From: Reichenbachiella sp.
Lineage (GTDB): Bacteria > Bacteroidota > Bacteroidia > Cytophagales > Cyclobacteriaceae
NCBI RefSeq assembly: GCF_033344935.1
Contig: NZ_JAWPMM010000001.1
Coordinates: forward strand, 2,342,001-2,406,000
Length of the DNA stretch: 64,000 nucleotides
Direction: 5' to 3'
Part shown: piece after piece, positions 1 through 64,000 of the stretch
Position numbering within the stretch: position 1 is the stretch's first letter
Layout: every line of letters begins with the position of its first letter
The notes under the pieces: model-generated
What the model saw: the letters and a program-made list of their open reading frames with translations, nothing else
Databases searched by the model: none
What the model was told of the DNA's origin: nothing
Translations under genes and position numbers: made by a program

Positions 1-499
1 CCAACATTCCCCAAACTGGAAAATTGAATGCATTGATGTGCACGGCTACGCCTTCCTTTGGTACCATGATATGCTGGCCGATGAAGCTACCGCCTTTGGA
101 TAGCGGAGCGGTATCGCCATCGATGTAGTGCGCTTCGTTGGGGAATTGTCTTCTCAAACTGGCATAAGCGAATAGGTTTCCGATGCCTCCCTCGATATCA
201 ATCCATGAATCTACCCGAGTCGCACCTGTTGCTTTACTCAATTCGTAAAACATTTCTTTTTTGGAATGCAGATGCATGGCCAAGGCTTTGAGCATCAATC
301 CTCTTTCCTGAAAGGTCATTTTGCGTAAAGCAGGGTTGCCTACGTTTCGACCATATTCCAGAATGTCTTTAAAATCCAGCCCATCTACAGAATGTGTAAA
401 GATCGGTTCGCCTGTGATGGCATGATGCAGCACCTCTCCATCGCCGCCTCCGGTGATCCATTGTCCTTGGGTGTAATGTTGTATTTTGGGTATTTTCAT
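1..499 (-). CDS. paaZ: PaaZ oxepin-CoA hydrolase / semialdehyde dehydrogenase, N-terminal part
   Basis: This is the first ~166 residues of the bifunctional ring-opening enzyme of aerobic phenylacetate degradation; the rest lies beyond the left edge. I translated it by hand on the minus strand from an ATG at 499-497. The visible part is the N-terminal aldehyde-dehydrogenase domain, with PaaZ-typical stretches: an HHAITGE segment near residue 30, SWIDIEGGIG near residue 110, and VHINAFNFPVWGML at the window edge. In the family, this domain oxidises the semialdehyde, and a C-terminal hotdog hydratase opens oxepin-CoA. The C-terminal half cannot be checked, so a dehydrogenase-only variant is not excluded. 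It is the last visible gene of the paa operon and is separated from paaY by a palindromic repeat. Confidence 0.9.
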   Translation of the reverse strand, partial: MKIPKIQHYTQGQWITGGGDGEVLHHAITGEPIFTHSVDGLDFKDILEYGRNVGNPALRKMTFQERGLMLKALAMHLHSKKEMFYELSKATGATRVDSWIDIEGGIGNLFAYASLRRQFPNEAHYIDGDTAPLSKGGSFIGQHIMVPKEGVAVHINAFNFPVWGML

Positions 500-513
500 T
501 TCGTTATTATTTA

Positions 514-579
514 CGTCATTGCGAACGGAGTGAAGCAATCTTTTCAATTGATGAGATCGCTTCGTGCCTCGCAATGACG
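514..579. repeat. REP-like imperfect palindrome between paaY and paaZ
   Basis: The outer arms CGTCATTGCG and CGCAATGACG are exact complements. The inner parts (GGAGTGAAGCAATCT and AGATCGCTTCGTGCC) pair imperfectly around an AT-rich centre. The element lies in an intergenic gap inside the operon and has no T-tract, so it does not look like a simple terminator. It resembles dispersed repeats common in Bacteroidota intergenic DNA (recollection, not searched). Confidence 0.7.
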
Positions 580-580
580 G

Positions 581-1177
581 TTAAGTTTGTTTAGTGCTCT
601 TCCAAGTTTTAAAATTCACAACCTGTTCAGGTCTATTAGGTTCGGCTTCTATCAATGGTTCGCATGGAATCAGTGCCTCCTTGCAATCTTTTGGCAACTC
701 TTGATACAATTTCGTGCCTTCTGTTTTCCACGCGATCATCTCATCTGAGACTTCTTTGATGATTTTGGCAGGATTCCCAGCAACTAGGCTTCGTGCAGGA
801 ATCTGCATTTCTCCCTTCACAAAAGCTAAGGCCCCGATGATGCATTCTTTGCCAATCACGGCATTGTCCATCAATACGGCATTCATTCCAATCAAAGCAT
901 TTTCACCGACCTCAGCACCATGTATGATGGCTCCATGTCCAATATGCGCTCCTTTTCTCAAATAGACTGTAGTACCTGGAAACATGTGAATGGTGCAGTT
1001 CTCCTGGACGTTACAACCATCTTCGATCACGATCTTCCCCCAGTCGCCCCGAATGGCTGCTGATGGACCTATGTAGACGTCCTTGCCGATAAATACATTA
1101 CCAGTCACAGTAGCCTGCGGGTGCACATAGGCACTCGGGTCAATCACGGGTTTCAGTCCTTTGAATTCAAATATCAC
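581..1177 (-). CDS. paaY: PaaY-like hexapeptide-repeat thioesterase
   Basis: This is a left-handed beta-helix protein of the gamma-carbonic-anhydrase-like family. In the paa pathway PaaY is a thioesterase that hydrolyses stalled CoA adducts, such as 2-hydroxycyclohepta-1,4,6-triene-1-formyl-CoA. Hexapeptide repeats run through most of the length, and histidines in GHGAIIHGAEVGENALIG are the expected metal ligands. The C-terminal helical tail ending near CEPLIEAEPNRPE matches E. coli PaaY in layout. There is no ATG start. The frame is open to a TTG at 1225, but that codon lies inside an inverted repeat. The GTG at 1177 gives a start VIFEFKGLKPV that aligns with known PaaY N-termini, so I chose it (about 198 residues). 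Confidence 0.85.
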   Translation of the reverse strand: MIFEFKGLKPVIDPSAYVHPQATVTGNVFIGKDVYIGPSAAIRGDWGKIVIEDGCNVQENCTIHMFPGTTVYLRKGAHIGHGAIIHGAEVGENALIGMNAVLMDNAVIGKECIIGALAFVKGEMQIPARSLVAGNPAKIIKEVSDEMIAWKTEGTKLYQELPKDCKEALIPCEPLIEAEPNRPEQVVNFKTWKSTKQT

Positions 1178-1192
1178 TTCGTTCTGGTCAAA

Positions 1193-1234
1193 GGTCGATA
1201 GTCCTTGGTCAGGATAGTTTGTCAACTATCGACC
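1193..1234. repeat. Inverted repeat at the 5' end of paaY
   Basis: GGTCGATAGT (1193-1202) and ACTATCGACC (1225-1234) are perfect 10-bp arms with a 22-nt centre. The repeat overlaps the upstream TTG start candidate of paaY and could affect its translation. Related sequence (GACTATGGAC) continues to about 1248. Confidence 0.6.
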
Positions 1235-1251
1235 AACGACTATGGACTAAT

Positions 1252-1866
1252 TCAACAATTCATATATTTCCAATTTCTTACTTTGCCTTCTGCAATCCAT
1301 TCGATTGCTTGGGCCATTCTTTTGTCTCTAGTTGCCTCTCGTTTCGCCTCAACTAGCCATTCGATATAATCTCGCCTTTGGGCATCTGTAAAGTTTTCAA
1401 ATGCTGCCTTTGCCATTAGGTTTTCGTCTAGGGCTTCGGAGAAATAGTCAGGCGTCGCTAAGGTTTTCTTTTTTTCATAGTCGACCTTGATGTTTTGTTC
1501 ATTGAGGAGTAGCGCTTGCTTGACGTAATCTTTAAGCACTTCTGTATTCACATCATCAAGCGTTTTGTAATGAATCATGCGGTTGCCTTTGTCTGCATCT
1601 TTTCCTTCTACAAATGCCTTGAAAGTATCTTGCATGAGGGAGCCTTTGTGAAAATTCACACTCACGTGATTTTTGAACCCTACGAACCAACAAATCATAC
1701 CATTCATGAAAAAACATGGCGCATTCCACTTCCAATCTTCTTGAATTCGGTCATCTACACTACTGACCGTATTTCTGATCAATTCCAAGATCGGTCGTTG
1801 TACATCTGACGCTTTAGCTAAGTAAGCATTGATGTTTTTGGTTGCGTCTGGGTTTGCTTTTGCCAT
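1252..1866 (-). CDS. DUF1801 / YdeI-like protein
   Basis: A 204-residue soluble protein. The N-terminal ~110 residues match the DUF1801 fold (YdhG/YdeI-like, distantly Fe-S-scaffold/frataxin-like), with the segment EDWKWNAPCFF and a conserved FVGFKNHVSVNFHKG strand region. The C-terminal part, with an ENFTDAQRRDYIEWLVEAKREATRDKR helix, is the YdeI/OmpD-associated 'DUF1905/OmdA'-type tail. Its function is unknown; distant relatives are annotated as OmpD-associated. It lies between paaJ (3-nt gap) and paaY in the same orientation, so it should be co-transcribed with the pathway. It is not a normal paa gene, so its presence may be incidental. Confidence 0.8.
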   Translation of the reverse strand: MAKANPDATKNINAYLAKASDVQRPILELIRNTVSSVDDRIQEDWKWNAPCFFMNGMICWFVGFKNHVSVNFHKGSLMQDTFKAFVEGKDADKGNRMIHYKTLDDVNTEVLKDYVKQALLLNEQNIKVDYEKKKTLATPDYFSEALDENLMAKAAFENFTDAQRRDYIEWLVEAKREATRDKRMAQAIEWIAEGKVRNWKYMNC

Positions 1867-1869
1867 GGT

Positions 1870-3075
1870 TTATACTCTTTCTAAAACAGCTGCGTAACCT
1901 TGTCCTACACCAATACACATCGTTACGAGCGCGTATTTCTTGTTTTTCAAATTCAACTCTAAAGCCGCAGAGTAGGCGATTCGAGCGCCGGTCATACCGA
2001 GTGGATGGCCGATCGCTATGGCACCACCATTAGGGTTTACTCTTGGATCGTTGTCTGCCAGTCCCCAGGCTCTGGTACAGGCTAAACTTTGAGCAGCGAA
2101 GGCTTCATTCAATTCGATCACATCAATGTCATCCATGGTTAAACCAGCTTTTTCTAATGCCTTCAATGAAGCAGTCACCGGACCGATACCCATTATTCTA
2201 GGCTCAACACCAACCACTGCCGAAGACACGATTCTCGCCATTGGTTTTAGGTTATAGTTTTTGATGGCATCTTCTGAAGCCACCAATACGGCTGCGGCAC
2301 CGTCGTTCAACCCTGAAGCGTTTCCAGCTGTGACTGAACCATCCTTTTTGAATGCTGGTCTTAATCCTGCCAAAGCTTCTAACGTTGTGTCTGCTTTAAT
2401 AAACTCATCGTCTGAAAATACGATGGGGTCTTTCTTTCTTTGAGGAATAGAAACAGGTGCAATTTCCTTAGCCAACCTTCCGCTGGCTTGAGCTGCTGCT
2501 GCTTTCTGCTGTGACCAAAAAGCGAAAGCATCCTGATCTTCTCTGCTGATATCATACTTGTCTACCAGATTTTCAGCAGTCATGCCCATGGCATCCGTGC
2601 CGTATTGCTCATGCATTTTAGGATTGACAAATCTCCAGCCAAAGGAAGAATCAAACATTTGTGAATCAGTACCAAAAGGTTTTGCTGACTTAGCTATCAC
2701 CAATGGACTGCGAGTCATGTGCTCTATACCGCCCGCTACGAAAACATCACCGTCTCCAGTTTTGATGGCACGATTAGCTTGAATGATAGAGGATAGCCCG
2801 GACGAACATAGTCTGTTGATGGTTTCGCCTGGGACGGAGTAGGGAAGACCTGCTAGTAGTCCAGCCATGCGGGCTACATTTCGATTGTCTTCACCTGCCT
2901 GGTTAGCACAGCCTAAAATACAGTCGTCTATGGCTGCAGGGTCTAGTGATGAGTTTCGGACCATCAATTCGCGAATGGCATGAGCCGCCAGATCATCTGT
3001 TCTTACTGGACTAAGTGTCCCGCCAAATTTCCCAATTGGAGTTCTTACTCCATCTATGATATAAGCTTCTTTCAT
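1870..3075 (-). CDS. paaJ: 3-oxoadipyl-CoA / 3-oxo-5,6-dehydrosuberyl-CoA thiolase
   Basis: A 401-residue thiolase of the PcaF/PaaJ group. It cleaves 3-oxo-5,6-dehydrosuberyl-CoA and later 3-oxoadipyl-CoA to succinyl-CoA plus acetyl-CoA. The catalytic residues are in place: nucleophile Cys90 in NRLCSSGLSS, His357 in GGAIAIGHPLGMTGAR and Cys387 in CIGVGQG. The N-terminus EAYIIDGVRTPIGKFGG is typical. It starts 1 nt after the paaI stop, consistent with translational coupling. The specific role rests on operon context; the fold alone would allow a general acetyl-CoA acyltransferase. Confidence 0.95.
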   Translation of the reverse strand: MKEAYIIDGVRTPIGKFGGTLSPVRTDDLAAHAIRELMVRNSSLDPAAIDDCILGCANQAGEDNRNVARMAGLLAGLPYSVPGETINRLCSSGLSSIIQANRAIKTGDGDVFVAGGIEHMTRSPLVIAKSAKPFGTDSQMFDSSFGWRFVNPKMHEQYGTDAMGMTAENLVDKYDISREDQDAFAFWSQQKAAAAQASGRLAKEIAPVSIPQRKKDPIVFSDDEFIKADTTLEALAGLRPAFKKDGSVTAGNASGLNDGAAAVLVASEDAIKNYNLKPMARIVSSAVVGVEPRIMGIGPVTASLKALEKAGLTMDDIDVIELNEAFAAQSLACTRAWGLADNDPRVNPNGGAIAIGHPLGMTGARIAYSAALELNLKNKKYALVTMCIGVGQGYAAVLERV

Positions 3076-3076
3076 A

Positions 3077-3493
3077 TTACTTCTCGCTCCATGGCGAGTC
3101 TTTTCTAAATACGGTTCCTTTAAATAGTGCCACCACTTCTTTCTCTTGGTTGGTGACGGTAATGCTATAATTTCCTAAGCGGTTCGCCAGATTATCTTCT
3201 TTGGCAACAGCCGTCAAAGTATCTCCTTCATTTACTGCCTTGGTATGCGAGATCGAAGTCTCAATGGATACCGCATGTCGCCCTTGTGAGTTGGATGCAA
3301 AGGCAAACGCACTGTCCGCTAGGGAATAGGTGATGCCACCATGGGCTATACCAAATCCATTGAGCATATTACTTTTGACCACCATACTAATTTGAGCAAA
3401 TCCTTGTTCAATTTTTTCAATAGAAATTCCAAGCCATTGACTAAAGGTGTCATGGGCGTACATTTGATCCACTATGGCTTTGGGTGTCATCAT
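3077..3493 (-). CDS. paaI: Hydroxyphenylacetyl-CoA thioesterase PaaI
   Basis: A 138-residue hotdog-fold thioesterase. PaaI releases CoA from dead-end hydroxylated phenylacetyl-CoA products. The diagnostic core GFGIAHGGITYSLADSAFAFASN has the HGG turn at 51-53 and a candidate catalytic Asp60, matching E. coli PaaI Asp61. The reading frame begins with two consecutive Met codons, so the start may be one codon later. The start overlaps the last base of paaH. Confidence 0.93.
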   Translation of the reverse strand: MMTPKAIVDQMYAHDTFSQWLGISIEKIEQGFAQISMVVKSNMLNGFGIAHGGITYSLADSAFAFASNSQGRHAVSIETSISHTKAVNEGDTLTAVAKEDNLANRLGNYSITVTNQEKEVVALFKGTVFRKDSPWSEK

Positions 3494-4650
3494 TAGTAAA
3501 AAGTCTTTTTGTCTCTCACCATTCTACGTAGCAGTGGGCTGCATCTATATCTGTCTTCAAGATATTCGTCATACAATTGATCCATATGCTTGACACAATT
3601 GTCAATACCAAACTCATCTGCCCATCTAAGCAACCCAGCCGGGTAATTCACCCCTTTGGTCATCGCCAAATCGATGTCTTCTTTGCTGGCAATGTTCCAG
3701 AAAAGTGCATCGGCGGCTTCATTAATCAGCATTACTAGTATTCTATTGAAAATCTGCAACCCTAAGGTCTTGTCAAAGTAAGGTTCTGGTTTCGTAGCTC
3801 CTTCTGAATAATCGTAATAGCCTTTGCCTGACTTACGCCCGAGATAACCAGCTTCCGCTAATCTTTTCTGAGTAAAGGCAGGCTTGTATCTGGGATCATA
3901 AAAGAAGGATTTAAACACTGTTTCTGTAACGGTGTAGTTGATGTCATTGCCTATGAAGTCCATTAAGGTAAATGGCCCCATTCTAAACCCACCGATCTCG
4001 GTCATGGCCCAGTCTATAGTTGCCACATCGGCTATGCCTTCTTCTAGTATTCTCAACGCTTCTCCATAGAATGGACGAGCTACTCGATTAACAATAAAGC
4101 CAGGTGTGTCCTTAGTTTGGACTGTAATTTTTCCCCAGCTGTCAATGGAGGATCTCGCTTCCCTAAGCACATTGTCATCAGTTTGAACAGCAGGTATGAT
4201 CTCTACTAATGGCATTAAAGGTGCCGGATTGAAGAAGTGGATTCCCAATACTCTCTGAGGAATGTCGCAGGCGCTAGCAATAGCAGAAACCGATAGGGAG
4301 GAAGTATTGGTTGCAATGATGCAGTTCGTGCTAACAATACTTTCCAGTTCTCTGAAAATTTGCTTTTTAATATTCAAATCTTCAATGATGGCTTCAATGA
4401 TCAGATCGCACGAGTTGAATTCTTGCAATTGATCTGTGAATTGAATCCTATCTAATATGGCTCCGGCCTCAGATTTTGAAAGTTTCCCTTTTTCAGCTAG
4501 TCGATCCAATATTTTTTTGAGGCTTTGCTTGGCCTTGTCCAGCATAGGCTTGCTACTGTCCAGCAAAATAACTTCATGGCCAGCAGTAGCTGCTACTTGC
4601 GCTATACCGCTTCCCATGGACCCTGCACCGATAATTCCAATTACTTTCAT
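3493..4650 (-). CDS. paaH: 3-hydroxyadipyl-CoA dehydrogenase
   Basis: A 385-residue NAD-dependent L-3-hydroxyacyl-CoA dehydrogenase. The Rossmann motif GAGSMGSG is at residues 8-15, and the catalytic His138 lies in GIHFFNPAPLMPLVE. A 3HCDH C-terminal domain is followed by a second, partly degenerate C-terminal domain, the usual layout for PaaH. It converts 3-hydroxyadipyl-CoA to 3-oxoadipyl-CoA. It overlaps paaG by 4 nt (ATGA-type coupling) and paaI by 1 nt. Confidence 0.94.
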   Translation of the reverse strand: MKVIGIIGAGSMGSGIAQVAATAGHEVILLDSSKPMLDKAKQSLKKILDRLAEKGKLSKSEAGAILDRIQFTDQLQEFNSCDLIIEAIIEDLNIKKQIFRELESIVSTNCIIATNTSSLSVSAIASACDIPQRVLGIHFFNPAPLMPLVEIIPAVQTDDNVLREARSSIDSWGKITVQTKDTPGFIVNRVARPFYGEALRILEEGIADVATIDWAMTEIGGFRMGPFTLMDFIGNDINYTVTETVFKSFFYDPRYKPAFTQKRLAEAGYLGRKSGKGYYDYSEGATKPEPYFDKTLGLQIFNRILVMLINEAADALFWNIASKEDIDLAMTKGVNYPAGLLRWADEFGIDNCVKHMDQLYDEYLEDRYRCSPLLRRMVRDKKTFY

Positions 4651-5426
4651 TTCCCTACAAACTCTGGTTTACGCTTTTCTAAAAAGGCTTGGACACCTTC
4701 CTTGTAATCTTCGGTTTTACCTGCTTTGGACTGATAAATTTCTTCTTGATCCAATTGCTCATTGAGGTTGTTGGTTAAACCTGAATTGAGTAATTTTTTG
4801 GTGTAAACCAATCCTAACGTTGGCATTTTGGCTATGGTCTGAGCGATCTTCATAGATTCTGTCTCGAATGTTTCTACGCTAAAAACCTTATAAAGCATAC
4901 CAAGCTTCTCTGCATCATTAGCTGAGACTTTATCGCCCATCATCATCAGTGCGCTGGCTTTTTGGAAGCCAATCAGTTTGGGAAGAAAAAAGGTTCCTCC
5001 ACTGTCAGGTATCAAACCGATTTTACTAAAGGCTTGGATAAAAGATGCCGTTTCAACTGCCACTACAATATCACATGCCAAAGCCAAATTTGCTCCAGCA
5101 CCTGCTGCTACACCATTGACTGCACAAATCACAGGCTTTTCAATTTCTCTAATCCGACGAACAATGGGATTGTAGTGCTCGGCAACAATATTCTCAATAA
5201 AAGGTGCATCAGACGCAGTCACCTCAGCCAAATCCTGTCCTGCACAGAAAGCTTTTCCATTGCCTGTGAGGTAGATAGCTCTTACCTCATCATTTTGACC
5301 ATACTGATCCAGAAGCTCCTGGAAGCCAAGTGCCATTTCACGATTGAAACTATTGAATACATCAGGTCTGTTGAATCGAATGATGGCAATGCCATCTTGG
5401 ATTTCGTGCTGTAAGGTTTGGGTCAT
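4647..5426 (-). CDS. paaG: 1,2-epoxyphenylacetyl-CoA isomerase
   Basis: A 259-residue crotonase-fold protein. PaaG isomerises ring-1,2-epoxyphenylacetyl-CoA to oxepin-CoA and shifts a later double bond. The first oxyanion-hole strand AFCAGQDLAEV (about 60-70) and the second NGVAAGAGANLALACDIVVA (about 105-124) are clear, and SGGTFFLPKLIG follows. There is no membrane or targeting sequence. PaaF, the hydratase partner, is not seen as a separate gene in the window; PaaG is the only crotonase here. Confidence 0.93.
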   Translation of the reverse strand: MTQTLQHEIQDGIAIIRFNRPDVFNSFNREMALGFQELLDQYGQNDEVRAIYLTGNGKAFCAGQDLAEVTASDAPFIENIVAEHYNPIVRRIREIEKPVICAVNGVAAGAGANLALACDIVVAVETASFIQAFSKIGLIPDSGGTFFLPKLIGFQKASALMMMGDKVSANDAEKLGMLYKVFSVETFETESMKIAQTIAKMPTLGLVYTKKLLNSGLTNNLNEQLDQEEIYQSKAGKTEDYKEGVQAFLEKRKPEFVGK

Positions 5427-5447
5427 TGTTGTTTTATGCTTTCGGGT

Positions 5448-5942
5448 TTAAATACATTTAAAATAATCGAACGGTTCCAGACAATCCCTGCATTTGTATT
5501 GAGCCTTGCAGGCCGTGGAGCCAAATTCACTCACTAAAACAGTGTTCTTAGATTCGCACTGTGGACAAGGCACGGTTTCGTCTTCGAGAAACAATGACCT
5601 TTTGGAAGTACTTCCTTGAGGAGGCGCGATGCCATAAGCTTTGAGTTGCGCTCTGCCGTTTTCTGTTAGCCAGTCTGTTGTCCAAGCGGGTTGTAGTACG
5701 GTTTTTACTTCCACATTTTCATACCCTTCGTCTATTAGACATTTTTTAATGTCAGATTCAATGGTATTCATGGCGGGACAACCCGAATAAGTAGGAGTGA
5801 TAGTGACCACTAGGTGATCGGCGATTTCAATATGCCTGATGATACCCATGTCTACCACAGAGAGCACAGGGATTTCTGGATCCATGACTTTGCGAAGACT
5901 GTTGAGTACTTGCTCCGGTGATATGGTTTTGCTATTTACCAT
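5448..5942 (-). CDS. paaD: Phenylacetyl-CoA epoxidase maturation protein PaaD
   Basis: A 164-residue protein with an N-terminal MIP18/DUF59 (SufT-like) domain containing MDPEIPVLSVVDMGI and PTYSGCPAMNTIE. It has a C-terminal zinc-ribbon/Fe-S-type finger with CxxC pairs at 126-129 and 151-154 and extra Cys145 and Cys163. PaaD is needed for an active PaaABCE complex, probably acting in metal-cofactor assembly. Its start overlaps the end of paaC by 7 nt. Confidence 0.94.
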   Translation of the reverse strand: MVNSKTISPEQVLNSLRKVMDPEIPVLSVVDMGIIRHIEIADHLVVTITPTYSGCPAMNTIESDIKKCLIDEGYENVEVKTVLQPAWTTDWLTENGRAQLKAYGIAPPQGSTSKRSLFLEDETVPCPQCESKNTVLVSEFGSTACKAQYKCRDCLEPFDYFKCI

Positions 5943-6691
5943 TCAGCGCCAGGGTATGCTCTTTGTAAGTGTTGCATTTCTGCTAATAGATAGCCCAAGT
6001 GCTCTGAGTGCATACCAGTTTTTCCTCCGGTTTGATTCCAAGAACTTTCTGGAATAGTTAAGGTTGCTTCACGCAAATGTGCTTCGATTTCTTTTTTTAC
6101 GGTATCCGCAATTCTATTTAAATCAGCACCTATACCAGATTCTGCAATTTGCTGATCCAATTCATCAGACGTAATGCTTTCGAAGGCATATGACCAAAAA
6201 TGATCCAAAGCAGTTTGCATTTTCGCTTGACTTTCTTCCGTACCGTCGCCCAATCGTAAGACCCATTGACCACTCCATCTTTTGTGATAGGTGACCTCCT
6301 TGATGCTTTTTTGTGCAATGGCCGCAATATTTTCATTTTTGCTGGAAGCCAATTCATTTAACAAATGGAAATGAAACACATCGAATAGGTATTGTCGAGT
6401 GATGGTATAGGCAAAGTCAGTATTCGGCTGCTCCACCAATAGGAGGTTTTTATATTCTCTATCATTTCTAAGAAATGCGATGTCATCTTCACTTTTTTCT
6501 CCTCCGGTCAATTCAGATGCGTATTGGTAATAGTTTCTGGCTTGACCGATTAAGTCGAGTGAAATATTAGTCAAAGCAATATCTTGTTCGAGCACTGGGC
6601 CATGTCCACACCATTCTGCCAGTCGCTGTCCCAGAATCAGGCAGTTGTCTGCAAGCCTGAGAACGTAGTCATATGTATTTTGATCTTTCAT
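5936..6691 (-). CDS. paaC: Phenylacetyl-CoA epoxidase structural subunit PaaC
   Basis: A 251-residue ferritin-like helical protein. In the family PaaC pairs with PaaA but lacks a catalytic di-iron centre. Typical segments are LILGQRLAEWCGHGPVLEQDIALTNISLDLIGQAR (N-terminal helix) and IKEVTYHKRWSGQWVLRLGDGTEES in the middle. It starts 4 nt downstream of paaB and overlaps paaD by 7 nt, in the canonical A-B-C-D gene order. Confidence 0.95.
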   Translation of the reverse strand: MKDQNTYDYVLRLADNCLILGQRLAEWCGHGPVLEQDIALTNISLDLIGQARNYYQYASELTGGEKSEDDIAFLRNDREYKNLLLVEQPNTDFAYTITRQYLFDVFHFHLLNELASSKNENIAAIAQKSIKEVTYHKRWSGQWVLRLGDGTEESQAKMQTALDHFWSYAFESITSDELDQQIAESGIGADLNRIADTVKKEIEAHLREATLTIPESSWNQTGGKTGMHSEHLGYLLAEMQHLQRAYPGAEW

Positions 6692-6695
6692 CAGC

Positions 6696-6983
6696 TTACA
6701 TGTTTTTCAATTCTTCCGGCAAATTGTAGAAAGTAGGGTGGCGGTATACCTTGCTTTGGGCTGGCTCGAATAATTCCGCACCTTCTTCTGGATCGGAGGC
6801 CGTTATCTCACTAGAAGGAACGACCCAAATACTGACACCTTCGCTTCTGCGTGTGTATACATCTCTGGCATTTTCTACAGCCATCTCGGCGTCAGCAGCA
6901 TGGAGACTGCCCACGTGCTTGTGGTTGATACCTGATTTACTTCTTATAAATATTTCCCAAAGGGGCCAATTCTTGTTGCTCAT
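6696..6983 (-). CDS. paaB: Phenylacetyl-CoA epoxidase subunit PaaB
   Basis: A small subunit of the multicomponent epoxidase, about 95 residues from the ATG at 6983. The frame extends three codons further to a TTG at 6992, but the ATG gives the standard start MSNKNWPLWEIFIRSKSG. KHVGSLHAADAEMAVENARDVYTRR and GVSIWVVPSSEI are hallmark PaaB stretches. PaaB bridges PaaAC heterodimers in the complex. The gene sits between paaA and paaC with short gaps. Confidence 0.95.
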   Translation of the reverse strand: MSNKNWPLWEIFIRSKSGINHKHVGSLHAADAEMAVENARDVYTRRSEGVSIWVVPSSEITASDPEEGAELFEPAQSKVYRHPTFYNLPEELKNM

Positions 6984-7000
6984 GATTATCAAATTTGGGG

Positions 7001-7939
7001 TTATGCTGCTGATTTTTTCTTTCTTTTTTCTGAGTAAGCTAAAGCTGCTTCTCTCACCCAGGCACCTTCTTCATAGGCCTTCTTTCTGGTGGCGAGTCGC
7101 TCCTTATTACAAGGGCCGTTGCCTTTCACTACAGCCCAGAATTCGTCCCAGTCGATAGGTCCAAAGTCGTAGTGGCCTGTTGCTTCATTCCATTTCAAAT
7201 CTGGGTCTGGAATGGTAATACCCAAAATATCGGCTTGCGGTGCCGTGGCGTCTATAAACTTTTGTCTTAGCTCGTCATTGGTAAAACGCTTGATTTTCCA
7301 ATTCATGGACTGCGCCGTATGAGGTGAGTCTGCATCGTTGGGCCCAAACATCATAATTGACGGCCACCACCATCGATTGAGCGCGTCCTGTGCCATGGCT
7401 TTTTGTTCGGGTGTGCCATTGCATAGACTGAGCATGATTTCATACCCCTGGCGCTGGTGGAAACTTTCTTCTTTACAAACTCTCACCATCGCACGTGCAT
7501 AGGGGCCATAGGAACATCTGCAAAGCGGTACTTGATTCATGATAGCCGCACCATCCACGAGCCAACCTATGGCACCCATATCCGCCCAAGTTAAGGTAGG
7601 GTAGTTGAAGATGGACGAGTACTTGGCCTTGCCAGTATGCAATTGATCGAGAAGATCATCTCTTTCTACACCGAGCGTTTCGCACGCACTATATAAGTAT
7701 AATCCATGTCCGGCTTCGTCTTGAACTTTCGCCAAGGCAGCTACTTTTCTTCTAAGAGAAGGGGCACGCGTGAGCCAGTTGCCTTCTGGTAGCATGCCAA
7801 CAATCTCAGAATGGGCGTGCTGCGAGATTTGTCTGATCAATGTTTTGCGATAGTCATCGGGCATCCAATCTTTGGGCTCGATTTTCTCTTCTGCGTCCAG
7901 CTTTCGCTGAAATTCTTTTTCTAAATCTATCGTACTCAT
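7001..7939 (-). CDS. paaA: Phenylacetyl-CoA epoxidase catalytic subunit PaaA
   Basis: A 312-residue di-iron ferritin-like oxygenase subunit that epoxidises the aromatic ring of phenylacetyl-CoA with O2. The iron-ligand helices are visible: [20 protein letters not shown] (ExxH) and [15 protein letters not shown]. The length and the C-terminal [15 protein letters not shown] match the family. Translation starts at an ATG at 7939, about 50 nt after the paaE stop. Confidence 0.96.
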
Positions 7940-7989
7940 CTTTTTGGGCTTTCTATAAATTTACTCAATATCCAGTCGACATTCAACGT

Positions 7990-9063
7990 CTAATTTTCGT
8001 CGAAACTCAAAACTACCTTGTCTGTTTTTGGGTGTGCCTGGCAACTCAGCACATACCCTCGGTCAATTTCATCTTGCTCCAAGGCGTAATTGACAGCCAT
8101 ATCCACTTCTCCTTCGATCAACTTCGCTTTGCAAGTACAGCAGACACCACCTTTGCAAGCATAGGGGAGGTCTGCACCTTTTTTAGTGGCAGCGTCCAAA
8201 ATAGAGTCGTTGCTGTTGTAATCGAAGTCCATTTTTACACCATCGATCTGAATGGTGATTTTACACTTCACTTTCTCAAATGATTCTTTCTTCTGACCAG
8301 TACCTGTTCCTAATTTGCCAACTGGACTAGTGAAAAGTTCGATATGAACTTTTGACTTGTCGACATTTAAATCCAATAATGCCTCTTGAATGCCTAACAT
8401 CATGGGTTCTGGGCCGCAAATGAAAAACTCATCTGTAGAATTTAGATCAATGATGGTTTTTGAAAATGCTGTTACTTTTTCTTTGTCTACAAACCCTTCG
8501 AACAATGGGAATTCGGTATGCTCTTCGCTGAACACATGGAAGATATTCAATCGTTCCATGTAAGTGTTTTTCAAGCCTTCAATTTCCTCTTTAAACACAA
8601 TCGTATCTGTACCTCGGTTGGCATAGATAAGTGTGAACTCACTATGAGGTTCCGTGTCCATAACGGACTTTAGAATGGAAATGATTGGAGTAATACCACT
8701 GCCACCAGCGAATCCCACATAGTTTTTGGATTGTTCGGCGTTTAGCTCAGAATTGAAACTACCGGAAGGCGGCATGACTTCTAATTCTTCACCTGGTTGT
8801 AGCTTTTCGTTGGCATAGGTAGAAAATGCTCCTCCATCTACCTTTTTAATGGCCACTTTCAAGCGATTTTCTTTTGGGCTACTGCAAATGGAGTAGGAGC
8901 GTCGAACATCTTCGCCATCAATAATTTTTTTAAGTGTGACGTGTTGGCCTTGCTTGTATTTGAAAATGGCCTGGTGCGCAGGAGGCACCTCAAACTCTAA
9001 AGAAACACAGTCGTATGTTTCTTTGATGAGTTTGGATATTTTAAGTGGGTAAAAATGGTGCAT
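7990..9063 (-). CDS. paaE: Phenylacetyl-CoA epoxidase reductase PaaE
   Basis: A 357-residue electron-transfer subunit. It has an N-terminal ferredoxin-NADP-reductase FAD domain (RRSYSICSSP near residue 55), an NAD(P) domain (FAGGSGITPIISILKS), and a C-terminal plant-type 2Fe-2S ferredoxin with ligands Cys303, Cys308, Cys311 and Cys341. It passes electrons from NADPH to the PaaA iron site. It lies upstream of paaA, unlike the E. coli order where paaE follows paaD. A 1-nt gap separates it from kmo. Confidence 0.95.
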   Translation of the reverse strand: MHHFYPLKISKLIKETYDCVSLEFEVPPAHQAIFKYKQGQHVTLKKIIDGEDVRRSYSICSSPKENRLKVAIKKVDGGAFSTYANEKLQPGEELEVMPPSGSFNSELNAEQSKNYVGFAGGSGITPIISILKSVMDTEPHSEFTLIYANRGTDTIVFKEEIEGLKNTYMERLNIFHVFSEEHTEFPLFEGFVDKEKVTAFSKTIIDLNSTDEFFICGPEPMMLGIQEALLDLNVDKSKVHIELFTSPVGKLGTGTGQKKESFEKVKCKITIQIDGVKMDFDYNSNDSILDAATKKGADLPYACKGGVCCTCKAKLIEGEVDMAVNYALEQDEIDRGYVLSCQAHPKTDKVVLSFDEN

Positions 9064-9064
9064 T

Positions 9065-10408
9065 TTAGTTTGGGATGATGTTGTTTGATTCGACGAAGGA
9101 TTTAAACTCTCCTCTTTCTATGATTTCTAAGATGTCTTCTTTATTAGACAGTTCGTCTAAAATTAATTCTTGCTGATTTCCTTTCCTCACAGCTTCGCTG
9201 TAAGGCGTATTGGTAAAGGATACCATGGAATATTGAGGAATAAATTGCTCTGGAAAGTCCTCATACAACGCTCTTTCTATTTTCTTTCTTTTCAAGAACC
9301 ATTCTTGCCCAACCAAGTCTCTCATTTCGATGAAATTCTTAAGCGCTAAATCAGCAATTGCGTCTGCGTCTGGTTTTCTTGAAGTCTCAAATTCTTTAAA
9401 AAGTTCAATCCAATTATCCCCATGCTTATCCATCATTTCATTGAGAATGGATACATCCTCAAATCCTGCATTCATGCCTTGACCATAAAAAGGAACTATG
9501 GCATGAGAAGCGTCTCCAATGAGCGCTACTTTACCCTCGTAAGTCCAGGGAAAGCATTTGATTATGACTAAGGGTGAAGTTGGATTTTCATTAAATAAGT
9601 CAATGAGATTTGGGATTAGCTTTAAAGCATCGGGAAACTTGTCTTCAAAGAATCCTTTGATTTCTTCTTCACTTTTTAATTTCTCGAAAGAGTTTTCTCC
9701 TTCGAAGGGTAGAAATAATGTACAGGTAAAACTTCCATCTGGGTTAGGTAAAGCAATAAGCATGTGACTACCACGTGGCCAAATGTGCAGCGAATGTTTG
9801 TCCATTTGGAAGTCGCCTTTTTTTGCCTCGATGCTCAACTCTTTATAATCATGAGAGATGTACTCTTGAGAAAAATTGAAATGTTTCAATTTTTGCATGA
9901 CCGAGCGTACTGCAGAAAATGCTCCATCTGTTCCAAATATAATGTCAGAATCGCTGGTGCTAATGTTACCATCCGGCAATTCAAAAGCCGCAAGTGGGGT
10001 ATCCAAATCTATTTCAATACATTTATGCTCGAAGTTAAAGTTGACATTTTCATACTGATCGGCATGATCGATTAGAATTTGATTCAGTCCTGCTCTAGAA
10101 ATAGAATAGATAGCTTCCCCTTCTTTTCCATATGGCTGGAAGGTAAGAGATTCATCTATTCCATGCATCATTCGGCCGTTCATGGCAATGGCAGCTTCAC
10201 GAACCTTATCGCCAGCACCGACGAGATCTAGTGCTTTCCAACCGCGTGTGGAGCAAGCCATATTAATAGATTTGCCAGCAGAAATGTTTGCATTTCGAAT
10301 GTCTGGTCTTCTTTCGAAAACTTCTACCGTGTATCCACGCTTACCGAAGAGTGCGGCTAGTAATGAGCCAACTAATCCTGCGCCTACTATGGTTATTCGC
10401 TTGCTCAT
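9065..10408 (-). CDS. kmo: Kynurenine 3-monooxygenase
   Basis: A 447-residue FAD aromatic hydroxylase. The N-terminal GxGxxG (GAGLVGS, 8-14) and the C-terminal FAD loop GDASHAIVPFYGQGMNAGFED are present. The central stretch with IWPRGSHMLIALPNPDGSF and FTCTLFLPFEG closely resembles characterised KMO enzymes rather than generic salicylate or p-hydroxybenzoate hydroxylases. The C-terminus has no long membrane anchor, as in bacterial KMOs. Predicted reaction: L-kynurenine + NADPH + O2 to 3-hydroxykynurenine. It overlaps tetR by 4 nt and is followed by paaE after 1 nt, so it is the second gene of the paa operon. Confidence 0.9.
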   Translation of the reverse strand: MSKRITIVGAGLVGSLLAALFGKRGYTVEVFERRPDIRNANISAGKSINMACSTRGWKALDLVGAGDKVREAAIAMNGRMMHGIDESLTFQPYGKEGEAIYSISRAGLNQILIDHADQYENVNFNFEHKCIEIDLDTPLAAFELPDGNISTSDSDIIFGTDGAFSAVRSVMQKLKHFNFSQEYISHDYKELSIEAKKGDFQMDKHSLHIWPRGSHMLIALPNPDGSFTCTLFLPFEGENSFEKLKSEEEIKGFFEDKFPDALKLIPNLIDLFNENPTSPLVIIKCFPWTYEGKVALIGDASHAIVPFYGQGMNAGFEDVSILNEMMDKHGDNWIELFKEFETSRKPDADAIADLALKNFIEMRDLVGQEWFLKRKKIERALYEDFPEQFIPQYSMVSFTNTPYSEAVRKGNQQELILDELSNKEDILEIIERGEFKSFVESNNIIPN

Positions 10409-10992
10409 TTCTTTTCTATTCCTTTCATTAACAATCCTATGATAGTCTCTTTCACAGCTTCTACATCCATGTCTTTATTAGAGTGATACCAATGCTGGAG
10501 CCAACGAATAGAAGATAACATGGTGTATAATGCCACTTTTGAATCACTTACGATTACCGTACCATCTGAAATGCCTTCTTCAATGATCGCGAGAAAGTGA
10601 TTCTCATAATCTCGCCTTTTAGATAGAAACTCTCCGCGCTCTGGTTCAGTCAAATGACGCCATTCATCATTCATGACACTTGCTAGAGGAGAACTCATGG
10701 CATTGATTTCAACATGAAGCAATAAGAGCTCTTTGATTTTTTCAATGGCAGAATCTTTGGAGTTCAAGATGACTTCCATTTTGGAAGTATAGGTGTCCGC
10801 CAAGGAAAAGCAGATTTTTGAAAGGATTTGTTCTTTTCCTTTAATGTGGTTGTACAAACTGGCAGCTTCTACACCTACTTTGGCAGCAATATCACGCATC
10901 GTAGTGGCAGAATATCCCTTTTCTCTAAAGAGGGTGGCTGATTCTTCCAGGATGATTTGCTTTTTAGTCTTTTTTGTGTTGGTTTTAGACAT
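10405..10992 (-). CDS. TetR-family regulator of the paa operon (PaaR-like)
   Basis: A 195-residue TetR/AcrR repressor. The N-terminal helix-turn-helix is TMRDIAAKVGVEAASLYNHIKGKEQIL (about 27-52). The C-terminal ligand domain is helical and resembles regulators of aromatic or fatty acyl-CoA catabolism. The gene is first in the paa transcript, and a perfect 18-bp palindrome ends 8 nt before its start codon. Autorepression relieved by an acyl-CoA such as phenylacetyl-CoA is the simplest model; the ligand is inference. Confidence 0.85.
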   Translation of the reverse strand: MSKTNTKKTKKQIILEESATLFREKGYSATTMRDIAAKVGVEAASLYNHIKGKEQILSKICFSLADTYTSKMEVILNSKDSAIEKIKELLLLHVEINAMSSPLASVMNDEWRHLTEPERGEFLSKRRDYENHFLAIIEEGISDGTVIVSDSKVALYTMLSSIRWLQHWYHSNKDMDVEAVKETIIGLLMKGIEKK

Positions 10993-10999
10993 CTCTCAA

Positions 11000-11017
11000 A
11001 ACTAACAAATGTTAGTT
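11000..11017. promoter_or_regulatory. Probable TetR operator upstream of the paa operon
   Basis: AACTAACAAATGTTAGTT is a perfect palindrome of two 8-bp arms (AACTAACA/TGTTAGTT) around AA. It lies 8 nt upstream of the tetR start. Read on the minus strand it contains TAACATTTG, one base longer than the TAnnTTTG -7 element. A bound repressor would therefore sit on or beside the promoter. Confidence 0.7.
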
Positions 11018-11075
11018 AATCAAGAAAAGAATTTGAAAACATTAAGTTAAAAAGACAATAGCAGACAGTACCTAT

Positions 11076-11621
11076 TTAACCCCAATTCATTCTTTCAGAT
11101 AAATTGGCAATATGTGCTAAGTGATGATTGCAGTGCCAGGCGTATAACAGGATATTTTCATGCAATTGAATCTTACGGCCATTTTGAGGATGAATGAAAG
11201 CTTTACTCATATCCTCCTTGGATAGATTGTTTAGTAAGTTTGTCCATTTTAAATGGAGGGCAGTTAATAAAAGTAGGGAAGGTTCGATGGCATCATATCT
11301 AGCGTCGCTTAATTCAGCCCAGGCTTTTTCATCATAGGCTTTTATGGTCGGTTCCTGTTCTGTGATGGTCCATTTGAATCGGATATAGCTATTCATATGA
11401 CTATCTGCCAAATGATGAACCACCTGACGTACCGTCCAACCGTCTGGTCTATAAGGCGTGTTGAGTTGTTCGTCATTAAGATATTGAACGGTTTCTCGAA
11501 GTACTTGCGGAAAGTGGCAAATGGTGTGAATACCATTCTCAATTTCAGTTTGAGAAAAGGACTCTGGAAATTGAAATTTGCCAATTGGATATTTTAGATC
11601 TTCTAGTTCTTGTATACTCAT
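11076..11621 (-). CDS. DinB-family YfiT/bacillithiol-transferase-like protein
   Basis: About 181 residues from the ATG at 11621 (MSIQELEDLKYPIGKF); the frame extends to a GTG at 11645 but the ATG fits the family start. It is a four-helix-bundle DinB protein with a three-histidine metal site: HHLADSHMN in the middle and HCNHHLAHI near the C-terminus, plus the conserved DGWTVRQVVHHLADSH helix. Bacillus YfiT/BstA relatives are bacillithiol S-transferases, and many Bacteroidota make bacillithiol, so a thiol-transferase detoxification role is plausible. Confidence 0.8.
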   Translation of the reverse strand: MSIQELEDLKYPIGKFQFPESFSQTEIENGIHTICHFPQVLRETVQYLNDEQLNTPYRPDGWTVRQVVHHLADSHMNSYIRFKWTITEQEPTIKAYDEKAWAELSDARYDAIEPSLLLLTALHLKWTNLLNNLSKEDMSKAFIHPQNGRKIQLHENILLYAWHCNHHLAHIANLSERMNWG

Positions 11622-11713
11622 GCTTTTTTTATTTAAAGTAAACACACAGAGATCACAGCTGCCATGATCCTTATTGAGAAGAACTAATAGGTTAGATTAG
11701 TTTATTGCAAGGT

Positions 11714-12010
11714 TTAGAATAAGTTGGACAGTTTCATGGCAATGGACATATCTCCATCAACTTTGATCTTGCCCATCATAAATGCGCCCATAGCATTCAT
11801 ATCCCCTGACATCAATTTATTGAAATTGGACAAGCTCACACGGACTGTGCAATCTGCATAATCGTCAGCATTTGAGACTACGGTAGGTGCTACGGTATCA
11901 TCTAAGTAAATCACCCCCTCATCAAATTGAAATTTGATTTTGGAACCAATAGCTCCTGCTTTTTTTGAAGCCAAGTCTTGCACTTTGGCTGTTGTTTCTT
12001 CTAAAGTCAT
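11714..12010 (-). CDS. SCP2 sterol-carrier-like domain protein
   Basis: A 98-residue single-domain SCP2 protein. The pattern IKFQFDEGVIYLDDT...VSNADDYADCTVRVSLSNFNKLMSGDMNAMGAFMMGKIKVDGDMSIAMKLSNLF is characteristic: the DADCTV-like strand followed by the GDMNAMGAFMMGKIKVDGD loop and the terminal helix. Such stand-alone domains bind hydrophobic ligands, often fatty acyl-CoA. It starts 1 nt after the glutaminyl cyclase stop, so the two are probably co-transcribed. Confidence 0.88.
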   Translation of the reverse strand: MTLEETTAKVQDLASKKAGAIGSKIKFQFDEGVIYLDDTVAPTVVSNADDYADCTVRVSLSNFNKLMSGDMNAMGAFMMGKIKVDGDMSIAMKLSNLF

Positions 12011-12011
12011 A

Positions 12012-13085
12012 TTATAAATTGTTAGCAGCTATGAGCTGAATTTCGAATAATTTAGGCCACCACTTACCTGTGATGTAATACTTGTCTGTTTCTTTATTGT
12101 AAGCTATTCCGTTGAGGACATCTATTCTTTTTTCATACAGAGAATAGTCAAATATACCTTCCAGATCGAGTATGCCTTTTACTTTTCCTGTATCTGGATC
12201 TATAATGTATACAAGTTCCGTTTGCCATCGCACGGCAAATAAATCTCCGTTCACATATTCCAATTCATTCAAATAATCAATAGGCCCGTTTTGATCATAT
12301 ACTTTAATCTGTTTGACTTCAGAAAAGGTTTCTGGCTCCATAAATCTAATAATGTAAGTGCCATCACTCATTATCAGAGTGTCGTCCTTGGTTGTCATAC
12401 CCCAGCCTTCAGTAGCGTAAGAAAATTGCCTAATCTGTTCAAAACTATTTTTGTCAAATACGAAACCCGTTCGTTCTTTCCATGACAACATGTAGATTTT
12501 GTCACCAACCAGCCCAATTCCTTCACCAAAGTATTGTGAGGCTATATCCACTGACTGCAGGACCTTTCCTGATGTTAATTCCACTTTTCGTAGTGTTGAT
12601 TGCCCCTTTTCTCCTGTACTCTCAAATAGTTGGCCATTGTTCATGATGAGGCCTTGGGTAAAGGCGTCAGGATCATGCGGATAAGTATTTGTTACTCTGT
12701 AGGTATATCGAGTAGGTTCGATATCAGAAAGCAGTGTGACTGAATGTCTTTTCTTTTCAATGGTGCCATTGTTCAAAAAGACCGAAACAGTTAAATCTTT
12801 TTTGCCTGGGCTCTCTGAACTTGTATTCCAAATCAATTGGTCATGAGCCAAAATTTGCCCATTATTTGATATTTGTATTGAATCTATCGTGATTTTGCTG
12901 CTATTAGAAGTAATCTTGAATTCGATAGAGTCTCCGATGGTTTTTCTAATGCCATTTCTGGGTTCAGTGATTTTACTCAAGCTTTTTACTCTTGGGCTAG
13001 GTTTCTTCTTTTGCTCTGTGGATGAATCACATGAGATTATAGTTAGAAGGGCAACAAAGAAAATTAATGATTTGAATAGAGTCAT
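12012..13085 (-). CDS. Glutaminyl-peptide cyclotransferase lipoprotein
   Basis: A 357-residue five-bladed-propeller glutamine cyclotransferase. The lipobox TIISC ends at Cys19, so it is likely a lipid-anchored periplasmic protein. An Ig-like region occupies roughly 40-125. The enzyme domain follows, with YPHDPDAFTQGLIM, LFESTGEKGQSTLR, EGWGMTTKDDTLIMSDGT and the C-terminal LNGIAYNKETDKYYITGKWWPKLFEI. It converts N-terminal Gln to pyroglutamate, a common processing step of Bacteroidota secreted proteins after signal-peptide removal. The extra N-terminal Ig-like domain makes it longer than the minimal enzyme. Confidence 0.9.
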   Translation of the reverse strand: MTLFKSLIFFVALLTIISCDSSTEQKKKPSPRVKSLSKITEPRNGIRKTIGDSIEFKITSNSSKITIDSIQISNNGQILAHDQLIWNTSSESPGKKDLTVSVFLNNGTIEKKRHSVTLLSDIEPTRYTYRVTNTYPHDPDAFTQGLIMNNGQLFESTGEKGQSTLRKVELTSGKVLQSVDIASQYFGEGIGLVGDKIYMLSWKERTGFVFDKNSFEQIRQFSYATEGWGMTTKDDTLIMSDGTYIIRFMEPETFSEVKQIKVYDQNGPIDYLNELEYVNGDLFAVRWQTELVYIIDPDTGKVKGILDLEGIFDYSLYEKRIDVLNGIAYNKETDKYYITGKWWPKLFEIQLIAANNL

Positions 13086-13228
13086 CGTTATTTATAAACT
13101 AATCATGGCAATATTATCATGATTGATCTGCTTACGAAAATGAATTATGGATTAATAATTCAAGTTCCGATTCGTATTAGTTAAATTTAGCTGTAAGCTT
13201 TAATATTTTACCTTAAAAACATATTTAG

Positions 13229-14068
13229 ATGAGACGAATATTAGTTCCAATTGACTTTTCTAAGGAATCAATGAATGCATATAACGCAGCACGTTCCGTG
13301 GCCTTAAATACTGATTCGGAAATTCTTTTGCTTCATATTGTGGAAGACCCAAATATTGAAACCATGAAAGTATCTGGTGAGGCGCACTATGATCCTATGG
13401 ATAACTTGTACGTGAAACTATTGCTCAACAAGACAAAAGAACGACTAGAGGAAATAGTGAATGATCCAAAGAATAGTGACGTGACTATTAGTTATAAGAT
13501 TGAAATTGGAAATCCCTATTCATCGATAGCCCAAAATATTGCGTCACATAATTCTAGTTTGATTATCATGGGATCTAATGGTGCATCGGGATTAGAAGAG
13601 ATTTTAGTAGGATCTGTGGCTGATAAGACGGTGAGATATGCTACATGTCCCGTGGTAGTGATCAAAGATGAATGTTCTATTGAGAATGTTAAAGATATCG
13701 TTTTTGCTACTGATTTAAAGGATGATCAAGCTCAGATCATGAAGCATTTGAAGAATTTACAAGAGTATTATGATGCAAAGCTTCACATTTTAAAAGTGTA
13801 CAATTCAGAATGGACTACCTCAGAAGAGGTGCAAAAAAGACTCAAGATGTTTGTCTCTGAGTATGATTTGAAAAATTGTTCAACCGTGGCTATGAATTCA
13901 TCAGATCTCGCAGAGTCAATTTTGGATTATGCAGAGAAAATTGATGCTGGAATGATAGCAATAGGCACACATGATAGACATGGGTTATTACATTTGCTAG
14001 CTAGCCATGTTTCTAAAAGTGTACTGAATCATGCGCATCGCCCGATCTGGACGATGGCTATTAGATGA
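13229..14068 (+). CDS. Tandem universal stress protein (UspA)
   Basis: A 279-residue protein of two Usp domains. Domain 1 (about 1-145) begins RRILVPIDFSKESMNAYN and has the ATP-binding signature GSNGASGLEEILVGSVADKTVRYATCPVVVI. Domain 2 (about 148-279) ends with a similar GTHDRHGLLHLLASHVSKSVLNHAHRPIWTM. Both halves keep the G-x2-G-x9-G-S/T type spacing, at least roughly. The gene is convergent with the antiporter gene, with 2 nt between stops. A paralogue is at 48545-49387. Confidence 0.92.
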   Translation: MRRILVPIDFSKESMNAYNAARSVALNTDSEILLLHIVEDPNIETMKVSGEAHYDPMDNLYVKLLLNKTKERLEEIVNDPKNSDVTISYKIEIGNPYSSIAQNIASHNSSLIIMGSNGASGLEEILVGSVADKTVRYATCPVVVIKDECSIENVKDIVFATDLKDDQAQIMKHLKNLQEYYDAKLHILKVYNSEWTTSEEVQKRLKMFVSEYDLKNCSTVAMNSSDLAESILDYAEKIDAGMIAIGTHDRHGLLHLLASHVSKSVLNHAHRPIWTMAIR

Positions 14069-14070
14069 TT

Positions 14071-15321
14071 TTATTTTCTTGGGAATGTGATTCTCATCAA
14101 CTTAGGAATAGTTAGTCCCTGATAAAGTACAGAGCAGACTACTACAGTATAAGTCATGGTGATAATCACTTCCTTACCTTCAAATTCTGGAAGGGATAAG
14201 GAAAGAGCAATAGGAATACCTCCTCTTAATCCACCCCATGCCAGCACGTGGATCGTGTTTTTCTCAAAACTTCGATAGGTACTCATGGCGGCTATTGGCA
14301 AGCTCACACTTACGTAACGAGCAAATAGTACAATATTGAAAGCAAATAGTCCGGCAGCAAAGTAATCGAGTCGCCATGGAATAATAAGCATTTCTAGTCC
14401 TATCAGTACAAATAGCATAGCATTAAGCGTTTCTTCAATCAAGTGCCAAAATTTAAAGACATAGTCTCCTGCTGCACTTGTTACATGTCCACTTTTACCT
14501 TCATTGCCAATTACAAGCCCCATAACTACAACTGCTTGCTTAGCAGATACATGAGCAAATTCTGCAAGCTGCGTTCCAGCCATAACGAGAGCCAAGGTCA
14601 TAAGAACTTCAACTTCCACCTCGTCGTTGTCGATATACTTTAGCAGACGATAGCCTAAATAGCCCAGGAAAAGACCAATTACGATTCCTCCAGTGATATC
14701 TGTTCCAAACACCCAAACAATATCTACAATACCCAGAAAATGATCTTCACCTGCGTGCGCCAAGTCCAAAAGAGTAAGGGCAATTACTACAGCAATACCA
14801 TCATTGAAGAGCGATTCTCCAGCAATTCTGGTTTCAAGGTTTTTCGATAGGCTATATTTCTTTATGGTAGACGTGACGGCGATTGGATCAGTTGGCGATA
14901 TTAGGGCGCCAAAAACCAAACAATACATGAAGTCAAGTGGTATGCCTATCCAAATCAGTAAATAGTAAACAAAGCCTCCTATTATAAATGTAGATATAAG
15001 AACTCCTAAAAGTGCCAGAATGAGCACAGGGGTACGTTCTTCGGCTAATTTCTTAAAATCGATCTGAAGTGCACCAGCAAAGAGCATAAAGCTCAACACA
15101 AGCTGATAAAGCACCTCATGATAGTCGTAGTCTTGTAAAATTCTTTCCGTTCCTAGTTTAAACTCAGGAATAATCTGCTCGATGATCAATAATGCAAATG
15201 AAAGACCCAAAGCCAAAATCATAAGGCCTACTGATGAGGGAAGTTTCAAATAGTAAGTATTGACGTAGATAAAGATGCCCGCTAAGCATATGAATAGGGC
15301 TAAAATATCTAAAATGTGCAT
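14071..15321 (-). CDS. CPA1-family Na+/H+ antiporter
   Basis: A 416-residue integral membrane protein with about 12 hydrophobic segments. CPA1/NhaP hallmarks include GALISPTDPIAVTSTIKKYSLSKNLETRIAGESLFNDGIAVVI (the DP and ESLFNDG motifs of the ion site) and the late WGGLRGGIPIALSLSLP segment. It exchanges Na+ (possibly K+) for H+. There is no RCK/TrkA-C domain after the membrane part. The ATG at 15321 is the first in-frame Met. Confidence 0.92.
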   Translation of the reverse strand: MHILDILALFICLAGIFIYVNTYYLKLPSSVGLMILALGLSFALLIIEQIIPEFKLGTERILQDYDYHEVLYQLVLSFMLFAGALQIDFKKLAEERTPVLILALLGVLISTFIIGGFVYYLLIWIGIPLDFMYCLVFGALISPTDPIAVTSTIKKYSLSKNLETRIAGESLFNDGIAVVIALTLLDLAHAGEDHFLGIVDIVWVFGTDITGGIVIGLFLGYLGYRLLKYIDNDEVEVEVLMTLALVMAGTQLAEFAHVSAKQAVVVMGLVIGNEGKSGHVTSAAGDYVFKFWHLIEETLNAMLFVLIGLEMLIIPWRLDYFAAGLFAFNIVLFARYVSVSLPIAAMSTYRSFEKNTIHVLAWGGLRGGIPIALSLSLPEFEGKEVIITMTYTVVVCSVLYQGLTIPKLMRITFPRK

Positions 15322-15557
15322 GCTCTTGTATTAAAATGTCCTGATTTAAAGTGGTGGTCTTTAATTTTCCGTTACAATATTAATACAAATCGTAGTGTAT
15401 TTTCACCGCTATATTAATGAAAAAAATATAAAAAATTCAATATTTCTTATGAAATAAGGAGCACTCAGTTGCCCATAGTATTTGAAAAATACAAATATTA
15501 CAGTTCCGTGAATTCTAAATATTCATGTGTTACAATTGGTTTTGTATAAGTTAAGTA

Positions 15558-16109
15558 ATGAATATGGATGCAAGAAATGAAGTATTGGAAGCTTTTGATT
15601 CTCTTGAGTTTCGAAGAACGCAATTAGAAGTGCGACTAAACAAAATGGATGACCATTTGTTTTTCATACCTCAAGGTGATGGCAAGTGGTCAATCAATCA
15701 GGTATTGGCACACCTGTCAAATTCTGAATTTGGTACGTTGCGGTACATTCAAAAAAAAATGCTTGGGATAGACTCGCTGAAAGAAACTTCGTTTGGTGCC
15801 CAATTGAGGGCAAAGTTATTGAAGCTGTTGCTTGATTCACAAATTCGCTTCAGAATGCCGAAACAACTTCCAGAACCTTCTAAAGAAATTGGCTATGATG
15901 AGCTGAAGAATCAATTTGCGAAAAACAGAATGGCTATTAAAGAATTGATTGAAACCTTTCCGGAAGAGCACTTAGAGAAATTAATCTTTAGGCATCCATT
16001 TGCTGGACGATTTTCTCTGTATCACACCATCGTTTTTTTAGAAGATCATTACAATCATCACATCAAACAGATTGACAGAATAATAGAGGTGGTTGAGAAT
16101 AGGGGGTGA
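15558..16109 (+). CDS. DinB-family protein
   Basis: A 183-residue DinB superfamily four-helix bundle. GDGKWSINQVLAHLSNSE gives the first metal-ligand helix and FLEDHYNHHIKQIDRI the C-terminal histidine pair. The middle segment is longer and more basic than in the YfiT group. Two in-frame ATGs (15558, 15564) are possible starts. The thiol or other substrate is unknown. Confidence 0.8.
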   Translation: MNMDARNEVLEAFDSLEFRRTQLEVRLNKMDDHLFFIPQGDGKWSINQVLAHLSNSEFGTLRYIQKKMLGIDSLKETSFGAQLRAKLLKLLLDSQIRFRMPKQLPEPSKEIGYDELKNQFAKNRMAIKELIETFPEEHLEKLIFRHPFAGRFSLYHTIVFLEDHYNHHIKQIDRIIEVVENRG

Positions 16110-16127
16110 AGAGCTTGTGAACTTTGA

Positions 16128-16220
16128 TTAGTTGTGATGCTCTTTTTTTAAAATCGTTTTGTACCTGTAGTAACAAACACCCAATATCCCAATTGAGAAA
16201 AATAATAGAATAGAAACCAT
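16128..16220 (-). CDS. Possible 30-residue membrane microprotein
   Basis: An ATG-to-TAA frame of 30 residues with a hydrophobic N-terminal half (MVSILLFFSIGILGVCYYRY) and a basic tail (KTILKKEHHN). This looks like a one-pass membrane peptide. Its 3' end overlaps an AGAGC...GCTCT-T7 stem that may end the upstream DinB transcript. No homology is recognised, and a chance ORF is quite possible. Confidence 0.2.
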   Translation of the reverse strand: MVSILLFFSIGILGVCYYRYKTILKKEHHN

Positions 16221-16299
16221 AGCTAGTAATTTTTATTTGTAATCAATTTAACGATTATCTAGACCGAATCAAAATTTGCATACTTCTTTAGGTTTCCAT

Positions 16300-16328
16300 T
16301 TTGATGATAGCCTAATTTGATACATTTG
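16300..16328 (+). promoter_or_regulatory. Bacteroidota-type promoter for the lipoprotein gene
   Basis: TTTG at 16300-16303 and TACATTTG at 16321-16328 match the -33 TTG and -7 TAnnTTTG elements, with a 17-bp spacer. The ATG at 16362 follows at a sensible distance. This promoter lies downstream of the alternative frame opening at 16317 and so argues against that start. Confidence 0.6.
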
Positions 16329-16361
16329 TGTTTTATTGGCTTTCAAAACCTAAGAACATCC

Positions 16362-16796
16362 ATGATTTTGCAATTAAGAAACCTTTTGATTCTACTGACT
16401 ATAACAACTATTTCCTTTGCCTGCAATACTGATAAAAAAGAGCAGCAGGCTTTGTTTGAAGAAGTGATGCTTATGCATGATGAAGTAATGCCCAAAATGG
16501 GAAACCTAAGAGCGTTGTCAGCCGAACTTTCTCAAAAGGCAGATTCTCTCGCCTTAGACTCTTTGGTTGATTATTCATCTAAGGTCAATGAAATGAGAAA
16601 CCTATCTAAAAAGCTGAAGGATGCCAATGAAGGTATGATGGAATGGATGAGGCAATATGAGCAAGTGGAAGAGGGGACTCCTCATGGAGAAGTTATGCAG
16701 TACCTACTCGAGCAACATAAGCTGATTAAAAAGGTGAGAGATGATATGCTTAATTCGAAAGACGAGGCAGAAAAGTACCTTTTGGAGAACAGTTAA
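16362..16796 (+). CDS. Small lipoprotein of unknown function
   Basis: About 144 residues from the ATG at 16362. The signal sequence MILQLRNLLILLTITTISFAC ends in a lipobox (SFAC). The remainder is almost entirely helical and charged (KKEQQALFEEVMLMHDEVMPKMGNLRALSAEL and a second QADSLALDSLVDYSSKVNEMRNLSKKLKDANEGMMEWMRQYE stretch), suggesting a short helical bundle or coiled coil anchored to a membrane. It is convergent with the cytochrome c gene, and the two stops overlap by 4 nt. Similar small lipoproteins occur near SCO genes in Bacteroidota (recollection). Confidence 0.75.
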   Translation: MILQLRNLLILLTITTISFACNTDKKEQQALFEEVMLMHDEVMPKMGNLRALSAELSQKADSLALDSLVDYSSKVNEMRNLSKKLKDANEGMMEWMRQYEQVEEGTPHGEVMQYLLEQHKLIKKVRDDMLNSKDEAEKYLLENS

Positions 16797-17218
16797 TCTG
16801 CACAGTTCTTTAGTATTTCACTTACTTCACCTGTATTTATCATTCCAAATTCATTACCCCAGGAGTTGCTGATATATGTCATTAATTCAGCAATTTCAAG
16901 AGGTGTCAATCTTGGATTACCAGGCATTGCTCCTTGATAAGTGATTCCATTGATTGTTATTGGACCCTCCAAACCATGCTTGATACCACAGATGGATAAT
17001 TCTTTTTGTTTGGATACAAAGTCAGTGGAAAGCGGTGGGATTAGTTTACCTAACCCAGAGCCATCTTTTTGGTGACAATTGATGCAATGGGCTATGTATA
17101 ACTGTTCTCCTTGAAACATATACTGATCAAATTTGATAGCCTCGCTGCCCGTATATCTTCCTTCTGGTCGGCAGTTGATTAATGTAATTAGAGCTAAGAC
17201 TGAAACAACAAATTTCAT
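16793..17218 (-). CDS. Lipid-anchored monohaem cytochrome c
   Basis: A 141-residue protein. The N-terminal lipobox LINC (Cys16) suggests membrane anchoring. A single haem site CINCH is at 45-49, and a candidate axial Met lies in GAMPGNPRLTPLEIAELMTYI, the usual class-I cytochrome c C-terminal layout. A GINGITYQGAMPG stretch is typical of small electron-shuttle domains. It overlaps sco by 4 nt and is probably in the hemJ-sco transcript, pointing to terminal-oxidase electron transfer. Confidence 0.9.
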   Translation of the reverse strand: MKFVVSVLALITLINCRPEGRYTGSEAIKFDQYMFQGEQLYIAHCINCHQKDGSGLGKLIPPLSTDFVSKQKELSICGIKHGLEGPITINGITYQGAMPGNPRLTPLEIAELMTYISNSWGNEFGMINTGEVSEILKNCAD

Positions 17219-17880
17219 TTCTTCTTATTGGCTAGCTCATTGAGTAGAAGGTCCATATCTAACAGCAGAATATCAACCTGTTCTTCCATGGTTCCATCAT
17301 AGACACCTCTGATGCGCCTTTGATCGTCCACCAATAAAAAGGCGCCGCTATGAATGTATCCTCCTGGAGCTTGCTCATCTTCACCGGCAGTTACCATATA
17401 GCTCTTTTCTCCGATGTGATAGATGGTATCTTCATCTCCGGTTACAAAATGCCATTTCGAACTATTTACTCCAAGCGCTTCTGCATACTCATTCAGAACT
17501 GCAACGTTGTCGTGAGTGGGGTCTATGGTATGAGATAGTATGGCAACTTCAGGAGTCTCTTCAAATTTTTCATAGATACGTAACATCTGCTTTTTCATTT
17601 TAGGACAGATAGTAGGGCACGAGGTGAAGAAAAAATCTGAGACGTAAATTTGATTCTTAAAAGTTTCATTGGTAATTAATGTACTGTCCTGATCGTAGAA
17701 GGCGAAGTCTGCAATCATGTGATCAAGTGTGTCGATAACAGTCTTTCCGTCAACTTCCTTCTCCACAAGTTTTTTCCTTCCCATGATAGGTAATTCGTTT
17801 TTACCGTAAGGTTGACTACAGAAGGTGGTAAGAATGGCTGCTACAAATAGAAGGGATGCAGGTAATATTTTATTAATCAT
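17215..17880 (-). CDS. SCO1/SenC copper chaperone
   Basis: A 221-residue lipid-anchored thioredoxin-fold protein. The lipobox LTTFC (Cys21) is followed by the copper site CPTICP (Cys88, Cys92) with the third ligand His177 in GGYIHSGAFLLVD. SCO proteins deliver copper to the CuA site of cytochrome c oxidase or keep it reduced. The gene overlaps hemJ by 8 nt and cytochrome c by 4 nt, so the three are tightly coupled. Confidence 0.93.
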   Translation of the reverse strand: MINKILPASLLFVAAILTTFCSQPYGKNELPIMGRKKLVEKEVDGKTVIDTLDHMIADFAFYDQDSTLITNETFKNQIYVSDFFFTSCPTICPKMKKQMLRIYEKFEETPEVAILSHTIDPTHDNVAVLNEYAEALGVNSSKWHFVTGDEDTIYHIGEKSYMVTAGEDEQAPGGYIHSGAFLLVDDQRRIRGVYDGTMEEQVDILLLDMDLLLNELANKKK

Positions 17881-18403
17881 TTCTAAGTTTTTTATAAATC
17901 TTGATGCCGAGCATCAGTAAAATTCCAATAAGGACAATTCCAATAATCCCCCAAATCCAGCTGAGGGTATTTTTGAGTACAACAATGAATACTATGGCAA
18001 AAAGAAATAAGGTGGCCACCTCATTCCAGATGCGAAGTTGAGTGGAAGAGTATTTGTAAACTCCTCTCTTCATTTGGCTAAATAGTTTTTGACAAATGAA
18101 ATGGTAAAGAAAAAGACCTAATACGAATAAGACTTTTAAATGAAACCAAGGCATGGTCCAAAACCCACTTTCTATGGCTAACCAAGTCCCGACGACAAAA
18201 GTAATAATTGCAGATGGCCAGGCTATGATGTTCCAAAGCCGGCTTTGCATCAAAAGCAATTGCTTGAGTAATATGGACTTTTCAGGCTCTTCTTTCTGAG
18301 AGGCCTCAGTAGCGTATATAAATAACCTCACCATATAGAACAACCCGGCAAACCAGGTGACTACAAAAATGATGTGGAGGGCTTTTAGATATAAATAGGT
18401 CAT
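17873..18403 (-). CDS. hemJ: HemJ-like protoporphyrinogen oxidase
   Basis: About 176 residues from the ATG at 18403 (MTYLYLKALHIIFVVTWFAGLFYM); the frame reaches 18439 but the later ATG matches family starts. There are four to five membrane segments. Conserved residues include the early ALHIIFVVTWFAGLFY helix with its histidine, LKQLLLMQSRLWNIIAWPS, and WFHLKVLFVLGLFLYHFIC with further histidines. HemJ oxidises protoporphyrinogen IX in haem synthesis. Its pairing with sco and a cytochrome c links haem supply to oxidase assembly. Confidence 0.85.
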   Translation of the reverse strand: MTYLYLKALHIIFVVTWFAGLFYMVRLFIYATEASQKEEPEKSILLKQLLLMQSRLWNIIAWPSAIITFVVGTWLAIESGFWTMPWFHLKVLFVLGLFLYHFICQKLFSQMKRGVYKYSSTQLRIWNEVATLFLFAIVFIVVLKNTLSWIWGIIGIVLIGILLMLGIKIYKKLRND

Positions 18404-18553
18404 CGCAATAATATGGGCAAATATAAATGCGAAGTGCATAATCCCAACGCCAAGTGAAAATTAAAGAAATTTCTAAGTGGTATTGGAGTAGTGGTAATTG
18501 TTTGGGTGGGTGTTAATGTAATTAGTTGGTCAAAATAATAACACCTCAAGGAT

Positions 18554-19198
18554 ATGAAGAATAATGGATCAGACATACTTCTAGAATACGGGGAGAAAGT
18601 ACTTTCCTCAAGCCAAATCATTTACCAGAAAGATGATTACATCTTTAAAATCAATGAGCCTTCGGATTTGATATATTTCATTGAAAAGGGAAGTGTGAAG
18701 TTGGCAAAGGAAGATGGATCTGGTCATGAAGTGGTGAAATCTATTCTTAGTAAAGGAAGCATATTCGGTGAAATGGCACTAGTAGAACAGGAAAAGAGGG
18801 AAGAGTATGCTCGCGTATTGTCCAATGACACCACCGTTCGTGTGTTAGTGGTTCGAGAATTGTTGGATGCGGCCAAAACTGATCAGTCATTATTTTCGAG
18901 AGTACTAAGTTTGATGGGACGAAAGATCGAAAAGCTGGATAAGCGAATTGAATCTATTACTTCAAAAGATTCAAGAACCAGAATTGTTGAGTTTTTGAAA
19001 GAGCTGGCTGTAGAGAGTGGTCAGAAAGTAGGGTTTGAAACATTGATTCAAAATAACTTCACTCATAAAGATATTGCGAACCTAACCGGAACCTCTAGAC
19101 AAACTGTAACCACCACTTTGAATCAACTCAAAGAAAAAAATGTAATCAACTTCGATAGAAGAAGGATACTAATTAGAGATGTGGATTTGCTAGTATAG
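18554..19198 (+). CDS. Crp/Fnr-family transcription regulator
   Basis: A 214-residue regulator. The N-terminal cyclic-nucleotide-type jelly roll (LIYFIEKGSVKLAKEDGSGHEVVKSILSKGSIFGEMALVEQ, about 35-80) is followed by a dimerisation helix and a C-terminal winged HTH, THKDIANLTGTSRQTVTTTLNQLKEKNVI (about 170-198). There are no cysteines, so it is not an Fe-S FNR. The gene is divergent from hemJ, with a 150-nt intergenic region, so it may control the hemJ-sco cluster. That regulatory link is inference. Confidence 0.88.
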   Translation: MKNNGSDILLEYGEKVLSSSQIIYQKDDYIFKINEPSDLIYFIEKGSVKLAKEDGSGHEVVKSILSKGSIFGEMALVEQEKREEYARVLSNDTTVRVLVVRELLDAAKTDQSLFSRVLSLMGRKIEKLDKRIESITSKDSRTRIVEFLKELAVESGQKVGFETLIQNNFTHKDIANLTGTSRQTVTTTLNQLKEKNVINFDRRRILIRDVDLLV

Positions 19199-19204
19199 CA
19201 AATC

Positions 19205-21724
19205 CTATTTTTTCTTGGCTTTCGCAGTCTTCTTTTTTGCGGGTGCTTTTTTCTTTTTAGCAGGAGCATTCTTCTCAATGATCGCTTGCACTTCATCTAA
19301 GCTAAGTGCCGCAGCGTCTACTGTTTTCGGTAGTTCTATTTTTACTCTGCCTTTTTTGATCACCGAACGTCCCCATCGTGCTTTTTCAACGACAATGCCT
19401 TCTTCCTCCCAGTTGTGAATGACTTTGTCAATCTCCTTTTGGATTTTTTCCTTTATCAATTCAACAATATCAGCTTCAGAAAGGTTGTCAAAATCGTATC
19501 GCTTGTTCACATTGATGAACATGCCATTCCACTTAATAAATGGACCAAAACGCCCAACTCCTTTTTGAACAGGAAGTTCATCGTAAAAGGCCACTGGAGC
19601 ATCTGCTTTTTGCTTTTCTTTTATCAATTCTATGGCACGATCCAGACTTAAAGTCAAAGGATCTTCATCCTTTCCAATAGATACAAATTTATCATCATGC
19701 TTGATGTAAGGTCCAAATCTCCCTATGGCAATGCTTATGACTTTGCCTTCAAATTCACCCACATCTCGTGGTAATTTGAAAAGTTCAAGCGCATCTTCTA
19801 AAGTGATATTGTCCAGAAACTGGCCTTTCTTAAGACTTGCGTATTTAGGCTTTTCTGCCTCTTCGTCTTCACTGGTTTCGCCCATCTGAACCATAGCGCC
19901 GAATCGTCCCATTCGGGCGATGATAGGTTTTCCAGTCTCAGGATCGTTACCAAGTTCTCTCACTTTACCAATTTCTGAACGTTCCACCTGTTCAGTATCT
20001 TCAACCGTCTTATGAAATCCATCATAAAACGATTCGATCATCGCATTCCAGGTCTTTTGGCCGTGAGCGATTTCATCAAATTCCTTTTCTACATTGGCCG
20101 TAAATGAATAGTCTATGACATTGGGGAAGTAATCCACTAGAAAGTCATTTACGATCATTGCAATGTTGGTAGGGAAGAGTTTGTTTTTCTCTGCACCAGT
20201 GATTTCTGTTTTCTCACTGATGACTACTTCGCCATCTTCCAGAACGATCTCAGTATATTTTCTTTCTTGGCCTTCTCTGGCTTCTTTTACCACATATTCT
20301 CTACGCTGAATAGTAGAGATGGTAGGCGCGTAAGTAGACGGACGTCCAATGCCCATCTCTTCTAATTTTTTCACCAAACTAGCTTCAGTATATCTAGCCG
20401 CATGTCTGGTAAAGCCTTCTCGGGCTTTCATTATACTCAAATCAAGTACCTGTCCGATTTCCAATGGAGGTAGCATGCCTTTGCTTTCTTCTTCGTCGTT
20501 TTCGTCGTCTGTGGATTCAGTATATACTTTTAGAAAACCTTCAAACTTCACTACTTCACCAGAAGCGGTTAAATTTTCATCTCTTGTCGAAACACCAATG
20601 GTGGCTACCGTTTTCTCTATTTCAGCATCTGCCATTTGAGAAGCAATAGCTCGTTTCCAAATCAAATCGTAGAGTCTTCTCTCGCTTTCGTCGTTGCCTG
20701 CTGATCGGTTCGAGAAGTTCGTAGGTCTGATAGCTTCGTGAGCTTCTTGAGCAGAAGCATTCTTAGTTTTGAATTTTCTTGTTTTCACGAAATTGTCACC
20801 ATAGCTAGATGCAATTTCATTTTTAGCCCCATTGATCGCTTCGTCCGAAAGATTCAATGAATCTGTTCTCATATAAGAGATCTTACCAGCTTCGTACAAT
20901 TTTTGAGCGACACTCATGGTACGTGCTACAGAAAAACCAATTTTTCTACTGGCTTCTTGTTGCAGGGTAGAAGTCGTAAATGGAGGAGCGGGTGATTTTT
21001 TTCCAGGCTTTTTCTCCAGGTTTTTAATATCGTAAGAGGCGCCTACACAATCACTGATAAATGACTCGGCTTCTTCTTTTGTTTTGAATTTTGAAGGAAG
21101 TTCTGCGTTTAATATTTTGCCTTTGTCGAGGGTAAACTCAGCGGTAACTTTAAAAGAAGATACGGGTACGTGTTCTGAGATTTCTCTTTCTCTATCTACG
21201 ACCAATCGCACGGCAACAGATTGCACACGTCCAGCAGACAAGCCAGTCTTAATTTTTTTCCAAAGAATAGGAGAGAGTTCAAAACCTACTAATCTGTCTA
21301 GCACTCTTCTTGCTTGCTGCGCATTTACTAAATCTACATTTAAAGATCTTGGGTTGTTGATCGCATGGCTGATTGCATTCTTCGTGATCTCGTGGAATAC
21401 AATCCTTTTGGTTTTGGATTCATCCAATTTCAAGGCCTCTTGTAAGTGCCAGGAAATCGCTTCTCCTTCGCGGTCATCATCACTCGCGAGGTAGATAGTC
21501 TCTGCACCCTTAGCTAATTTTTTTAAGTCTCTGATGACATCCTTTTTGTCTTTGGAGACTTCATAGGTAGGTTGAAATCCGTTTTCTATGTCAATAGCAT
21601 TGTTTCCTTTCTGAAGGTCCCGGACATGACCATAACTCGAAGCTACTTTATAGTCTTTACCCAAATACCCCTCAATCGTTTTCGCCTTGGCGGGCGACTC
21701 TACTATTACCAGATTCTTCGACAT
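19205..21724 (-). CDS. topA: DNA topoisomerase I
   Basis: An 839-residue type IA topoisomerase. It has an N-terminal Toprim domain with the acidic triad in SDDDREGEA (about 81-89) and the active-site Tyr284 in ISYMRTDSL. The C-terminus carries repeated Cys-free topo-C repeats (for example GKVISIAIGRFGPYIKHDDKFVSIG and GVGRFGPFIKWNGMFI). It ends in a Lys/Ala-rich tail of about 20 residues, probably a DNA-binding extension common in this phylum. It relaxes negative supercoils. It is convergent with the Crp-like gene, with only 6 nt between stops and no obvious terminator. Confidence 0.96.
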   Translation of the reverse strand: MSKNLVIVESPAKAKTIEGYLGKDYKVASSYGHVRDLQKGNNAIDIENGFQPTYEVSKDKKDVIRDLKKLAKGAETIYLASDDDREGEAISWHLQEALKLDESKTKRIVFHEITKNAISHAINNPRSLNVDLVNAQQARRVLDRLVGFELSPILWKKIKTGLSAGRVQSVAVRLVVDREREISEHVPVSSFKVTAEFTLDKGKILNAELPSKFKTKEEAESFISDCVGASYDIKNLEKKPGKKSPAPPFTTSTLQQEASRKIGFSVARTMSVAQKLYEAGKISYMRTDSLNLSDEAINGAKNEIASSYGDNFVKTRKFKTKNASAQEAHEAIRPTNFSNRSAGNDESERRLYDLIWKRAIASQMADAEIEKTVATIGVSTRDENLTASGEVVKFEGFLKVYTESTDDENDEEESKGMLPPLEIGQVLDLSIMKAREGFTRHAARYTEASLVKKLEEMGIGRPSTYAPTISTIQRREYVVKEAREGQERKYTEIVLEDGEVVISEKTEITGAEKNKLFPTNIAMIVNDFLVDYFPNVIDYSFTANVEKEFDEIAHGQKTWNAMIESFYDGFHKTVEDTEQVERSEIGKVRELGNDPETGKPIIARMGRFGAMVQMGETSEDEEAEKPKYASLKKGQFLDNITLEDALELFKLPRDVGEFEGKVISIAIGRFGPYIKHDDKFVSIGKDEDPLTLSLDRAIELIKEKQKADAPVAFYDELPVQKGVGRFGPFIKWNGMFINVNKRYDFDNLSEADIVELIKEKIQKEIDKVIHNWEEEGIVVEKARWGRSVIKKGRVKIELPKTVDAAALSLDEVQAIIEKNAPAKKKKAPAKKKTAKAKKK

Positions 21725-21839
21725 AGAATTTGAAATTAATTCCTAAAAGCGTCAAAGATGACTAAAAAAAATTGATTTTAGCAAATACGAAATTTAGATT
21801 TCTAAATAAATTGCTCAATTGTAATACGGATTACATCTC

Positions 21840-22340
21840 ATGAACAAAGAACTTTTTCTAGTAAGACACGCAGAAGCGGACTCCACAAATTTCGATATCA
21901 AGGATATTGAAAGACCATTAACTTCGGACGGCGAAATAGATGCATCTAAATTGGGCAAAACCATGGCTGATCTATTGGGTACGCCAGATTTGATCTTATC
22001 TAGTACAGCCATTCGTACACGAACAACTACCGCTCTACTTGCTGAACAGCTGGGGTATGATCCGGTAAATGTGGATTTTTTGGAAGACCTATATGAGTCG
22101 TCTACACGCATCTTACTTCGGGTGATTAATGAGCTGGAAGAAAAAAATAATAAAGTAGTAATCGTAGCACATAATCCTGCCATTACTTATTTGGCTGAGT
22201 ATGTGAGTGGAGCTGTGATCGGTAATGTATCTCCGGCAGGATTGGTTCATTTGAAGTTTGATGGTGCTTGGGCTGAGGTATCTCAGAACAATATGGAGTT
22301 GGTGAAATATCACAAGCCAGTTCGTCCGGCACAGACCTGA
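21840..22340 (+). CDS. sixA: SixA-like phosphohistidine phosphatase
   Basis: A 166-residue histidine-phosphatase-family protein. The catalytic RHA motif is at 9-11 (LVRHAEAD; His10 nucleophile), and the second histidine is in VVIVAHNPAITYL. The small size without extra domains fits SixA, which dephosphorylates HPt-domain phosphohistidine. It is followed after 2 nt by the arginase-family gene, probably in the same transcript. Confidence 0.85.
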   Translation: MNKELFLVRHAEADSTNFDIKDIERPLTSDGEIDASKLGKTMADLLGTPDLILSSTAIRTRTTTALLAEQLGYDPVNVDFLEDLYESSTRILLRVINELEEKNNKVVIVAHNPAITYLAEYVSGAVIGNVSPAGLVHLKFDGAWAEVSQNNMELVKYHKPVRPAQT

Positions 22341-22342
22341 TT

Positions 22343-23362
22343 ATGTCCAGCTTATCTAATTATGATCCCAGTGCAGTAGGTGTTAAAGGTTCCATCTTTG
22401 GATTGCCTTTCGGTGAAGAAGATTCAAGAATCATACTATTGCCTGTGCCATGGGACGCTACCGTTTCTTATTCGGCTGGCACGGCGGAAGGGCCTCAGGC
22501 TATTCTGGATGCTTCTGCCCAATTGGACCTTGAAGTAGTAGGAAGGGAAGCGCCATGGAAGCAAGGAATTTGGATGGCGCCAATTGATGAAACGATAAGA
22601 AACAAGAGTCAAAATTTAAGAACGCTTGTAGAACCATATATTGATGCCTTAGAGGCTGGAGAGGAGTATGCGGATATGGCAACTGTCATTGAGTCTGTAG
22701 ATCAAGGTACGAGTGAATTAAAAACAAAACTTAAAAGTCAAGCTTTATCCTATCTTAATAAAGGTAAAATAGTAGGCTTGGTGGGAGGTGATCATAGTAC
22801 GCCCTTGGGCTATCTCGAAGCGCTAAACGATAAGTACGATGACTTTGGGATTCTACAGATCGACGCACACCTAGATTTGCGCAAAGCCTATGAGGGATTC
22901 GAGCATTCCCATGCGTCAATCATGTATAATGCTTTGAAGTTATCCAATATTTCCAAATTGGTGCAGGTAGGGATTCGTGATTTTTGTGAGGAGGAAATGG
23001 AAATGGCAAATTCGGATCAGCGAGTGGCCGTCTATTTTGATCAGGAATTGAAATGGCAGCAGTTTGAAGGAACGACCTGGCATTCTTTGTGTAAAGAAAT
23101 GGTAGCGCAGCTACCTGATAAGGTTTATATCAGCTTTGATATCGACGGGCTACAGCCTTTTTTATGTTCTGGGACGGGGACACCAGTTCCGGGAGGTTTG
23201 AGCTTCGAAGAGGCAGTTTATCTGATCCATCAAGTGAAAGCTTCGGGTAGAGATATCATAGGCTTCGATCTGAATGAAGTCGCTCCGCAAACGGACGACA
23301 AAGAATGGAATGCGAACGTAGGAGCGAGGGTGTTGTATGCGCTTTGTGGGGTGTGTAGTTAG
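22343..23362 (+). CDS. Arginase/agmatinase/formimidoylglutamase family hydrolase
   Basis: A 339-residue binuclear-Mn ureohydrolase. The metal-binding motifs are in order: GGDHSTP (about 152), IDAHLDLRKAYEG with HSHAS, and SFDIDGLQPFLCSGTGTPVPGG. Bacteroidota homologues are often annotated formimidoylglutamase (HutG), but no other hut gene is in the window, so the substrate is unassigned. Agmatinase or arginase activity is also possible. Confidence 0.85.
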   Translation: MSSLSNYDPSAVGVKGSIFGLPFGEEDSRIILLPVPWDATVSYSAGTAEGPQAILDASAQLDLEVVGREAPWKQGIWMAPIDETIRNKSQNLRTLVEPYIDALEAGEEYADMATVIESVDQGTSELKTKLKSQALSYLNKGKIVGLVGGDHSTPLGYLEALNDKYDDFGILQIDAHLDLRKAYEGFEHSHASIMYNALKLSNISKLVQVGIRDFCEEEMEMANSDQRVAVYFDQELKWQQFEGTTWHSLCKEMVAQLPDKVYISFDIDGLQPFLCSGTGTPVPGGLSFEEAVYLIHQVKASGRDIIGFDLNEVAPQTDDKEWNANVGARVLYALCGVCS

Positions 23363-23372
23363 TTTTTCTTAT

Positions 23373-23885
23373 ATGTCAAAAAGAAAAGGAATTACTACTA
23401 GAAATCAAATTTTAGCTGGGTGGACAGTGAGTATTTATACACTGGGGTCTTTGCTTTATTTAGCATACATGGTTCATAGATTCGGTAACTCAGATATAGA
23501 GTTCTTTCTTAATACAAGCCTAGTTTTATTTCTTGTGTTTTTCATCCCACATCTTGCCATTCACTTGAATTATTATTATTCTAATAAAAATGACTCTTTT
23601 GGTTATGATGATTTAAAACGAGAAGTTTCTTTCGAAAGAGATGGGCTTGTTGTTACTTATGAATTGGATAAAGTTGAATCTTTAACACAATTTAGATCTG
23701 GTCCATTTGCCGAAAAAAGGGCTAGGATGTTTCCTTGGGATAAATATAATTATTCAATAGTCAGATTTAATAGTGGTGAAGAAATCCTAATTACTAGTTT
23801 ACTAGTTCCACAATTAGAACTTGATATTGATGATGCAAGAAAAACTTTGAATAAAAGATTCTATTGCTGGTCACCCAAGAGGTAA
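23373..23885 (+). CDS. Membrane protein of unknown function
   Basis: About 170 residues from the ATG at 23373 (MSKRKGITTRNQILAGWTVSIYTLGSLLYLAYMVH); the frame opens earlier, inside the preceding gene, but that start is unlikely. Two membrane helices (about 12-33 and 45-65) precede a polar domain with FERDGLVVTYELDKVESLTQFRSGPFAEKRARMFPWDKY and LNKRFYCWSPKR. That domain is possibly PH-like, as in small membrane stress proteins, but this is only an impression. It is noticeably AT-rich compared with the preceding gene. I recognise no family. Confidence 0.6.
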   Translation: MSKRKGITTRNQILAGWTVSIYTLGSLLYLAYMVHRFGNSDIEFFLNTSLVLFLVFFIPHLAIHLNYYYSNKNDSFGYDDLKREVSFERDGLVVTYELDKVESLTQFRSGPFAEKRARMFPWDKYNYSIVRFNSGEEILITSLLVPQLELDIDDARKTLNKRFYCWSPKR

Positions 23886-23905
23886 AGCATATTTCAGATA
23901 ATGAC

Positions 23906-23960
23906 CTATCCCTTATCCTTAAAAACCTGAACCAGCGCCGTCTCCGATAATAAAATATTT
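23906..23960 (-). pseudogene. Relic of the SprT-like gene 3' end
   Basis: Read on the minus strand this encodes NILLSETALVQVFKDKG and a stop. The intact SprT-like gene ends KKYLISETAPVQVFKN (stop at 24747). The core TATCGGAGACGGC is identical in both, and most differences (GCA/GCG, CAA/CAG, GTA/GTT, TTC/TTT) are synonymous. Near position 23950 the frame differs by one base. It is therefore a diverged duplicate tail, not a chance match. Confidence 0.65.
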
Positions 23961-23988
23961 CAAAGTAGTCTTAATGGGACTTCTTGAT

Positions 23989-24648
23989 TTATTTGTCTAC
24001 ATAATGTCGCAAAGAATCAACGTAGACTTTAGTCTTTAAGTGGGTCTTTTCCTTTATCGTATTTATTGATTCTTCATATAAAGAAATTAGCACTAATTCA
24101 TGGCCACATAACTGAGACATTTGTAGATAGAATACCATTATCGTCAAATCAATTTCATCCATTCTGTGGGAATCCTTACTAAAATAAGTGTCCATTATTT
24201 TAGGAACAGTATTATCAGTAAGTGCTTTCTGAAAATCATAGGTTCTTGTAATAGATTGAAGGATTTCATAATCAAATTCCGAAAATATACCTGTTTCCTT
24301 AGAGGTCTCCCATGCACTACTGATGAGCATCGAATTGATTAACCCACTTTTATCCAATAGAGGGCTTAAATCAAAAAAATCAGCTTGTTTTAGCTCTTGT
24401 TCTAACTCAGGTTTTAACCCATTAGTAAGACTATCCAGTCTATTAATAACAGCTAGATGATCTTTATTCCAGCTTTTTATATTCCAATAATTCCGATAGA
24501 GCTCTTTGTGGATGCTTTCAATGGCAATTTCCTTTTCCTGAGTGATCTTATAATTTTCGGCAGTTTTGTTAATAAAGAGAGCAAATAGCACGCTAAATAC
24601 AATCAAGATGCCATCTATGAAATGTTTTTTTGTTGTTGAGTTGGCCAA
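23989..24648 (-). CDS. DUF6090-like membrane-anchored protein
   Basis: A 219-residue protein with one N-terminal membrane helix (HFIDGILIVFSVLFALFINKTAENY, about 9-33) and a helical extracytoplasmic or cytoplasmic domain: KEIAIESIHKELYRNYWNIKSWNKDHLAVINRLDS, then ISSAWETSKETGIFSEFDYEILQSITRTYDFQKAL. The arrangement, and the SAWET and YDFQ elements, resemble the Bacteroidota DUF6090 family, whose function is unknown. It is AT-rich and lies exactly between the relic and the intact 3' end of the SprT-like gene, suggesting insertion at that gene. Confidence 0.6.
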   Translation of the reverse strand: MANSTTKKHFIDGILIVFSVLFALFINKTAENYKITQEKEIAIESIHKELYRNYWNIKSWNKDHLAVINRLDSLTNGLKPELEQELKQADFFDLSPLLDKSGLINSMLISSAWETSKETGIFSEFDYEILQSITRTYDFQKALTDNTVPKIMDTYFSKDSHRMDEIDLTIMVFYLQMSQLCGHELVLISLYEESINTIKEKTHLKTKVYVDSLRHYVDK

Positions 24649-24746
24649 GGTTAAATCGATTAATTGCTAAGAAAAAGTTTTCATTTACCTAATCTAATCA
24701 ATTTTACATTTTTAATAATTCAGATGCACCGATTTGGCGTGATATA

Positions 24747-25361
24747 TTAGTTTTTGAATACTTGCACCGGTGCCGTCTCCGATATCAAATACTTTTTCTG
24801 ATTACTCGTGAGTTCGCAAAGACTTCGTGTGCGACGGACTTCTAGTTTTCTGTACACCTTTTTGTTGAATAAGAACTTGGCGCCAGCTTCCACTTCCTTA
24901 AGTAAAAGCCCTGATTTATGCTCATCATAATTCCGCAAAGCCACAAATAAAGCCTTGTCAGAAGTACTTGTCGCCTTTGGGTTTTTCATATGTCGGGCGA
25001 GTGGACCAAGGACATCCATGGGGATGATGTCTTCCCGCAGCATGGGAAGCATCAGCTTCTTAAACTGCAATTTCCATTCTTGCCCATGAGGTGATACACT
25101 TCGTTGATGTTTTTCAAAGGTGAACAGGTGTGCCACTTCATGGATGTACGTTACCAAAAATGCATATGGATTCAAGTCATGATTGACAGAAATCGAATGT
25201 GATCTCGTTGCCGGATCGTAGCGATAGTCGCCGTATTTGGATTGTCGCTTTCGAGTGATTCGGAAATTAAAACCCAATTCACTCCAAAGCGAGTAACAAT
25301 AATCCACCGCCTTTTCTGGCAGGTGGTTCTCAAACAATCTGCGATGTTTGGCCTCCGACAA
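24747..25361 (-). CDS. SprT-like zinc metalloprotease-fold protein
   Basis: A 204-residue SprT-like protein. The zinc motif HEVAH is at 74-78 with an additional His92 in SVSPHGQEW, the expected third ligand region. RYDPATRSHSISVNHDLNPYAFLVTYIHEVAHL is typical. It begins 2 nt after der, so the two are coupled. Bacterial SprT-like proteins are uncharacterised; eukaryotic SPRTN cleaves DNA-protein crosslinks. Its last codons are duplicated at 23906-23960. Confidence 0.85.
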   Translation of the reverse strand: MSEAKHRRLFENHLPEKAVDYCYSLWSELGFNFRITRKRQSKYGDYRYDPATRSHSISVNHDLNPYAFLVTYIHEVAHLFTFEKHQRSVSPHGQEWKLQFKKLMLPMLREDIIPMDVLGPLARHMKNPKATSTSDKALFVALRNYDEHKSGLLLKEVEAGAKFLFNKKVYRKLEVRRTRSLCELTSNQKKYLISETAPVQVFKN

Positions 25362-25363
25362 TC

Positions 25364-26680
25364 TTATTTCTGTCTAAAGTAGATTTTAATTGGCACCCCT
25401 CTAAAATCAAAATGTGAGCGCAACTTATTCGTCAAGAACCTTTCGTAAGGCTCTTTGATGTATTGTGGTAGATTACAAAAGAATGCAAACGAAGGCGTAC
25501 GAGTTGGCAATTGCGTTACATATTTGATTTTGATGTGCTTGCCTTTGAGCGCTGGCGGTGGGTAGTGCTCGATTTCAGCCAGCATGGCATCGTTTAGTTC
25601 AGAAGTGGTGATTCTTCTGGTTCTATTGGTATTTACTTCGATGGCCAGTTCGATGGCTTGGAAGATTCTTTGTTTCTCAGTGACAGAAGTGAAAATGATC
25701 GGAATATAAGAGAGAGGATTGCCCAGCTTCTCTTGAATATCTTTTCTGAATTTATCTGCTGTTTTACTGTCTTTATCTTCAATCAGGTCCCACTTATTGA
25801 CCATAATCATGATACCCTTTTTGTACTTGTCTGCCAGAGTGATGATGTTCATGTCTTGTGCCTCAAAACCACGCTCGGCGTCTATCATCACTATACAAAC
25901 ATCACTGTCTTGTAAGGACTGAATGGCGCGTAAAACAGAGTAAAATTCAATATCCTCTTTGACCTTGGCTTTCTTTCTGATTCCTGCGGTATCGGTCAGA
26001 ATAAAGTCTTTGCCAAAAAGCTTATATCTGGTATTGATCGCATCTCTGGTAGTACCAGCGATGTCAGTCACGATAGACCGGTCTTTACCAAGCAGGGCAT
26101 TCAGGAAAGACGATTTTCCAGCATTAGGTCTCCCTAGTATTGATATTCTTGGCACACCTTCTTCAGGGTTTTCGATATCACTATCTTCGAAATGTTCAAC
26201 TACAGCGTCAAGCAAATCACCTGTACCTGCGCCACTAGTAGAAGCTATCACATGAATGTCGCTTTCTAACCCCAGTCCATAAAATTCATTGGACATCAAA
26301 GTCAAGTCTGGATTGTCTGCTTTATTAGCCACCACGAAAACAGGCTTTTTTAATTCTCTAAGTATGTTAGCAAAATCCTTATCCATGTCTGTCATGCCAT
26401 CATGGCAATCAACCATGAATAGGATCACGCTTGCTTCATCCAAAGCTAGTTTTACCTGATCTCTAATCGCTTCTTCGAATATGTCGTCCGATCCAGTCAC
26501 GTATCCACCAGTGTCAATTACAGTAAAGTACTTGCCATTCCATTGGCCAAAGCCATAATGACGATCACGTGTCACCCCACTCTCATTATCCATAATGGCT
26601 TTTTTCCTCTCGACGAGTCTGTTGAAAAGAGTAGATTTTCCTACGTTTGGGCGGCCTGTTATTGCTAGTATATTCGACAA
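25364..26680 (-). CDS. der: Ribosome-assembly GTPase Der (EngA)
   Basis: A double-GTPase protein of about 438 residues. The two G1 motifs are GRPNVGKS (near the start) and GRPNAGKS (about 190), each followed by the DTGG/DTAG and NKAD/NKWD motifs, then a KH-like C-terminal domain (ALKGKHIKIKYVTQLPTRTPSFAFFCNLP). It acts in 50S subunit maturation. There is no ATG at the 5' end: TTG at 26680 gives MSNILAITGRPNVGKS, which fits the family, while the frame also opens at a TTG at 26707. Confidence 0.94.
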   Translation of the reverse strand: MSNILAITGRPNVGKSTLFNRLVERKKAIMDNESGVTRDRHYGFGQWNGKYFTVIDTGGYVTGSDDIFEEAIRDQVKLALDEASVILFMVDCHDGMTDMDKDFANILRELKKPVFVVANKADNPDLTLMSNEFYGLGLESDIHVIASTSGAGTGDLLDAVVEHFEDSDIENPEEGVPRISILGRPNAGKSSFLNALLGKDRSIVTDIAGTTRDAINTRYKLFGKDFILTDTAGIRKKAKVKEDIEFYSVLRAIQSLQDSDVCIVMIDAERGFEAQDMNIITLADKYKKGIMIMVNKWDLIEDKDSKTADKFRKDIQEKLGNPLSYIPIIFTSVTEKQRIFQAIELAIEVNTNRTRRITTSELNDAMLAEIEHYPPPALKGKHIKIKYVTQLPTRTPSFAFFCNLPQYIKEPYERFLTNKLRSHFDFRGVPIKIYFRQK

Positions 26681-26875
26681 AGCGATTTGATTTTTTTGAA
26701 GTCGCAAATTTAGACATAATAAGGTATTCGAAAGGATGATCCTTGATCGAATTTTAGTTTAGAAATGACTACCTCCAGTTTCTTGAAAATCGAGGCTAAA
26801 TCATCTCTCGTTTAACAATTATTATCAATTGAGTTAATATTTTAAAATCCATGTTGATAATTCAACATAAGACGA

Positions 26876-26904
26876 TTTGAAAAGCCAAAGTCTTTATAGA
26901 TTTG
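26876..26904 (+). promoter_or_regulatory. Promoter of ligA
   Basis: TTTG at 26876-26879 and TAGATTTG at 26897-26904 with a 17-bp spacer match the Bacteroidota -33/-7 consensus. The ligA ATG (26928) is 24 nt downstream of the -7 box. Confidence 0.65.
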
Positions 26905-26921
26905 TCGTATTAGAATAGTGA

Positions 26922-28937
<2,016 letters not shown>

Positions 28938-28947
28938 AATCCAGAAA

Positions 28948-29466
28948 ATGATAAGAAAGATTTTATTAAAGATAAAGACAGGGTTAGCGCTAAAAAAGAA
29001 TGATGCTATTCGCGTGTCTGATGCTTATAAGGAAGCTAAAAAGATTGGTTTGTTGTATAGTTTGGATGAAAATAGATCAGAAGAACTAGTGAAGGATTTG
29101 ATTGAGAAATTTGAATCAGATCAAAAACAAATTAGTGCGATGACATTTGTGCCCGTAGCAGCCAAACTGAGTGATCCTGGTTATGCCTATTTTAATGAGA
29201 AGGATTTAAATGCTAAAGGTAATTGGTCTAAGGAAACAGTAAGCCAATTCAAAAATGAACCATTTGATTTTTTGGTTAGCTTGGATTGGAATCAGAATAA
29301 GTACACACAAAATATATTGGCTGGTTCGAAAGCTAAATGTAGGGTGGGAAGGTATGAAGAAGGCAAGGATCAGTATTTTGAAATGATGATTAACCCCAAT
29401 GATGATAAATATGCGTCTTATCTCACGCAAGTGTATCACTATTTAACAAATGTAAGAAATGGATAA
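28948..29466 (+). CDS. DUF6913-like protein
   Basis: A 172-residue soluble protein. It starts with a basic stretch (MIRKILLKIKTGLALKKN), then SDAYKEAKKIGLLYSLDENRSEELVKDLIEKFESDQKQISAMTFVPVAAKLSDPGYAYFNEKDLNAKGNWSKETVSQF. The later FDFLVSLDWNQNKYTQNILAGSKAKCRVGRYEEGKDQYFEMMINP matches the Bacteroidota DUF6913 family as I remember it. The function is unknown. The constant position between ligA and dapA and the 8-nt overlap with dapA imply co-expression. Confidence 0.75.
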   Translation: MIRKILLKIKTGLALKKNDAIRVSDAYKEAKKIGLLYSLDENRSEELVKDLIEKFESDQKQISAMTFVPVAAKLSDPGYAYFNEKDLNAKGNWSKETVSQFKNEPFDFLVSLDWNQNKYTQNILAGSKAKCRVGRYEEGKDQYFEMMINPNDDKYASYLTQVYHYLTNVRNG

Positions 29467-30352
29467 ATTTAGAGGGACAGGAGTGGCGTTAGTGACGCCT
29501 TTTATGGATGATTTGAGTGTGGACTATGATGCACTTGAAAAGTTGGTTAATCATGTAAGCGATGGAGGTGTTGACTATCTGGTGGTCATGGGAACTACCG
29601 CGGAATCGCCTACATTGACTGGTAAGGAGAAGTTGGAAGTTTTGAAGTTTGTTAAGTCAAAAAATACTAAAAACCTTCCAATCGTATATGGTTTGGGTGG
29701 AAATGATACGCAGGCTTTGGTTGACAAATTCAAGAAGTTTGATATAGAAGTGGATGCCTTTTTAGTAGTCTGTCCATTTTATAATAAACCATCGCAGCGA
29801 GGCTTACAATTGCACTATGAGGCCATAGCTGACGTAGCACCAAAACCAATCATTCTTTATAATGTTCCAAAGAGAACTTCGGTTAATATGGTGACTAAAA
29901 CCGTGATTGCATTATCTCAGCATCCTAATATTATCGGAATCAAAGAAGCGTCAGGGGATACGGTTGTGCAAGCGGAGGAAATTGCTCGTAAAATGCCTGA
30001 CGACTTTATCCTTACCTCGGGTGATGATGATCTCATTACACCATTTATTAAATGTGGCGGGATAGGAGTAATTTCTGTAATTGCGAATGCATTGCCAGGA
30101 CATACTTCTGATTTGGTCAATGCAGCACTTGCTGGAGACTTCTCCAAATCAAAAGTAATGGCCAATGATATGGAAGAAATGCTAAGACTGATATTCTCAG
30201 AAGGAAATCCAACTGGCGTAAAAGCACTTTTGCAACAAATGGGAATAGGCAACGGAAAACTTAGACTTCCCCTGGTTGAGGCAAGTGAATCTCTGCGGAC
30301 TCAGATTGCCGAAGAGTACAAAATATTGGACACAAAAAAAGGGATGATATAA
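29459..30352 (+). CDS. dapA: 4-hydroxy-tetrahydrodipicolinate synthase
   Basis: A 297-residue TIM-barrel aldolase. Lys162 in IIGIKEASGD forms the Schiff base with pyruvate and Tyr134 in ILYNVPKRT is the catalytic tyrosine; MGTTAESPTLT is the substrate loop. It condenses pyruvate with aspartate semialdehyde in lysine and diaminopimelate synthesis. The stop codon lies inside a terminator stem. Confidence 0.95.
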   Translation: MDKFRGTGVALVTPFMDDLSVDYDALEKLVNHVSDGGVDYLVVMGTTAESPTLTGKEKLEVLKFVKSKNTKNLPIVYGLGGNDTQALVDKFKKFDIEVDAFLVVCPFYNKPSQRGLQLHYEAIADVAPKPIILYNVPKRTSVNMVTKTVIALSQHPNIIGIKEASGDTVVQAEEIARKMPDDFILTSGDDDLITPFIKCGGIGVISVIANALPGHTSDLVNAALAGDFSKSKVMANDMEEMLRLIFSEGNPTGVKALLQQMGIGNGKLRLPLVEASESLRTQIAEEYKILDTKKGMI

Positions 30353-30361
30353 TCATCCCTT
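30339..30361 (+). terminator. Terminator overlapping the dapA stop
   Basis: AAGGGATGAT and ATCATCCCTT are perfect 10-bp arms with a 3-nt loop, followed by a moderately T-rich stretch. The stem includes the dapA stop codon. Confidence 0.6.
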
Positions 30362-30384
30362 CTTGTTTCTTATTAATCAGTGGA

Positions 30385-30561
30385 TTAACCTTGGTTCTTG
30401 ATGTCTTGAACTTCGATTCTGATTTCTTGAGCAAGATTCTTAAGCTCCTGCATTCCTTTTCTTACTCTAGTACCAGCAGCTTGATTCTTTTTATCGTAGA
30501 ATTTTTCGAAATCTCCCTCTAAAGAAGCGATAAGGTCTCTAACTTCATTAAATCTTTTCAT
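30385..30561 (-). CDS. Histone H1-like small protein
   Basis: A 58-residue ORF read by hand on the minus strand (ATG at 30561, TAA at 30385): MKRFNEVRDLIASLEGDFEK, then FYDKKNQAAGTRVRKGMQEL, then KNLAQEIRIEVQDIKNQG. It matches the short Bacteroidota/Chlamydia Hc1-like 'histone H1' N-terminal domain: a two-helix, basic, FYDKxNQAAGTRVRKGMQ signature. It lacks the long Lys-rich tail of chlamydial Hc1. It probably binds nucleic acid, but that role is inferred from the name family only. It stands alone between dapA and the acyltransferase gene. Confidence 0.85.
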   Translation of the reverse strand: MKRFNEVRDLIASLEGDFEKFYDKKNQAAGTRVRKGMQELKNLAQEIRIEVQDIKNQG

Positions 30562-30667
30562 ATTGTTTTACTATTTAAGGTTATTGAATATTAAACAAGA
30601 GTTGGCAATTTATACTAAAAAACCATAAATCAATGGCGTAGGCCATGTTTTTTAATAATTTTTTAAG

Positions 30668-31915
30668 TTATGCCAATTGTGTTATTTCTGCATCTCTATA
30701 AACACCTGCATCTAGCTTTTCTTTGATGGCCTCGAATACTGTAATAGTTTCCTTCACATCGTCCAAGCTGTGCGCAGCTGTTGGTATGATTCTGAGCATG
30801 ATAACATCCTTAGGTACAACAGGATACACTATCATAGAACAGAAAATGTTATAGTTGTTTCTAAGATCAGTAATCATGTTGGCAGCCTCTTTCCATCCAC
30901 CATTCAAAAGAACTGGAGTCACGGGAGACTGAGTTTTGCCTAAGTTAAAGCCTTTCTCTCTTAAGCCAGATTGAATGGCATTTACTATAGTCCAAAGTTT
31001 ATCTTTCATCTCAGGACGCGTTTTCAAAAGCTCTAATCTTTTCAATGCACCGATTACTAGTGGCATTGGAAGAGACTTTGCGAAAATCTGAGATCTTACA
31101 TTATACTTTAAGAATTCGATTACATTCTTATCACCTGCTACAAAGGCACCAATACTGGCCATTGATTTTGCGAAAGTAGAGAAGTAAAGGTCGATTCCAT
31201 CCTGACATCCTTGCTCTTCACCTGTTCCGGCACCAGTTTTACCCATAGTACCAAATCCGTGTGCGTCATCTACAAGAAGTCTGAATTCAAATTTCTTTTT
31301 AAGCTCAATTACACCAGCCAGGTTGCCCATACTTCCCGACATACCAAAAACACCTTCGGTGATTACTAATACACCGCCGCCGTTTTCTTTGGCTAATTTC
31401 TCGGCTCTTACAAGTTGCTTTTCTAAGCTCTCCATGTCATTATGGAGATATACAAATCTTTTACCTACGTGAAGTCTCAATCCATCGATGATGGATGCGT
31501 GACACTCAGCATCGTAAACTACAACGTCTTTTCTGTTTACCACAGCATCAATGATGGACATGATACCTTGGTAGCCGTAGTTAAGCAACTGGCAAGATTC
31601 CTTCATTACGAAGTCACCTAATTCTTGCTCCAATTGCTCGTGATATTTTGTATTACCAGTCATCATTCTGGCACCCATAGGATAAGCTAATCCCCAGTCT
31701 TCAGTGGCTTTAGTATCGGCTTCTCTTACCTCCGGCATATTTCCTAACCCAAGGTAGTTGTTTAAACTCCAGGTTAAGACCTCTTTGCCTCTGAACTGCA
31801 TACGAGGAGCGATTGGTCCTTCCAACTTTGGAAACATATAAAAATTAGTGTTGTCCATGTCGGAGTGCTGACCTAGAGGGCCTCTATCCTCATTAAATTT
31901 TTCAAATAAATCCAT
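30668..31915 (-). CDS. PLP-dependent alpha-oxoamine synthase (serine palmitoyltransferase-like)
   Basis: A 415-residue KBL/SPT-family enzyme that condenses an acyl-CoA or acyl-ACP with an amino acid. PLP Lys250 is in YFSTFAKSMASIGAF, His139 in DAECHASIIDG stacks on PLP, and DDAHGFGTMG (216-225) is the expected Asp/His site. Cytophagales make sphingolipids or sulfonolipids (capnine/sulfobacin), so serine palmitoyl- or cysteate acyl-transferase are both possible. The small N-terminal cap MDLFEKFNEDRGPLGQHSDMDNTNFYMFPKLEGPI is typical of the Bacteroidota group. A clear promoter lies upstream. Confidence 0.88.
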   Translation of the reverse strand: MDLFEKFNEDRGPLGQHSDMDNTNFYMFPKLEGPIAPRMQFRGKEVLTWSLNNYLGLGNMPEVREADTKATEDWGLAYPMGARMMTGNTKYHEQLEQELGDFVMKESCQLLNYGYQGIMSIIDAVVNRKDVVVYDAECHASIIDGLRLHVGKRFVYLHNDMESLEKQLVRAEKLAKENGGGVLVITEGVFGMSGSMGNLAGVIELKKKFEFRLLVDDAHGFGTMGKTGAGTGEEQGCQDGIDLYFSTFAKSMASIGAFVAGDKNVIEFLKYNVRSQIFAKSLPMPLVIGALKRLELLKTRPEMKDKLWTIVNAIQSGLREKGFNLGKTQSPVTPVLLNGGWKEAANMITDLRNNYNIFCSMIVYPVVPKDVIMLRIIPTAAHSLDDVKETITVFEAIKEKLDAGVYRDAEITQLA

Positions 31916-31961
31916 TAATTTGCTTTGATTTAATGCAACAATGCTGTTTTTAAAACGAGTG

Positions 31962-31993
31962 CAAAGTTAACATTTCTGCTAACATTTACGCAA
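31962..31993 (-). promoter_or_regulatory. Promoter of the alpha-oxoamine synthase gene
   Basis: On the minus strand, TTG (31993-31991) and TAACTTTG (31969-31962) are separated by 21 bp, matching the Bacteroidota consensus. The start codon is about 46 nt downstream. Confidence 0.6.
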
Positions 31994-32084
31994 TATTATT
32001 TGATATTCCCGATAGCAATTTCTTTGCCAATATTTCATCTATATTCGCTATTTGATAGATGATTCGAACAATACTTTACCCCAA

Positions 32085-33572
32085 ATGAAGAATATTAAGA
32101 AGATATTAATCGCCAATCGAGGAGAGATTGCCATTAGAGTAATTCGTTCTGCAAAAGAAATGGGTATCGCTACAGTTTCCGTTTTTAGCGAAGCTGACCG
32201 ATTAGCCCCTCATGTAAAACTTGCTGATGAAGCCGTATGTATTGGGCCTGCAGCCTCGTCACAGTCTTATTTGGTAATTGACAAAATCATTCAAGTATGT
32301 AAAGATTTGAATGTAGATGCCGTACATCCAGGTTATGGCTTTTTGTCTGAGAATGCGGAATTCGCCAGGCAGCTCAAAAAATCCAACATCATTTTAATAG
32401 GTCCTTCGGCTGAATCTATGGAGGTTATGGGGGATAAGTTGGCTGCCAAGCAGGCAGTGGCTACCTACAATATCCCTATGGTTCCTGGTATCAATGAGGC
32501 TATTGAAGATTTGGAGCTGGCAAAGAAAGTGGCCAGTGAAATTGGATATCCGGTGCTTATCAAAGCCAGTGCAGGAGGAGGGGGCAAAGGTATGAGAGTG
32601 GTAGAAGAACCTGAGGGTTTGGAAGAGGGGATGACCCGTGCGATAAGTGAGGCAAAATCTGCCTTTGGAGATGGGTCTGTTTTTATCGAGAAATACATAG
32701 GCTCACCAAGACATATTGAGGTTCAGGTTTTAGGAGATGAACATGGAAACATTCTTCACCTTTTTGAACGTGAATGCAGTATTCAACGCCGTCATCAAAA
32801 AGTGATTGAAGAGGCGCCTTCATCTATTTTTAATGAAGAGAAAAGAAAGGCAATAGGAGAAACTGCTATCAACGTGGCTCGAGCATGTAATTATGTTGGT
32901 GCAGGAACAGTGGAGTTTATTGTGGATGAAAATCATGATTTCTTTTTCCTAGAAATGAATACCAGGCTGCAAGTGGAACACTGCGTGACAGAGGAGATTA
33001 CTGGTATTGATTTGGTGAAGGAACAAATAAAAGTAGCTAGAGGCGAGAAGATAAGTTTTGCTCAAGATGATCTGAAAATCAATGGTCATGCGCTAGAGGT
33101 TCGTGTCTACGCAGAAAATCCTAAGAACAACTTTCTTCCAGATATCGGGAAACTAATTACCTACAAAAGACCGCAAGGACCTGGTGTGCGTGTAGACGAC
33201 GGATATGAAGAAGGGATGGATATTCCTATTCATTATGACCCAATGATAGGCAAGCTGATTACAAAAGGAGCCACCAGGAAGGAAGCCATAGATCGCATGA
33301 CTCGTGCTATTGATGAATTTCAGATCAATGGAATTGAGACTACTTTGTCATTTTGTAAGTATGCCATTAATCACGAAGCATTCGTTAGTGGTAATTTTGA
33401 TACCAAGTTTGTGGACAATCATTTTACACCCGACGTTTTAGATGGGAAGAATGAAGAAGAAGAGAAAATTGCTGCAGTGATGGCAGTGATGGCATTGGCT
33501 GAAACAAATCCTACCGTAAAGAGTACCAATAAGAGTTCAAAACAATGGAAGGCTAGAAATACCTACCGTTAA
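32085..33572 (+). CDS. accC: Biotin carboxylase subunit (AccC-like)
   Basis: About 495 residues from the ATG at 32085 (MKNIKKILIANRGEIAIRV); the frame opens earlier at a TTG. It has the three ATP-grasp parts: an N-terminal preATP-grasp fold, the glycine loop KASAGGGGKGMR, the catalytic FLEMNTRLQVEHCVTE region, and a biotin-carboxylase C-terminal domain. It carboxylates biotin on a carrier protein. It is longer than E. coli AccC at the C-terminus and no biotin-carrier or carboxyltransferase gene is adjacent. It may therefore serve acetyl-CoA or propionyl/acyl-CoA carboxylase. Confidence 0.9.
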   Translation: MKNIKKILIANRGEIAIRVIRSAKEMGIATVSVFSEADRLAPHVKLADEAVCIGPAASSQSYLVIDKIIQVCKDLNVDAVHPGYGFLSENAEFARQLKKSNIILIGPSAESMEVMGDKLAAKQAVATYNIPMVPGINEAIEDLELAKKVASEIGYPVLIKASAGGGGKGMRVVEEPEGLEEGMTRAISEAKSAFGDGSVFIEKYIGSPRHIEVQVLGDEHGNILHLFERECSIQRRHQKVIEEAPSSIFNEEKRKAIGETAINVARACNYVGAGTVEFIVDENHDFFFLEMNTRLQVEHCVTEEITGIDLVKEQIKVARGEKISFAQDDLKINGHALEVRVYAENPKNNFLPDIGKLITYKRPQGPGVRVDDGYEEGMDIPIHYDPMIGKLITKGATRKEAIDRMTRAIDEFQINGIETTLSFCKYAINHEAFVSGNFDTKFVDNHFTPDVLDGKNEEEEKIAAVMAVMALAETNPTVKSTNKSSKQWKARNTYR

Positions 33573-33589
33573 TAATAGTATAGAACTCT

Positions 33590-34891
33590 ATGGCGGAAAT
33601 AAAACCATTGCGCGCTTGGCGCTATAATGAAAAATTAGGAGAGCGTATTGATGAACTCACCTCTCCTTTGTTTGATGTAGTCTCCGAAAAGTATCGTGAG
33701 AAACTATATCAAAATGAATTCAATAGTATTCATATATCTGTACCTCAAGAAGGGCCAGACGGTGAGTTGTTGGATCGGAGAATTGAAGACTGGAAATCCA
33801 AAGGGGTTATCGTACAAGATAAGACTCCAGCTATATATGTATACTATCAGTACTTTAAATTGCCTGGTAACGATAAATCATTTTGCCGTAAGGGGTTTAT
33901 ATGTAATATCAGGCTGTACGACTGGGAAGAAAAAGTATTACTGAGACATGAGGATACGATGCCTCATTCAGTAGACGATCGTAAAAAACTTCTAGAACAC
34001 ACTCAATTGCATGTAAGTCCGACTCACGGATTATATACAGATCCCACCAATAGTATTGAAAAATACATGGACGATGCGATTTCATCTCCTGTGTATGATT
34101 GTGAGGACTATCAAGGTGTGAGAGATGTATTGGGAGTGATACATGACTATAAAGTCATTCAAGAGATCATTACACTGCTGAAAGACAAGCAAGTAGTCTT
34201 AGCGGATGGGCATCATAGATACCAAGGGGCGCTGGCTTACCTGCATGAACAACGTGAAAATAACTCGTCACATACTGGAGATGAGCCCTATAATTTTCAT
34301 ACCATGTATCTGACTAATATGGAGTCAGATGACCTTCGAATCTTCCCGACTCATCGATTGATTAGAAAAGTTAAAAAATTTGATCCAGAGAGTTTTTTGG
34401 AAAAACTCTCTGAGTATTTTTTAATTCGATCCTTAGATAATGAGGAAGATGTTTCGGAGGTGATTTCTGGAAAGAAGTGGGCCTTTGGATTGATGATGGG
34501 TGAAGAGGTGTATAAAATTCGCTTACGACAAGAGAAATACTACGAAATAGAGTGGGAGATCCCTGAGGTGGTGAAGCAGTTGGATGTTACTATTCTTCAT
34601 TATTTTATTATGGAGAAAGTCTTGGGTATCAAAAAGGAAAAGCAGCCAAGTTCTAAAAAGATTAGATTTGAGCGCAGCATGTCAACCTGCATCAAAAAAG
34701 CGATTTCGGAAAAAGTTCAGGCAGCTATTATTACGCAAGAGATTCCTATGCAGACAGTAAAAGATGTCTGTTTCTCAGGCTATACGCTGCCACAAAAATC
34801 AACTTATTTTTACCCGAAGGTAATTTGTGGATACCTATTTGGATCAATTAAACCAGAAGACAACAATGCAAAAATTGATCGTAGCTTCTAA
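33590..34891 (+). CDS. DUF1015 family protein
   Basis: A 433-residue DUF1015 protein. The N-terminus MAEIKPLRAWRYNEKLGERIDELTSPLFDVVSEKYREKLY and the motif VVLADGHHRYQGALAY (about 200) are diagnostic. A later HTMYLTNMESDDLRIFPTHRLI segment is also typical. The fold relates to ParB-like/SerK enzymes; in archaea, relatives include a free-serine kinase. The role here is unknown. Its 3' end overlaps maf by 26 nt. Confidence 0.85.
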   Translation: MAEIKPLRAWRYNEKLGERIDELTSPLFDVVSEKYREKLYQNEFNSIHISVPQEGPDGELLDRRIEDWKSKGVIVQDKTPAIYVYYQYFKLPGNDKSFCRKGFICNIRLYDWEEKVLLRHEDTMPHSVDDRKKLLEHTQLHVSPTHGLYTDPTNSIEKYMDDAISSPVYDCEDYQGVRDVLGVIHDYKVIQEIITLLKDKQVVLADGHHRYQGALAYLHEQRENNSSHTGDEPYNFHTMYLTNMESDDLRIFPTHRLIRKVKKFDPESFLEKLSEYFLIRSLDNEEDVSEVISGKKWAFGLMMGEEVYKIRLRQEKYYEIEWEIPEVVKQLDVTILHYFIMEKVLGIKKEKQPSSKKIRFERSMSTCIKKAISEKVQAAIITQEIPMQTVKDVCFSGYTLPQKSTYFYPKVICGYLFGSIKPEDNNAKIDRSF

Positions 34892-35444
34892 CTCGGCTCG
34901 ACGTCAGCAATTGATGAAAGATGCCGGATTTAAATTTGAAGTTCATGTGCTGGATGTAGATGAAGTGCTAGAAGCCGACATTTCGAATGAAACGGCTGCT
35001 GAATATTTGGCAGAGAAAAAGAACAAAGCCTATCGTGCCATATTCAAAGATGAAGTGATTATTACTTCTGATACAGTAGTGGTTTCAAATGGGGAGATTC
35101 TGGGTAAGCCCAAAGACGAACAGGAAGCATTTCAGATGATTGAATCTATGTCAGGAGGATCGCATCAAGTCATATCGGGTGTTTGTATATCCGGTCCGGG
35201 TCATAAAGTGAGTTTTAGCGATGTGACTCATGTTCAATTTGAGGAGTTGTCACCAGAAGAAATAAACTATTACATTGAAAACTATAAGCCTTTTGATAAA
35301 GCAGGTAGCTATGGTATCCAAGAATGGATAGGAATGATAGGGATTCAATCCATCCAAGGTTCATTTTACAATGTAATGGGATTGCCGATCAATAAAGTGT
35401 ATCAAATCCTGTGTTCAGAATTTGGGATTTCACCTTTGGTTTGA
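34866..35444 (+). CDS. maf: Maf-like nucleotide pyrophosphatase
   Basis: About 192 residues from the ATG at 34866 (MQKLIVASNSARRQQLMKDAGF). SNSARR replaces the usual SxSPRR loop, and the catalytic-Asp region VIITSDTVVVSNGEILGKPKDEQEAFQMI and the C-terminal DKAGSYGIQEWIGM are present. Maf proteins hydrolyse non-canonical or pyrimidine nucleoside triphosphates, often dTTP/UTP. The start lies within the end of the DUF1015 gene. Confidence 0.92.
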   Translation: MQKLIVASNSARRQQLMKDAGFKFEVHVLDVDEVLEADISNETAAEYLAEKKNKAYRAIFKDEVIITSDTVVVSNGEILGKPKDEQEAFQMIESMSGGSHQVISGVCISGPGHKVSFSDVTHVQFEELSPEEINYYIENYKPFDKAGSYGIQEWIGMIGIQSIQGSFYNVMGLPINKVYQILCSEFGISPLV

Positions 35445-35453
35445 TTTATAAAA

Positions 35454-35487
35454 AAAATAGCTCAGGGTTTAAACCCTGAGCTATTTT
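35454..35487. terminator. Bidirectional terminator after maf
   Basis: A 34-bp perfect palindrome centred between GCTCAGGGTTT and AAACCCTGAGC, with A-runs on the left and T-runs on the right. It can end the accC-DUF1015-maf transcript and the opposing one. Confidence 0.85.
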
Positions 35488-35496
35488 ATTATTAGG

Positions 35497-35576
35497 CGTC
35501 ACTTCGACCGTAAGGGAGAAGTCCCCAGCCTTACAGCCAATAGAAGGGGATATCTCCGCTGCGCGTCGATATGACG
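35497..35576. repeat. REP-like long imperfect palindrome
   Basis: Outer arms CGTCACTTCGAC and GTCGATATGACG (2 mismatches) enclose further paired stretches, GGAGAAGTCCCC and GGGGATATCTCC. This is a long imperfect hairpin, different from the paa-region repeat but of similar overall design. Confidence 0.7.
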
Positions 35577-35579
35577 TGT

Positions 35580-36029
35580 TTAAAACCTAAACAATCTTCC
35601 AGCTTCTCCCCAAGGAATCCTTGAGAGCATCAATACTAATGCGATAGAGAAGAAGATCAACTGTGCTTTGAATTTTTCAGGGTCTGTGGCTGCTTTTTTA
35701 GCTTTGGCTTTCCCAATAGATGCCGCTGCAATAGCCAACACCATCACGAAGGCATGTTCTACAGCCCAAAATCTAAGTGTCGCATTTTTCATAACAGACT
35801 CAGACCCTCCAAATGCCTGATAGGCATATGGGCTAACAAAATAAAGAATCAAGCCCAAGACAAAAGTCAGGTGCAAAGTGCCAACAAAGGCTGCGGCCAG
35901 ACCTTTTTCAGATTTGCCATAGACCAAATTGCCATTCTTGCCTGCAAAGGATTTGTAGATGTTTATCAAGGCTAGGATTAAAACTACCCATCTCAACCAA
36001 GAGTGTGCAAAAAGAAGTACGTTATACAT
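35580..36029 (-). CDS. Small four-helix membrane protein (cytochrome b-like)
   Basis: A 149-residue protein with four hydrophobic helices: YNVLLFAHSWLRWVVLILALINIY, AAAFVGTLHLTFVLGLILYFV, RFWAVEHAFVMVLAIAAASIG and AQLIFFSIALVLMLSRIPW. Histidines at the membrane faces (AHSWLRW, TLHLTF, VEHAF) suggest a haem-binding b-type cytochrome-like or CopD-like fold, though this is inference. The start ATG is at 36029. Confidence 0.7.
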   Translation of the reverse strand: MYNVLLFAHSWLRWVVLILALINIYKSFAGKNGNLVYGKSEKGLAAAFVGTLHLTFVLGLILYFVSPYAYQAFGGSESVMKNATLRFWAVEHAFVMVLAIAAASIGKAKAKKAATDPEKFKAQLIFFSIALVLMLSRIPWGEAGRLFRF

Positions 36030-36073
36030 AGTGTTGAATTTCTAGTGAAGTGGCTAAGGTAATACAGACAAAA

Positions 36074-36103
36074 AAAAACCCTAACGATTTCGACAGGGTT
36101 TCT
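36074..36103 (-). terminator. Terminator of gltA
   Basis: On the minus strand, a GAAACCCTGTC...AGGGTTT stem followed by a run of T lies about 20 nt past the gltA stop. Confidence 0.7.
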
Positions 36104-36122
36104 TTACAAAGAGATAAATTAA

Positions 36123-37412
36123 TTATCTCTTGCTCATATCTACGTATGGCCTTTCAGTTTCACCGACATATACTTGTCTTGGTCTGCCGATCGGTTCATT
36201 GTTTTCTCTCATTTCTTTCCACTGAGCGATCCAACCTGGTAGTCTACCCAAGGCGAACATCACGGTAAACATTTCAGTAGGAATTCCTAATGCTCTGTAG
36301 ATAATTCCAGAATAGAAATCTACGTTAGGGTAGAGGTTTCTTTCTACGAAGTAAGGATCGTTCAATGCTACTTCTTCCAAACCTTTAGCGATATCCAACA
36401 CAGGATCCACTACGCCCAATTTTTCCAATACATCATCTGCAGCTTTCTTGATGATTTTGGCTCTAGGGTCGAAATTTTTGTACACTCTGTGTCCAAAGCC
36501 CATCAATCTGAACGGATCGTTTTTGTCTTTTGCTTTGTCCATCCACTTCTGCGTGTCTCCACCGTCAGCTTTGATGTTTTCTAGCATTTCGATCACTGCT
36601 TGGTTAGCTCCACCATGTAAAGGCCCCCAAAGTGCGTTGATACCTGCTGACAAAGAAACGTACAAACTAGCCTGAGAAGACCCTACGATTCTTACTGTAG
36701 ACGTAGAGCAGTTTTGCTCATGATCTGCATGTAGGATCAATAACTTATTTAGAGCTGCAGATACCACTGGATCCACATCATAGTCTTGCGAAGGCAAGTT
36801 GAACATCATGTGAAGGAAGTTGCTGCAGTAGTCCAAGTTGTTCTTAGGATACACTACAGGGTGTCCCATTTGGTTTTTGAAAGCCCAAGCGGCGAATGTT
36901 GGCATCTTAGCCAAAATTCTAACGATGCTCATGTATACCGCTTCTTTAGATCTGTTAGGATCCAAGCTCTCTGGGTAGAATGCTGTCATAGCAGTCACCA
37001 AAGAAGAAAGCACGCCCATTGGGTGGGAACTTGCAGGGAAACCGTCAAGAATTTTCTTGAAGTCCTCATGAACTAAGGTGTGATGCGTAATATCTTTCGT
37101 GAATGTTTCGTATTCAGCTGGAGTAGGCAATTCACCATATATCAATAGATAAGCCACTTCTAGAAAAGTAGAATTTTCTGCAAGCTCTTCTATTGAATAA
37201 CCTCGGTGCCTCAAAATTCCCTTTTCGCCATCCAAAAAAGTTATGGCGCTTTGGGTTGCTCCAGTGTTTTTATACCCTGGGTCAAGGGTAATCAAACCAC
37301 TTTCAGCTCTGAGTTTGCCAATATTGATGGCGGTCTCATTTTCGGTGCCCGTGATTAATGGAAGTTCAATGCTCTTATCTCCTACTTTTATTTCTGCGGT
37401 TTCTTCTGCCAT
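36123..37412 (-). CDS. gltA: Citrate synthase
   Basis: A 429-residue type-II (hexameric, NADH-sensitive-type length) citrate synthase. Signature pieces are HADHEQNCSTSTVRIVGSSQASLYVSLSAGINALWGPLHGGANQAVIEML and FRLMGFGHRVYKNFDPRAKI, carrying the catalytic histidines, with the C-terminal ELWxxP-like MFALGRLPGWIAQWKEM and IGRPRQVYVG. It catalyses the first TCA-cycle step. Confidence 0.97.
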   Translation of the reverse strand: MAEETAEIKVGDKSIELPLITGTENETAINIGKLRAESGLITLDPGYKNTGATQSAITFLDGEKGILRHRGYSIEELAENSTFLEVAYLLIYGELPTPAEYETFTKDITHHTLVHEDFKKILDGFPASSHPMGVLSSLVTAMTAFYPESLDPNRSKEAVYMSIVRILAKMPTFAAWAFKNQMGHPVVYPKNNLDYCSNFLHMMFNLPSQDYDVDPVVSAALNKLLILHADHEQNCSTSTVRIVGSSQASLYVSLSAGINALWGPLHGGANQAVIEMLENIKADGGDTQKWMDKAKDKNDPFRLMGFGHRVYKNFDPRAKIIKKAADDVLEKLGVVDPVLDIAKGLEEVALNDPYFVERNLYPNVDFYSGIIYRALGIPTEMFTVMFALGRLPGWIAQWKEMRENNEPIGRPRQVYVGETERPYVDMSKR

Positions 37413-37486
37413 TGATTTATTTTAATTAAGTGAAAGGACTAATATTTTTTTACGCGAAAATAGTGAATTCTTGCTTTTTTTAAAGC

Positions 37487-38311
37487 CTAATTATTGTTTA
37501 ATATCAAAGGAAGGCCTTCGTCGCCACCCCCAATCACCACAACTTTCGAATTTGGCGACTTTGATAGCTCAATAGTAGCCTCAATTCCACGCATTTTCAG
37601 TAATTCGTTTGTTAAACTACTGTTAATAATTTTGTTCGCTACAGCTTCACCTTCGGCTGCAATCCTTTTTCTTTCTGCTTCGCTTTTCTCTTTGTCCAAT
37701 CTGAATTGATAGGCTAAAGCTTCTTGCTCCTGCTGCAGTTTGTTTTCAATGGCCTGTTTGATTTGAGCGGGGAGATTGATTGCTCTGATCAATAGCGCTT
37801 TCATCAGGACATTATTTCCTTCAGCACTCAATACTGAAGATGTTTCGTCTTTGATGGCTCCTTCGACTTCGGATCTTTTAGTAGAGTAAATTTCTTCTGC
37901 TGTGTATCTACCCATGACTTGTCTCACTGAAGACCTTACTTCAGGAATCACTAATACATTAATGTATTCACTTTTAAAGTTCTCTTGGATTTCGCCAATT
38001 TTATCCTTCATAGGAGTAAATCTCACCGACACATCCACACTGATCGATAATCCGTTTTTGTCAAGCACATCCATGCTTTCTTCAACTTTCTTTTCAGAAA
38101 CATCATAAACATAAATGGTGTTCCAAGGTGCTTTCATGTGCCATCCGGGTCTGATTACGTTGTTCTTATCCAATTCTCCGCTTACCGTATAAAAAACTAC
38201 CGCACGCTCTGCTGGTGATATTTTATAAAAAAGACTAGATGAAAGACCTACTACTATAAAAAGAGCAAAGGCTGCTATAACTAATAAGGGTAAAAATTTT
38301 CTATTATCCAT
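37487..38311 (-). CDS. Prohibitin-family membrane protein
   Basis: A 274-residue SPFH/prohibitin protein. One N-terminal membrane helix (LLVIAAFALFIVVGLSSSLFY, about 9-29) is followed by the SPFH domain (AERAVVFYTVSGELDKNNVIRPGWHMKAPW; VDVSVRFTPMKDKIGEIQENF) and a long charged coiled-coil (KQAIENKLQQEQEALAYQFRLDKEKSEAERKRIAAEGEAVANKIINSS). It probably forms a membrane scaffold ring. A TAnnTTTG match on the minus strand (TACATTTG) lies upstream, near 38350. Confidence 0.88.
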   Translation of the reverse strand: MDNRKFLPLLVIAAFALFIVVGLSSSLFYKISPAERAVVFYTVSGELDKNNVIRPGWHMKAPWNTIYVYDVSEKKVEESMDVLDKNGLSISVDVSVRFTPMKDKIGEIQENFKSEYINVLVIPEVRSSVRQVMGRYTAEEIYSTKRSEVEGAIKDETSSVLSAEGNNVLMKALLIRAINLPAQIKQAIENKLQQEQEALAYQFRLDKEKSEAERKRIAAEGEAVANKIINSSLTNELLKMRGIEATIELSKSPNSKVVVIGGGDEGLPLILNNN

Positions 38312-38379
38312 GGTATTAAGGGGATTTTGGTTATTTGAATTTCAAATGTACGACAAAGTATTTGCTCGGAGGTCAGTGA

Positions 38380-39642
38380 TCAGGTCTTTTGTTTTTTCTT
38401 CTTTGCCGCAGGGAACAATATGTTGTTTAGTATCAATCTGTAACCTGGTGAATTGGGGTGAAGATTCAAATCTGTTGGTTCTTCGTTGACCAGATGCTGA
38501 TAGTCTTCAGGATCATGCCCACCATAAAAGGTCCAAAAGCCTTTGCCGAAGACTCCATGAATGTATTTGGCTTCGTCGATAGATTTAGTTTCACCTAGTA
38601 GAACCACATCGGATTTTACTAGTCGTTTTTTGAAAGCAGTTGTCTGCCCCATAAATCCTTTGATGATGTGCTCGTGATTTTGAGTGAGCATAGTAGGGAT
38701 AGGATCCCACTTGGCCGAAAATTGGAATAGGGAGAAGTAATCATTATTCTCGGTTAAACCTCGTTGATTAGGCTGGTTGTCGATATTTGAAAACTCGTAT
38801 ATGTATGGGTTTCGTTCAAGAGTGAAATTTTCGAAGGCAAATGTTTTAGAAAAGTCTAGCTTGTTTTGGGCTTGAGGATCTGCCGGGTCTCCATCAAACA
38901 TACTCTCACAAATGTCTACGCCTTCAGCGGATAAGGCGATATCATAAGTATCTGTAGCAGAGCACATGGCAAATAGGAAACCACCACTGGCTACATAGGA
39001 TTGTATTTTCTTCACGATGCCAAGTTTCAAGTGAGACACTTTGGTGAACCCATGCTTTCTGGCAGACTCCTCATATTCACGCTGCTGCTGCTGATACCAA
39101 GGGTAGTGTTGGTAAACACGGTAGAACCTGCCGTACTGACCGGTGAAGTCTTCATGGTGCAAATGAAGCCAGTCGTATTTTGGTAGTTCGTCGTACATGA
39201 GTTCGTCATCAAAAACTACATCGTATGGTATTTCGGCATAGGTTAGGACTAATGTTACTGCATCATCCCAGGGCTGTTTACTTTTTGGGGAGTAGACCGC
39301 AATTTTGGGATACTTCTCTAATTTCATGGCATCCATATTTGAAGACGGACTGGCAATCTCACTCAGAATACCATTAGCTTGTGCATCAGAAATCACCAAA
39401 TAGCTCACACCTCGTATGATCAACTCGTTTTCGAAATTTTGATAATACTTAAACATAAAAGCCCCGCCCTTATAATTAAGTAACCAGTCTACTTCAATTT
39501 CATTTTGAAGTACCCAGTAGGCAATTCCATAAGCTTTTAGGTGATTGGCCTGAGTATTGTCCATAGGAAGGAGGATATGTGATCCTTTGAGTCCAAATGA
39601 AACAACCAGAAAGAATAATACTAAGGCTTTGCGCATATCCAT
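38380..39642 (-). CDS. Conserved secreted protein, often misnamed 'asparagine synthetase B'
   Basis: A 420-residue protein with an N-terminal hydrophobic signal (KALVLFFLVVSFGLKGSHILLP). It is followed by an AYGIAYWVLQNEIEVDWLLNYKGGAFM segment, a DWLHLHHEDFTGQYGRFYRVY block, and a middle KIQSYVASGGFLFAMCSATDTYDIALSAEGVDICE region resembling a Gln-amidotransferase/flavodoxin-like or ThuA-like fold. I see none of the Ntn-hydrolase Cys2 or ATP-pyrophosphatase motifs of a real AsnB. The family is widespread in Bacteroidota, but its function is not known to me. A Lys-rich tail ends the protein. Confidence 0.7.
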   Translation of the reverse strand: MDMRKALVLFFLVVSFGLKGSHILLPMDNTQANHLKAYGIAYWVLQNEIEVDWLLNYKGGAFMFKYYQNFENELIIRGVSYLVISDAQANGILSEIASPSSNMDAMKLEKYPKIAVYSPKSKQPWDDAVTLVLTYAEIPYDVVFDDELMYDELPKYDWLHLHHEDFTGQYGRFYRVYQHYPWYQQQQREYEESARKHGFTKVSHLKLGIVKKIQSYVASGGFLFAMCSATDTYDIALSAEGVDICESMFDGDPADPQAQNKLDFSKTFAFENFTLERNPYIYEFSNIDNQPNQRGLTENNDYFSLFQFSAKWDPIPTMLTQNHEHIIKGFMGQTTAFKKRLVKSDVVLLGETKSIDEAKYIHGVFGKGFWTFYGGHDPEDYQHLVNEEPTDLNLHPNSPGYRLILNNILFPAAKKKKQKT

Positions 39643-39758
39643 GTTATTTGAATGCCAATTTACAAACTCTAGGTTTTTTTAAACTGAACTTTTAATTAAT
39701 AGTTGCCTGGTTGTAATAAATTGCCTGGACATACGTCTAAATTCAGAAGCGTTTGTCT

Positions 39759-40988
39759 ATGAATCTAATCGAAAACATCCGGGAAGCAGTTAAATCTATT
39801 TTAGCCAATAAACTTAGAACTGTTCTTACTGCAGCCATTATTGCTATTGGTATTACTTCTCTAGTCGGAATTCTGACTGCTATTGACGGTATCCAAAATT
39901 CTATCAATGATAGTTTCTCCAATCTTGGTTCCAATACATTTGTTATTGAGGACATAAGAGAAGAAAGAGGTAAGAAGTCTGGCAAAGCTCAAAAAAGCTA
40001 TCCAGCATTGACCTTTGATGAAGTTTCACAGTTTGTGTCGAACTATAAAGTAGGAGAGGTGACTGCTTTATATACTACAGTTACGAGAAATGCAGAAATC
40101 AAGTATGGGTCTGAAGTAACCAATCCAAATTTTGCTGTGACAGGAGGTGACGTTAACTACTTATATGTGGAAGGTTATGATTTGGACGAAGGAAGAAGTA
40201 TTTCGGCTTTCGAACATCAGAACGGTTCTAATGTGGTATTGATAGGTCATGAGGTACTGACTACCCTTTTTAAAGAAAATGAAAATGCCATTAATAAATC
40301 AATATCTTTTTTAGGGGCAAAATTCAAGGTAGTAGGCGTATTAGAGAAGCAAGGTTCAGAAGGAGGTAGAGCTGATCGTGCAGTTATTGTTCCTTTGAAT
40401 GTTGCTAGACGATTGGCAAAAAACAGGACGCTTAATTACCGTATTGGTGTGTCCGTGAAAGACCCCATAAAAATGGAGCATTTAATGGGAGAGGCTACAG
40501 GCCTCATGAAGGCGATAAGACGGGATACACCCGGTAGCGAAGATTCGTTTGCCATTCAAGAAAAGAAGTCATTAGCAGAAAGGCTAGGGGAAATTACCGG
40601 CTATTTACAAATTGGAGGATTCACCATCGGTTTTATCACCTTACTCGGAGCGTCAATTGGCTTAATGAATATCATGCTGGTTTCCGTTACAGAAAGGACT
40701 CGAGAGATTGGAGTCCGCAAGGCAATGGGTGCTACACCTAAACGTATCCGCCAGCAGTTCTTAATTGAAGCTATTGTAATTACTCAGATTGGAGGCTTTG
40801 GTGGTGTTGTGATGGGTTTTGTAGTGGGCAACATTATTTCGCATTTTCTTGCCGACACATTTGTTGTTCCATGGCTCTGGATGCTTTTTGGTTTTGTAGT
40901 TGGTGTGATAGTAGGTCTACTATCCGGTTACCTTCCAGCACACAAAGCATCTAAACTAGATCCTATCGTTTCTTTACGTTTCGAATAG
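39759..40988 (+). CDS. ABC transporter permease (MacB/FtsX type)
   Basis: About 409 residues from the ATG at 39759 (MNLIENIREAVKSILANKLRTVLTAAIIAIGITSLVGILTAIDG). Membrane helix 1 is followed by a ~220-residue MacB periplasmic core domain, then FtsX-like helices 2-4 with GERTREIGVRKAMGATPKRIRQQFLIEAIVIT-type coupling sequence. This half-transporter works with an ATPase encoded elsewhere, exporting lipoproteins, peptides or drugs. There is no adjacent ATPase. Confidence 0.9.
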   Translation: MNLIENIREAVKSILANKLRTVLTAAIIAIGITSLVGILTAIDGIQNSINDSFSNLGSNTFVIEDIREERGKKSGKAQKSYPALTFDEVSQFVSNYKVGEVTALYTTVTRNAEIKYGSEVTNPNFAVTGGDVNYLYVEGYDLDEGRSISAFEHQNGSNVVLIGHEVLTTLFKENENAINKSISFLGAKFKVVGVLEKQGSEGGRADRAVIVPLNVARRLAKNRTLNYRIGVSVKDPIKMEHLMGEATGLMKAIRRDTPGSEDSFAIQEKKSLAERLGEITGYLQIGGFTIGFITLLGASIGLMNIMLVSVTERTREIGVRKAMGATPKRIRQQFLIEAIVITQIGGFGGVVMGFVVGNIISHFLADTFVVPWLWMLFGFVVGVIVGLLSGYLPAHKASKLDPIVSLRFE

Positions 40989-41064
40989 AAATTGTATTAT
41001 TTTGGGATGGAGTTTCGTTAGAAGTAAAAATATTACGAAATTTACCTCATTCCCATAGTGAAAA

Positions 41065-41835
41065 ATGAAGCGTAATTTAATTTTTCTTATAATCTTAATT
41101 GCTCAGACCTCTTTCGGTCAGGAACTTTTGTTGACAGGCGTCTACAAGGGTGAAGGATTGTATATTCAAAACCCATACAATGCTGATTCAGGTCGATTTT
41201 GTGTTCAGTCCATTTATGTGAATGGAAAAAAGACAAGAACTAACCTATCTCTCACCGCAGTAAGATTGGCTTTTCGAGATGTCGATATGTATACACCTGT
41301 TTCGGTAAAAGTGGTTCATGGAGATAGCTGCAAGCCCCGTATTGTGAATCCAGAAGCCATCTTATATCATAGTAATTTTAAATTTGATAGTCTGGTGCTT
41401 AATGACTCGATCATGCATTGGTATACCAAAGGAGATCGAAGAGATGGGAAATACAAAATTGAAAAACTAAAAGGGGACTATTGGGATGTAATTAAGACGA
41501 TGCGTTCCAAAGGTAGGTTTGCCGGTGCTCAATATGTTTTCTTTCCCGAACATACCGACGGAGGAAACAAATACCGGATAAAATACGAGTTGCCGGAAGG
41601 GCGTTATTTGTATTCCACAGAAATGGAACATTATCATTACCCAGAAGGTGTTACTTTCTCTCCAAGGCTGGTGATTGATAAAATGACCTTTTCACGCGAG
41701 GCCAGATATGAAATACTAAAGGATGGAGATATTATACTACAAGGCAAAGCCAAAGAAATACCCTTGAAACGTTTGGCACCAGGTGATTATTCCATTATTA
41801 TAGAAGGGGAGGAAGATACTTTCGTTAAGAAATAA
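41065..41835 (+). CDS. Secreted protein of unknown function
   Basis: A 256-residue protein with a signal peptide (MKRNLIFLIILIAQTSFGQ). The mature part starts ELLLTGVYKGEGLYIQNPYNADSGRFCVQSIYVNGK and contains a beta-rich domain with a DVDMYTPVSVKVVHGDSCKPRIVNPEA stretch. The C-terminal half is beta-rich too (RYEILKDGDIILQGKAKEIPLKRLAPGDYSIIIEG). Two cysteines (in RFCVQ and DSCKP) may form a disulfide. No recognised family; a strong bidirectional terminator follows. Confidence 0.75.
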   Translation: MKRNLIFLIILIAQTSFGQELLLTGVYKGEGLYIQNPYNADSGRFCVQSIYVNGKKTRTNLSLTAVRLAFRDVDMYTPVSVKVVHGDSCKPRIVNPEAILYHSNFKFDSLVLNDSIMHWYTKGDRRDGKYKIEKLKGDYWDVIKTMRSKGRFAGAQYVFFPEHTDGGNKYRIKYELPEGRYLYSTEMEHYHYPEGVTFSPRLVIDKMTFSREARYEILKDGDIILQGKAKEIPLKRLAPGDYSIIIEGEEDTFVKK

Positions 41836-41852
41836 GAAACAGAAAATAAAGG

Positions 41853-41897
41853 GCATAAAAAAACTCAAGGTTCTGTAAGCCTTGAGTTTTTTTATGC
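41853..41897. terminator. Bidirectional terminator
   Basis: Arms GCATAAAAAAACTCAAGG and CCTTGAGTTTTTTTATGC are perfect 18-bp complements around TTCTGTAAG, with A-run and T-run. It serves both the secreted-protein gene and the converging transporter gene. Confidence 0.88.
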
Positions 41898-41912
41898 TGT
41901 GAATGAATTATC

Positions 41913-43304
41913 TTAATTGATAATATCTACTCCAAAGAAATTGCTCAACACGACCATGATGAATAGGAGTCCCAGAAGTGCTGGACATAAATACCTTACC
42001 GCAAACCCAATAAATACTTTTACTCTGGAATTTTCGTATCCTTCATAGCCAATGGCTATTTCTTCATTAAGGTTTTCTTTCTTCCACACATATCCAGCGA
42101 AGGTCACAATCAAGAATCCGCCCAACAATAGCATGCAGTCAGCTAGGTGACCTAAAAAGTCCATGAAACCCACCGGGCCGTCCGCACCTACATAGGTGAC
42201 AAAAGAAGTGAACATCTCACTGTAGCCATTACCTACTAAAGAAGGCAGTCCTGCGATAAAGATAATCGCTGCCATAATAGCGGTGGCTTTTGGTCTGCTG
42301 ATTTTATGCTCGTCTACAACATAAGAGACCGGTACCTCTAATAGAGAGACCGTTGATGTCAAAGCAGCAAATGATAGTAGCAAGAAAAAGAAAGCACCAA
42401 GAATACTACCTAATCCGGCCCCTAGTGATTCAAAGACGCTAGGTAAGGCTGCGAAAATCAATCCTGCGCCCCCTTGAATATTTGACATATCACCGCCGGT
42501 GCTATAAGCCACTAGTGGAAATAACATCAATCCAGCTAAGAACGCGATACCCACGTCAAAGAAAGTTACGGAAACGGTGGAGCTAATAATATTTTCTTTT
42601 TTCGATAGATAACTACCATAGGTAATGATCGTACCCATACCCAGAGATAGCGAGAAGAACGACTGTCTCAAAGCCCCACCAATGGTTTTTAGATTCAATT
42701 CAGAGAATTCTGGAACTAAGTAATATTTGACTCCAGTCATGGCATTTGGAAGTGTCAGTGAATAAGCCAATAGACCAAGAATCATAATGATTAAGGTAGG
42801 CATCAATATTTTGGCTCCTTTTTCGATTCCTGCAGATACCCCTCTAGATACTACAAAAGCAGTGAATGCCATGAATATAACGGCGTAAATACCTGTGGTA
42901 CTCACATTGGCTACGTAAGAACCAAATTCTTTCCCAACATTGAAATTGCCTTGCGCCATTTCAAAGAAATAGCCCAACGCCCAGCCGGCTACCACATTGT
43001 AGAAAGACAAAATAACAATGCCCGCCAGGATACCCATTTTTCCAATGATGTTCCACTTGTTATACCCTAATGCATTGAATGCTCCTACAGCATTTTTATT
43101 GGTTTTTCTACCAATAGCAATCTCGGTAACCATAACAGGGAAACACAGCAAAAAACAAAAGACAAGATAGATGAGTACAAATGCGGCGCCGCCACCTGCT
43201 TCCACTTCGAAGGGAAATTTCCAGATGTTACCGAGCCCTACTGCCGAACCAGCTGCTGCCAAAATGAATCCCAATCGATTGCTAAAATTTCCTCTTCCTG
43301 CCAT
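41913..43304 (-). CDS. Sodium-dependent NSS-family transporter
   Basis: About 463 residues from the ATG at 43304 (MAGRGNFSNRLGFILAAAGSAVGLGNIWKFPFEVEAGGGAAFVLIYLV); the frame extends upstream but this start fits the family. It has 12 helices of the LeuT fold. Helix-1 GSAVGLGNIWKFPF is the Na+/substrate site, and helix-6/8 regions (RQSFFSLSLGMGTIITYGSYL, LLSFAALTSTVSLLEVPVSYVVDE) are clear. It imports amino acids or similar solutes with Na+. The exact substrate is unknown. Confidence 0.92.
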   Translation of the reverse strand: MAGRGNFSNRLGFILAAAGSAVGLGNIWKFPFEVEAGGGAAFVLIYLVFCFLLCFPVMVTEIAIGRKTNKNAVGAFNALGYNKWNIIGKMGILAGIVILSFYNVVAGWALGYFFEMAQGNFNVGKEFGSYVANVSTTGIYAVIFMAFTAFVVSRGVSAGIEKGAKILMPTLIIMILGLLAYSLTLPNAMTGVKYYLVPEFSELNLKTIGGALRQSFFSLSLGMGTIITYGSYLSKKENIISSTVSVTFFDVGIAFLAGLMLFPLVAYSTGGDMSNIQGGAGLIFAALPSVFESLGAGLGSILGAFFFLLLSFAALTSTVSLLEVPVSYVVDEHKISRPKATAIMAAIIFIAGLPSLVGNGYSEMFTSFVTYVGADGPVGFMDFLGHLADCMLLLGGFLIVTFAGYVWKKENLNEEIAIGYEGYENSRVKVFIGFAVRYLCPALLGLLFIMVVLSNFFGVDIIN

Positions 43305-43461
43305 TTTCTGTTGTTTAGTGAGATTGTCGCAGCGTACAGGTTGATACGCGAAAATTGCCACAGTCTAATAGTTATGCTGTTACATGAAACCACGAATATA
43401 AAAGAGGAAATGGAATAACCCACATTTTTTTTAACAAAGGCGGATTATGCTGATCGGTGAC

Positions 43462-44877
43462 CTATACGGTGGCAGTTTGGTCGGAGTATTTGAACATTTT
43501 CTTCTCCTTGATCATATGAGCGACTTTATAAGGAACATATTCTTCCCATCCAGTGGTACCCTTTTTGATCATCTCCAAAACATTGTCCGATATGATGTGA
43601 AGGTTTTCCACTTTGGCGTTCTTAATGTCCTGGATGAAATGGTTGGTTCTTAGGTGCTCATAAAGGTGAGTGAGATTTTCTGAGGGCTGAAAATTATCGC
43701 TGGTCTGCAATTGATCTGATCGGTCCGTTTTGCTTGGATAAACCAATACCTGCTGATTGGCGGCGAATAACTTTCCAAATGCTTCCATAATACCGCCGGG
43801 CAAGTCTGCGTAATACTCTTCTTCAAAAAGTCGAGCCAGATTGTTGATGCCTAATATGAAGGCAATCTTGCCTTTTCTAGTTATTCTACTGAGGTAGACT
43901 GCCAAACGATAATGTTCCTGATAATTGGAAATAAGAACGGTTTGACCCAATGAGTTCAATAAATCTACTCGATCCAAGAAGTCCTGTTCGTCAATTTCTC
44001 CATCTTGTGTAAGATCTTTTAATGTCAATTCAGCGATGACATCAAACTGTTCTTTGTTTTCTTCCAGTTCTTTCTTGAATTGACGCACACCAGCCAGCAT
44101 CATGTCCACATTCACATGAGTGACAGGTCTAAACCTTCCTCTCAGCACACATACGTTTTTCTTGTACAAGAAGGAAGTCGGTTGTTTTACTTCTCCATGA
44201 CTATTGAAAATGGCTGCTCTGGTCAGTTTGTGCTTAACGAGTTGAAGACTCATCAAACGATTGTCTATCCCGTCAAAGGCTGGTCCTTCCAGTCTGAACA
44301 TATCTATTTCAATCCTGTCTTTACTGAAATTGTCAACGATAGAAGTCATTAGCTTTTCAGGGTCAGCAAAATGATTGAAGCAACCATAAATTAGGTTGAC
44401 ACCAATTTTACCCAAGACTTCTTGTTGCCACAGCATGTCAGGGTCCTTCAATACCACATGAATGATACAGTCGTTGGGTTCAGCAAAAGGAGTGAGCTGA
44501 AACCTCACACCAACCCAACCATGACCTTGATTGGTTTTTTGATAATTGATTGTTTCAACTGTATTGGCAAAGGCAAAGAAGCGGGTTTCATCAGCTCGAT
44601 GATTCAAACGCTTAGAAAGCAAGTGATACTCTTTGTCGAGCATTTTCAGGAGTTTTTCTTCGCATACATAGCGCTTAGTGGCACCATAAATAGCATCGGA
44701 AAACTTCATGTCGTAGGCGGACATGGTCTTTGCAATAGTACCAGAAGCTCCACCAGCTTTGAAGAAATTAGAAGCTACTTCTTGTCCTGCTCCGATTTCA
44801 GCTAATGTTCCATAAATGGATTCATTGAGATTTAGAGAGAGTGCTTTCTCTTTTGTGGTGTGTACGCCTGCTTCCAT
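43462..44877 (-). CDS. Conserved cytoplasmic protein of unknown function
   Basis: A 471-residue soluble protein beginning MEAGVHTTKEKALSLNLNESIYGTLAEIGAGQEVASNFFKAGGASGTIAKTMSAYDMKFSDAIYG. The sequence is highly patterned and conserved in Bacteroidota and some cyanobacteria as I recall. There it is often labelled 'TonB-dependent receptor' or 'nicotinate-nucleotide adenylyltransferase'. I see no signal peptide, beta-barrel or Rossmann loop here, so those names look wrong. A TAATTTTG -7 element is present on the minus strand upstream. Role unknown. Confidence 0.75.
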   Translation of the reverse strand: MEAGVHTTKEKALSLNLNESIYGTLAEIGAGQEVASNFFKAGGASGTIAKTMSAYDMKFSDAIYGATKRYVCEEKLLKMLDKEYHLLSKRLNHRADETRFFAFANTVETINYQKTNQGHGWVGVRFQLTPFAEPNDCIIHVVLKDPDMLWQQEVLGKIGVNLIYGCFNHFADPEKLMTSIVDNFSKDRIEIDMFRLEGPAFDGIDNRLMSLQLVKHKLTRAAIFNSHGEVKQPTSFLYKKNVCVLRGRFRPVTHVNVDMMLAGVRQFKKELEENKEQFDVIAELTLKDLTQDGEIDEQDFLDRVDLLNSLGQTVLISNYQEHYRLAVYLSRITRKGKIAFILGINNLARLFEEEYYADLPGGIMEAFGKLFAANQQVLVYPSKTDRSDQLQTSDNFQPSENLTHLYEHLRTNHFIQDIKNAKVENLHIISDNVLEMIKKGTTGWEEYVPYKVAHMIKEKKMFKYSDQTATV

Positions 44878-44970
44878 AATTTCTTTGCTTGTACAAAATT
44901 ATCCAGAAGGTACTCGATTTGAAAGGAGGAACCTGCCAAATTTGCTATTTTTGGTTATTATTTTAAATAT

Positions 44971-45585
44971 TTGAAACTAGCGATCAATTTCTTTAAAATT
45001 TGGTCGTTAGGAATTAAAAACCAACGATCCACTTTGAAACAATTCCTACTGCTTTATGAATCGGTTGACCTTGATGAGAGACTCATGTGGGGAGGGATTG
45101 TATTTTTTGTACTTTTCTTTCTAGGAGTAGTTGCCGCCTATATAGATTCATTAAATCTCTTCTATTACCGTAAAGTTTTTTTTAAAGTAGGTGATATTGA
45201 AATTACTTATTGGTACAAATGGAAGCTGTTTACCAGCAAGGGTTCGCCATTTTTTATCTGGCGAAAGATGAAAATGAGAAACACCATGATGGGCACGGAG
45301 TCAGAGCATATTTTGGATCCGGTAAGTGAGAAAGGGCATATACTTTATTTCTATTTTGATCACAATTACGAAACTCATACCGGTATGCTGTTCGATGCCT
45401 TAGTAGTTAGAGATTCGGATATATCTATGGGTTTCGATGTGTATTCTCTGGATTATTTGGGCACACACTATGTCTATGAAAGGAGAGAGGAAAAGACAGA
45501 ATACCTGGGAATGGTTGAAGGAGGAAAATTCTATAAGACCGAGGGCATGTTCAGAAATGTAGAAAGCAGGGAGTTGAATTATTAA
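44971..45585 (+). CDS. Uncharacterised protein with one membrane helix
   Basis: The 204-residue frame starts with TTG at 44971, 18 nt downstream of a TATTTTTG -7 box (44946-44953); the next ATG is at 45085 (residue 39). A membrane helix (MWGGIVFFVLFFLGVVAAYIDS, 39-60) follows a basic/aromatic region, then a Trp- and Tyr-rich domain (VGDIEITYWYKWKLF; YFYFDHNYETHTGMLFDALVVRDSDISMGFDVYSLDYLG). I recognise no family. Depending on the start, it is a membrane-anchored 166- or 204-residue protein. A 20-bp perfect inverted repeat follows. Confidence 0.5.
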   Translation: MKLAINFFKIWSLGIKNQRSTLKQFLLLYESVDLDERLMWGGIVFFVLFFLGVVAAYIDSLNLFYYRKVFFKVGDIEITYWYKWKLFTSKGSPFFIWRKMKMRNTMMGTESEHILDPVSEKGHILYFYFDHNYETHTGMLFDALVVRDSDISMGFDVYSLDYLGTHYVYERREEKTEYLGMVEGGKFYKTEGMFRNVESRELNY

Positions 45586-45592
45586 GAAGATA

Positions 45593-45644
45593 GAAGTCCG
45601 AAGATGGAAGTCTGAAGTGACTTTGACTTCCATCTTCGGACTTC
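45593..45644. repeat. 20-bp perfect inverted repeat
   Basis: GAAGTCCGAAGATGGAAGTC and GACTTCCATCTTCGGACTTC flank a 12-nt loop. No T-tract is present, so an interspersed palindromic element or bidirectional structure between converging genes is more likely than a normal terminator. Confidence 0.75.
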
Positions 45645-45648
45645 CAAC

Positions 45649-46530
45649 TTACTTCACCTCATAACCCGCTACGGTATTGCCAAAGAACGTTGGAACTAGT
45701 AGCAAATTCTTTTCAGGTAAGTAGCAGATATCGGCCGCATTTAGACCTTCTGCTTTTGTGTCAAGAATCAAAGTTCTGTTTCCGAAATTATCAACAAAGT
45801 GAACTTCGCCATTCCAGTTGGATACAAAATAATGCTCTCCGAAAGCCACAATGCCGTCGCCGCCCGGTATTGAATCAGAGAGTACTTCCGTCATTTTAGT
45901 GTTAATGTCTATTCTTGAAAATTCATCGCCAAAGTACGAAGCTACCATGAGGTGGCTCCCTTGATGGAGTAAGCCATTTGGACCAACTAAAGTCGTATCA
46001 TTAAGCCATGTTCTTACATCTCCATTATTTAATACATGTATTGTATTGGTGCCCGTGTCAGAGATGTATATTTCTGCTTCTTTGGTAACACTGATGTCAT
46101 TCAAAAAAGCAGCACCTTCGATTGGATATCGTGCAATAATGACACCGCTTGGAATGTCGATCTCTATGATTTCGTCAATGTTGGTCACGAACAAACTGCT
46201 GTCTAAAATACCCATGCCTTTAGGTGCTGATATTTCTGTGACCCACTCTCTTTCTATGATCTCGCCCTCTGTAGAAATGATTGAGATATATCCATCGTTA
46301 TCTTTTGCGGTGGGGGGTACAGCGTTGATGTTCGAAACATAAAGTACCCCTCGGGATTCATCATAGATAATGGATTCGGGAGTCTGTAATGTGCTGTCTG
46401 TTTCCCATACTTTGGTTAATGTAGGGACGGTGATTTTTTCTGGAACAGAAACGCTCTCTTCTTTCTTTTTAGTCGGTTGACAGGCAGCAGCCATTAAAAC
46501 AATAGCAGCAAATAATATGTTGGTTCTCAT
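45649..46530 (-). CDS. Lipoprotein beta-propeller (SMP-30-like)
   Basis: A 293-residue lipoprotein. The N-terminus has a lipobox (VLMAAACQPT), followed by a six-bladed-propeller-like sequence. Blade motifs such as PESIIYDESRGVLYVSNINAVP, LNDISVTKEAEIYISDTGTNTIHVLNNG and GDGIVAFGEHYFVSNWNGEVHFVDNFG resemble the SMP-30/gluconolactonase/NHL class. The metal-site residues expected for a lactonase are not certain, so a ligand-binding or electron-transport accessory role is also possible. Confidence 0.8.
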   Translation of the reverse strand: MRTNILFAAIVLMAAACQPTKKKEESVSVPEKITVPTLTKVWETDSTLQTPESIIYDESRGVLYVSNINAVPPTAKDNDGYISIISTEGEIIEREWVTEISAPKGMGILDSSLFVTNIDEIIEIDIPSGVIIARYPIEGAAFLNDISVTKEAEIYISDTGTNTIHVLNNGDVRTWLNDTTLVGPNGLLHQGSHLMVASYFGDEFSRIDINTKMTEVLSDSIPGGDGIVAFGEHYFVSNWNGEVHFVDNFGNRTLILDTKAEGLNAADICYLPEKNLLLVPTFFGNTVAGYEVK

Positions 46531-46573
46531 AGTTTATAGTTTAGATGATTACTCTAAATTAATAAAATGATGG

Positions 46574-46604
46574 CATAAAAAAAGCGACCCTAAAGTCGCT
46601 TTAA
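46574..46604 (-). terminator. Terminator of the cyclophilin gene
   Basis: On the minus strand, AAAGCGAC...GTCGCTTT forms an 8-bp stem (6-nt loop) followed by a T-run, 20 nt past the cyclophilin stop. Confidence 0.75.
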
Positions 46605-46624
46605 ATTCTTGTTGGATGAATGGA

Positions 46625-47056
46625 TTAGTCGATTACAACAACTTTTTCCATTTTGTCTCCTTGATTGATCTCGTCGATCACGTCCAAGCCGTCTACCACT
46701 TTGCCAAAGCAAGTATGGTTTCTGTCCAAGTGTGCAGTGTTGGTTCTGCTGTGACAGATGAAGAACTGAGATCCGCCGGTATTTCTACCTGCATGAGCCA
46801 TAGACAATACTCCACGGTCGTGGAATTGATTGTCACCATCCAATTCACAGTCGATTTGATACCCTGGGCCACCAGCGCCTGTGCCGTCTGGGCAGCCTCC
46901 TTGAATCACAAAGTCAGGAATCACTCTGTGGAAAGTCAAACCATCGTAAAAACCTTTTTTAGCTAAGTCAGTAAAGTTCTTCACTGTATTTGGAGCATCA
47001 TTTTCGAAAAACTCCAACTTCATTACACCCTTTGAGGTGTGGATTTCTGCAGTCAT
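46625..47056 (-). CDS. Peptidyl-prolyl cis-trans isomerase (cyclophilin)
   Basis: A 143-residue cytosolic cyclophilin. Active-site strands are [31 protein letters not shown] and [45 protein letters not shown] is the typical C-terminus. It has no signal peptide. A TAGATTTG -7 element lies upstream at 47084-47091. Confidence 0.94.
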
Positions 47057-47156
47057 AATTTTTTTATTCTAATTTCAAAAAGGCAAATCTAAATGCTTAA
47101 TTTCGGAAATTGATTGAATCAGTCGATAGATTCAAAAAAGCATTAAACAACACCCC

Positions 47157-48161
47157 ATGAGCAAGAACCTTAAAATCGATATGCACACGCATATCCTGCC
47201 TGAAAAATTACCCGACTTTGCAAAGAAGTTTGGGTATGGAGATTTCATCCATTTGGTGCATAAGCGACCTCACTTTGCCGATATGATGAAAGGAGGAGAG
47301 TTCTTTCGCGAAATCAACGAAAACTGCTGGGATCCAAAAGTGCGTATTAACGAATACGAAAAATTCAACACCAACTATCAGGTAGTTTGTACCATACCAG
47401 TGATGTTTAGCTACTGGGCGAAGGCAGATGATTGTTTGGAGCTTTCGATGTTTTTGAATGATCACATCGCTCAGGTGGTCAACGATTATCCTAAGAATTA
47501 CATTGGACTGGGAACTGTGCCCATGCAATCCGCAGCGCATGCGGTAAAGGAGTTGCATCGAATCAAAGAACTGGGAATGCCAGGCATACAGATAGGTTCA
47601 AATATCAATAATAAGAATTTGAACGAACCAGAGTTTTATCCCATTTGGGAAGCTTGTGAGCAACTCGACTTGGCGGTGATGATACACCCTTGGGAAATGA
47701 TGGGTAGGGAGCATATGTCGAAGTATTGGCTGCCTTGGCTGGTAGGGATGCCGGCAGAGACTTCTAGAGCAGCTTGTTCACTGATCTTTGGCGGAGTAAT
47801 GGAAAAGTATCCAAAAGTAAGATTCAACTTCTCTCACGCAGGTGGGTCTTTGCTGGCCACCATTGGTAGGGTAGAGCATGGCTTCAATTGTCGCCCAGAC
47901 TTGGTGGCCATCCACAATCCAATCAACCCTAGGGAATATTTGGGTAAGTTCTGGGTGGACTGTATCACTCATGATTTACCATATCTCAAGTACATCATCG
48001 AGATGATTGGCTCTGAGAAAGTTACTTTAGGTACGGATTATCCATTTCCTTTGGGCGATTTAGAGATTGGTAGGTTTATCGAAGAAAGTGATTTACCTCA
48101 ATCTGATAAGGACAATATTATGTATCAGTCTACGCTTGATTGGTTGGCGTTGGATTTGTAA
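47157..48161 (+). CDS. ACMS decarboxylase (ACMSD)-like amidohydrolase
   Basis: A 334-residue TIM-barrel metal-dependent decarboxylase. The N-terminal DMHTHILPEKLPDFAKKFGYGDFI has the HxH pair (His10, His12). The middle WDPKVRINEYEKFNTNYQVVCTIPVMFSYWAKADDCLELSMFLNDHI and MIHPWEMMGREHMSKYWLPWLVGMPAETS, and the late LGTDYPFPLGDLEIGRFIEES, match 2-amino-3-carboxymuconate-6-semialdehyde decarboxylase. It diverts kynurenine-pathway flux toward 2-aminomuconate. The substrate is inferred from similarity. Confidence 0.88.
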   Translation: MSKNLKIDMHTHILPEKLPDFAKKFGYGDFIHLVHKRPHFADMMKGGEFFREINENCWDPKVRINEYEKFNTNYQVVCTIPVMFSYWAKADDCLELSMFLNDHIAQVVNDYPKNYIGLGTVPMQSAAHAVKELHRIKELGMPGIQIGSNINNKNLNEPEFYPIWEACEQLDLAVMIHPWEMMGREHMSKYWLPWLVGMPAETSRAACSLIFGGVMEKYPKVRFNFSHAGGSLLATIGRVEHGFNCRPDLVAIHNPINPREYLGKFWVDCITHDLPYLKYIIEMIGSEKVTLGTDYPFPLGDLEIGRFIEESDLPQSDKDNIMYQSTLDWLALDL

Positions 48162-48170
48162 GTAGGAACT

Positions 48171-48368
48171 ATGAAATTTGAAATAATAAGATATATTAAA
48201 GCCGTTTTAATTTGGGTTTTTGCTTGTTATGTATTGGGTGTTGTCGGGTTTTTACTTAGCGATAAAATTACATTGAATGAGGTTTTTAGTCAGAGATCTT
48301 TGGCTTATGCAATTGTCTGCTCGATCATTATGTCGTTGTTATATGGAGTCAGAATCGCGGATGAATAA
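48171..48368 (+). CDS. Small two-helix membrane protein
   Basis: A 65-residue protein with two hydrophobic segments (YIKAVLIWVFACYVLGVVGFLLS and SLAYAIVCSIIMSLLYGVRI). It starts 9 nt after the ACMSD stop, so it may share its transcript. Function unknown. Confidence 0.55.
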   Translation: MKFEIIRYIKAVLIWVFACYVLGVVGFLLSDKITLNEVFSQRSLAYAIVCSIIMSLLYGVRIADE

Positions 48369-48437
48369 CATTTTCTGTTCTTGTTGACTTCGTTCCGATA
48401 AGGTACAAAAGAGCATCAATCTGATCTCAATTCTAGC

Positions 48438-48508
48438 CCTCAGAGTTACTCGAAGAGAACTCTGAGGATGTGCATATACATCAGAGTCCCTTTCAGGTGA
48501 CTCTGATG
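48438..48508. repeat. Two adjacent perfect stem-loops
   Basis: CCTCAGAGTT/AACTCTGAGG (48438-48467) and CATCAGAGTC/GACTCTGATG (48479-48508) each have perfect 10-bp arms around 10-nt loops. They share the TCAGAGT core and are 11 nt apart. No T-run follows either stem. Confidence 0.75.
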
Positions 48509-48544
48509 GGGTTAGTGATTAAACCTTATAGGTTTGGTGAATCT

Positions 48545-49387
48545 TTACTCATGAATTGTCAAAAGCGGAATTTTGATCTGCATGACTACTTTCTTTGTGG
48601 TACTGCCATGAACTAATTTATCCCAAAAACCATGTTGTCTGGGGTACATAGCGAGCAAGTCTAACTTTTTTCTCTCCGCAAATTCCATGATGCCCTCTAT
48701 TGGTTCTTCATGATAGATAGTGGCAAAAGTATGTTTGATGTCCTTAAGGGAACCTTCTAGAAACATACGCTCACGGGCAGCTTCGCTGATTGATTCTTCA
48801 TCATTTTCTTCGGAGATGTGGAAGATATTGATTTCAGAATCATACATTTTGGCCAATAGAGACAAGATGCCCAAGCGATTCATGTTTTCAATTTCATGAA
48901 GGTCCGCGGCAAAGCCGATATGTTTCAAGTCAAAACTTTCCACATTTTCAGGAACCACTAATACTGGTACGTCTGCAGATTTGATGACCTGAGCACTCAT
49001 GCTTCCGAATAGGTTTTCTACTACATCATGTTCACCCTTGGTTCCCATCACAATGAGATCTATATCATCTTGTTCGGTGCATTGATAGATCGCATCGGCA
49101 GCAGGGGCCATAAATACCTTGGTGGAGTAACTTACGTCCTTCAATTGTGGGATTAAGCTTGGTAAGGATTTGAATTCGTCTTTTACTTTCCGTTCTTCTT
49201 CCTTGAACATTGGTTGATTGACCAAATCTACGGCCATTACATCCATGGGGGCATAGGCTGGTACATGAAAGGCATTGACGATCTCAATTTTCGCCCCTTG
49301 CTTGGTGGCGATTTCAGTAGCGATTTTCAGCGCGTTGATAGAGCACCTAGAAAAATCTATGGGAACTAATATTTTGGAAATACGCAT
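48545..49387 (-). CDS. Tandem universal stress protein (UspA)
   Basis: A 280-residue double Usp protein. Domain 1 begins KILVPIDFSRCSINALKIATEIATKQG and carries VMGTKGEHDVVENLFGSMSAQVIKSADVPVLVVP. Domain 2 ends in a shorter MYPRQHGFWDKLVHGSTTKKVVMQIKIPLLTI, with a partly degenerate ATP motif. It is paralogous to the protein at 13229-14068. A TAAGTTTG -7 box lies upstream (49410-49417, minus strand). Confidence 0.9.
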   Translation of the reverse strand: MRISKILVPIDFSRCSINALKIATEIATKQGAKIEIVNAFHVPAYAPMDVMAVDLVNQPMFKEEERKVKDEFKSLPSLIPQLKDVSYSTKVFMAPAADAIYQCTEQDDIDLIVMGTKGEHDVVENLFGSMSAQVIKSADVPVLVVPENVESFDLKHIGFAADLHEIENMNRLGILSLLAKMYDSEINIFHISEENDEESISEAARERMFLEGSLKDIKHTFATIYHEEPIEGIMEFAERKKLDLLAMYPRQHGFWDKLVHGSTTKKVVMQIKIPLLTIHE

Positions 49388-49490
49388 GGCTCTTAGTGTT
49401 TGATTTACTCAAACTTAGCATACGAAAACGGTTATTATATTGAGCTATGTCTTGGGAAAATCTGATTTTCCTCATGTCCTTCTGGATGAT

Positions 49491-50000
49491 TTAGTAGGGT
49501 TTCTCGCCAACAAAATTTCCTGGAGGATCATATTGACATACCCAAATATCCCGGCCATCGCAGGTGGCCACTCCACATCCAACTTTTGTAGTGTTTTCCC
49601 AAACGATTTGGGTATAATGCCCACAGTCTTTGTCAGCTGAGCAAGTGTTGGATTCGTAGTCGTAGTCGGCGATTTCTGATCCCCAGCTGGTGACCACATC
49701 TGTGGGAGAGAAGGCTCCTTCCGTTCCTGCCCAAATATTTTCACCAAAGTCATCGCCAGAATGTTTGAATTCGCAATCGGCAGCCAATTCTGTTGCCCAA
49801 GCTTGAGCGGAAGTAGCTACTTCTTCAGACCAGACGAGATTGGCAATTCCCACATCATTTCGATATTCGTTGTGTGCATCTAAAATTTCTTGAATCATGG
49901 CATCTTCAAAGGTAGGAAAGGTGTCACTGCCTTCGTTATCATCAGAGCCACAGCGAAACAATAAAAAAGGCAGTATAAATAGGAGAGCTATTTTTCTCAT
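49491..50000 (-). CDS. CAP/SCP-domain lipoprotein
   Basis: About 169 residues from the ATG at 50000 (MRKIALLFILPFLLFRCGS, lipobox LFRC). The mature part is a CAP domain: AHNEYRNDVGIANLVWSEEVATSAQAWATELAADCEFKHSGDDFGENIWAGTEG, then DCGHYTQIVWENTTKVGCGVATCDGRDIWVCQYDPPGNF. The GHYTQIVW and CQYDPPGN signatures and six cysteines for disulfides are present. Bacterial CAP proteins are secreted; function is unclear. Confidence 0.9.
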   Translation of the reverse strand: MRKIALLFILPFLLFRCGSDDNEGSDTFPTFEDAMIQEILDAHNEYRNDVGIANLVWSEEVATSAQAWATELAADCEFKHSGDDFGENIWAGTEGAFSPTDVVTSWGSEIADYDYESNTCSADKDCGHYTQIVWENTTKVGCGVATCDGRDIWVCQYDPPGNFVGEKPY

Positions 50001-50112
50001 TGTAGTGAATTTGATGTTTAGAAATTTAAACAATATCAATCAGTCTATCCATTAGAGTCTTGGGAATAATTGTGATATAGGAAATGATCCATTTTTTCGC
50101 GTTCTTTACTAC

Positions 50113-50709
50113 ATGCTTTCTTCAACTCTTACTCAAAAATTTACTCATCTTTTCAAAATTTTGGATTTTGATCATGATGGACTGCTTATGCAGAGCGATT
50201 TTCAAAACCTGGGCGACAATGTAGCCATATTCAGGTGTTTGATGCCTCCTTCGGAAGTCGAGGATTTTATAACACAACGAGGTCAAGGATTTTGGCAACA
50301 ACTCACAGATTTTTTAGCTAATCAAGAACCCAGTAGGTGCAACTTGACCAATTGGCTAAAATATCTCGAAGCGGTAGCAGTAGATCAATTATATGGGCCA
50401 TTCGAAGCAGTAGCTAAGCAAATGGCAGAAGATATATTTTTCATCTACGATAAGGACCACAATAACTTTCTTTCTAAGCAAGAGTATATGTGTTTCTTCG
50501 TTTCGTTACGAGTCGAAATCAAGTTCATTGATATTTGTTTTAAAAAATTGGATATTAATGGTGATATGCAATTGAGCAAGGAGGAGCTTTCATCAGCCTT
50601 GGTTGACTTTTTTACTAGTGATGATACCAAGAGACCCGGTAATTTACTTTTTGGAAATCCGGAGAGCTATCAATTCGACACCAGACGAACTGTGTATACC
50701 GAGGTTTAA
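50113..50709 (+). CDS. EF-hand calcium-binding protein
   Basis: A 198-residue protein with no signal peptide. Three EF-hand loops are visible: DFDHDGLLMQSD (18-29), DKDHNNFLSKQE (about 114-125) and DINGDMQLSKEE (about 148-159), with Asp/Asn at the coordinating positions. A fourth is not clear. The arrangement resembles the sarcoplasmic-type calcium-binding proteins found sporadically in bacteria (CalD/CasA-like). A buffering or sensor role is inference. Confidence 0.8.
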   Translation: MLSSTLTQKFTHLFKILDFDHDGLLMQSDFQNLGDNVAIFRCLMPPSEVEDFITQRGQGFWQQLTDFLANQEPSRCNLTNWLKYLEAVAVDQLYGPFEAVAKQMAEDIFFIYDKDHNNFLSKQEYMCFFVSLRVEIKFIDICFKKLDINGDMQLSKEELSSALVDFFTSDDTKRPGNLLFGNPESYQFDTRRTVYTEV

Positions 50710-50741
50710 ATACTAAACCTTACCAATAGATTTTAAGGCAT

Positions 50742-50770
50742 AAAAAAACCACAACTTTCGTCGTGGTTTT
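50742..50770 (-). terminator. Terminator of tRNA-Lys unit 1
   Basis: AAAACCAC...GTGGTTTT stem on the minus strand with a T-run beyond. It is also suitable for the converging EF-hand gene. Confidence 0.65.
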
Positions 50771-50774
50771 AGTG

Positions 50775-50791
50775 TGATTCGTCTGGGGCTC
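50775..50791 (-). pseudogene. tRNA-Lys 3'-end remnant (unit 1)
   Basis: TGATTCGTCTGGGGCTC matches the 3' acceptor/T-stem part of the intact tRNA-Lys genes and then breaks into an unrelated palindrome. Only the 3' end of a tRNA remains. Confidence 0.7.
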
Positions 50792-50818
50792 CCCGATACT
50801 CGCTGTTGCTTGATCGGG
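50792..50818. repeat. Palindromic insert in tRNA-Lys unit 1
   Basis: CCCGAT and ATCGGG arms around an ACTCGCTGTTGCTTG centre start exactly where the tRNA-Lys sequence stops. Confidence 0.45.
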
Positions 50819-50845
50819 ACAGGCTTCTCGTCCATTCTATAATGT

Positions 50846-50871
50846 AAAAAGGCCATACTTTCGTATGACCT
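50846..50871 (-). terminator. Terminator of degenerate tRNA-Lys unit 2
   Basis: AGGTCATAC-GAAA-GTATGGCCT hairpin with a T-run on the minus strand. It is identical to the terminator of intact unit 4, within a shared 43-nt block (50844-50886 and 51079-51121). Confidence 0.75.
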
Positions 50872-50877
50872 TTGATG

Positions 50878-50975
50878 TGATTCGTCCCGAGCGGAGCATG
50901 GGGCTCGAATGGCATCGGCCAACCGGCATGACCTACACATAAAAGGGTATGATCTACAAACTGAACTAACGAATC
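50878..50975 (-). pseudogene. Degenerate tRNA-Lys (unit 2)
   Basis: The 7-bp acceptor ends (GATTCGT and ACGAATC), the GGGGCTCGAA T-arm block and the anticodon-loop CTTTTA are retained. A 12-nt insertion (CCGAGCGGAGCA) lies in the T-side, the D-arm is mutated, and a GGCATCGGCCAACCGGCATG palindromic block replaces the variable region. It totals about 98 nt instead of 73. It is probably non-functional. Confidence 0.7.
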
Positions 50976-50984
50976 GAGCAATGA

Positions 50985-51016
50985 AAAATCCGGAGGGTTT
51001 CGGGATTGTGATTCGT
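50985..51016 (-). pseudogene. tRNA-Lys remnant with terminator (unit 3)
   Basis: The GATTCGT acceptor strand (51010-51016) survives beside an AATCC...GGATT hairpin with a T-run (50987-51007, minus strand). The rest of the tRNA is replaced by unrelated sequence up to about 51075. Confidence 0.5.
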
Positions 51017-51080
51017 TTTAGCTATCTGTCACTCGCTATCGTTCATTCCACACAGGCATCTGTCCCAGAGACTATAAAGT

Positions 51081-51106
51081 AAAAAGGCCATACTTTCGTA
51101 TGACCT
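51081..51106 (-). terminator. Terminator of tRNA-Lys unit 4
   Basis: The same AGGTCATAC/GTATGGCCT hairpin and T-run as in unit 2, directly after the intact tRNA. Confidence 0.8.
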
Positions 51107-51112
51107 TTGATG

Positions 51113-51185
51113 TGATTCGTCTGGGGCTCGAACCCAGGACCCACGCCTTAAAAGGGCGTTGCTCTACCAGCTGAGCTAACGAATC
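51113..51185 (-). tRNA. tRNA-Lys (anticodon UUU)
   Basis: A 73-nt cloverleaf with acceptor GATTCGT/ACGAATC plus A73, D-stem GCTC/GAGC and anticodon stem ACGCC/GGCGT. The loop is CTTTTAA (anticodon TTT) and the T-arm CTGGG-TTCGAGC-CCCAG. CCA is not encoded. It reads AAA and AAG. Confidence 0.96.
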
Positions 51186-51203
51186 GAGTTAGACTATGGG
51201 CAA

Positions 51204-51226
51204 TAAAAAACTCGGCTGTTACCGAG
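51204..51226 (-). terminator. Terminator of tRNA-Lys unit 5
   Basis: CTCGG-TAACAG-CCGAG stem on the minus strand followed by six T. It lies just after the second intact tRNA. Confidence 0.75.
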
Positions 51227-51241
51227 GTCTTTATTTGAAAG

Positions 51242-51314
51242 TGATTCGTCTGGGGCTCGAACCCAGGACCCACGCCTTAAAAGGGCGTTGCTCTACCAAC
51301 TGAGCTAACGAATC
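51242..51314 (-). tRNA. tRNA-Lys (anticodon UUU), second copy
   Basis: Identical to the copy at 51113-51185 except for one D-loop base, with the same CTTTTAA anticodon loop and 73-nt cloverleaf. It has its own downstream terminator. Confidence 0.96.
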
Positions 51315-51389
51315 ATACTTTTTTCGCAGTGGAAAGTTTCATTTTTCTAATGCCTTCCCTTATTTTGCGGTTGCAAATGTAGGCACGAG

Positions 51390-52136
51390 ATGAGTAAAAA
51401 ACAAAACAATATCTTCAAATTTATTTCAATACTTTTCATTGGTATGATGGCTACTTCTTTTTCCTCATTTGGAGGTGAAGATAAAGGACTATTAGCCCAA
51501 GCTGATTCACTATTCAAGCTTCAAAAATATACCGAGTCATTCGAAATATATGAGCAGGTATTGGAGGGAAGTAACGAGGCTTCACCACAGATGCTCATGA
51601 AGATGGCTTATATCAAAGAAGGTTTGGGAGATTATAACCAGGCGTTGTATTTTTTGAATAAATACTACCAACAAACATCAGATAAGAAGGCACAGAATAA
51701 AATGGAAGAATTAGCCACTGATCATGAGGTTAATGGCTTTGCCTTATCTGATACCACGCTTTTCAAGGGGTTGGTACATAAATATTATGCAGAATTCAAT
51801 CTACTCATCTTTGGTGTTGCACTTTTCCTGATAGGTATAGTCCTTTATAGAAAGTTCAAATCAGGTTCTAATGCTACGCCATACGCTGTTTCTGCCGTTG
51901 TGGTGCTCTTGCTTTTCTTTTGGTTAACCAACTTTGAGTTGAGTGAACCTAAAGGCATTATCATCGAGGATCATGCCTATCTGATGACTGGCCCATCTGG
52001 GGGAGCCGATCTAATTGAAGTGGTGAAAAAAGGGCACCGCCTCAATATTTTGGATGAAGCAGGTGTTTGGATTAAAGTGGAATGGAATGGAAGAGAAGCT
52101 TACATCCGGTCAAAGATGATCAAACGTATCAGTTAG
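51390..52136 (+). CDS. TPR and SH3-domain membrane protein (BatE-like)
   Basis: A 248-residue envelope protein. The signal peptide (FKFISILFIGMMATSFSSFGG) is followed by TPR-like helices (ADSLFKLQKYTESFEIYEQVLE; MLMKMAYIKEGLGDYNQALYFLNKYYQQTS). Two membrane helices (about 135-155 and 165-182) precede a bacterial SH3 domain (DHAYLMTGPSGGADLIEVVKKGHRLNILDEAGVWIKVEWNGREAYIRSKMIKRI). The design is like BatE of the Bat aerotolerance system, but no batABCD neighbours are present. Confidence 0.8.
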   Translation: MSKKQNNIFKFISILFIGMMATSFSSFGGEDKGLLAQADSLFKLQKYTESFEIYEQVLEGSNEASPQMLMKMAYIKEGLGDYNQALYFLNKYYQQTSDKKAQNKMEELATDHEVNGFALSDTTLFKGLVHKYYAEFNLLIFGVALFLIGIVLYRKFKSGSNATPYAVSAVVVLLLFFWLTNFELSEPKGIIIEDHAYLMTGPSGGADLIEVVKKGHRLNILDEAGVWIKVEWNGREAYIRSKMIKRIS

Positions 52137-52950
52137 CCTTATCTTTGAGCGGAGAATCTGGTTCTTTGGCCAACACATTATATACAATCTTGTCCATCAA
52201 TCTCGGAACAAAGTGATTGAGAAAATTCAACCACCAACCTAGAGGTGTAAGTATAAAATTGCGTGTTTTTCTTTGGTGTCCTTTGTAAATACGCAGGGCT
52301 ACTTCTTCTGCAGTCATCATTTTACTTTCATCCTTAGGAGATTCGCCTTGTATCTTTCCGTCGGCGGTAAGGGCAGTATTTCGGATATTTGTGCCTGTAT
52401 AACCGGGGCTTGCTACTAATACATGAACACCGCGATAAAGCAATTCCGTTCTTAGTGCTTCAAAGAAACCCTCCATGGCAAACTTAGAAGAAGAATAGGC
52501 TGTTCGCGCTGGAGTCCCTCGGTGTCCATTAATAGATGAAATTCCGATAATGGTTCCTTTCGATTCCAATAAATGAGGCAAAGCGTACTTCACGTAGTTG
52601 ACTGTTCCCATGAAATTGATATCCATGACTTCTCGGAAGACTTTTAGGTCCAGGTCTTCAAACATAGCTCTCATAGAGATGCCAGCATTGCAAATCAATA
52701 CATCCAATGAGCCAAAGGTTTTAATCGTTTGCTCTATGACATCTTTAGCCCCTTCTTCGCTGGCCGCATCAGCCTGTATTCCTAAAGCTTGATGACCTGA
52801 AGATTGAAAAGATTCAATGACTTGGTCTAACTTTTCTTGGTTGCGACCGGTTAATACAAGATTATATCCTTTGGAAGCATACAGTTCTGCACAGGCTTTG
52901 CCTATTCCTGAAGTTCCTCCGGTAATGACAACTGTTTGAGTTTTGGGCAT
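52129..52950 (-). CDS. Short-chain dehydrogenase/reductase
   Basis: A 273-residue SDR. TGGTSGIG (about 11-18) is the NAD(P) loop, the NAG motif sits in VLICNAGISMRAMFE, and the catalytic YxxxK is in YSSSKFAMEGFFEALRTELL with Ser upstream in GISSINGHRG. The C-terminal amphipathic region (LTPLGWWLNFLNHFVPRLMDKIVYNVL) suggests membrane association, as in 11-beta-HSD-like or lipid-metabolising SDRs. It is convergent with the TPR gene, with an 8-nt overlap. Confidence 0.9.
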   Translation of the reverse strand: MPKTQTVVITGGTSGIGKACAELYASKGYNLVLTGRNQEKLDQVIESFQSSGHQALGIQADAASEEGAKDVIEQTIKTFGSLDVLICNAGISMRAMFEDLDLKVFREVMDINFMGTVNYVKYALPHLLESKGTIIGISSINGHRGTPARTAYSSSKFAMEGFFEALRTELLYRGVHVLVASPGYTGTNIRNTALTADGKIQGESPKDESKMMTAEEVALRIYKGHQRKTRNFILTPLGWWLNFLNHFVPRLMDKIVYNVLAKEPDSPLKDKAN

Positions 52951-53074
52951 TGGTAATTCTAATTCAGCTCGAATTTAATAAGTCTTGAGGTAATACTCGT
53001 TTTTGAGATAAATAGTTTCCAGCTTTGGATTCTTTATTAATTTGGCTTTGAATTCGTGATCGGATAGCTTTTTC

Positions 53075-55555
53075 ATGCACGCAATTATTAAATCATTTCT
53101 AGTCAGTCTACTATTTATAGGATCCTTCTGTCAAGGGATGGCTGCAGAGCTTTTTGGTACGGTTACAGATCAGCAAGGAGAGCCTCTTCCTTATGCCACC
53201 CTATATATTCAAAACACTACAAAAGGAACTACAACTAACATTGAAGGCAGGTACAGTATCGAGCTTGCACCAGGTGAGTATGTACTGACCTATCAATATG
53301 TAGGTTATAAGAAACAGGAAATTCCGCTGAAGGTAGATCATCGACGCATACGATTAGATGTTGTGCTGGAAGCAGAAGTTTTAGAGCTTCAGGAAGTAGT
53401 CGTGACCGCAACAGGTGAGGACCCAGCTTATCAGGTTATTCGTGAGGCGATTGCCAAAAGAAAATATCATTTGGAAGAAGTACAAGCTTACAAATGCAAA
53501 GTATATATCAAAGGCATGCAGACCTTAGATGAAAAACCTGATCAAGTACTGGGAGTCAATATCCCACTAGACACGGGTATTGTGTATCTGTCTGAATCTG
53601 TTTCTGAGTTGAGTGTAGCTCAACCAGACAAAATCAAGGAGGTGATGATCTCTTCCAAAATGAGTGGGGGCAATTCGGCTTTTAGCTATAATCAAGGATC
53701 ACAGATGCTCATTTCATTTTATGATAATTTATTGAATTTTCCTGGATTGTCTGAACGAGGTTTTGTTTCTCCGATTGCCAATAATGCCTTGATGTTCTAT
53801 GATTACAAATTGGAAGGAACGATTTTGGAAGGGGAGTATTTGATCAACAAAATTAAAGTCATTCCGAAAAGGAAAAATGACCCTGCTTTTCAAGGGTTTA
53901 TCTACATCATGGAAGACTCGTGGAGGATTCATAGTGTGGATTTGAGGTTGACCAAAGAACATCAGATTGAGTTTATAGATCAAGTCAATGTTTATCAGGT
54001 TTATGCGCCTGTACAAGATGGTGTCTGGATGTTGCTATCTCAGCGATTTGCTTACTATCTCAACGTGCTTGGATTTAGAGGCAATGGAAATTTTGTTGGG
54101 ATACATTCCGAATACCAAATTCAACTCAACGATAAATTAGCTCAATCAAAAGGAATTACTGCTCAAAAGTTATTTGCAGATGGATATTTTGATAATGAGG
54201 TGCTAAAAATTGAAAAAGAAGCCAACAAAAGAGATAAAGAATACTGGGAAGAAGTAAGACCCATACCACTGACTAAAATTGAGAAAATTGACTATTTGTG
54301 GAAAGACAGTTTGCAAGTATTGATGCAGAGAAAACCCTACAAAGACTCAGTGGATAAATACGCCAATAAGTTCAATATTGAAAATCTATTTATCGGTGGC
54401 TATTTCAGACAACAATCATTTAAGGAGCGGTATTATAGGTTTCAACCTATTTACGACCTTTTGCAATACAATACCGTGGAAGGAGCGGTCATAAACTTAA
54501 AAACTATTTATACCCAAGAAAAAGATGCGATTTGGAAGTATCAAATCACACCAACCGTACGGTATGGGTTTTCCAGCCAGGAGTTATACTACAAAGGCAA
54601 GTTTGCTTATCAATTTGATCCAATCAAGAGAACCAGAGCATTTTTAGAGGGAGGGAAGTTTGTATCTCAGTTCAATGAAGATGAGCCCATTTCACCCTTG
54701 ATCAATTCGTTCGAGACGCTGGTGAACAGAAGGAGTTATATGAAGCTGTATGAAAAAGCTTTTGCAAAACTTTACTATTCGAGTGAGATTGTGAATGGAA
54801 TTACATGGAAGGCCACGCTGGAGTATGCGAGAAGAAACGAACTATTCAACTCGGCAGACTATTCTTTTTTTTACAACGAGGATCGAGATTTTGCGCCTAA
54901 CGCTCCACTCAATGCAGAATTACCAAATACGTCCTTTGGCACGTCAGACGCACTCATTTTTGGAACGAGTTTTTATATCAAGTTTGGGCAGAAGTATATC
55001 ACACGACCCGATCAAAAATTCAATTTAGACAGTCCTTATCCGACTTTGTTTGTGTATTACCGAAAGGGTATTGCTGCGTTAGGATCGGATGTCGATTTTG
55101 ACGAGGTGGCTATTCGGGTCTCTAAAGAGTTGAATTATGGGCTGTTGGGCAGTGGAAATTACACGGCCTGGGCCGGTACGTTTCTCAATGACAACCAGAT
55201 GACATTCATTGATTATAAACACCATATGGGCAATCAGTCTGTATTTGCCAAGTTTGGCAATGATCATTATCAGCTATTGGATTATTATCAATTCAGTACC
55301 TCAGGGTCTTGGATTGGCCTTCATGCAGACCATCACTTCAATGGTTTTATTTTGAACAAATTGCCTTTTATTCGGAAATCGAAAGCTCAGGTAGTGGGTA
55401 CTGCTAAGTATTTGCATACCTCTGCTTCAGGTCATTATATAGAATATGGTCTGGGATTGGAGCATTTGTTCAAAGTGCTTCGTCTTGATTATTATGGAGC
55501 TGTACAAGACGGTACCAATTATGGACATGGTTTTAGAGTGGGACTGGGGTTTTAA
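53075..55555 (+). CDS. DUF5686 outer-membrane protein with carboxypeptidase-regulatory-like domain
   Basis: An 826-residue protein. After the signal peptide (about 1-23, ending QGMAA) comes a CarboxypepD_reg-like/Ig-like domain: ELFGTVTDQQGEPLPYATLYIQNTTKGTTTNIEGRYSIELAPGEYVLTYQYVGYKKQEI. A hinge (EVLELQEVVVTAT) and the DUF5686 region follow, with a predicted C-terminal barrel ending in the aromatic GFRVGLGF typical of outer-membrane strands. It is probably a surface or transport-associated protein of unknown substrate. Its stop abuts that of the T9SS protein. Confidence 0.85.
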   Translation: MHAIIKSFLVSLLFIGSFCQGMAAELFGTVTDQQGEPLPYATLYIQNTTKGTTTNIEGRYSIELAPGEYVLTYQYVGYKKQEIPLKVDHRRIRLDVVLEAEVLELQEVVVTATGEDPAYQVIREAIAKRKYHLEEVQAYKCKVYIKGMQTLDEKPDQVLGVNIPLDTGIVYLSESVSELSVAQPDKIKEVMISSKMSGGNSAFSYNQGSQMLISFYDNLLNFPGLSERGFVSPIANNALMFYDYKLEGTILEGEYLINKIKVIPKRKNDPAFQGFIYIMEDSWRIHSVDLRLTKEHQIEFIDQVNVYQVYAPVQDGVWMLLSQRFAYYLNVLGFRGNGNFVGIHSEYQIQLNDKLAQSKGITAQKLFADGYFDNEVLKIEKEANKRDKEYWEEVRPIPLTKIEKIDYLWKDSLQVLMQRKPYKDSVDKYANKFNIENLFIGGYFRQQSFKERYYRFQPIYDLLQYNTVEGAVINLKTIYTQEKDAIWKYQITPTVRYGFSSQELYYKGKFAYQFDPIKRTRAFLEGGKFVSQFNEDEPISPLINSFETLVNRRSYMKLYEKAFAKLYYSSEIVNGITWKATLEYARRNELFNSADYSFFYNEDRDFAPNAPLNAELPNTSFGTSDALIFGTSFYIKFGQKYITRPDQKFNLDSPYPTLFVYYRKGIAALGSDVDFDEVAIRVSKELNYGLLGSGNYTAWAGTFLNDNQMTFIDYKHHMGNQSVFAKFGNDHYQLLDYYQFSTSGSWIGLHADHHFNGFILNKLPFIRKSKAQVVGTAKYLHTSASGHYIEYGLGLEHLFKVLRLDYYGAVQDGTNYGHGFRVGLGF

Positions 55556-58129
55556 TTACCTGACCAGAGTGATGACTCCTTTGTAATCCGTATTTAGATA
55601 TTCTATGTGGAAGTAATAGGTGCCAGTATCAAACCCATCACCCGTCCATACAAATTCCCTATCACTCGATTGAAACACCTTTCCTCCAGCTCTATCAAAA
55701 ATAACAATAGATTGAAACTGGTCATCGCAATTATCCGGTGGTAGGTTGTAAAATTCTTCATGCAGATTACTTAAAGCATAAGTGTCGTTGTGACCGTCTC
55801 CATTGGGAGAAAATGCATTAGGCGGAGTGAAAATATCATAGTCGACCACTAATTCCTCAATTTGAAAATTCACGGTTAATGTCCTTAGTTCTGTGTTGGG
55901 GCAATTGTCATCGAAGACTAAAAAATCTATCGGATACGTCTCTGGTGTTCGATTTTCGCCGAGCAAACTGCATTCAGGCGTCCAGGTAAGCATGGAGGAA
56001 ACAGCCCCAACTCCGGTATTTCCTTCGAATGAAAAACCCTGAGACGCAGGAGCAGCGTTAGGTGATAGTAAATCTAAGGTAAGGAGATCTGTATTATCTC
56101 CATCCGTCGCTACTACTTCCAGTTCAAACGTTTCATTAACGCTCAAAGAGTAGAATTCTTCTATTTGAAAATCGGGTTTTGTGTTCAATGGTACGACCAC
56201 TTCTACTTGAACAGCGAGAGTATCTGCATTGGTTTCGTTACAATAATCATCATCATCGGCAATGAAGTAAAGCGTGTAGTTGGTGGTTTTATTGATCCCA
56301 AGATTGTCACAAGAAAGGTCCCATGAAAAGGGAGATTCAATATTTCCGTTTCCTTGAACGTCTGCAAAATCAATTCCGACATTACTGAAATCAAATAGAT
56401 TGCCAAGTCCTGTAATTTCGATTGGGTCATTGTCCTCGTCAGAGGCAATAACATCAAACAAGAGGTTCGTTTTGATTTGACGTGAATAATCCGACGCCGG
56501 CCCACTTACTTTGGGATCGTTATTGGGTGGGAGAATTACCTCTAGCTCGTAGAAAAGGGTATCTCCACTGTCAAATGCACAGGTGTCATAATCTTCGAGC
56601 ACAATGCCCAAGTCAAAGGTGTTTTTTCCACCAAAAGGAAACGCCTGACAATCTGTATTCCAGTTAAATCTAACCTCTTTTCGACCATAAGTGTCAAGTA
56701 CAGTATCTAGTGACATACCATAATTCGTAGGATTGTAGTCTTCAGCGTAAAAGAAGAATCTTAATGAGTCGAATGGATCATCATCTATTCCGATTAGTAA
56801 TTCGTCTAGCGCAACTACTTGTCCCTCAGCCTCTGACCTGACTTGAATAGTATTGGCATCAGGGCTCAAATAATAAGGCTTTGTATTAGGTGGAGGTTCT
56901 ACGTTGATGGTCATTCGGACTGTATCTCGCTGAGGAAGCGGGCAAGCATTGTCCGAGGCGATCAGGTCAATGATATAAGGCTCGTTTTGAATGTATGGGC
57001 AGTCCGAAATACAAACTTCTACTCTGAGTGTGTCTCCTGAATCATTGATTGGTCCTGATGTGAATTCAAAAACGTCTGATACATCTGCATCAAAGTTTAC
57101 GCCTTCCGCTTTTAATGTCACATTTTCGCCAGCTTTATCTACGACCAGGTACTCAAAGCATTTTTCCTCCGATGCCGAGTAATTAATGATATCAATTTCA
57201 TTGTAAAATTCCGTTTCGCCCGGAAGGCGTACTTCTGCTTTCGGTGGCGTAGGAGGGTCGCATCCATCAATTACCAGCATTTGAAAATCACGTCTCAATT
57301 CACCAATCTTTTCTTGGTCTCTGTATTCTTCCACTAGCACAGAAAAAACATATAATCCTGTTGTGCTTGGATTTACTGTAAGAAAACCCGCTGAAGTAAT
57401 ACCTAGTGAAGGGTTGCCTGGTATGATATTGTTAATATTTGACCCATTGGCATAAATCAATTCTACAAATGGTTTGGGTTGAGGAATCGGCAGTGCGACC
57501 TGGGAGCTACTATTGAATGGTAGTTGTAGCGAATACGCAATTGAATCACCATCAACATCGGTTCCTGCAAAATCAGTATAGTAGGTTTGATTCACACAAG
57601 CATAATCACTTAATGGAGGAAAAAGCTGAGGGGAAGAATTGATGAATTGTTCTCCATTTTTAATCACTGGTGGAAAGTCTAAAACATAAGCCATGCCTTG
57701 ACCTCCTGGGTTGGTTATGTTCGTTATAGAAGTATTTCGGCAGCACCTTTCCCACACGGCATAATAGCCTTCAGGTTCATTGAAAATGGATGGCTCCAAT
57801 GTGATTTCGGCAGTGTAAAAAACCTGAGAGGTTTTTAATGAACCAATGGCACATTCGGGATTAGTATATTTTACCGCCTGTTCTGAGCTTAGGTTAAGGA
57901 TTTCAGTTCTGATCAGCGAATGATCACTGTTTCTGAACAAATAAACTTGTACAGAAAGGTCAGGCCCAGGGTTATCCGTTTGGGCATTATCGAAATACTG
58001 AACCAAATTGAGGTAATATTGATAGCCATCGATGTGCACCAATTCTATTTCTCCACCCACAATATGGAAGGCAAGCGCTTTGAGTTGAGTCAAAAGGCCG
58101 ATCAATAAAACCAGTATTAGTTTTTTCAT
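55556..58129 (-). CDS. Giant-class cell-surface protein with T9SS type-B sorting domain
   Basis: An 857-residue secreted protein. It has a signal peptide (LILVLLIGLLTQLKALAFH) and a long beta-rich ectodomain with about four Ig/cadherin-like repeats. Each repeat carries the pattern PxNxKP...F.W...C..LG....Y...F.A.DD..C...ADTL (about 370-760). The C-terminal ~95 residues form the type-B T9SS sorting domain: FTPPNAFSPNGDGHNDTYALSNLHEEFYNLPPDN, then FQSIVIFDRAGGKVFQSSDREFVWTGDGFDTGTYYFHIEY. It is exported through the outer membrane by T9SS and surface-attached; adhesion is a reasonable but unproven role. Confidence 0.92.
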   Translation of the reverse strand: MKKLILVLLIGLLTQLKALAFHIVGGEIELVHIDGYQYYLNLVQYFDNAQTDNPGPDLSVQVYLFRNSDHSLIRTEILNLSSEQAVKYTNPECAIGSLKTSQVFYTAEITLEPSIFNEPEGYYAVWERCCRNTSITNITNPGGQGMAYVLDFPPVIKNGEQFINSSPQLFPPLSDYACVNQTYYTDFAGTDVDGDSIAYSLQLPFNSSSQVALPIPQPKPFVELIYANGSNINNIIPGNPSLGITSAGFLTVNPSTTGLYVFSVLVEEYRDQEKIGELRRDFQMLVIDGCDPPTPPKAEVRLPGETEFYNEIDIINYSASEEKCFEYLVVDKAGENVTLKAEGVNFDADVSDVFEFTSGPINDSGDTLRVEVCISDCPYIQNEPYIIDLIASDNACPLPQRDTVRMTINVEPPPNTKPYYLSPDANTIQVRSEAEGQVVALDELLIGIDDDPFDSLRFFFYAEDYNPTNYGMSLDTVLDTYGRKEVRFNWNTDCQAFPFGGKNTFDLGIVLEDYDTCAFDSGDTLFYELEVILPPNNDPKVSGPASDYSRQIKTNLLFDVIASDEDNDPIEITGLGNLFDFSNVGIDFADVQGNGNIESPFSWDLSCDNLGINKTTNYTLYFIADDDDYCNETNADTLAVQVEVVVPLNTKPDFQIEEFYSLSVNETFELEVVATDGDNTDLLTLDLLSPNAAPASQGFSFEGNTGVGAVSSMLTWTPECSLLGENRTPETYPIDFLVFDDNCPNTELRTLTVNFQIEELVVDYDIFTPPNAFSPNGDGHNDTYALSNLHEEFYNLPPDNCDDQFQSIVIFDRAGGKVFQSSDREFVWTGDGFDTGTYYFHIEYLNTDYKGVITLVR

Positions 58130-58262
58130 GCGTGAACAAGATAATGACAGGAACGATAAATAGATAATATATAGGGTGAGAATTGCTTGGTCTGTCTTGA
58201 TAAGTACTAAAGTTGATGATTAGTTCAATTTGAAATTATTCCTTGAACCCTGGCAATGAAAC

Positions 58263-58295
58263 TTTGAATTTTGAATGTCTTATTATCTAATTTTG
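58263..58295 (+). promoter_or_regulatory. Candidate promoter of rlmD
   Basis: TTTG at 58263-58266 and TAATTTTG at 58288-58295 match the -33/-7 consensus with a 21-bp spacer. The ATG (58303) is 8 nt past the -7 box, which would make the mRNA nearly leaderless. Confidence 0.5.
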
Positions 58296-58302
58296 CCGGC
58301 TC

Positions 58303-59706
58303 ATGGCAAGAAAGAAAAAGAACATAGTAATAGAAAACCTGACAGTAGAAGCAGTAGCCGCGGAAGGTAAGAGCTTAGCCCGTCAGGATGGTCAGGTGAT
58401 TTTTATCGAACGTACGGTACCCGGAGACGTGGTAGATGTACAAATTCGCAAAAAAAGGAAAGCCTACTCAGAAGGGTATCCTGTGAAATTTCACCAATAT
58501 TCAGACCTTAGAATAGAGCCAATTTGCGAGCACTTTGGTGCTTGTGGTGGGTGCAAATGGCAAAACCTGGCCTATGATTCTCAGCTGGCCTTTAAACAGC
58601 AACAGGTGATGGATCACCTCACACGTATTGGTAAAGTTGAATTACCTGAAGCTGCCCCAATCATAGGTTCGACCAAAACCGATCGATATAGGAATAAGCT
58701 AGAGTTTACTTTTTCTAATAAGAAATGGCTAACCAAAGAGCAAATTGATTCTGAGGAGGTGATTGAAAGAAACGCGCTTGGTTTTCATGTGCCTCGTTTG
58801 TTTGATAAGATTGTGGATATTGACACTTGCCATTTGATGGCCGATCCTGCCAATGCTATTAAAAATGAAATTCGTTCTTTTGCCATTGCCAATGGTTATT
58901 CATTCTTTGACATCCGTGAACAAGTAGGATTGCTGCGAATCTTGATGATTCGTTACACAGATGCAGGGGAGTTGATGGTGTTGATTCAATTCTTTGAAAA
59001 TGACGAAGAAAAAATCAATACCTTGATGAATCACGTCAAGAATACTTTTCCAGAAATCACTTCTTTGCTTTATGTCATCAATCAGAAGAAGAACGATACG
59101 ATTTACGATCAGGAGATTCTGACCTTTGCGGGCAAGGATCACATCTTAGAGAAAATGGGTGATCTCGAATTCAAGATTGGACCAAAATCATTTTATCAAA
59201 CCAATTCTGCTCAAGCCAAAGTACTTTATGACAAGACACTTGAGTTTGCAGACCTGAAAGGAGATGAACTGGTATACGATCTTTACACTGGGACGGGAAC
59301 CATAGCCAACTACTGTGCGAAACAAGCTAAGAAGGTCGTGGGAATAGAATATGTGGAAGCGGCTATTCAAGATGCTTTTGTTAATGCAGAAGTAAACGGT
59401 ATCACCAACACGGACTTTTATGCTGGCGACATGAAAGATTTGCTCAATGACGAATTCGTGGCCACGCACGGCCAACCAGATGTGATTATCACTGATCCGC
59501 CCCGTGCAGGTATGCACGATAATGTAGTGAATATGATCTTGAAATTATCTCCCAAGAAAGTAGTCTACGTGAGTTGCAATCCAGCCACTCAGGCAAGAGA
59601 CATTGCCTTGATGGACGAGCAATATAAAGTCACTAAAATTCAGCCCGTAGATATGTTTCCGCATACGCATCATGTGGAGAATGTAGTCCTCTTAGAATTG
59701 AGATAG
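58303..59706 (+). CDS. rlmD: 23S rRNA (uracil-1939-C5)-methyltransferase RlmD
   Basis: A 467-residue SAM-dependent RNA methyltransferase. It has an N-terminal TRAM domain (IENLTVEAVAAEGKSLARQDGQVIFIERTVPGDVVDVQI), then the 4Fe-4S ligands Cys75, Cys81, Cys84 (CEHFGACGGC) and Cys176. The SAM fold follows, with YDLYTGTGTIANYCAKQAKKVVGIEYV, and the nucleophile in YVSCNPATQARD. It methylates 23S rRNA; RlmC/RlmD or TrmA specificity is inferred. A rho-independent terminator follows. Confidence 0.93.
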   Translation: MARKKKNIVIENLTVEAVAAEGKSLARQDGQVIFIERTVPGDVVDVQIRKKRKAYSEGYPVKFHQYSDLRIEPICEHFGACGGCKWQNLAYDSQLAFKQQQVMDHLTRIGKVELPEAAPIIGSTKTDRYRNKLEFTFSNKKWLTKEQIDSEEVIERNALGFHVPRLFDKIVDIDTCHLMADPANAIKNEIRSFAIANGYSFFDIREQVGLLRILMIRYTDAGELMVLIQFFENDEEKINTLMNHVKNTFPEITSLLYVINQKKNDTIYDQEILTFAGKDHILEKMGDLEFKIGPKSFYQTNSAQAKVLYDKTLEFADLKGDELVYDLYTGTGTIANYCAKQAKKVVGIEYVEAAIQDAFVNAEVNGITNTDFYAGDMKDLLNDEFVATHGQPDVIITDPPRAGMHDNVVNMILKLSPKKVVYVSCNPATQARDIALMDEQYKVTKIQPVDMFPHTHHVENVVLLELR

Positions 59707-59729
59707 GAAATTATACTGAAATTATGAGG

Positions 59730-59763
59730 AAAAAGCCCTATTTTGTCTTAAATAGGGCTTTTT
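59730..59763 (+). terminator. Terminator of rlmD
   Basis: AAAAAGCCCTATTT and AAATAGGGCTTTTT are perfect 14-bp arms around TGTCTT, ending in a T-run. It separates rlmD from the mobile element. Confidence 0.9.
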
Positions 59764-59765
59764 TA

Positions 59766-59805
59766 TTTCCTATCGTTTCCAATCCATTCCCATCGCTTCC
59801 TATCG
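59766..59805. repeat. Four 10-bp iterons upstream of the integrase
   Basis: TTTCCTATCG, TTTCCAATCC, ATTCCCATCG and CTTCCTATCG follow one another without gaps. The 10-bp period, about one helical turn, places the core on one DNA face. Likely protein-binding sites for the integrase or an accessory factor. Confidence 0.7.
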
Positions 59806-59828
59806 AAAAATTGAATTTCTCAGCATAT

Positions 59829-59884
59829 TTTTGTCCGAATTTTGTCCGCGGACAAAAAATAACAAACATATCATTCGGACAAAA
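59829..59884. promoter_or_regulatory. TTTTGTCCG box cluster before the integrase gene
   Basis: Two direct boxes, TTTTGTCCG (59829-59837, 59840-59848), and two inverted boxes, CGGACAAAA (59849-59857, 59876-59884). The middle pair makes the perfect 18-bp palindrome TTTTGTCCGCGGACAAAA. They overlap the region where an integrase promoter or the arm-binding sites would be; TTACTTTG (59890-59897) is a near -7 box. Confidence 0.6.
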
Positions 59885-59909
59885 TAATTTTACTTTGTAT
59901 CTTTATGGC

Positions 59910-61220
59910 ATGGGAAAGCGGACGAAAAAACAGACAGAAATCGAGCTTAAAGGCAATCGTATTGTTATTAGATATAAGTCTAAAAGATGGGCGACCGGCT
60001 ACACATTGCACTCTGAAAGAAAGACCCAGATAGCGCAACAATTCAGTAACGGTCGATTAAAAGCACCTTGGAATAGGGAGCAATTTGAGGAAGCTAATCT
60101 TTCTATTCTGAAAAAGAAGCAGCGTATTGATAAATTGATCACGCAAGCCTATGAAAAGAATGTTGACGAGATCACTTACGTTGAAACCTATCTGCAAGAT
60201 AAGAACGATAGGCTCAAGCAACTATCAATCACTAAAAACACGCTTCTCGTTGATGCGTATAGTGAGTATCTCCATGAAGTAAAAGCCAAGTCGAAAAAGA
60301 TAACGACAGAGAGAAGTATCGAGCGATATTTTTCGGAACTGAGCCGTTTGAAAAGCTTTAGACCGAAAGCCACGCTTGGAGAAATAGACATTTTTTGGAT
60401 TGAGGAATTCACTGAATTTCTAGCTACACCCAAAGAGGAAACCAAAGAGGTCTATGATAAAAGAAAAGGAAGTACGTTTAGCGTTACCAAAACAGTTTCA
60501 CAATCAGATACGACCATTATCCGGTTCTTAAAAGACCTTAAATCTTTCTTTAGACATATTCAAAAATATAGCGAGCTGTCTTTACCCATTGATGATATTC
60601 AGGAGTATATAGAAGTTTTATCAAGCAAGAAGCCTTCGCAAGATGCGATTATTGCATTAACCCAAGAGCAATGGGAAGAATACAAAAACTATACACCTAA
60701 CCCTCACAACCCTGCTGAAATCAAAACCTATGATGCTTTTAAATTCAGTGTGCTTACGGGTTTGCGATGGAGTGACCTGACACGCTTGGAGGATGTTCAT
60801 GTGAAGGATGGTCGAATTAAAATGCACGCGGAAAAAACGAATGCGTATTTTGAAGTGCCTTTAAAGCCGGAAGCAGAAGAAATATTTAACAAATACGGAC
60901 GATCTTTTGTCGGGGCCTTTTCACAGAACCAACAGCAAAACAAGAATTTGAAGAAAATTCTAACGAAGCTGCCAAGCTTGCAGCACGAAATACAAAAAAC
61001 AACATTCAAATTGGGGAAGCCTATAAGGAAAACAATTCAGGCTTATGAGCAGGTCACTTTTCATTCCAGCCGTAGAACCTTTGCCAGCTTTTGTGTTCGT
61101 CATGGATGTACGCTTGATCAAATACAGTTGTTTTTAGGCTGGACTGACATCAGGACTCTGCGAAGATACTTATCGACCTTTTCCAGAGAGAACACGTATG
61201 ATGATTTACCCAACTTTTAA
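59910..61220 (+). CDS. Tyrosine recombinase (integrase)
   Basis: 436 residues from the ATG at 59910 (MGKRTKKQTEIELKGNRIVIRY); the frame runs upstream through the terminator and iterons, but that extension is an artefact. An N-terminal arm-binding/SAM-like domain (about 1-230) precedes the catalytic domain with Arg286 (LTGLRWSDLTRL), Lys309, His385 and Arg388 (HSSRRTFAS), Trp411 in place of the usual His, and nucleophile Tyr420 (LRRYLS). It performs site-specific integration and excision. Its 3' end overlaps the neighbouring gene by 15 nt, tail to tail. Confidence 0.93.
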   Translation: MGKRTKKQTEIELKGNRIVIRYKSKRWATGYTLHSERKTQIAQQFSNGRLKAPWNREQFEEANLSILKKKQRIDKLITQAYEKNVDEITYVETYLQDKNDRLKQLSITKNTLLVDAYSEYLHEVKAKSKKITTERSIERYFSELSRLKSFRPKATLGEIDIFWIEEFTEFLATPKEETKEVYDKRKGSTFSVTKTVSQSDTTIIRFLKDLKSFFRHIQKYSELSLPIDDIQEYIEVLSSKKPSQDAIIALTQEQWEEYKNYTPNPHNPAEIKTYDAFKFSVLTGLRWSDLTRLEDVHVKDGRIKMHAEKTNAYFEVPLKPEAEEIFNKYGRSFVGAFSQNQQQNKNLKKILTKLPSLQHEIQKTTFKLGKPIRKTIQAYEQVTFHSSRRTFASFCVRHGCTLDQIQLFLGWTDIRTLRRYLSTFSRENTYDDLPNF

Positions 61221-61709
61221 TTGGGTTTCTTTTTTGTAATTCTTTACGAATGTTTCGTATTCGAATGGCTTAAATTCTTTCAAGTAGGATGCAAAACTCA
61301 AAACATTGAGGCCACCATTCTTTTCATTATCGAACTGGTCTTTATGGTTTCCTTTTTGTAGCCAGGATTCTGATCTCCCACAGAGCAGGGCGGCTTCACG
61401 TTTTTGAATTACGGCTCTTGGGTCAATCATATCTAAAAAATCAACTTCCAATGCTTTCTTTTGTGAGGCTCGGCGAAGGGCTTCAATCTGTTCAATGCAA
61501 TAATCATTAATAATCAGGTTAAGCGCATGCATAGCCTCCTTTACGGCTAGTAAATGAGCAATCTTGTTGTGCGCATTCTGATGCTCGGAACCTGAATAGT
61601 CGACAGAATTTCTAATAAAATCTTCTTGTCGTTCCAAGGTTTTCATATCACTCAATATCAGGGATACAAAATCTCTGGTAAGACCTCTTTTGGAGTTATG
61701 TATTTTCAT
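61206..61709 (-). CDS. Putative HTH protein next to the integrase
   Basis: A 167-residue protein. An N-terminal helical region (FVSLILSDMKTLERQEDFIRNSVDYSG; AHLLAVKEAMHALNLIINDYCIEQIEALRR) is followed by DPRAVIQKREAALLCGRSESWLQKGNHKDQFDNEKNGGLNVLSFASYLKEF. That segment resembles an excisionase/MerR-type winged HTH (KREAALLCGRSESWLQ). It lies convergent to the integrase and upstream of nothing else, so it could be a recombination directionality factor or DNA-binding accessory. I recognise no named family. Confidence 0.6.
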   Translation of the reverse strand: MKIHNSKRGLTRDFVSLILSDMKTLERQEDFIRNSVDYSGSEHQNAHNKIAHLLAVKEAMHALNLIINDYCIEQIEALRRASQKKALEVDFLDMIDPRAVIQKREAALLCGRSESWLQKGNHKDQFDNEKNGGLNVLSFASYLKEFKPFEYETFVKNYKKETQLKVG

Positions 61710-61768
61710 ATCGGATATGTTTATTTGACTAAATCGACCTTCTGGTCAATTCTGACTATGTTCTTAAT

Positions 61769-63313
61769 TCATTTCCTTTGATTAAAGTCGACTAAGGCGA
61801 AGTTCTGTTGGTCACTACCCCACGTTTTGCCTGCCTTAAAGACTATGGTTTCAACTACATAATTATTAGCCTTTCTACCTGTCTTCAAGACGGTAAAATG
61901 ATCAGGTGTTACTCTGAACTGTAATTGCTGATTCTTACTTTTACTGATCTGCATATCCTTATCTATGTTCAAATTTTGAAAATCTACGATGTGCTGACCA
62001 ATCATTTCAGAAGCCCATCTATTTGTTTCAAAATCGGCATTGCTTGCAAAAAATTTCAAATTGAGATTACCCAATAAGCTCTTAGCCATAGCTCTGGCAT
62101 TATGGCCTCCCATAATGCAATAAAGGTTATTTAAATTTTGAGTGATGTACATTGTAGCCGCCCAAGAGCTGCGCGCCATGGCCTGAAAATCACTATCCCC
62201 TTGAGGGTTACAAAATGCCTGATACTCGTCAATGAAAAGACAAGCAGGTTTGGGGGCAGGTTCTTCATTAACTTTCCGGCGCTGCATTGCACCTTGAAAC
62301 TCACATTTGTAAATGGTTGCCGCAAAGCGACCAGCCAATCCAAATTTTTTAAGAGGAAAATCGACGATAACGATCTTTTTTTGTTCAATAATATTTTCAG
62401 GTAGGAGGTCTTCGCTAAGACCAGCGGCAAATTGATTTTTTAAGATTCCATCATACTTAAAAGGATTAATCATTCCCATGAACGATTGAACTATAATGCT
62501 CCGCGTTTTCTCAGATAATCTTGCAAATTCATTAAGCCAGAAATCTTCGGTAGTACCTGCATCTTCTTGTTCTTTCTCCGTCAAATCACGGCTTTGCATT
62601 TTATGAAACACCTGAATGAAGTAGTTTGAAGCGATCCATTCTGCAAGTTCAATTCTGGCTTCCTCTCGTTTTTGGGGATCAATGCCTCGCTCTGTGGTAA
62701 TGGTTCGGACAAGGTTGTTATAGTGTTTTGCTTCTTCCTCTATGAATGAGGTGGTTGCAAGCTTGCGCATATTGGAAATGCTGATTTCCTCTCCAGCCAA
62801 TGCAAGTAAGGAGATAATACTGCTGATTAAATCTTTTAAAGATTCATCCCAATACGGGTCTTGATTATTGCCTCCACTGCCTGATAAGGATAGGCGGGTT
62901 ATATCACGTAAGTTCATCAAAGCGTTATTAGTATTAAAAACATCTCCTGCACCTTCCCCTTTGCGTTGCATTTCGTACTCTAAAAAGTTGAATTCAAGTC
63001 CACTTGCCTTATTGAAGATGATCAAATCCTTTTCTCGTCCTGTGGCTTTAGCGTATTCTACCCACCTGTCTTTCTCATCTGGTTTTGCGCAGAGTACGCA
63101 GAAGCCAAATCCTGCTTTCAACATGGCTAGTGCTGCGTGTTTTCCCGCACCGCTGGATTTTCCGCTTCCCGTGCTTCCGGTTATTAGAGTTCCTTCAACC
63201 GCATCAGCCCATGTAATTATGGTCTTTGTACCTGGTACTTCATAAAGCGGTGTATCTAATAGGTTTTCGTGGCTCTGATAGCTCTTCTCTGAATTTGATT
63301 GAAACAGTTTCAT
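61769..63313 (-). CDS. TraD/VirD4-like coupling ATPase (no membrane anchor)
   Basis: A 514-residue AAA-type motor of the type IV coupling-protein class. Walker A TGSTGSGKSS (45-54) and Walker B ACLFIDEYQ (357-365) are followed by TraG/TraM-recognition-like sequence (MYITQNLNNLYCIMGGHNARAMAKSLLGNLNLKFFASNADFETNRWASEMIGQHI). It has no N-terminal transmembrane segments, unlike VirD4/TraD, and resembles the soluble coupling proteins of some Bacteroidota elements. It should bring relaxase-DNA to a transfer channel, or energise DNA processing. Confidence 0.85.
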   Translation of the reverse strand: MKLFQSNSEKSYQSHENLLDTPLYEVPGTKTIITWADAVEGTLITGSTGSGKSSGAGKHAALAMLKAGFGFCVLCAKPDEKDRWVEYAKATGREKDLIIFNKASGLEFNFLEYEMQRKGEGAGDVFNTNNALMNLRDITRLSLSGSGGNNQDPYWDESLKDLISSIISLLALAGEEISISNMRKLATTSFIEEEAKHYNNLVRTITTERGIDPQKREEARIELAEWIASNYFIQVFHKMQSRDLTEKEQEDAGTTEDFWLNEFARLSEKTRSIIVQSFMGMINPFKYDGILKNQFAAGLSEDLLPENIIEQKKIVIVDFPLKKFGLAGRFAATIYKCEFQGAMQRRKVNEEPAPKPACLFIDEYQAFCNPQGDSDFQAMARSSWAATMYITQNLNNLYCIMGGHNARAMAKSLLGNLNLKFFASNADFETNRWASEMIGQHIVDFQNLNIDKDMQISKSKNQQLQFRVTPDHFTVLKTGRKANNYVVETIVFKAGKTWGSDQQNFALVDFNQRK

Positions 63314-63332
63314 ATCTAAGTTCTTTAATTGT

Positions 63333-63992
63333 CTAATCTATTGTTCTGTCCATTCCTTTTGATTTGCGTAATTCTTTTGGTGAGGGTTCAGTCTCACTGA
63401 AATACTTGCTCAGTTTTTTCTTGATTTTGGATAAGGATTTCTGATCCAGTTCTGGCGTTTTCAGGCTTGAAGCCAGCGATAAATTTTCAGGATCAGCTTG
63501 TATTTTCTTGATCTGTTCCTTCGTCTGATCTCTAACATCCTTCACTGCACTATATTCAGCCATGAGGCTTCCAAGCTTCTTATAAGCTTTGGTTTTGTCA
63601 GATTGTCTGGTGGTATCTTCTAGCTTTAGCTCTTTATCTTTTTCATGGCTAAACCATTTGCTCAAATTTTCATGTCGTCGGTATTCACTTTTTGCTTCTT
63701 CAACAATACCGTCACGTAAATCTTGATCTGCTTGCTCTCTGGCGTATTTGATATTCTCGAAGGATGTATGGGGCAGGGCGGCTCTTATACCGTGAGCGAA
63801 GAACAGATCAGATTTAGCCCGCTTGTCTAGCTCTTCTCGCTGTTGATTTTGATAGCGTTTCTTGATTTTTTGAATCTTAAAGAACTGATTTTGATCCCCT
63901 TTGCTGTAGAGATCGAGACGGTTTTGGAACTCTTCTTCGGATAGATTTCTTGGTGTTAACCTGTATTTGTTATGTTTTTTGGATCCTTTCAT
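63333..63992 (-). CDS. Basic, charged helical protein of the mobile element
   Basis: A 219-residue very charged, mostly helical protein. Examples are FKIQKIKKRYQNQQREELDKRAKSDLFFAHGI and IVEEAKSEYRRHENLSKWFSHEKDKELKLEDTTRQSDKTKAYKKLGSLMAEYSAVKDVRDQTKEQIKKI. The net basic tail (LSKIKKKLSKYF...KELRKSKGMD) suggests DNA or RNA binding. A TGA lies in frame two codons upstream of the ATG, so the start is inside the window. It is 19 nt upstream of the coupling ATPase and probably co-transcribed. No family recognised; a mobilisation accessory role is a guess. Confidence 0.6.
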   Translation of the reverse strand: MKGSKKHNKYRLTPRNLSEEEFQNRLDLYSKGDQNQFFKIQKIKKRYQNQQREELDKRAKSDLFFAHGIRAALPHTSFENIKYAREQADQDLRDGIVEEAKSEYRRHENLSKWFSHEKDKELKLEDTTRQSDKTKAYKKLGSLMAEYSAVKDVRDQTKEQIKKIQADPENLSLASSLKTPELDQKSLSKIKKKLSKYFSETEPSPKELRKSKGMDRTID

Positions 63993-64000
63993 ATCTCATC

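Follow-up and report, generated by a model that had tools for sequence, protein, structure and literature searches.

A kynurenine 3-monooxygenase gene in the phenylacetate operon of three Reichenbachiella species, behind a putative PaaR-type operator

Features of the locus

The window analysed here is a stretch of 64,000 nucleotides from the genome of Reichenbachiella sp. (assembly GCF_033344935.1, contig NZ_JAWPMM010000001.1, positions 2,342,001 to 2,406,000). Its first 11 kb contain, on the minus strand, genes in the order tetR-kmo-paaEABCDGHIJ-DUF1801-paaY-paaZ. The first gene (10405..10992) encodes a TetR-family regulator with TetR_N and TetR_C_24 domains, and is directly preceded by a palindrome, AACTAACATTTGTTAGTT (11000..11017, same strand), a putative operator of the TetR (PaaR) type. 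The second gene, kmo (9065..10408), encodes a kynurenine 3-monooxygenase (KMO) of 447 amino acids, identified from PDB sequence scores and substrate-site residues. It is followed by paaE, the reductase subunit of phenylacetyl-CoA epoxidase (7990..9063; TIGR02160, 440 bits, cut-off 420.8), paaA (7001..7939; TIGR02156, 555 bits, cut-off 280), paaB (6696..6992; TIGR02157, 141 bits, cut-off 85), paaC (5936..6691; TIGR02158, 293 bits, cut-off 133) and paaD (5448..5942; TIGR02159, 196 bits, cut-off 108).

Further along the same strand are a paaG-like isomerase gene (4647..5426; TIGR02280, 307 bits, cut-off 345) and a paaH-like 3-hydroxyacyl-CoA dehydrogenase gene (3493..4650), whose product passes the general model NF006124 (514.8 bits, cut-off 508) and stays below the PaaH model TIGR02279 (448 bits, cut-off 669). 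The next frame (3077..3493) matched no NCBIfam model at a threshold of 1e-40; it is kept in loci L038 and L054 and is presumably a paaI-like thioesterase gene, a name taken from the gene order and partly from general similarity. It is followed by paaJ, encoding 3-oxoadipyl-CoA thiolase (1870..3075; TIGR02430, 610.7 bits, cut-off 597), a DUF1801/OmdA-domain protein above the PF08818 and PF13376 cut-offs (1252..1866), a paaY-like hexapeptide thioesterase gene (581..1225; TIGR02287, 248 bits, cut-off 319.6) and the part of paaZ that encodes the N terminus (2..574). The remainder of paaZ lies outside the window, in the adjoining locus L053, and there scores 647.6 bits with TIGR02278 (cut-off 562.8). 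PaaG, PaaH and PaaY are thus below their own equivalog cut-offs, and PaaE, PaaA, PaaB, PaaC, PaaD, PaaZ and the thiolase above theirs.

The open reading frame coordinates confirm the two tight junctions described in the first-pass annotation: kmo overlaps tetR by 4 nt (10405-10408) and is separated from paaE by 1 nt (9064). The same annotation had kmo co-transcribed with the epoxidase genes, and to judge from this layout tetR, kmo and paaE very probably form one transcript.

Positions 15442-18354 of L053, beyond paaZ, code for an enoyl-CoA hydratase together with a fused 2-oxoacid dehydrogenase E1. A G+C-rich stretch (about 18370-18450 of L053) in the gap that separates paaZ from the hydratase gene appears repeat-like by eye and may be a dispersed repeat that marks a join. 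On the other side of the operon, a gene for a YfiT-type bacillithiol transferase (window 11076-11645; 247.6 bits, cut-off 160) occupies the interval between tetR and an SCP2 gene in the three kmo-bearing species of the genus, and is absent from that interval in the five genomes of the genus that lack kmo.

Assignment of the flavoprotein

Compared with the sequences of the PDB, the product of kmo scored 238-351 bits with ten KMO sequences and at most 52 bits with all others. The best of the latter was 6-hydroxynicotinate 3-monooxygenase (52 bits). The highest-scoring NCBIfam model was that of the violacein oxygenase VioC; this candidate was rejected, the score of 219.6 bits being far below the equivalog cut-off of 760. 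At a threshold of 1e-30 the protein is the single KMO match in its genome. Two structures which we take to be KMO of Pseudomonas fluorescens (PDB 6fox and 5fn0) match it with 277 bits; a further residue of that enzyme, H320, is replaced by Y308 in the window protein. The nine substrate-site residues of the P. fluorescens enzyme that are named in PMC6376250 (R84, Y98, N369, Y404, L213, I224, L226, F238 and M373) are all identical in the window protein, as R79, Y93, N358, Y393, L207, I218, L220, F232 and M362. On these scores and the nine retained kynurenine contacts a non-KMO hydroxylase is rejected, and neither gives any indication of an altered substrate. The gene product, already named KMO in the first-pass annotation, is by sequence an ordinary FAD-dependent KMO, a class A flavoprotein predicted to convert L-kynurenine to 3-hydroxykynurenine.

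Distribution within the genus

Eight genomes of the genus, 97-100% complete, were compared. Three of them contain both kmo and paaA, about 1.1 kb apart with paaE in between, and five contain neither. Kynureninase and ACMSD (2-amino-3-carboxymuconate-6-semialdehyde decarboxylase), which acts later in the kynurenine route, follow the same division, being present in the three and absent from the five. A TDO-like gene was found in 7/8 genomes and NadA in 8/8, and 3-HAO is present in all three kmo species.

The operon order and both junctions, the 4-nt overlap and the 1-nt gap, recur in R. faecimaris DSM 26133 (G197; locus L038) and in a third species (G196), whose KMO proteins are 87% and 76% identical to that of the window. 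The adjacency of kmo and paaE is therefore not peculiar to a single genome. Across the three species kmo shows pS values of 0.76-0.84, near saturation, and pN values of 0.085-0.143; that order and junctions are unchanged despite this divergence at synonymous sites indicates that the arrangement is more than chance. The three species are close kin, with NadA proteins 95% identical to that of the window's genome (84-88% in the other five), so the joint presence or absence of the genes may be one evolutionary event.

In four of the kmo-less genomes (G199, G195, G194 and G198) the run nhaP-gc-scp2-tetR leads directly into the enoyl-CoA hydratase gene that in the window's genome sits beyond paaZ. 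Between tetR and the hydratase gene, a genome thus either carries the block from kmo to paaZ or lacks it. The fifth (G200) lacks both tetR and the hydratase gene in the corresponding neighborhood. In the four species the 2-oxoacid dehydrogenase E1 is also missing from the interval between the hydratase gene and its neighbor, which makes a second point of difference at this locus. For the paa block, a gain in three species and a loss in five are both compatible with these data, and neither is favored here.

The kynureninase gene of G196 (L055 9456-10756; G196:C1:1740456-1741756) lacks one nucleotide that its kin possess and so falls into two overlapping frames. The deletion, located outside a homopolymer, is either a mutation or a sequencing error; kmo is intact in this genome. 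Outside the genus, the kynureninase gene of G004 (L061 10413-11686), located just before kmo, is likewise split into two frames.

Comparison with other Cytophagales

KMO was found in 130 of 194 genomes of the order. For PaaE a cut-off of E <= 1e-80 was applied, since the second match in the window's own genome (38% identity, 6.8e-70) shows that lower scores belong to other reductases; it retained 18 other genomes among at least 145 matched at 1e-50. All 18 possess KMO, and in none of their paaE neighborhoods was kmo detected by blastp of open frames or by tblastn, the neighborhoods covering 9.5-16 kb each and several of the assemblies being drafts. The proposed survey of kmo-paaE adjacency across the order thus yielded the three Reichenbachiella species and 0/18 of the other neighborhoods, and within this sample tetR-kmo-paaE is a derived state confined to one clade of marine bacteria.

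The gene preceding paaE varies among these relatives. It is tetR, without kmo, in five of them (G072, G074, G128, G152 and G030), and in G072 the TetR has the same two domains as that of the window (TetR_N and TetR_C_24). Another five have a gene for a 449-residue PaaK-like protein in this position; the one scanned scored 555 bits with TIGR02155, below the cut-off of 646. Fourteen neighborhoods contain paaA, two (G074 and G128) only tetR-paaE, and two (G001 and G002) only paaE.

As for kmo itself, it adjoins kynU in all 15 genomes sampled from the family outside the genus, which suggests that the kynurenine genes are probably ancestral to the genus and were lost in five species. The kynurenine clusters of other Cytophagales, such as that of G181 with hao-ACMSD-ORF-kynU-kmo in one place, comprise the same enzymes, and KMO is 47-59% identical to the rows compared from outside the genus. 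In the window's genome, by contrast, the paa operon contains kmo, while ACMSD lies 37 kb away and hao-kynU 1.3 Mb away. Six records of KMO on plasmids were found, each below 60% identity. Among the literature matches listed, which consist of titles and abstract openings and cover few subscription papers, there is no description of kmo inside a paa operon.

Phylogenetic analysis

The KMO tree was built from 35 rows, leaving out G172 and G130 with their long branches. It places the genus as sister to one Chitinophagales metagenome-assembled genome (MAG; support 100/98), whose KMO is the closest found outside the genus (59% identity). The MAG has a cluster hmgA-hpd-kmo-tdo, in which hpd passes TIGR01263 and hmgA and tdo are presumed identities. 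Its KMO, too, lies beside another aromatic amino acid route, the neighbors being tyrosine genes there and phenylacetate genes in Reichenbachiella. In the kynureninase tree (34 rows, without the MAG and without the broken kynU of G196 and G004) the genus groups with f1, Algoriphagus and f10 (99/98), its own family. AU tests on KMO rejected a group of the genus with family f1 and Algoriphagus without the MAG (p 0.009) and a group of the genus with three rows of f1 (p 0.008). The best KMO tree does contain a group of the genus, f1, Algoriphagus and the MAG (84/72), so that lateral transfer of kmo into the genus is no more than possible; the MAG may have been the recipient.

Regulator and operator

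The palindrome upstream of tetR is kept in all three kmo species save one central base, while the flanking spacer has drifted, and the sole perfect copy of CTAACANNTGTTAG in the window's genome lies at this site. The more general box CTAACNNNNGTTAG precedes tetR in all seven genomes of the genus that have this gene; in the four species that retain tetR without kmo and paa genes it lies 6-115 nt upstream of the frame. None was found in the examined stretch of G200, which lacks tetR. The boxes of loci L091 and L094 were seen with the CTAACNNNNGTTAG pattern and missed by a stricter one.

Among the paaE neighborhoods of the order, 16/18 contain the box, against a mean of 0.2 and a largest value of 3 loci in 40 first-order Markov simulations. 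In all 16 a site lies at most 124 nt from the start of paaE, paaA, tetR or the 449-residue PaaK-like frame (longest frames), and no paaA-D were detected at the two loci without a box. The box is absent from all 16 kmo neighborhoods and from the stretches with hao-kynU, tdo or ACMSD. A scan of the whole genome for CTAACANNTGTTAG with at most one mismatch gave five places, versus 22 in the reversed control, and hence no enrichment for this narrow pattern, which would miss CTAACGNNCGTTAG. A second site, CTAACAGACGTTAG (L075 1501-1514; G000:C1:527142-527155), is located 33 nt upstream of a gene for a TonB-dependent receptor with a Plug domain, possibly a further target of the TetR protein.

PaaR-type repressors govern paa genes in Thermus and Burkholderia, according to PMC9493321 and PMC2770484. 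For Thermus PaaR, PMC9493321 gives the consensus CNAACGNNCGTTNG, and PMC6651687 another site, AACnAACGTTnGTT. The window site matches 8 of the 10 fixed bases of CNAACGNNCGTTNG, and AAC/GTT half-sites are common to all three. By sequence it fits the paa-linked AAC-N4-GTT operator of the TetR-family PaaR type. According to these three reports, the systems of Thermus thermophilus and Burkholderia cenocepacia are alike in having a TetR-type repressor and an inverted-repeat operator before paa genes. The window's operon is unlike them in that a gene for a tryptophan-breakdown enzyme stands between the regulator and paaE, and in that the box is kept in relatives without paa genes. The window TetR is probably of the PaaR type, with putative binding to the box. 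Its candidate ligand is phenylacetyl-CoA, in line with a title cited in PMC9493321/PMC2770484, 'Phenylacetyl coenzyme A is an effector molecule of ... PaaR'. Four species that lack kmo and paaA have nevertheless kept both TetR and the box. Their retention there means that the ligand may be something other than phenylacetyl-CoA, and is the chief caution on the PaaR-type reading.

Other genes of the kynurenine route

The window contains ACMSD on the other strand (47157..48161, plus), 37 kb from kmo. Its best PDB score is 388 bits, all 13 PDB matches at E <= 1e-20 are ACMSD, and it is 65% identical to the protein encoded between hao and kynU in G181. Kynureninase and 3-HAO of the same genome are both above their NCBIfam cut-offs, kynU being 1.3 Mb from kmo. 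The TDO-like gene passes PF03301 (84 bits, cut-off 34.9) and falls below TIGR03036 (99 bits, cut-off 390.7). Thus hao-kynU, tdo and ACMSD are at separate loci, apart from the kmo-paa operon.

Interpretation

The reading preferred here, with a probability of about 0.6, is that kmo moved into a PaaR-type operon and that tryptophan breakdown is thereby gated by a phenylacetate signal. In the ancestor of the three species kmo would have left a kynU-kmo arrangement and become inserted between the TetR repressor gene and paaE, as the second gene of tetR-kmo-paaEABCD and the genes that follow, behind the PaaR-type operator. Phenylacetyl-CoA formed from phenylalanine or other aromatics would relieve repression by TetR, whereupon tetR, kmo and the paa genes would be transcribed jointly, and the cell would produce KMO at the same time as the phenylacetyl-CoA epoxidase. 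KMO would then hydroxylate kynurenine and feed the catabolic branch, which kynureninase, 3-HAO and ACMSD, encoded elsewhere, would continue. Given the position of kmo, kynurenine hydroxylation would follow phenylacetyl-CoA, presumably to the benefit of the cell. The first-pass annotation had suggested one regulator for the degradation of tryptophan plus phenylalanine. Of this, the part concerning kmo, which stands behind a PaaR-like box, is retained, and the part concerning hao-kynU, tdo and ACMSD, which are elsewhere and without a box, is not; the regulator would control no more than one of the pathway's steps. With one step captured, either hydroxylation by KMO gates the pathway, or the gene has ended up in a position that is accidental but serviceable.

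The latter, judged somewhat unlikely, holds that kmo was relocated by chance and retained because any active promoter suffices, KMO acting in the kynurenine route and the link to phenylacetate having no physiological meaning. It agrees with kmo alone being linked while the other genes are scattered and boxless, with the restriction of the arrangement, in this sample, to a single clade whose three species are closely related, and with the loose placement of kynurenine genes in some relatives too (L058, L059 and L069). It is opposed by the constancy of order and junctions at near-saturated synonymous sites, and by the shared presence or absence of kmo, paaA, kynU and ACMSD over the eight genomes, which is perhaps one event. 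Since no such box accompanies the other kynurenine genes and the three species are so closely related, functional coupling of tryptophan and phenylacetate breakdown is put no higher than plausible.

Two further explanations concern the reaction that KMO serves. That the flavoenzyme acts on a ring compound derived from phenylacetate, such as a tropone-type shunt product, and not on kynurenine would suit the place of the gene, with tetR on one side and paaE on the other. Class A hydroxylases are able to switch substrate, and the distant PDB matches include the structure of a tropone 2-monooxygenase. That match reaches 37 bits, against 351 for the best KMO, all nine kynurenine-site residues are retained, and this sole KMO match of the genome (1e-30) is accompanied by kynureninase, 3-HAO and ACMSD; use on an aromatic intermediate of the phenylacetate pathway, raised in the first-pass annotation, is unsupported and quite improbable. 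Still less credible is a role in de novo NAD synthesis via quinolinate with an incidental paa location. KMO, kynureninase and 3-HAO together can yield quinolinate. NadA, however, is present in all eight genomes, including the five without KMO, so that the kynurenine branch is not needed for NAD, and ACMSD, which diverts an intermediate away from quinolinate, accompanies KMO in all three species. A needed NAD role is contradicted by these findings; ACMSD and NadA together point to breakdown rather than NAD supply.

Gating by a phenylacetate signal, the preferred reading, can be extended tentatively, at rather less than even odds: phenylacetyl-CoA would be a signal shared by the breakdown of several aromatic amino acids, the PaaR-type repressor coupling tryptophan to phenylalanine and phenylacetate catabolism through its capture of KMO as the one gating step, and a loss from the middle of the operon in the sister lineage would have taken the remaining kynurenine pathway with it. 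The seven genomes with tetR, of which three carry the kmo-paa block and four lack it at this very site, offer a ready natural comparison, and the CTAACNNNNGTTAG box is a simple, testable signal for PaaR-type regulons in Cytophagales. If the preferred reading is true, Reichenbachiella would provide a concrete case of cross-pathway regulation brought about by moving one gene into the operon of another pathway.
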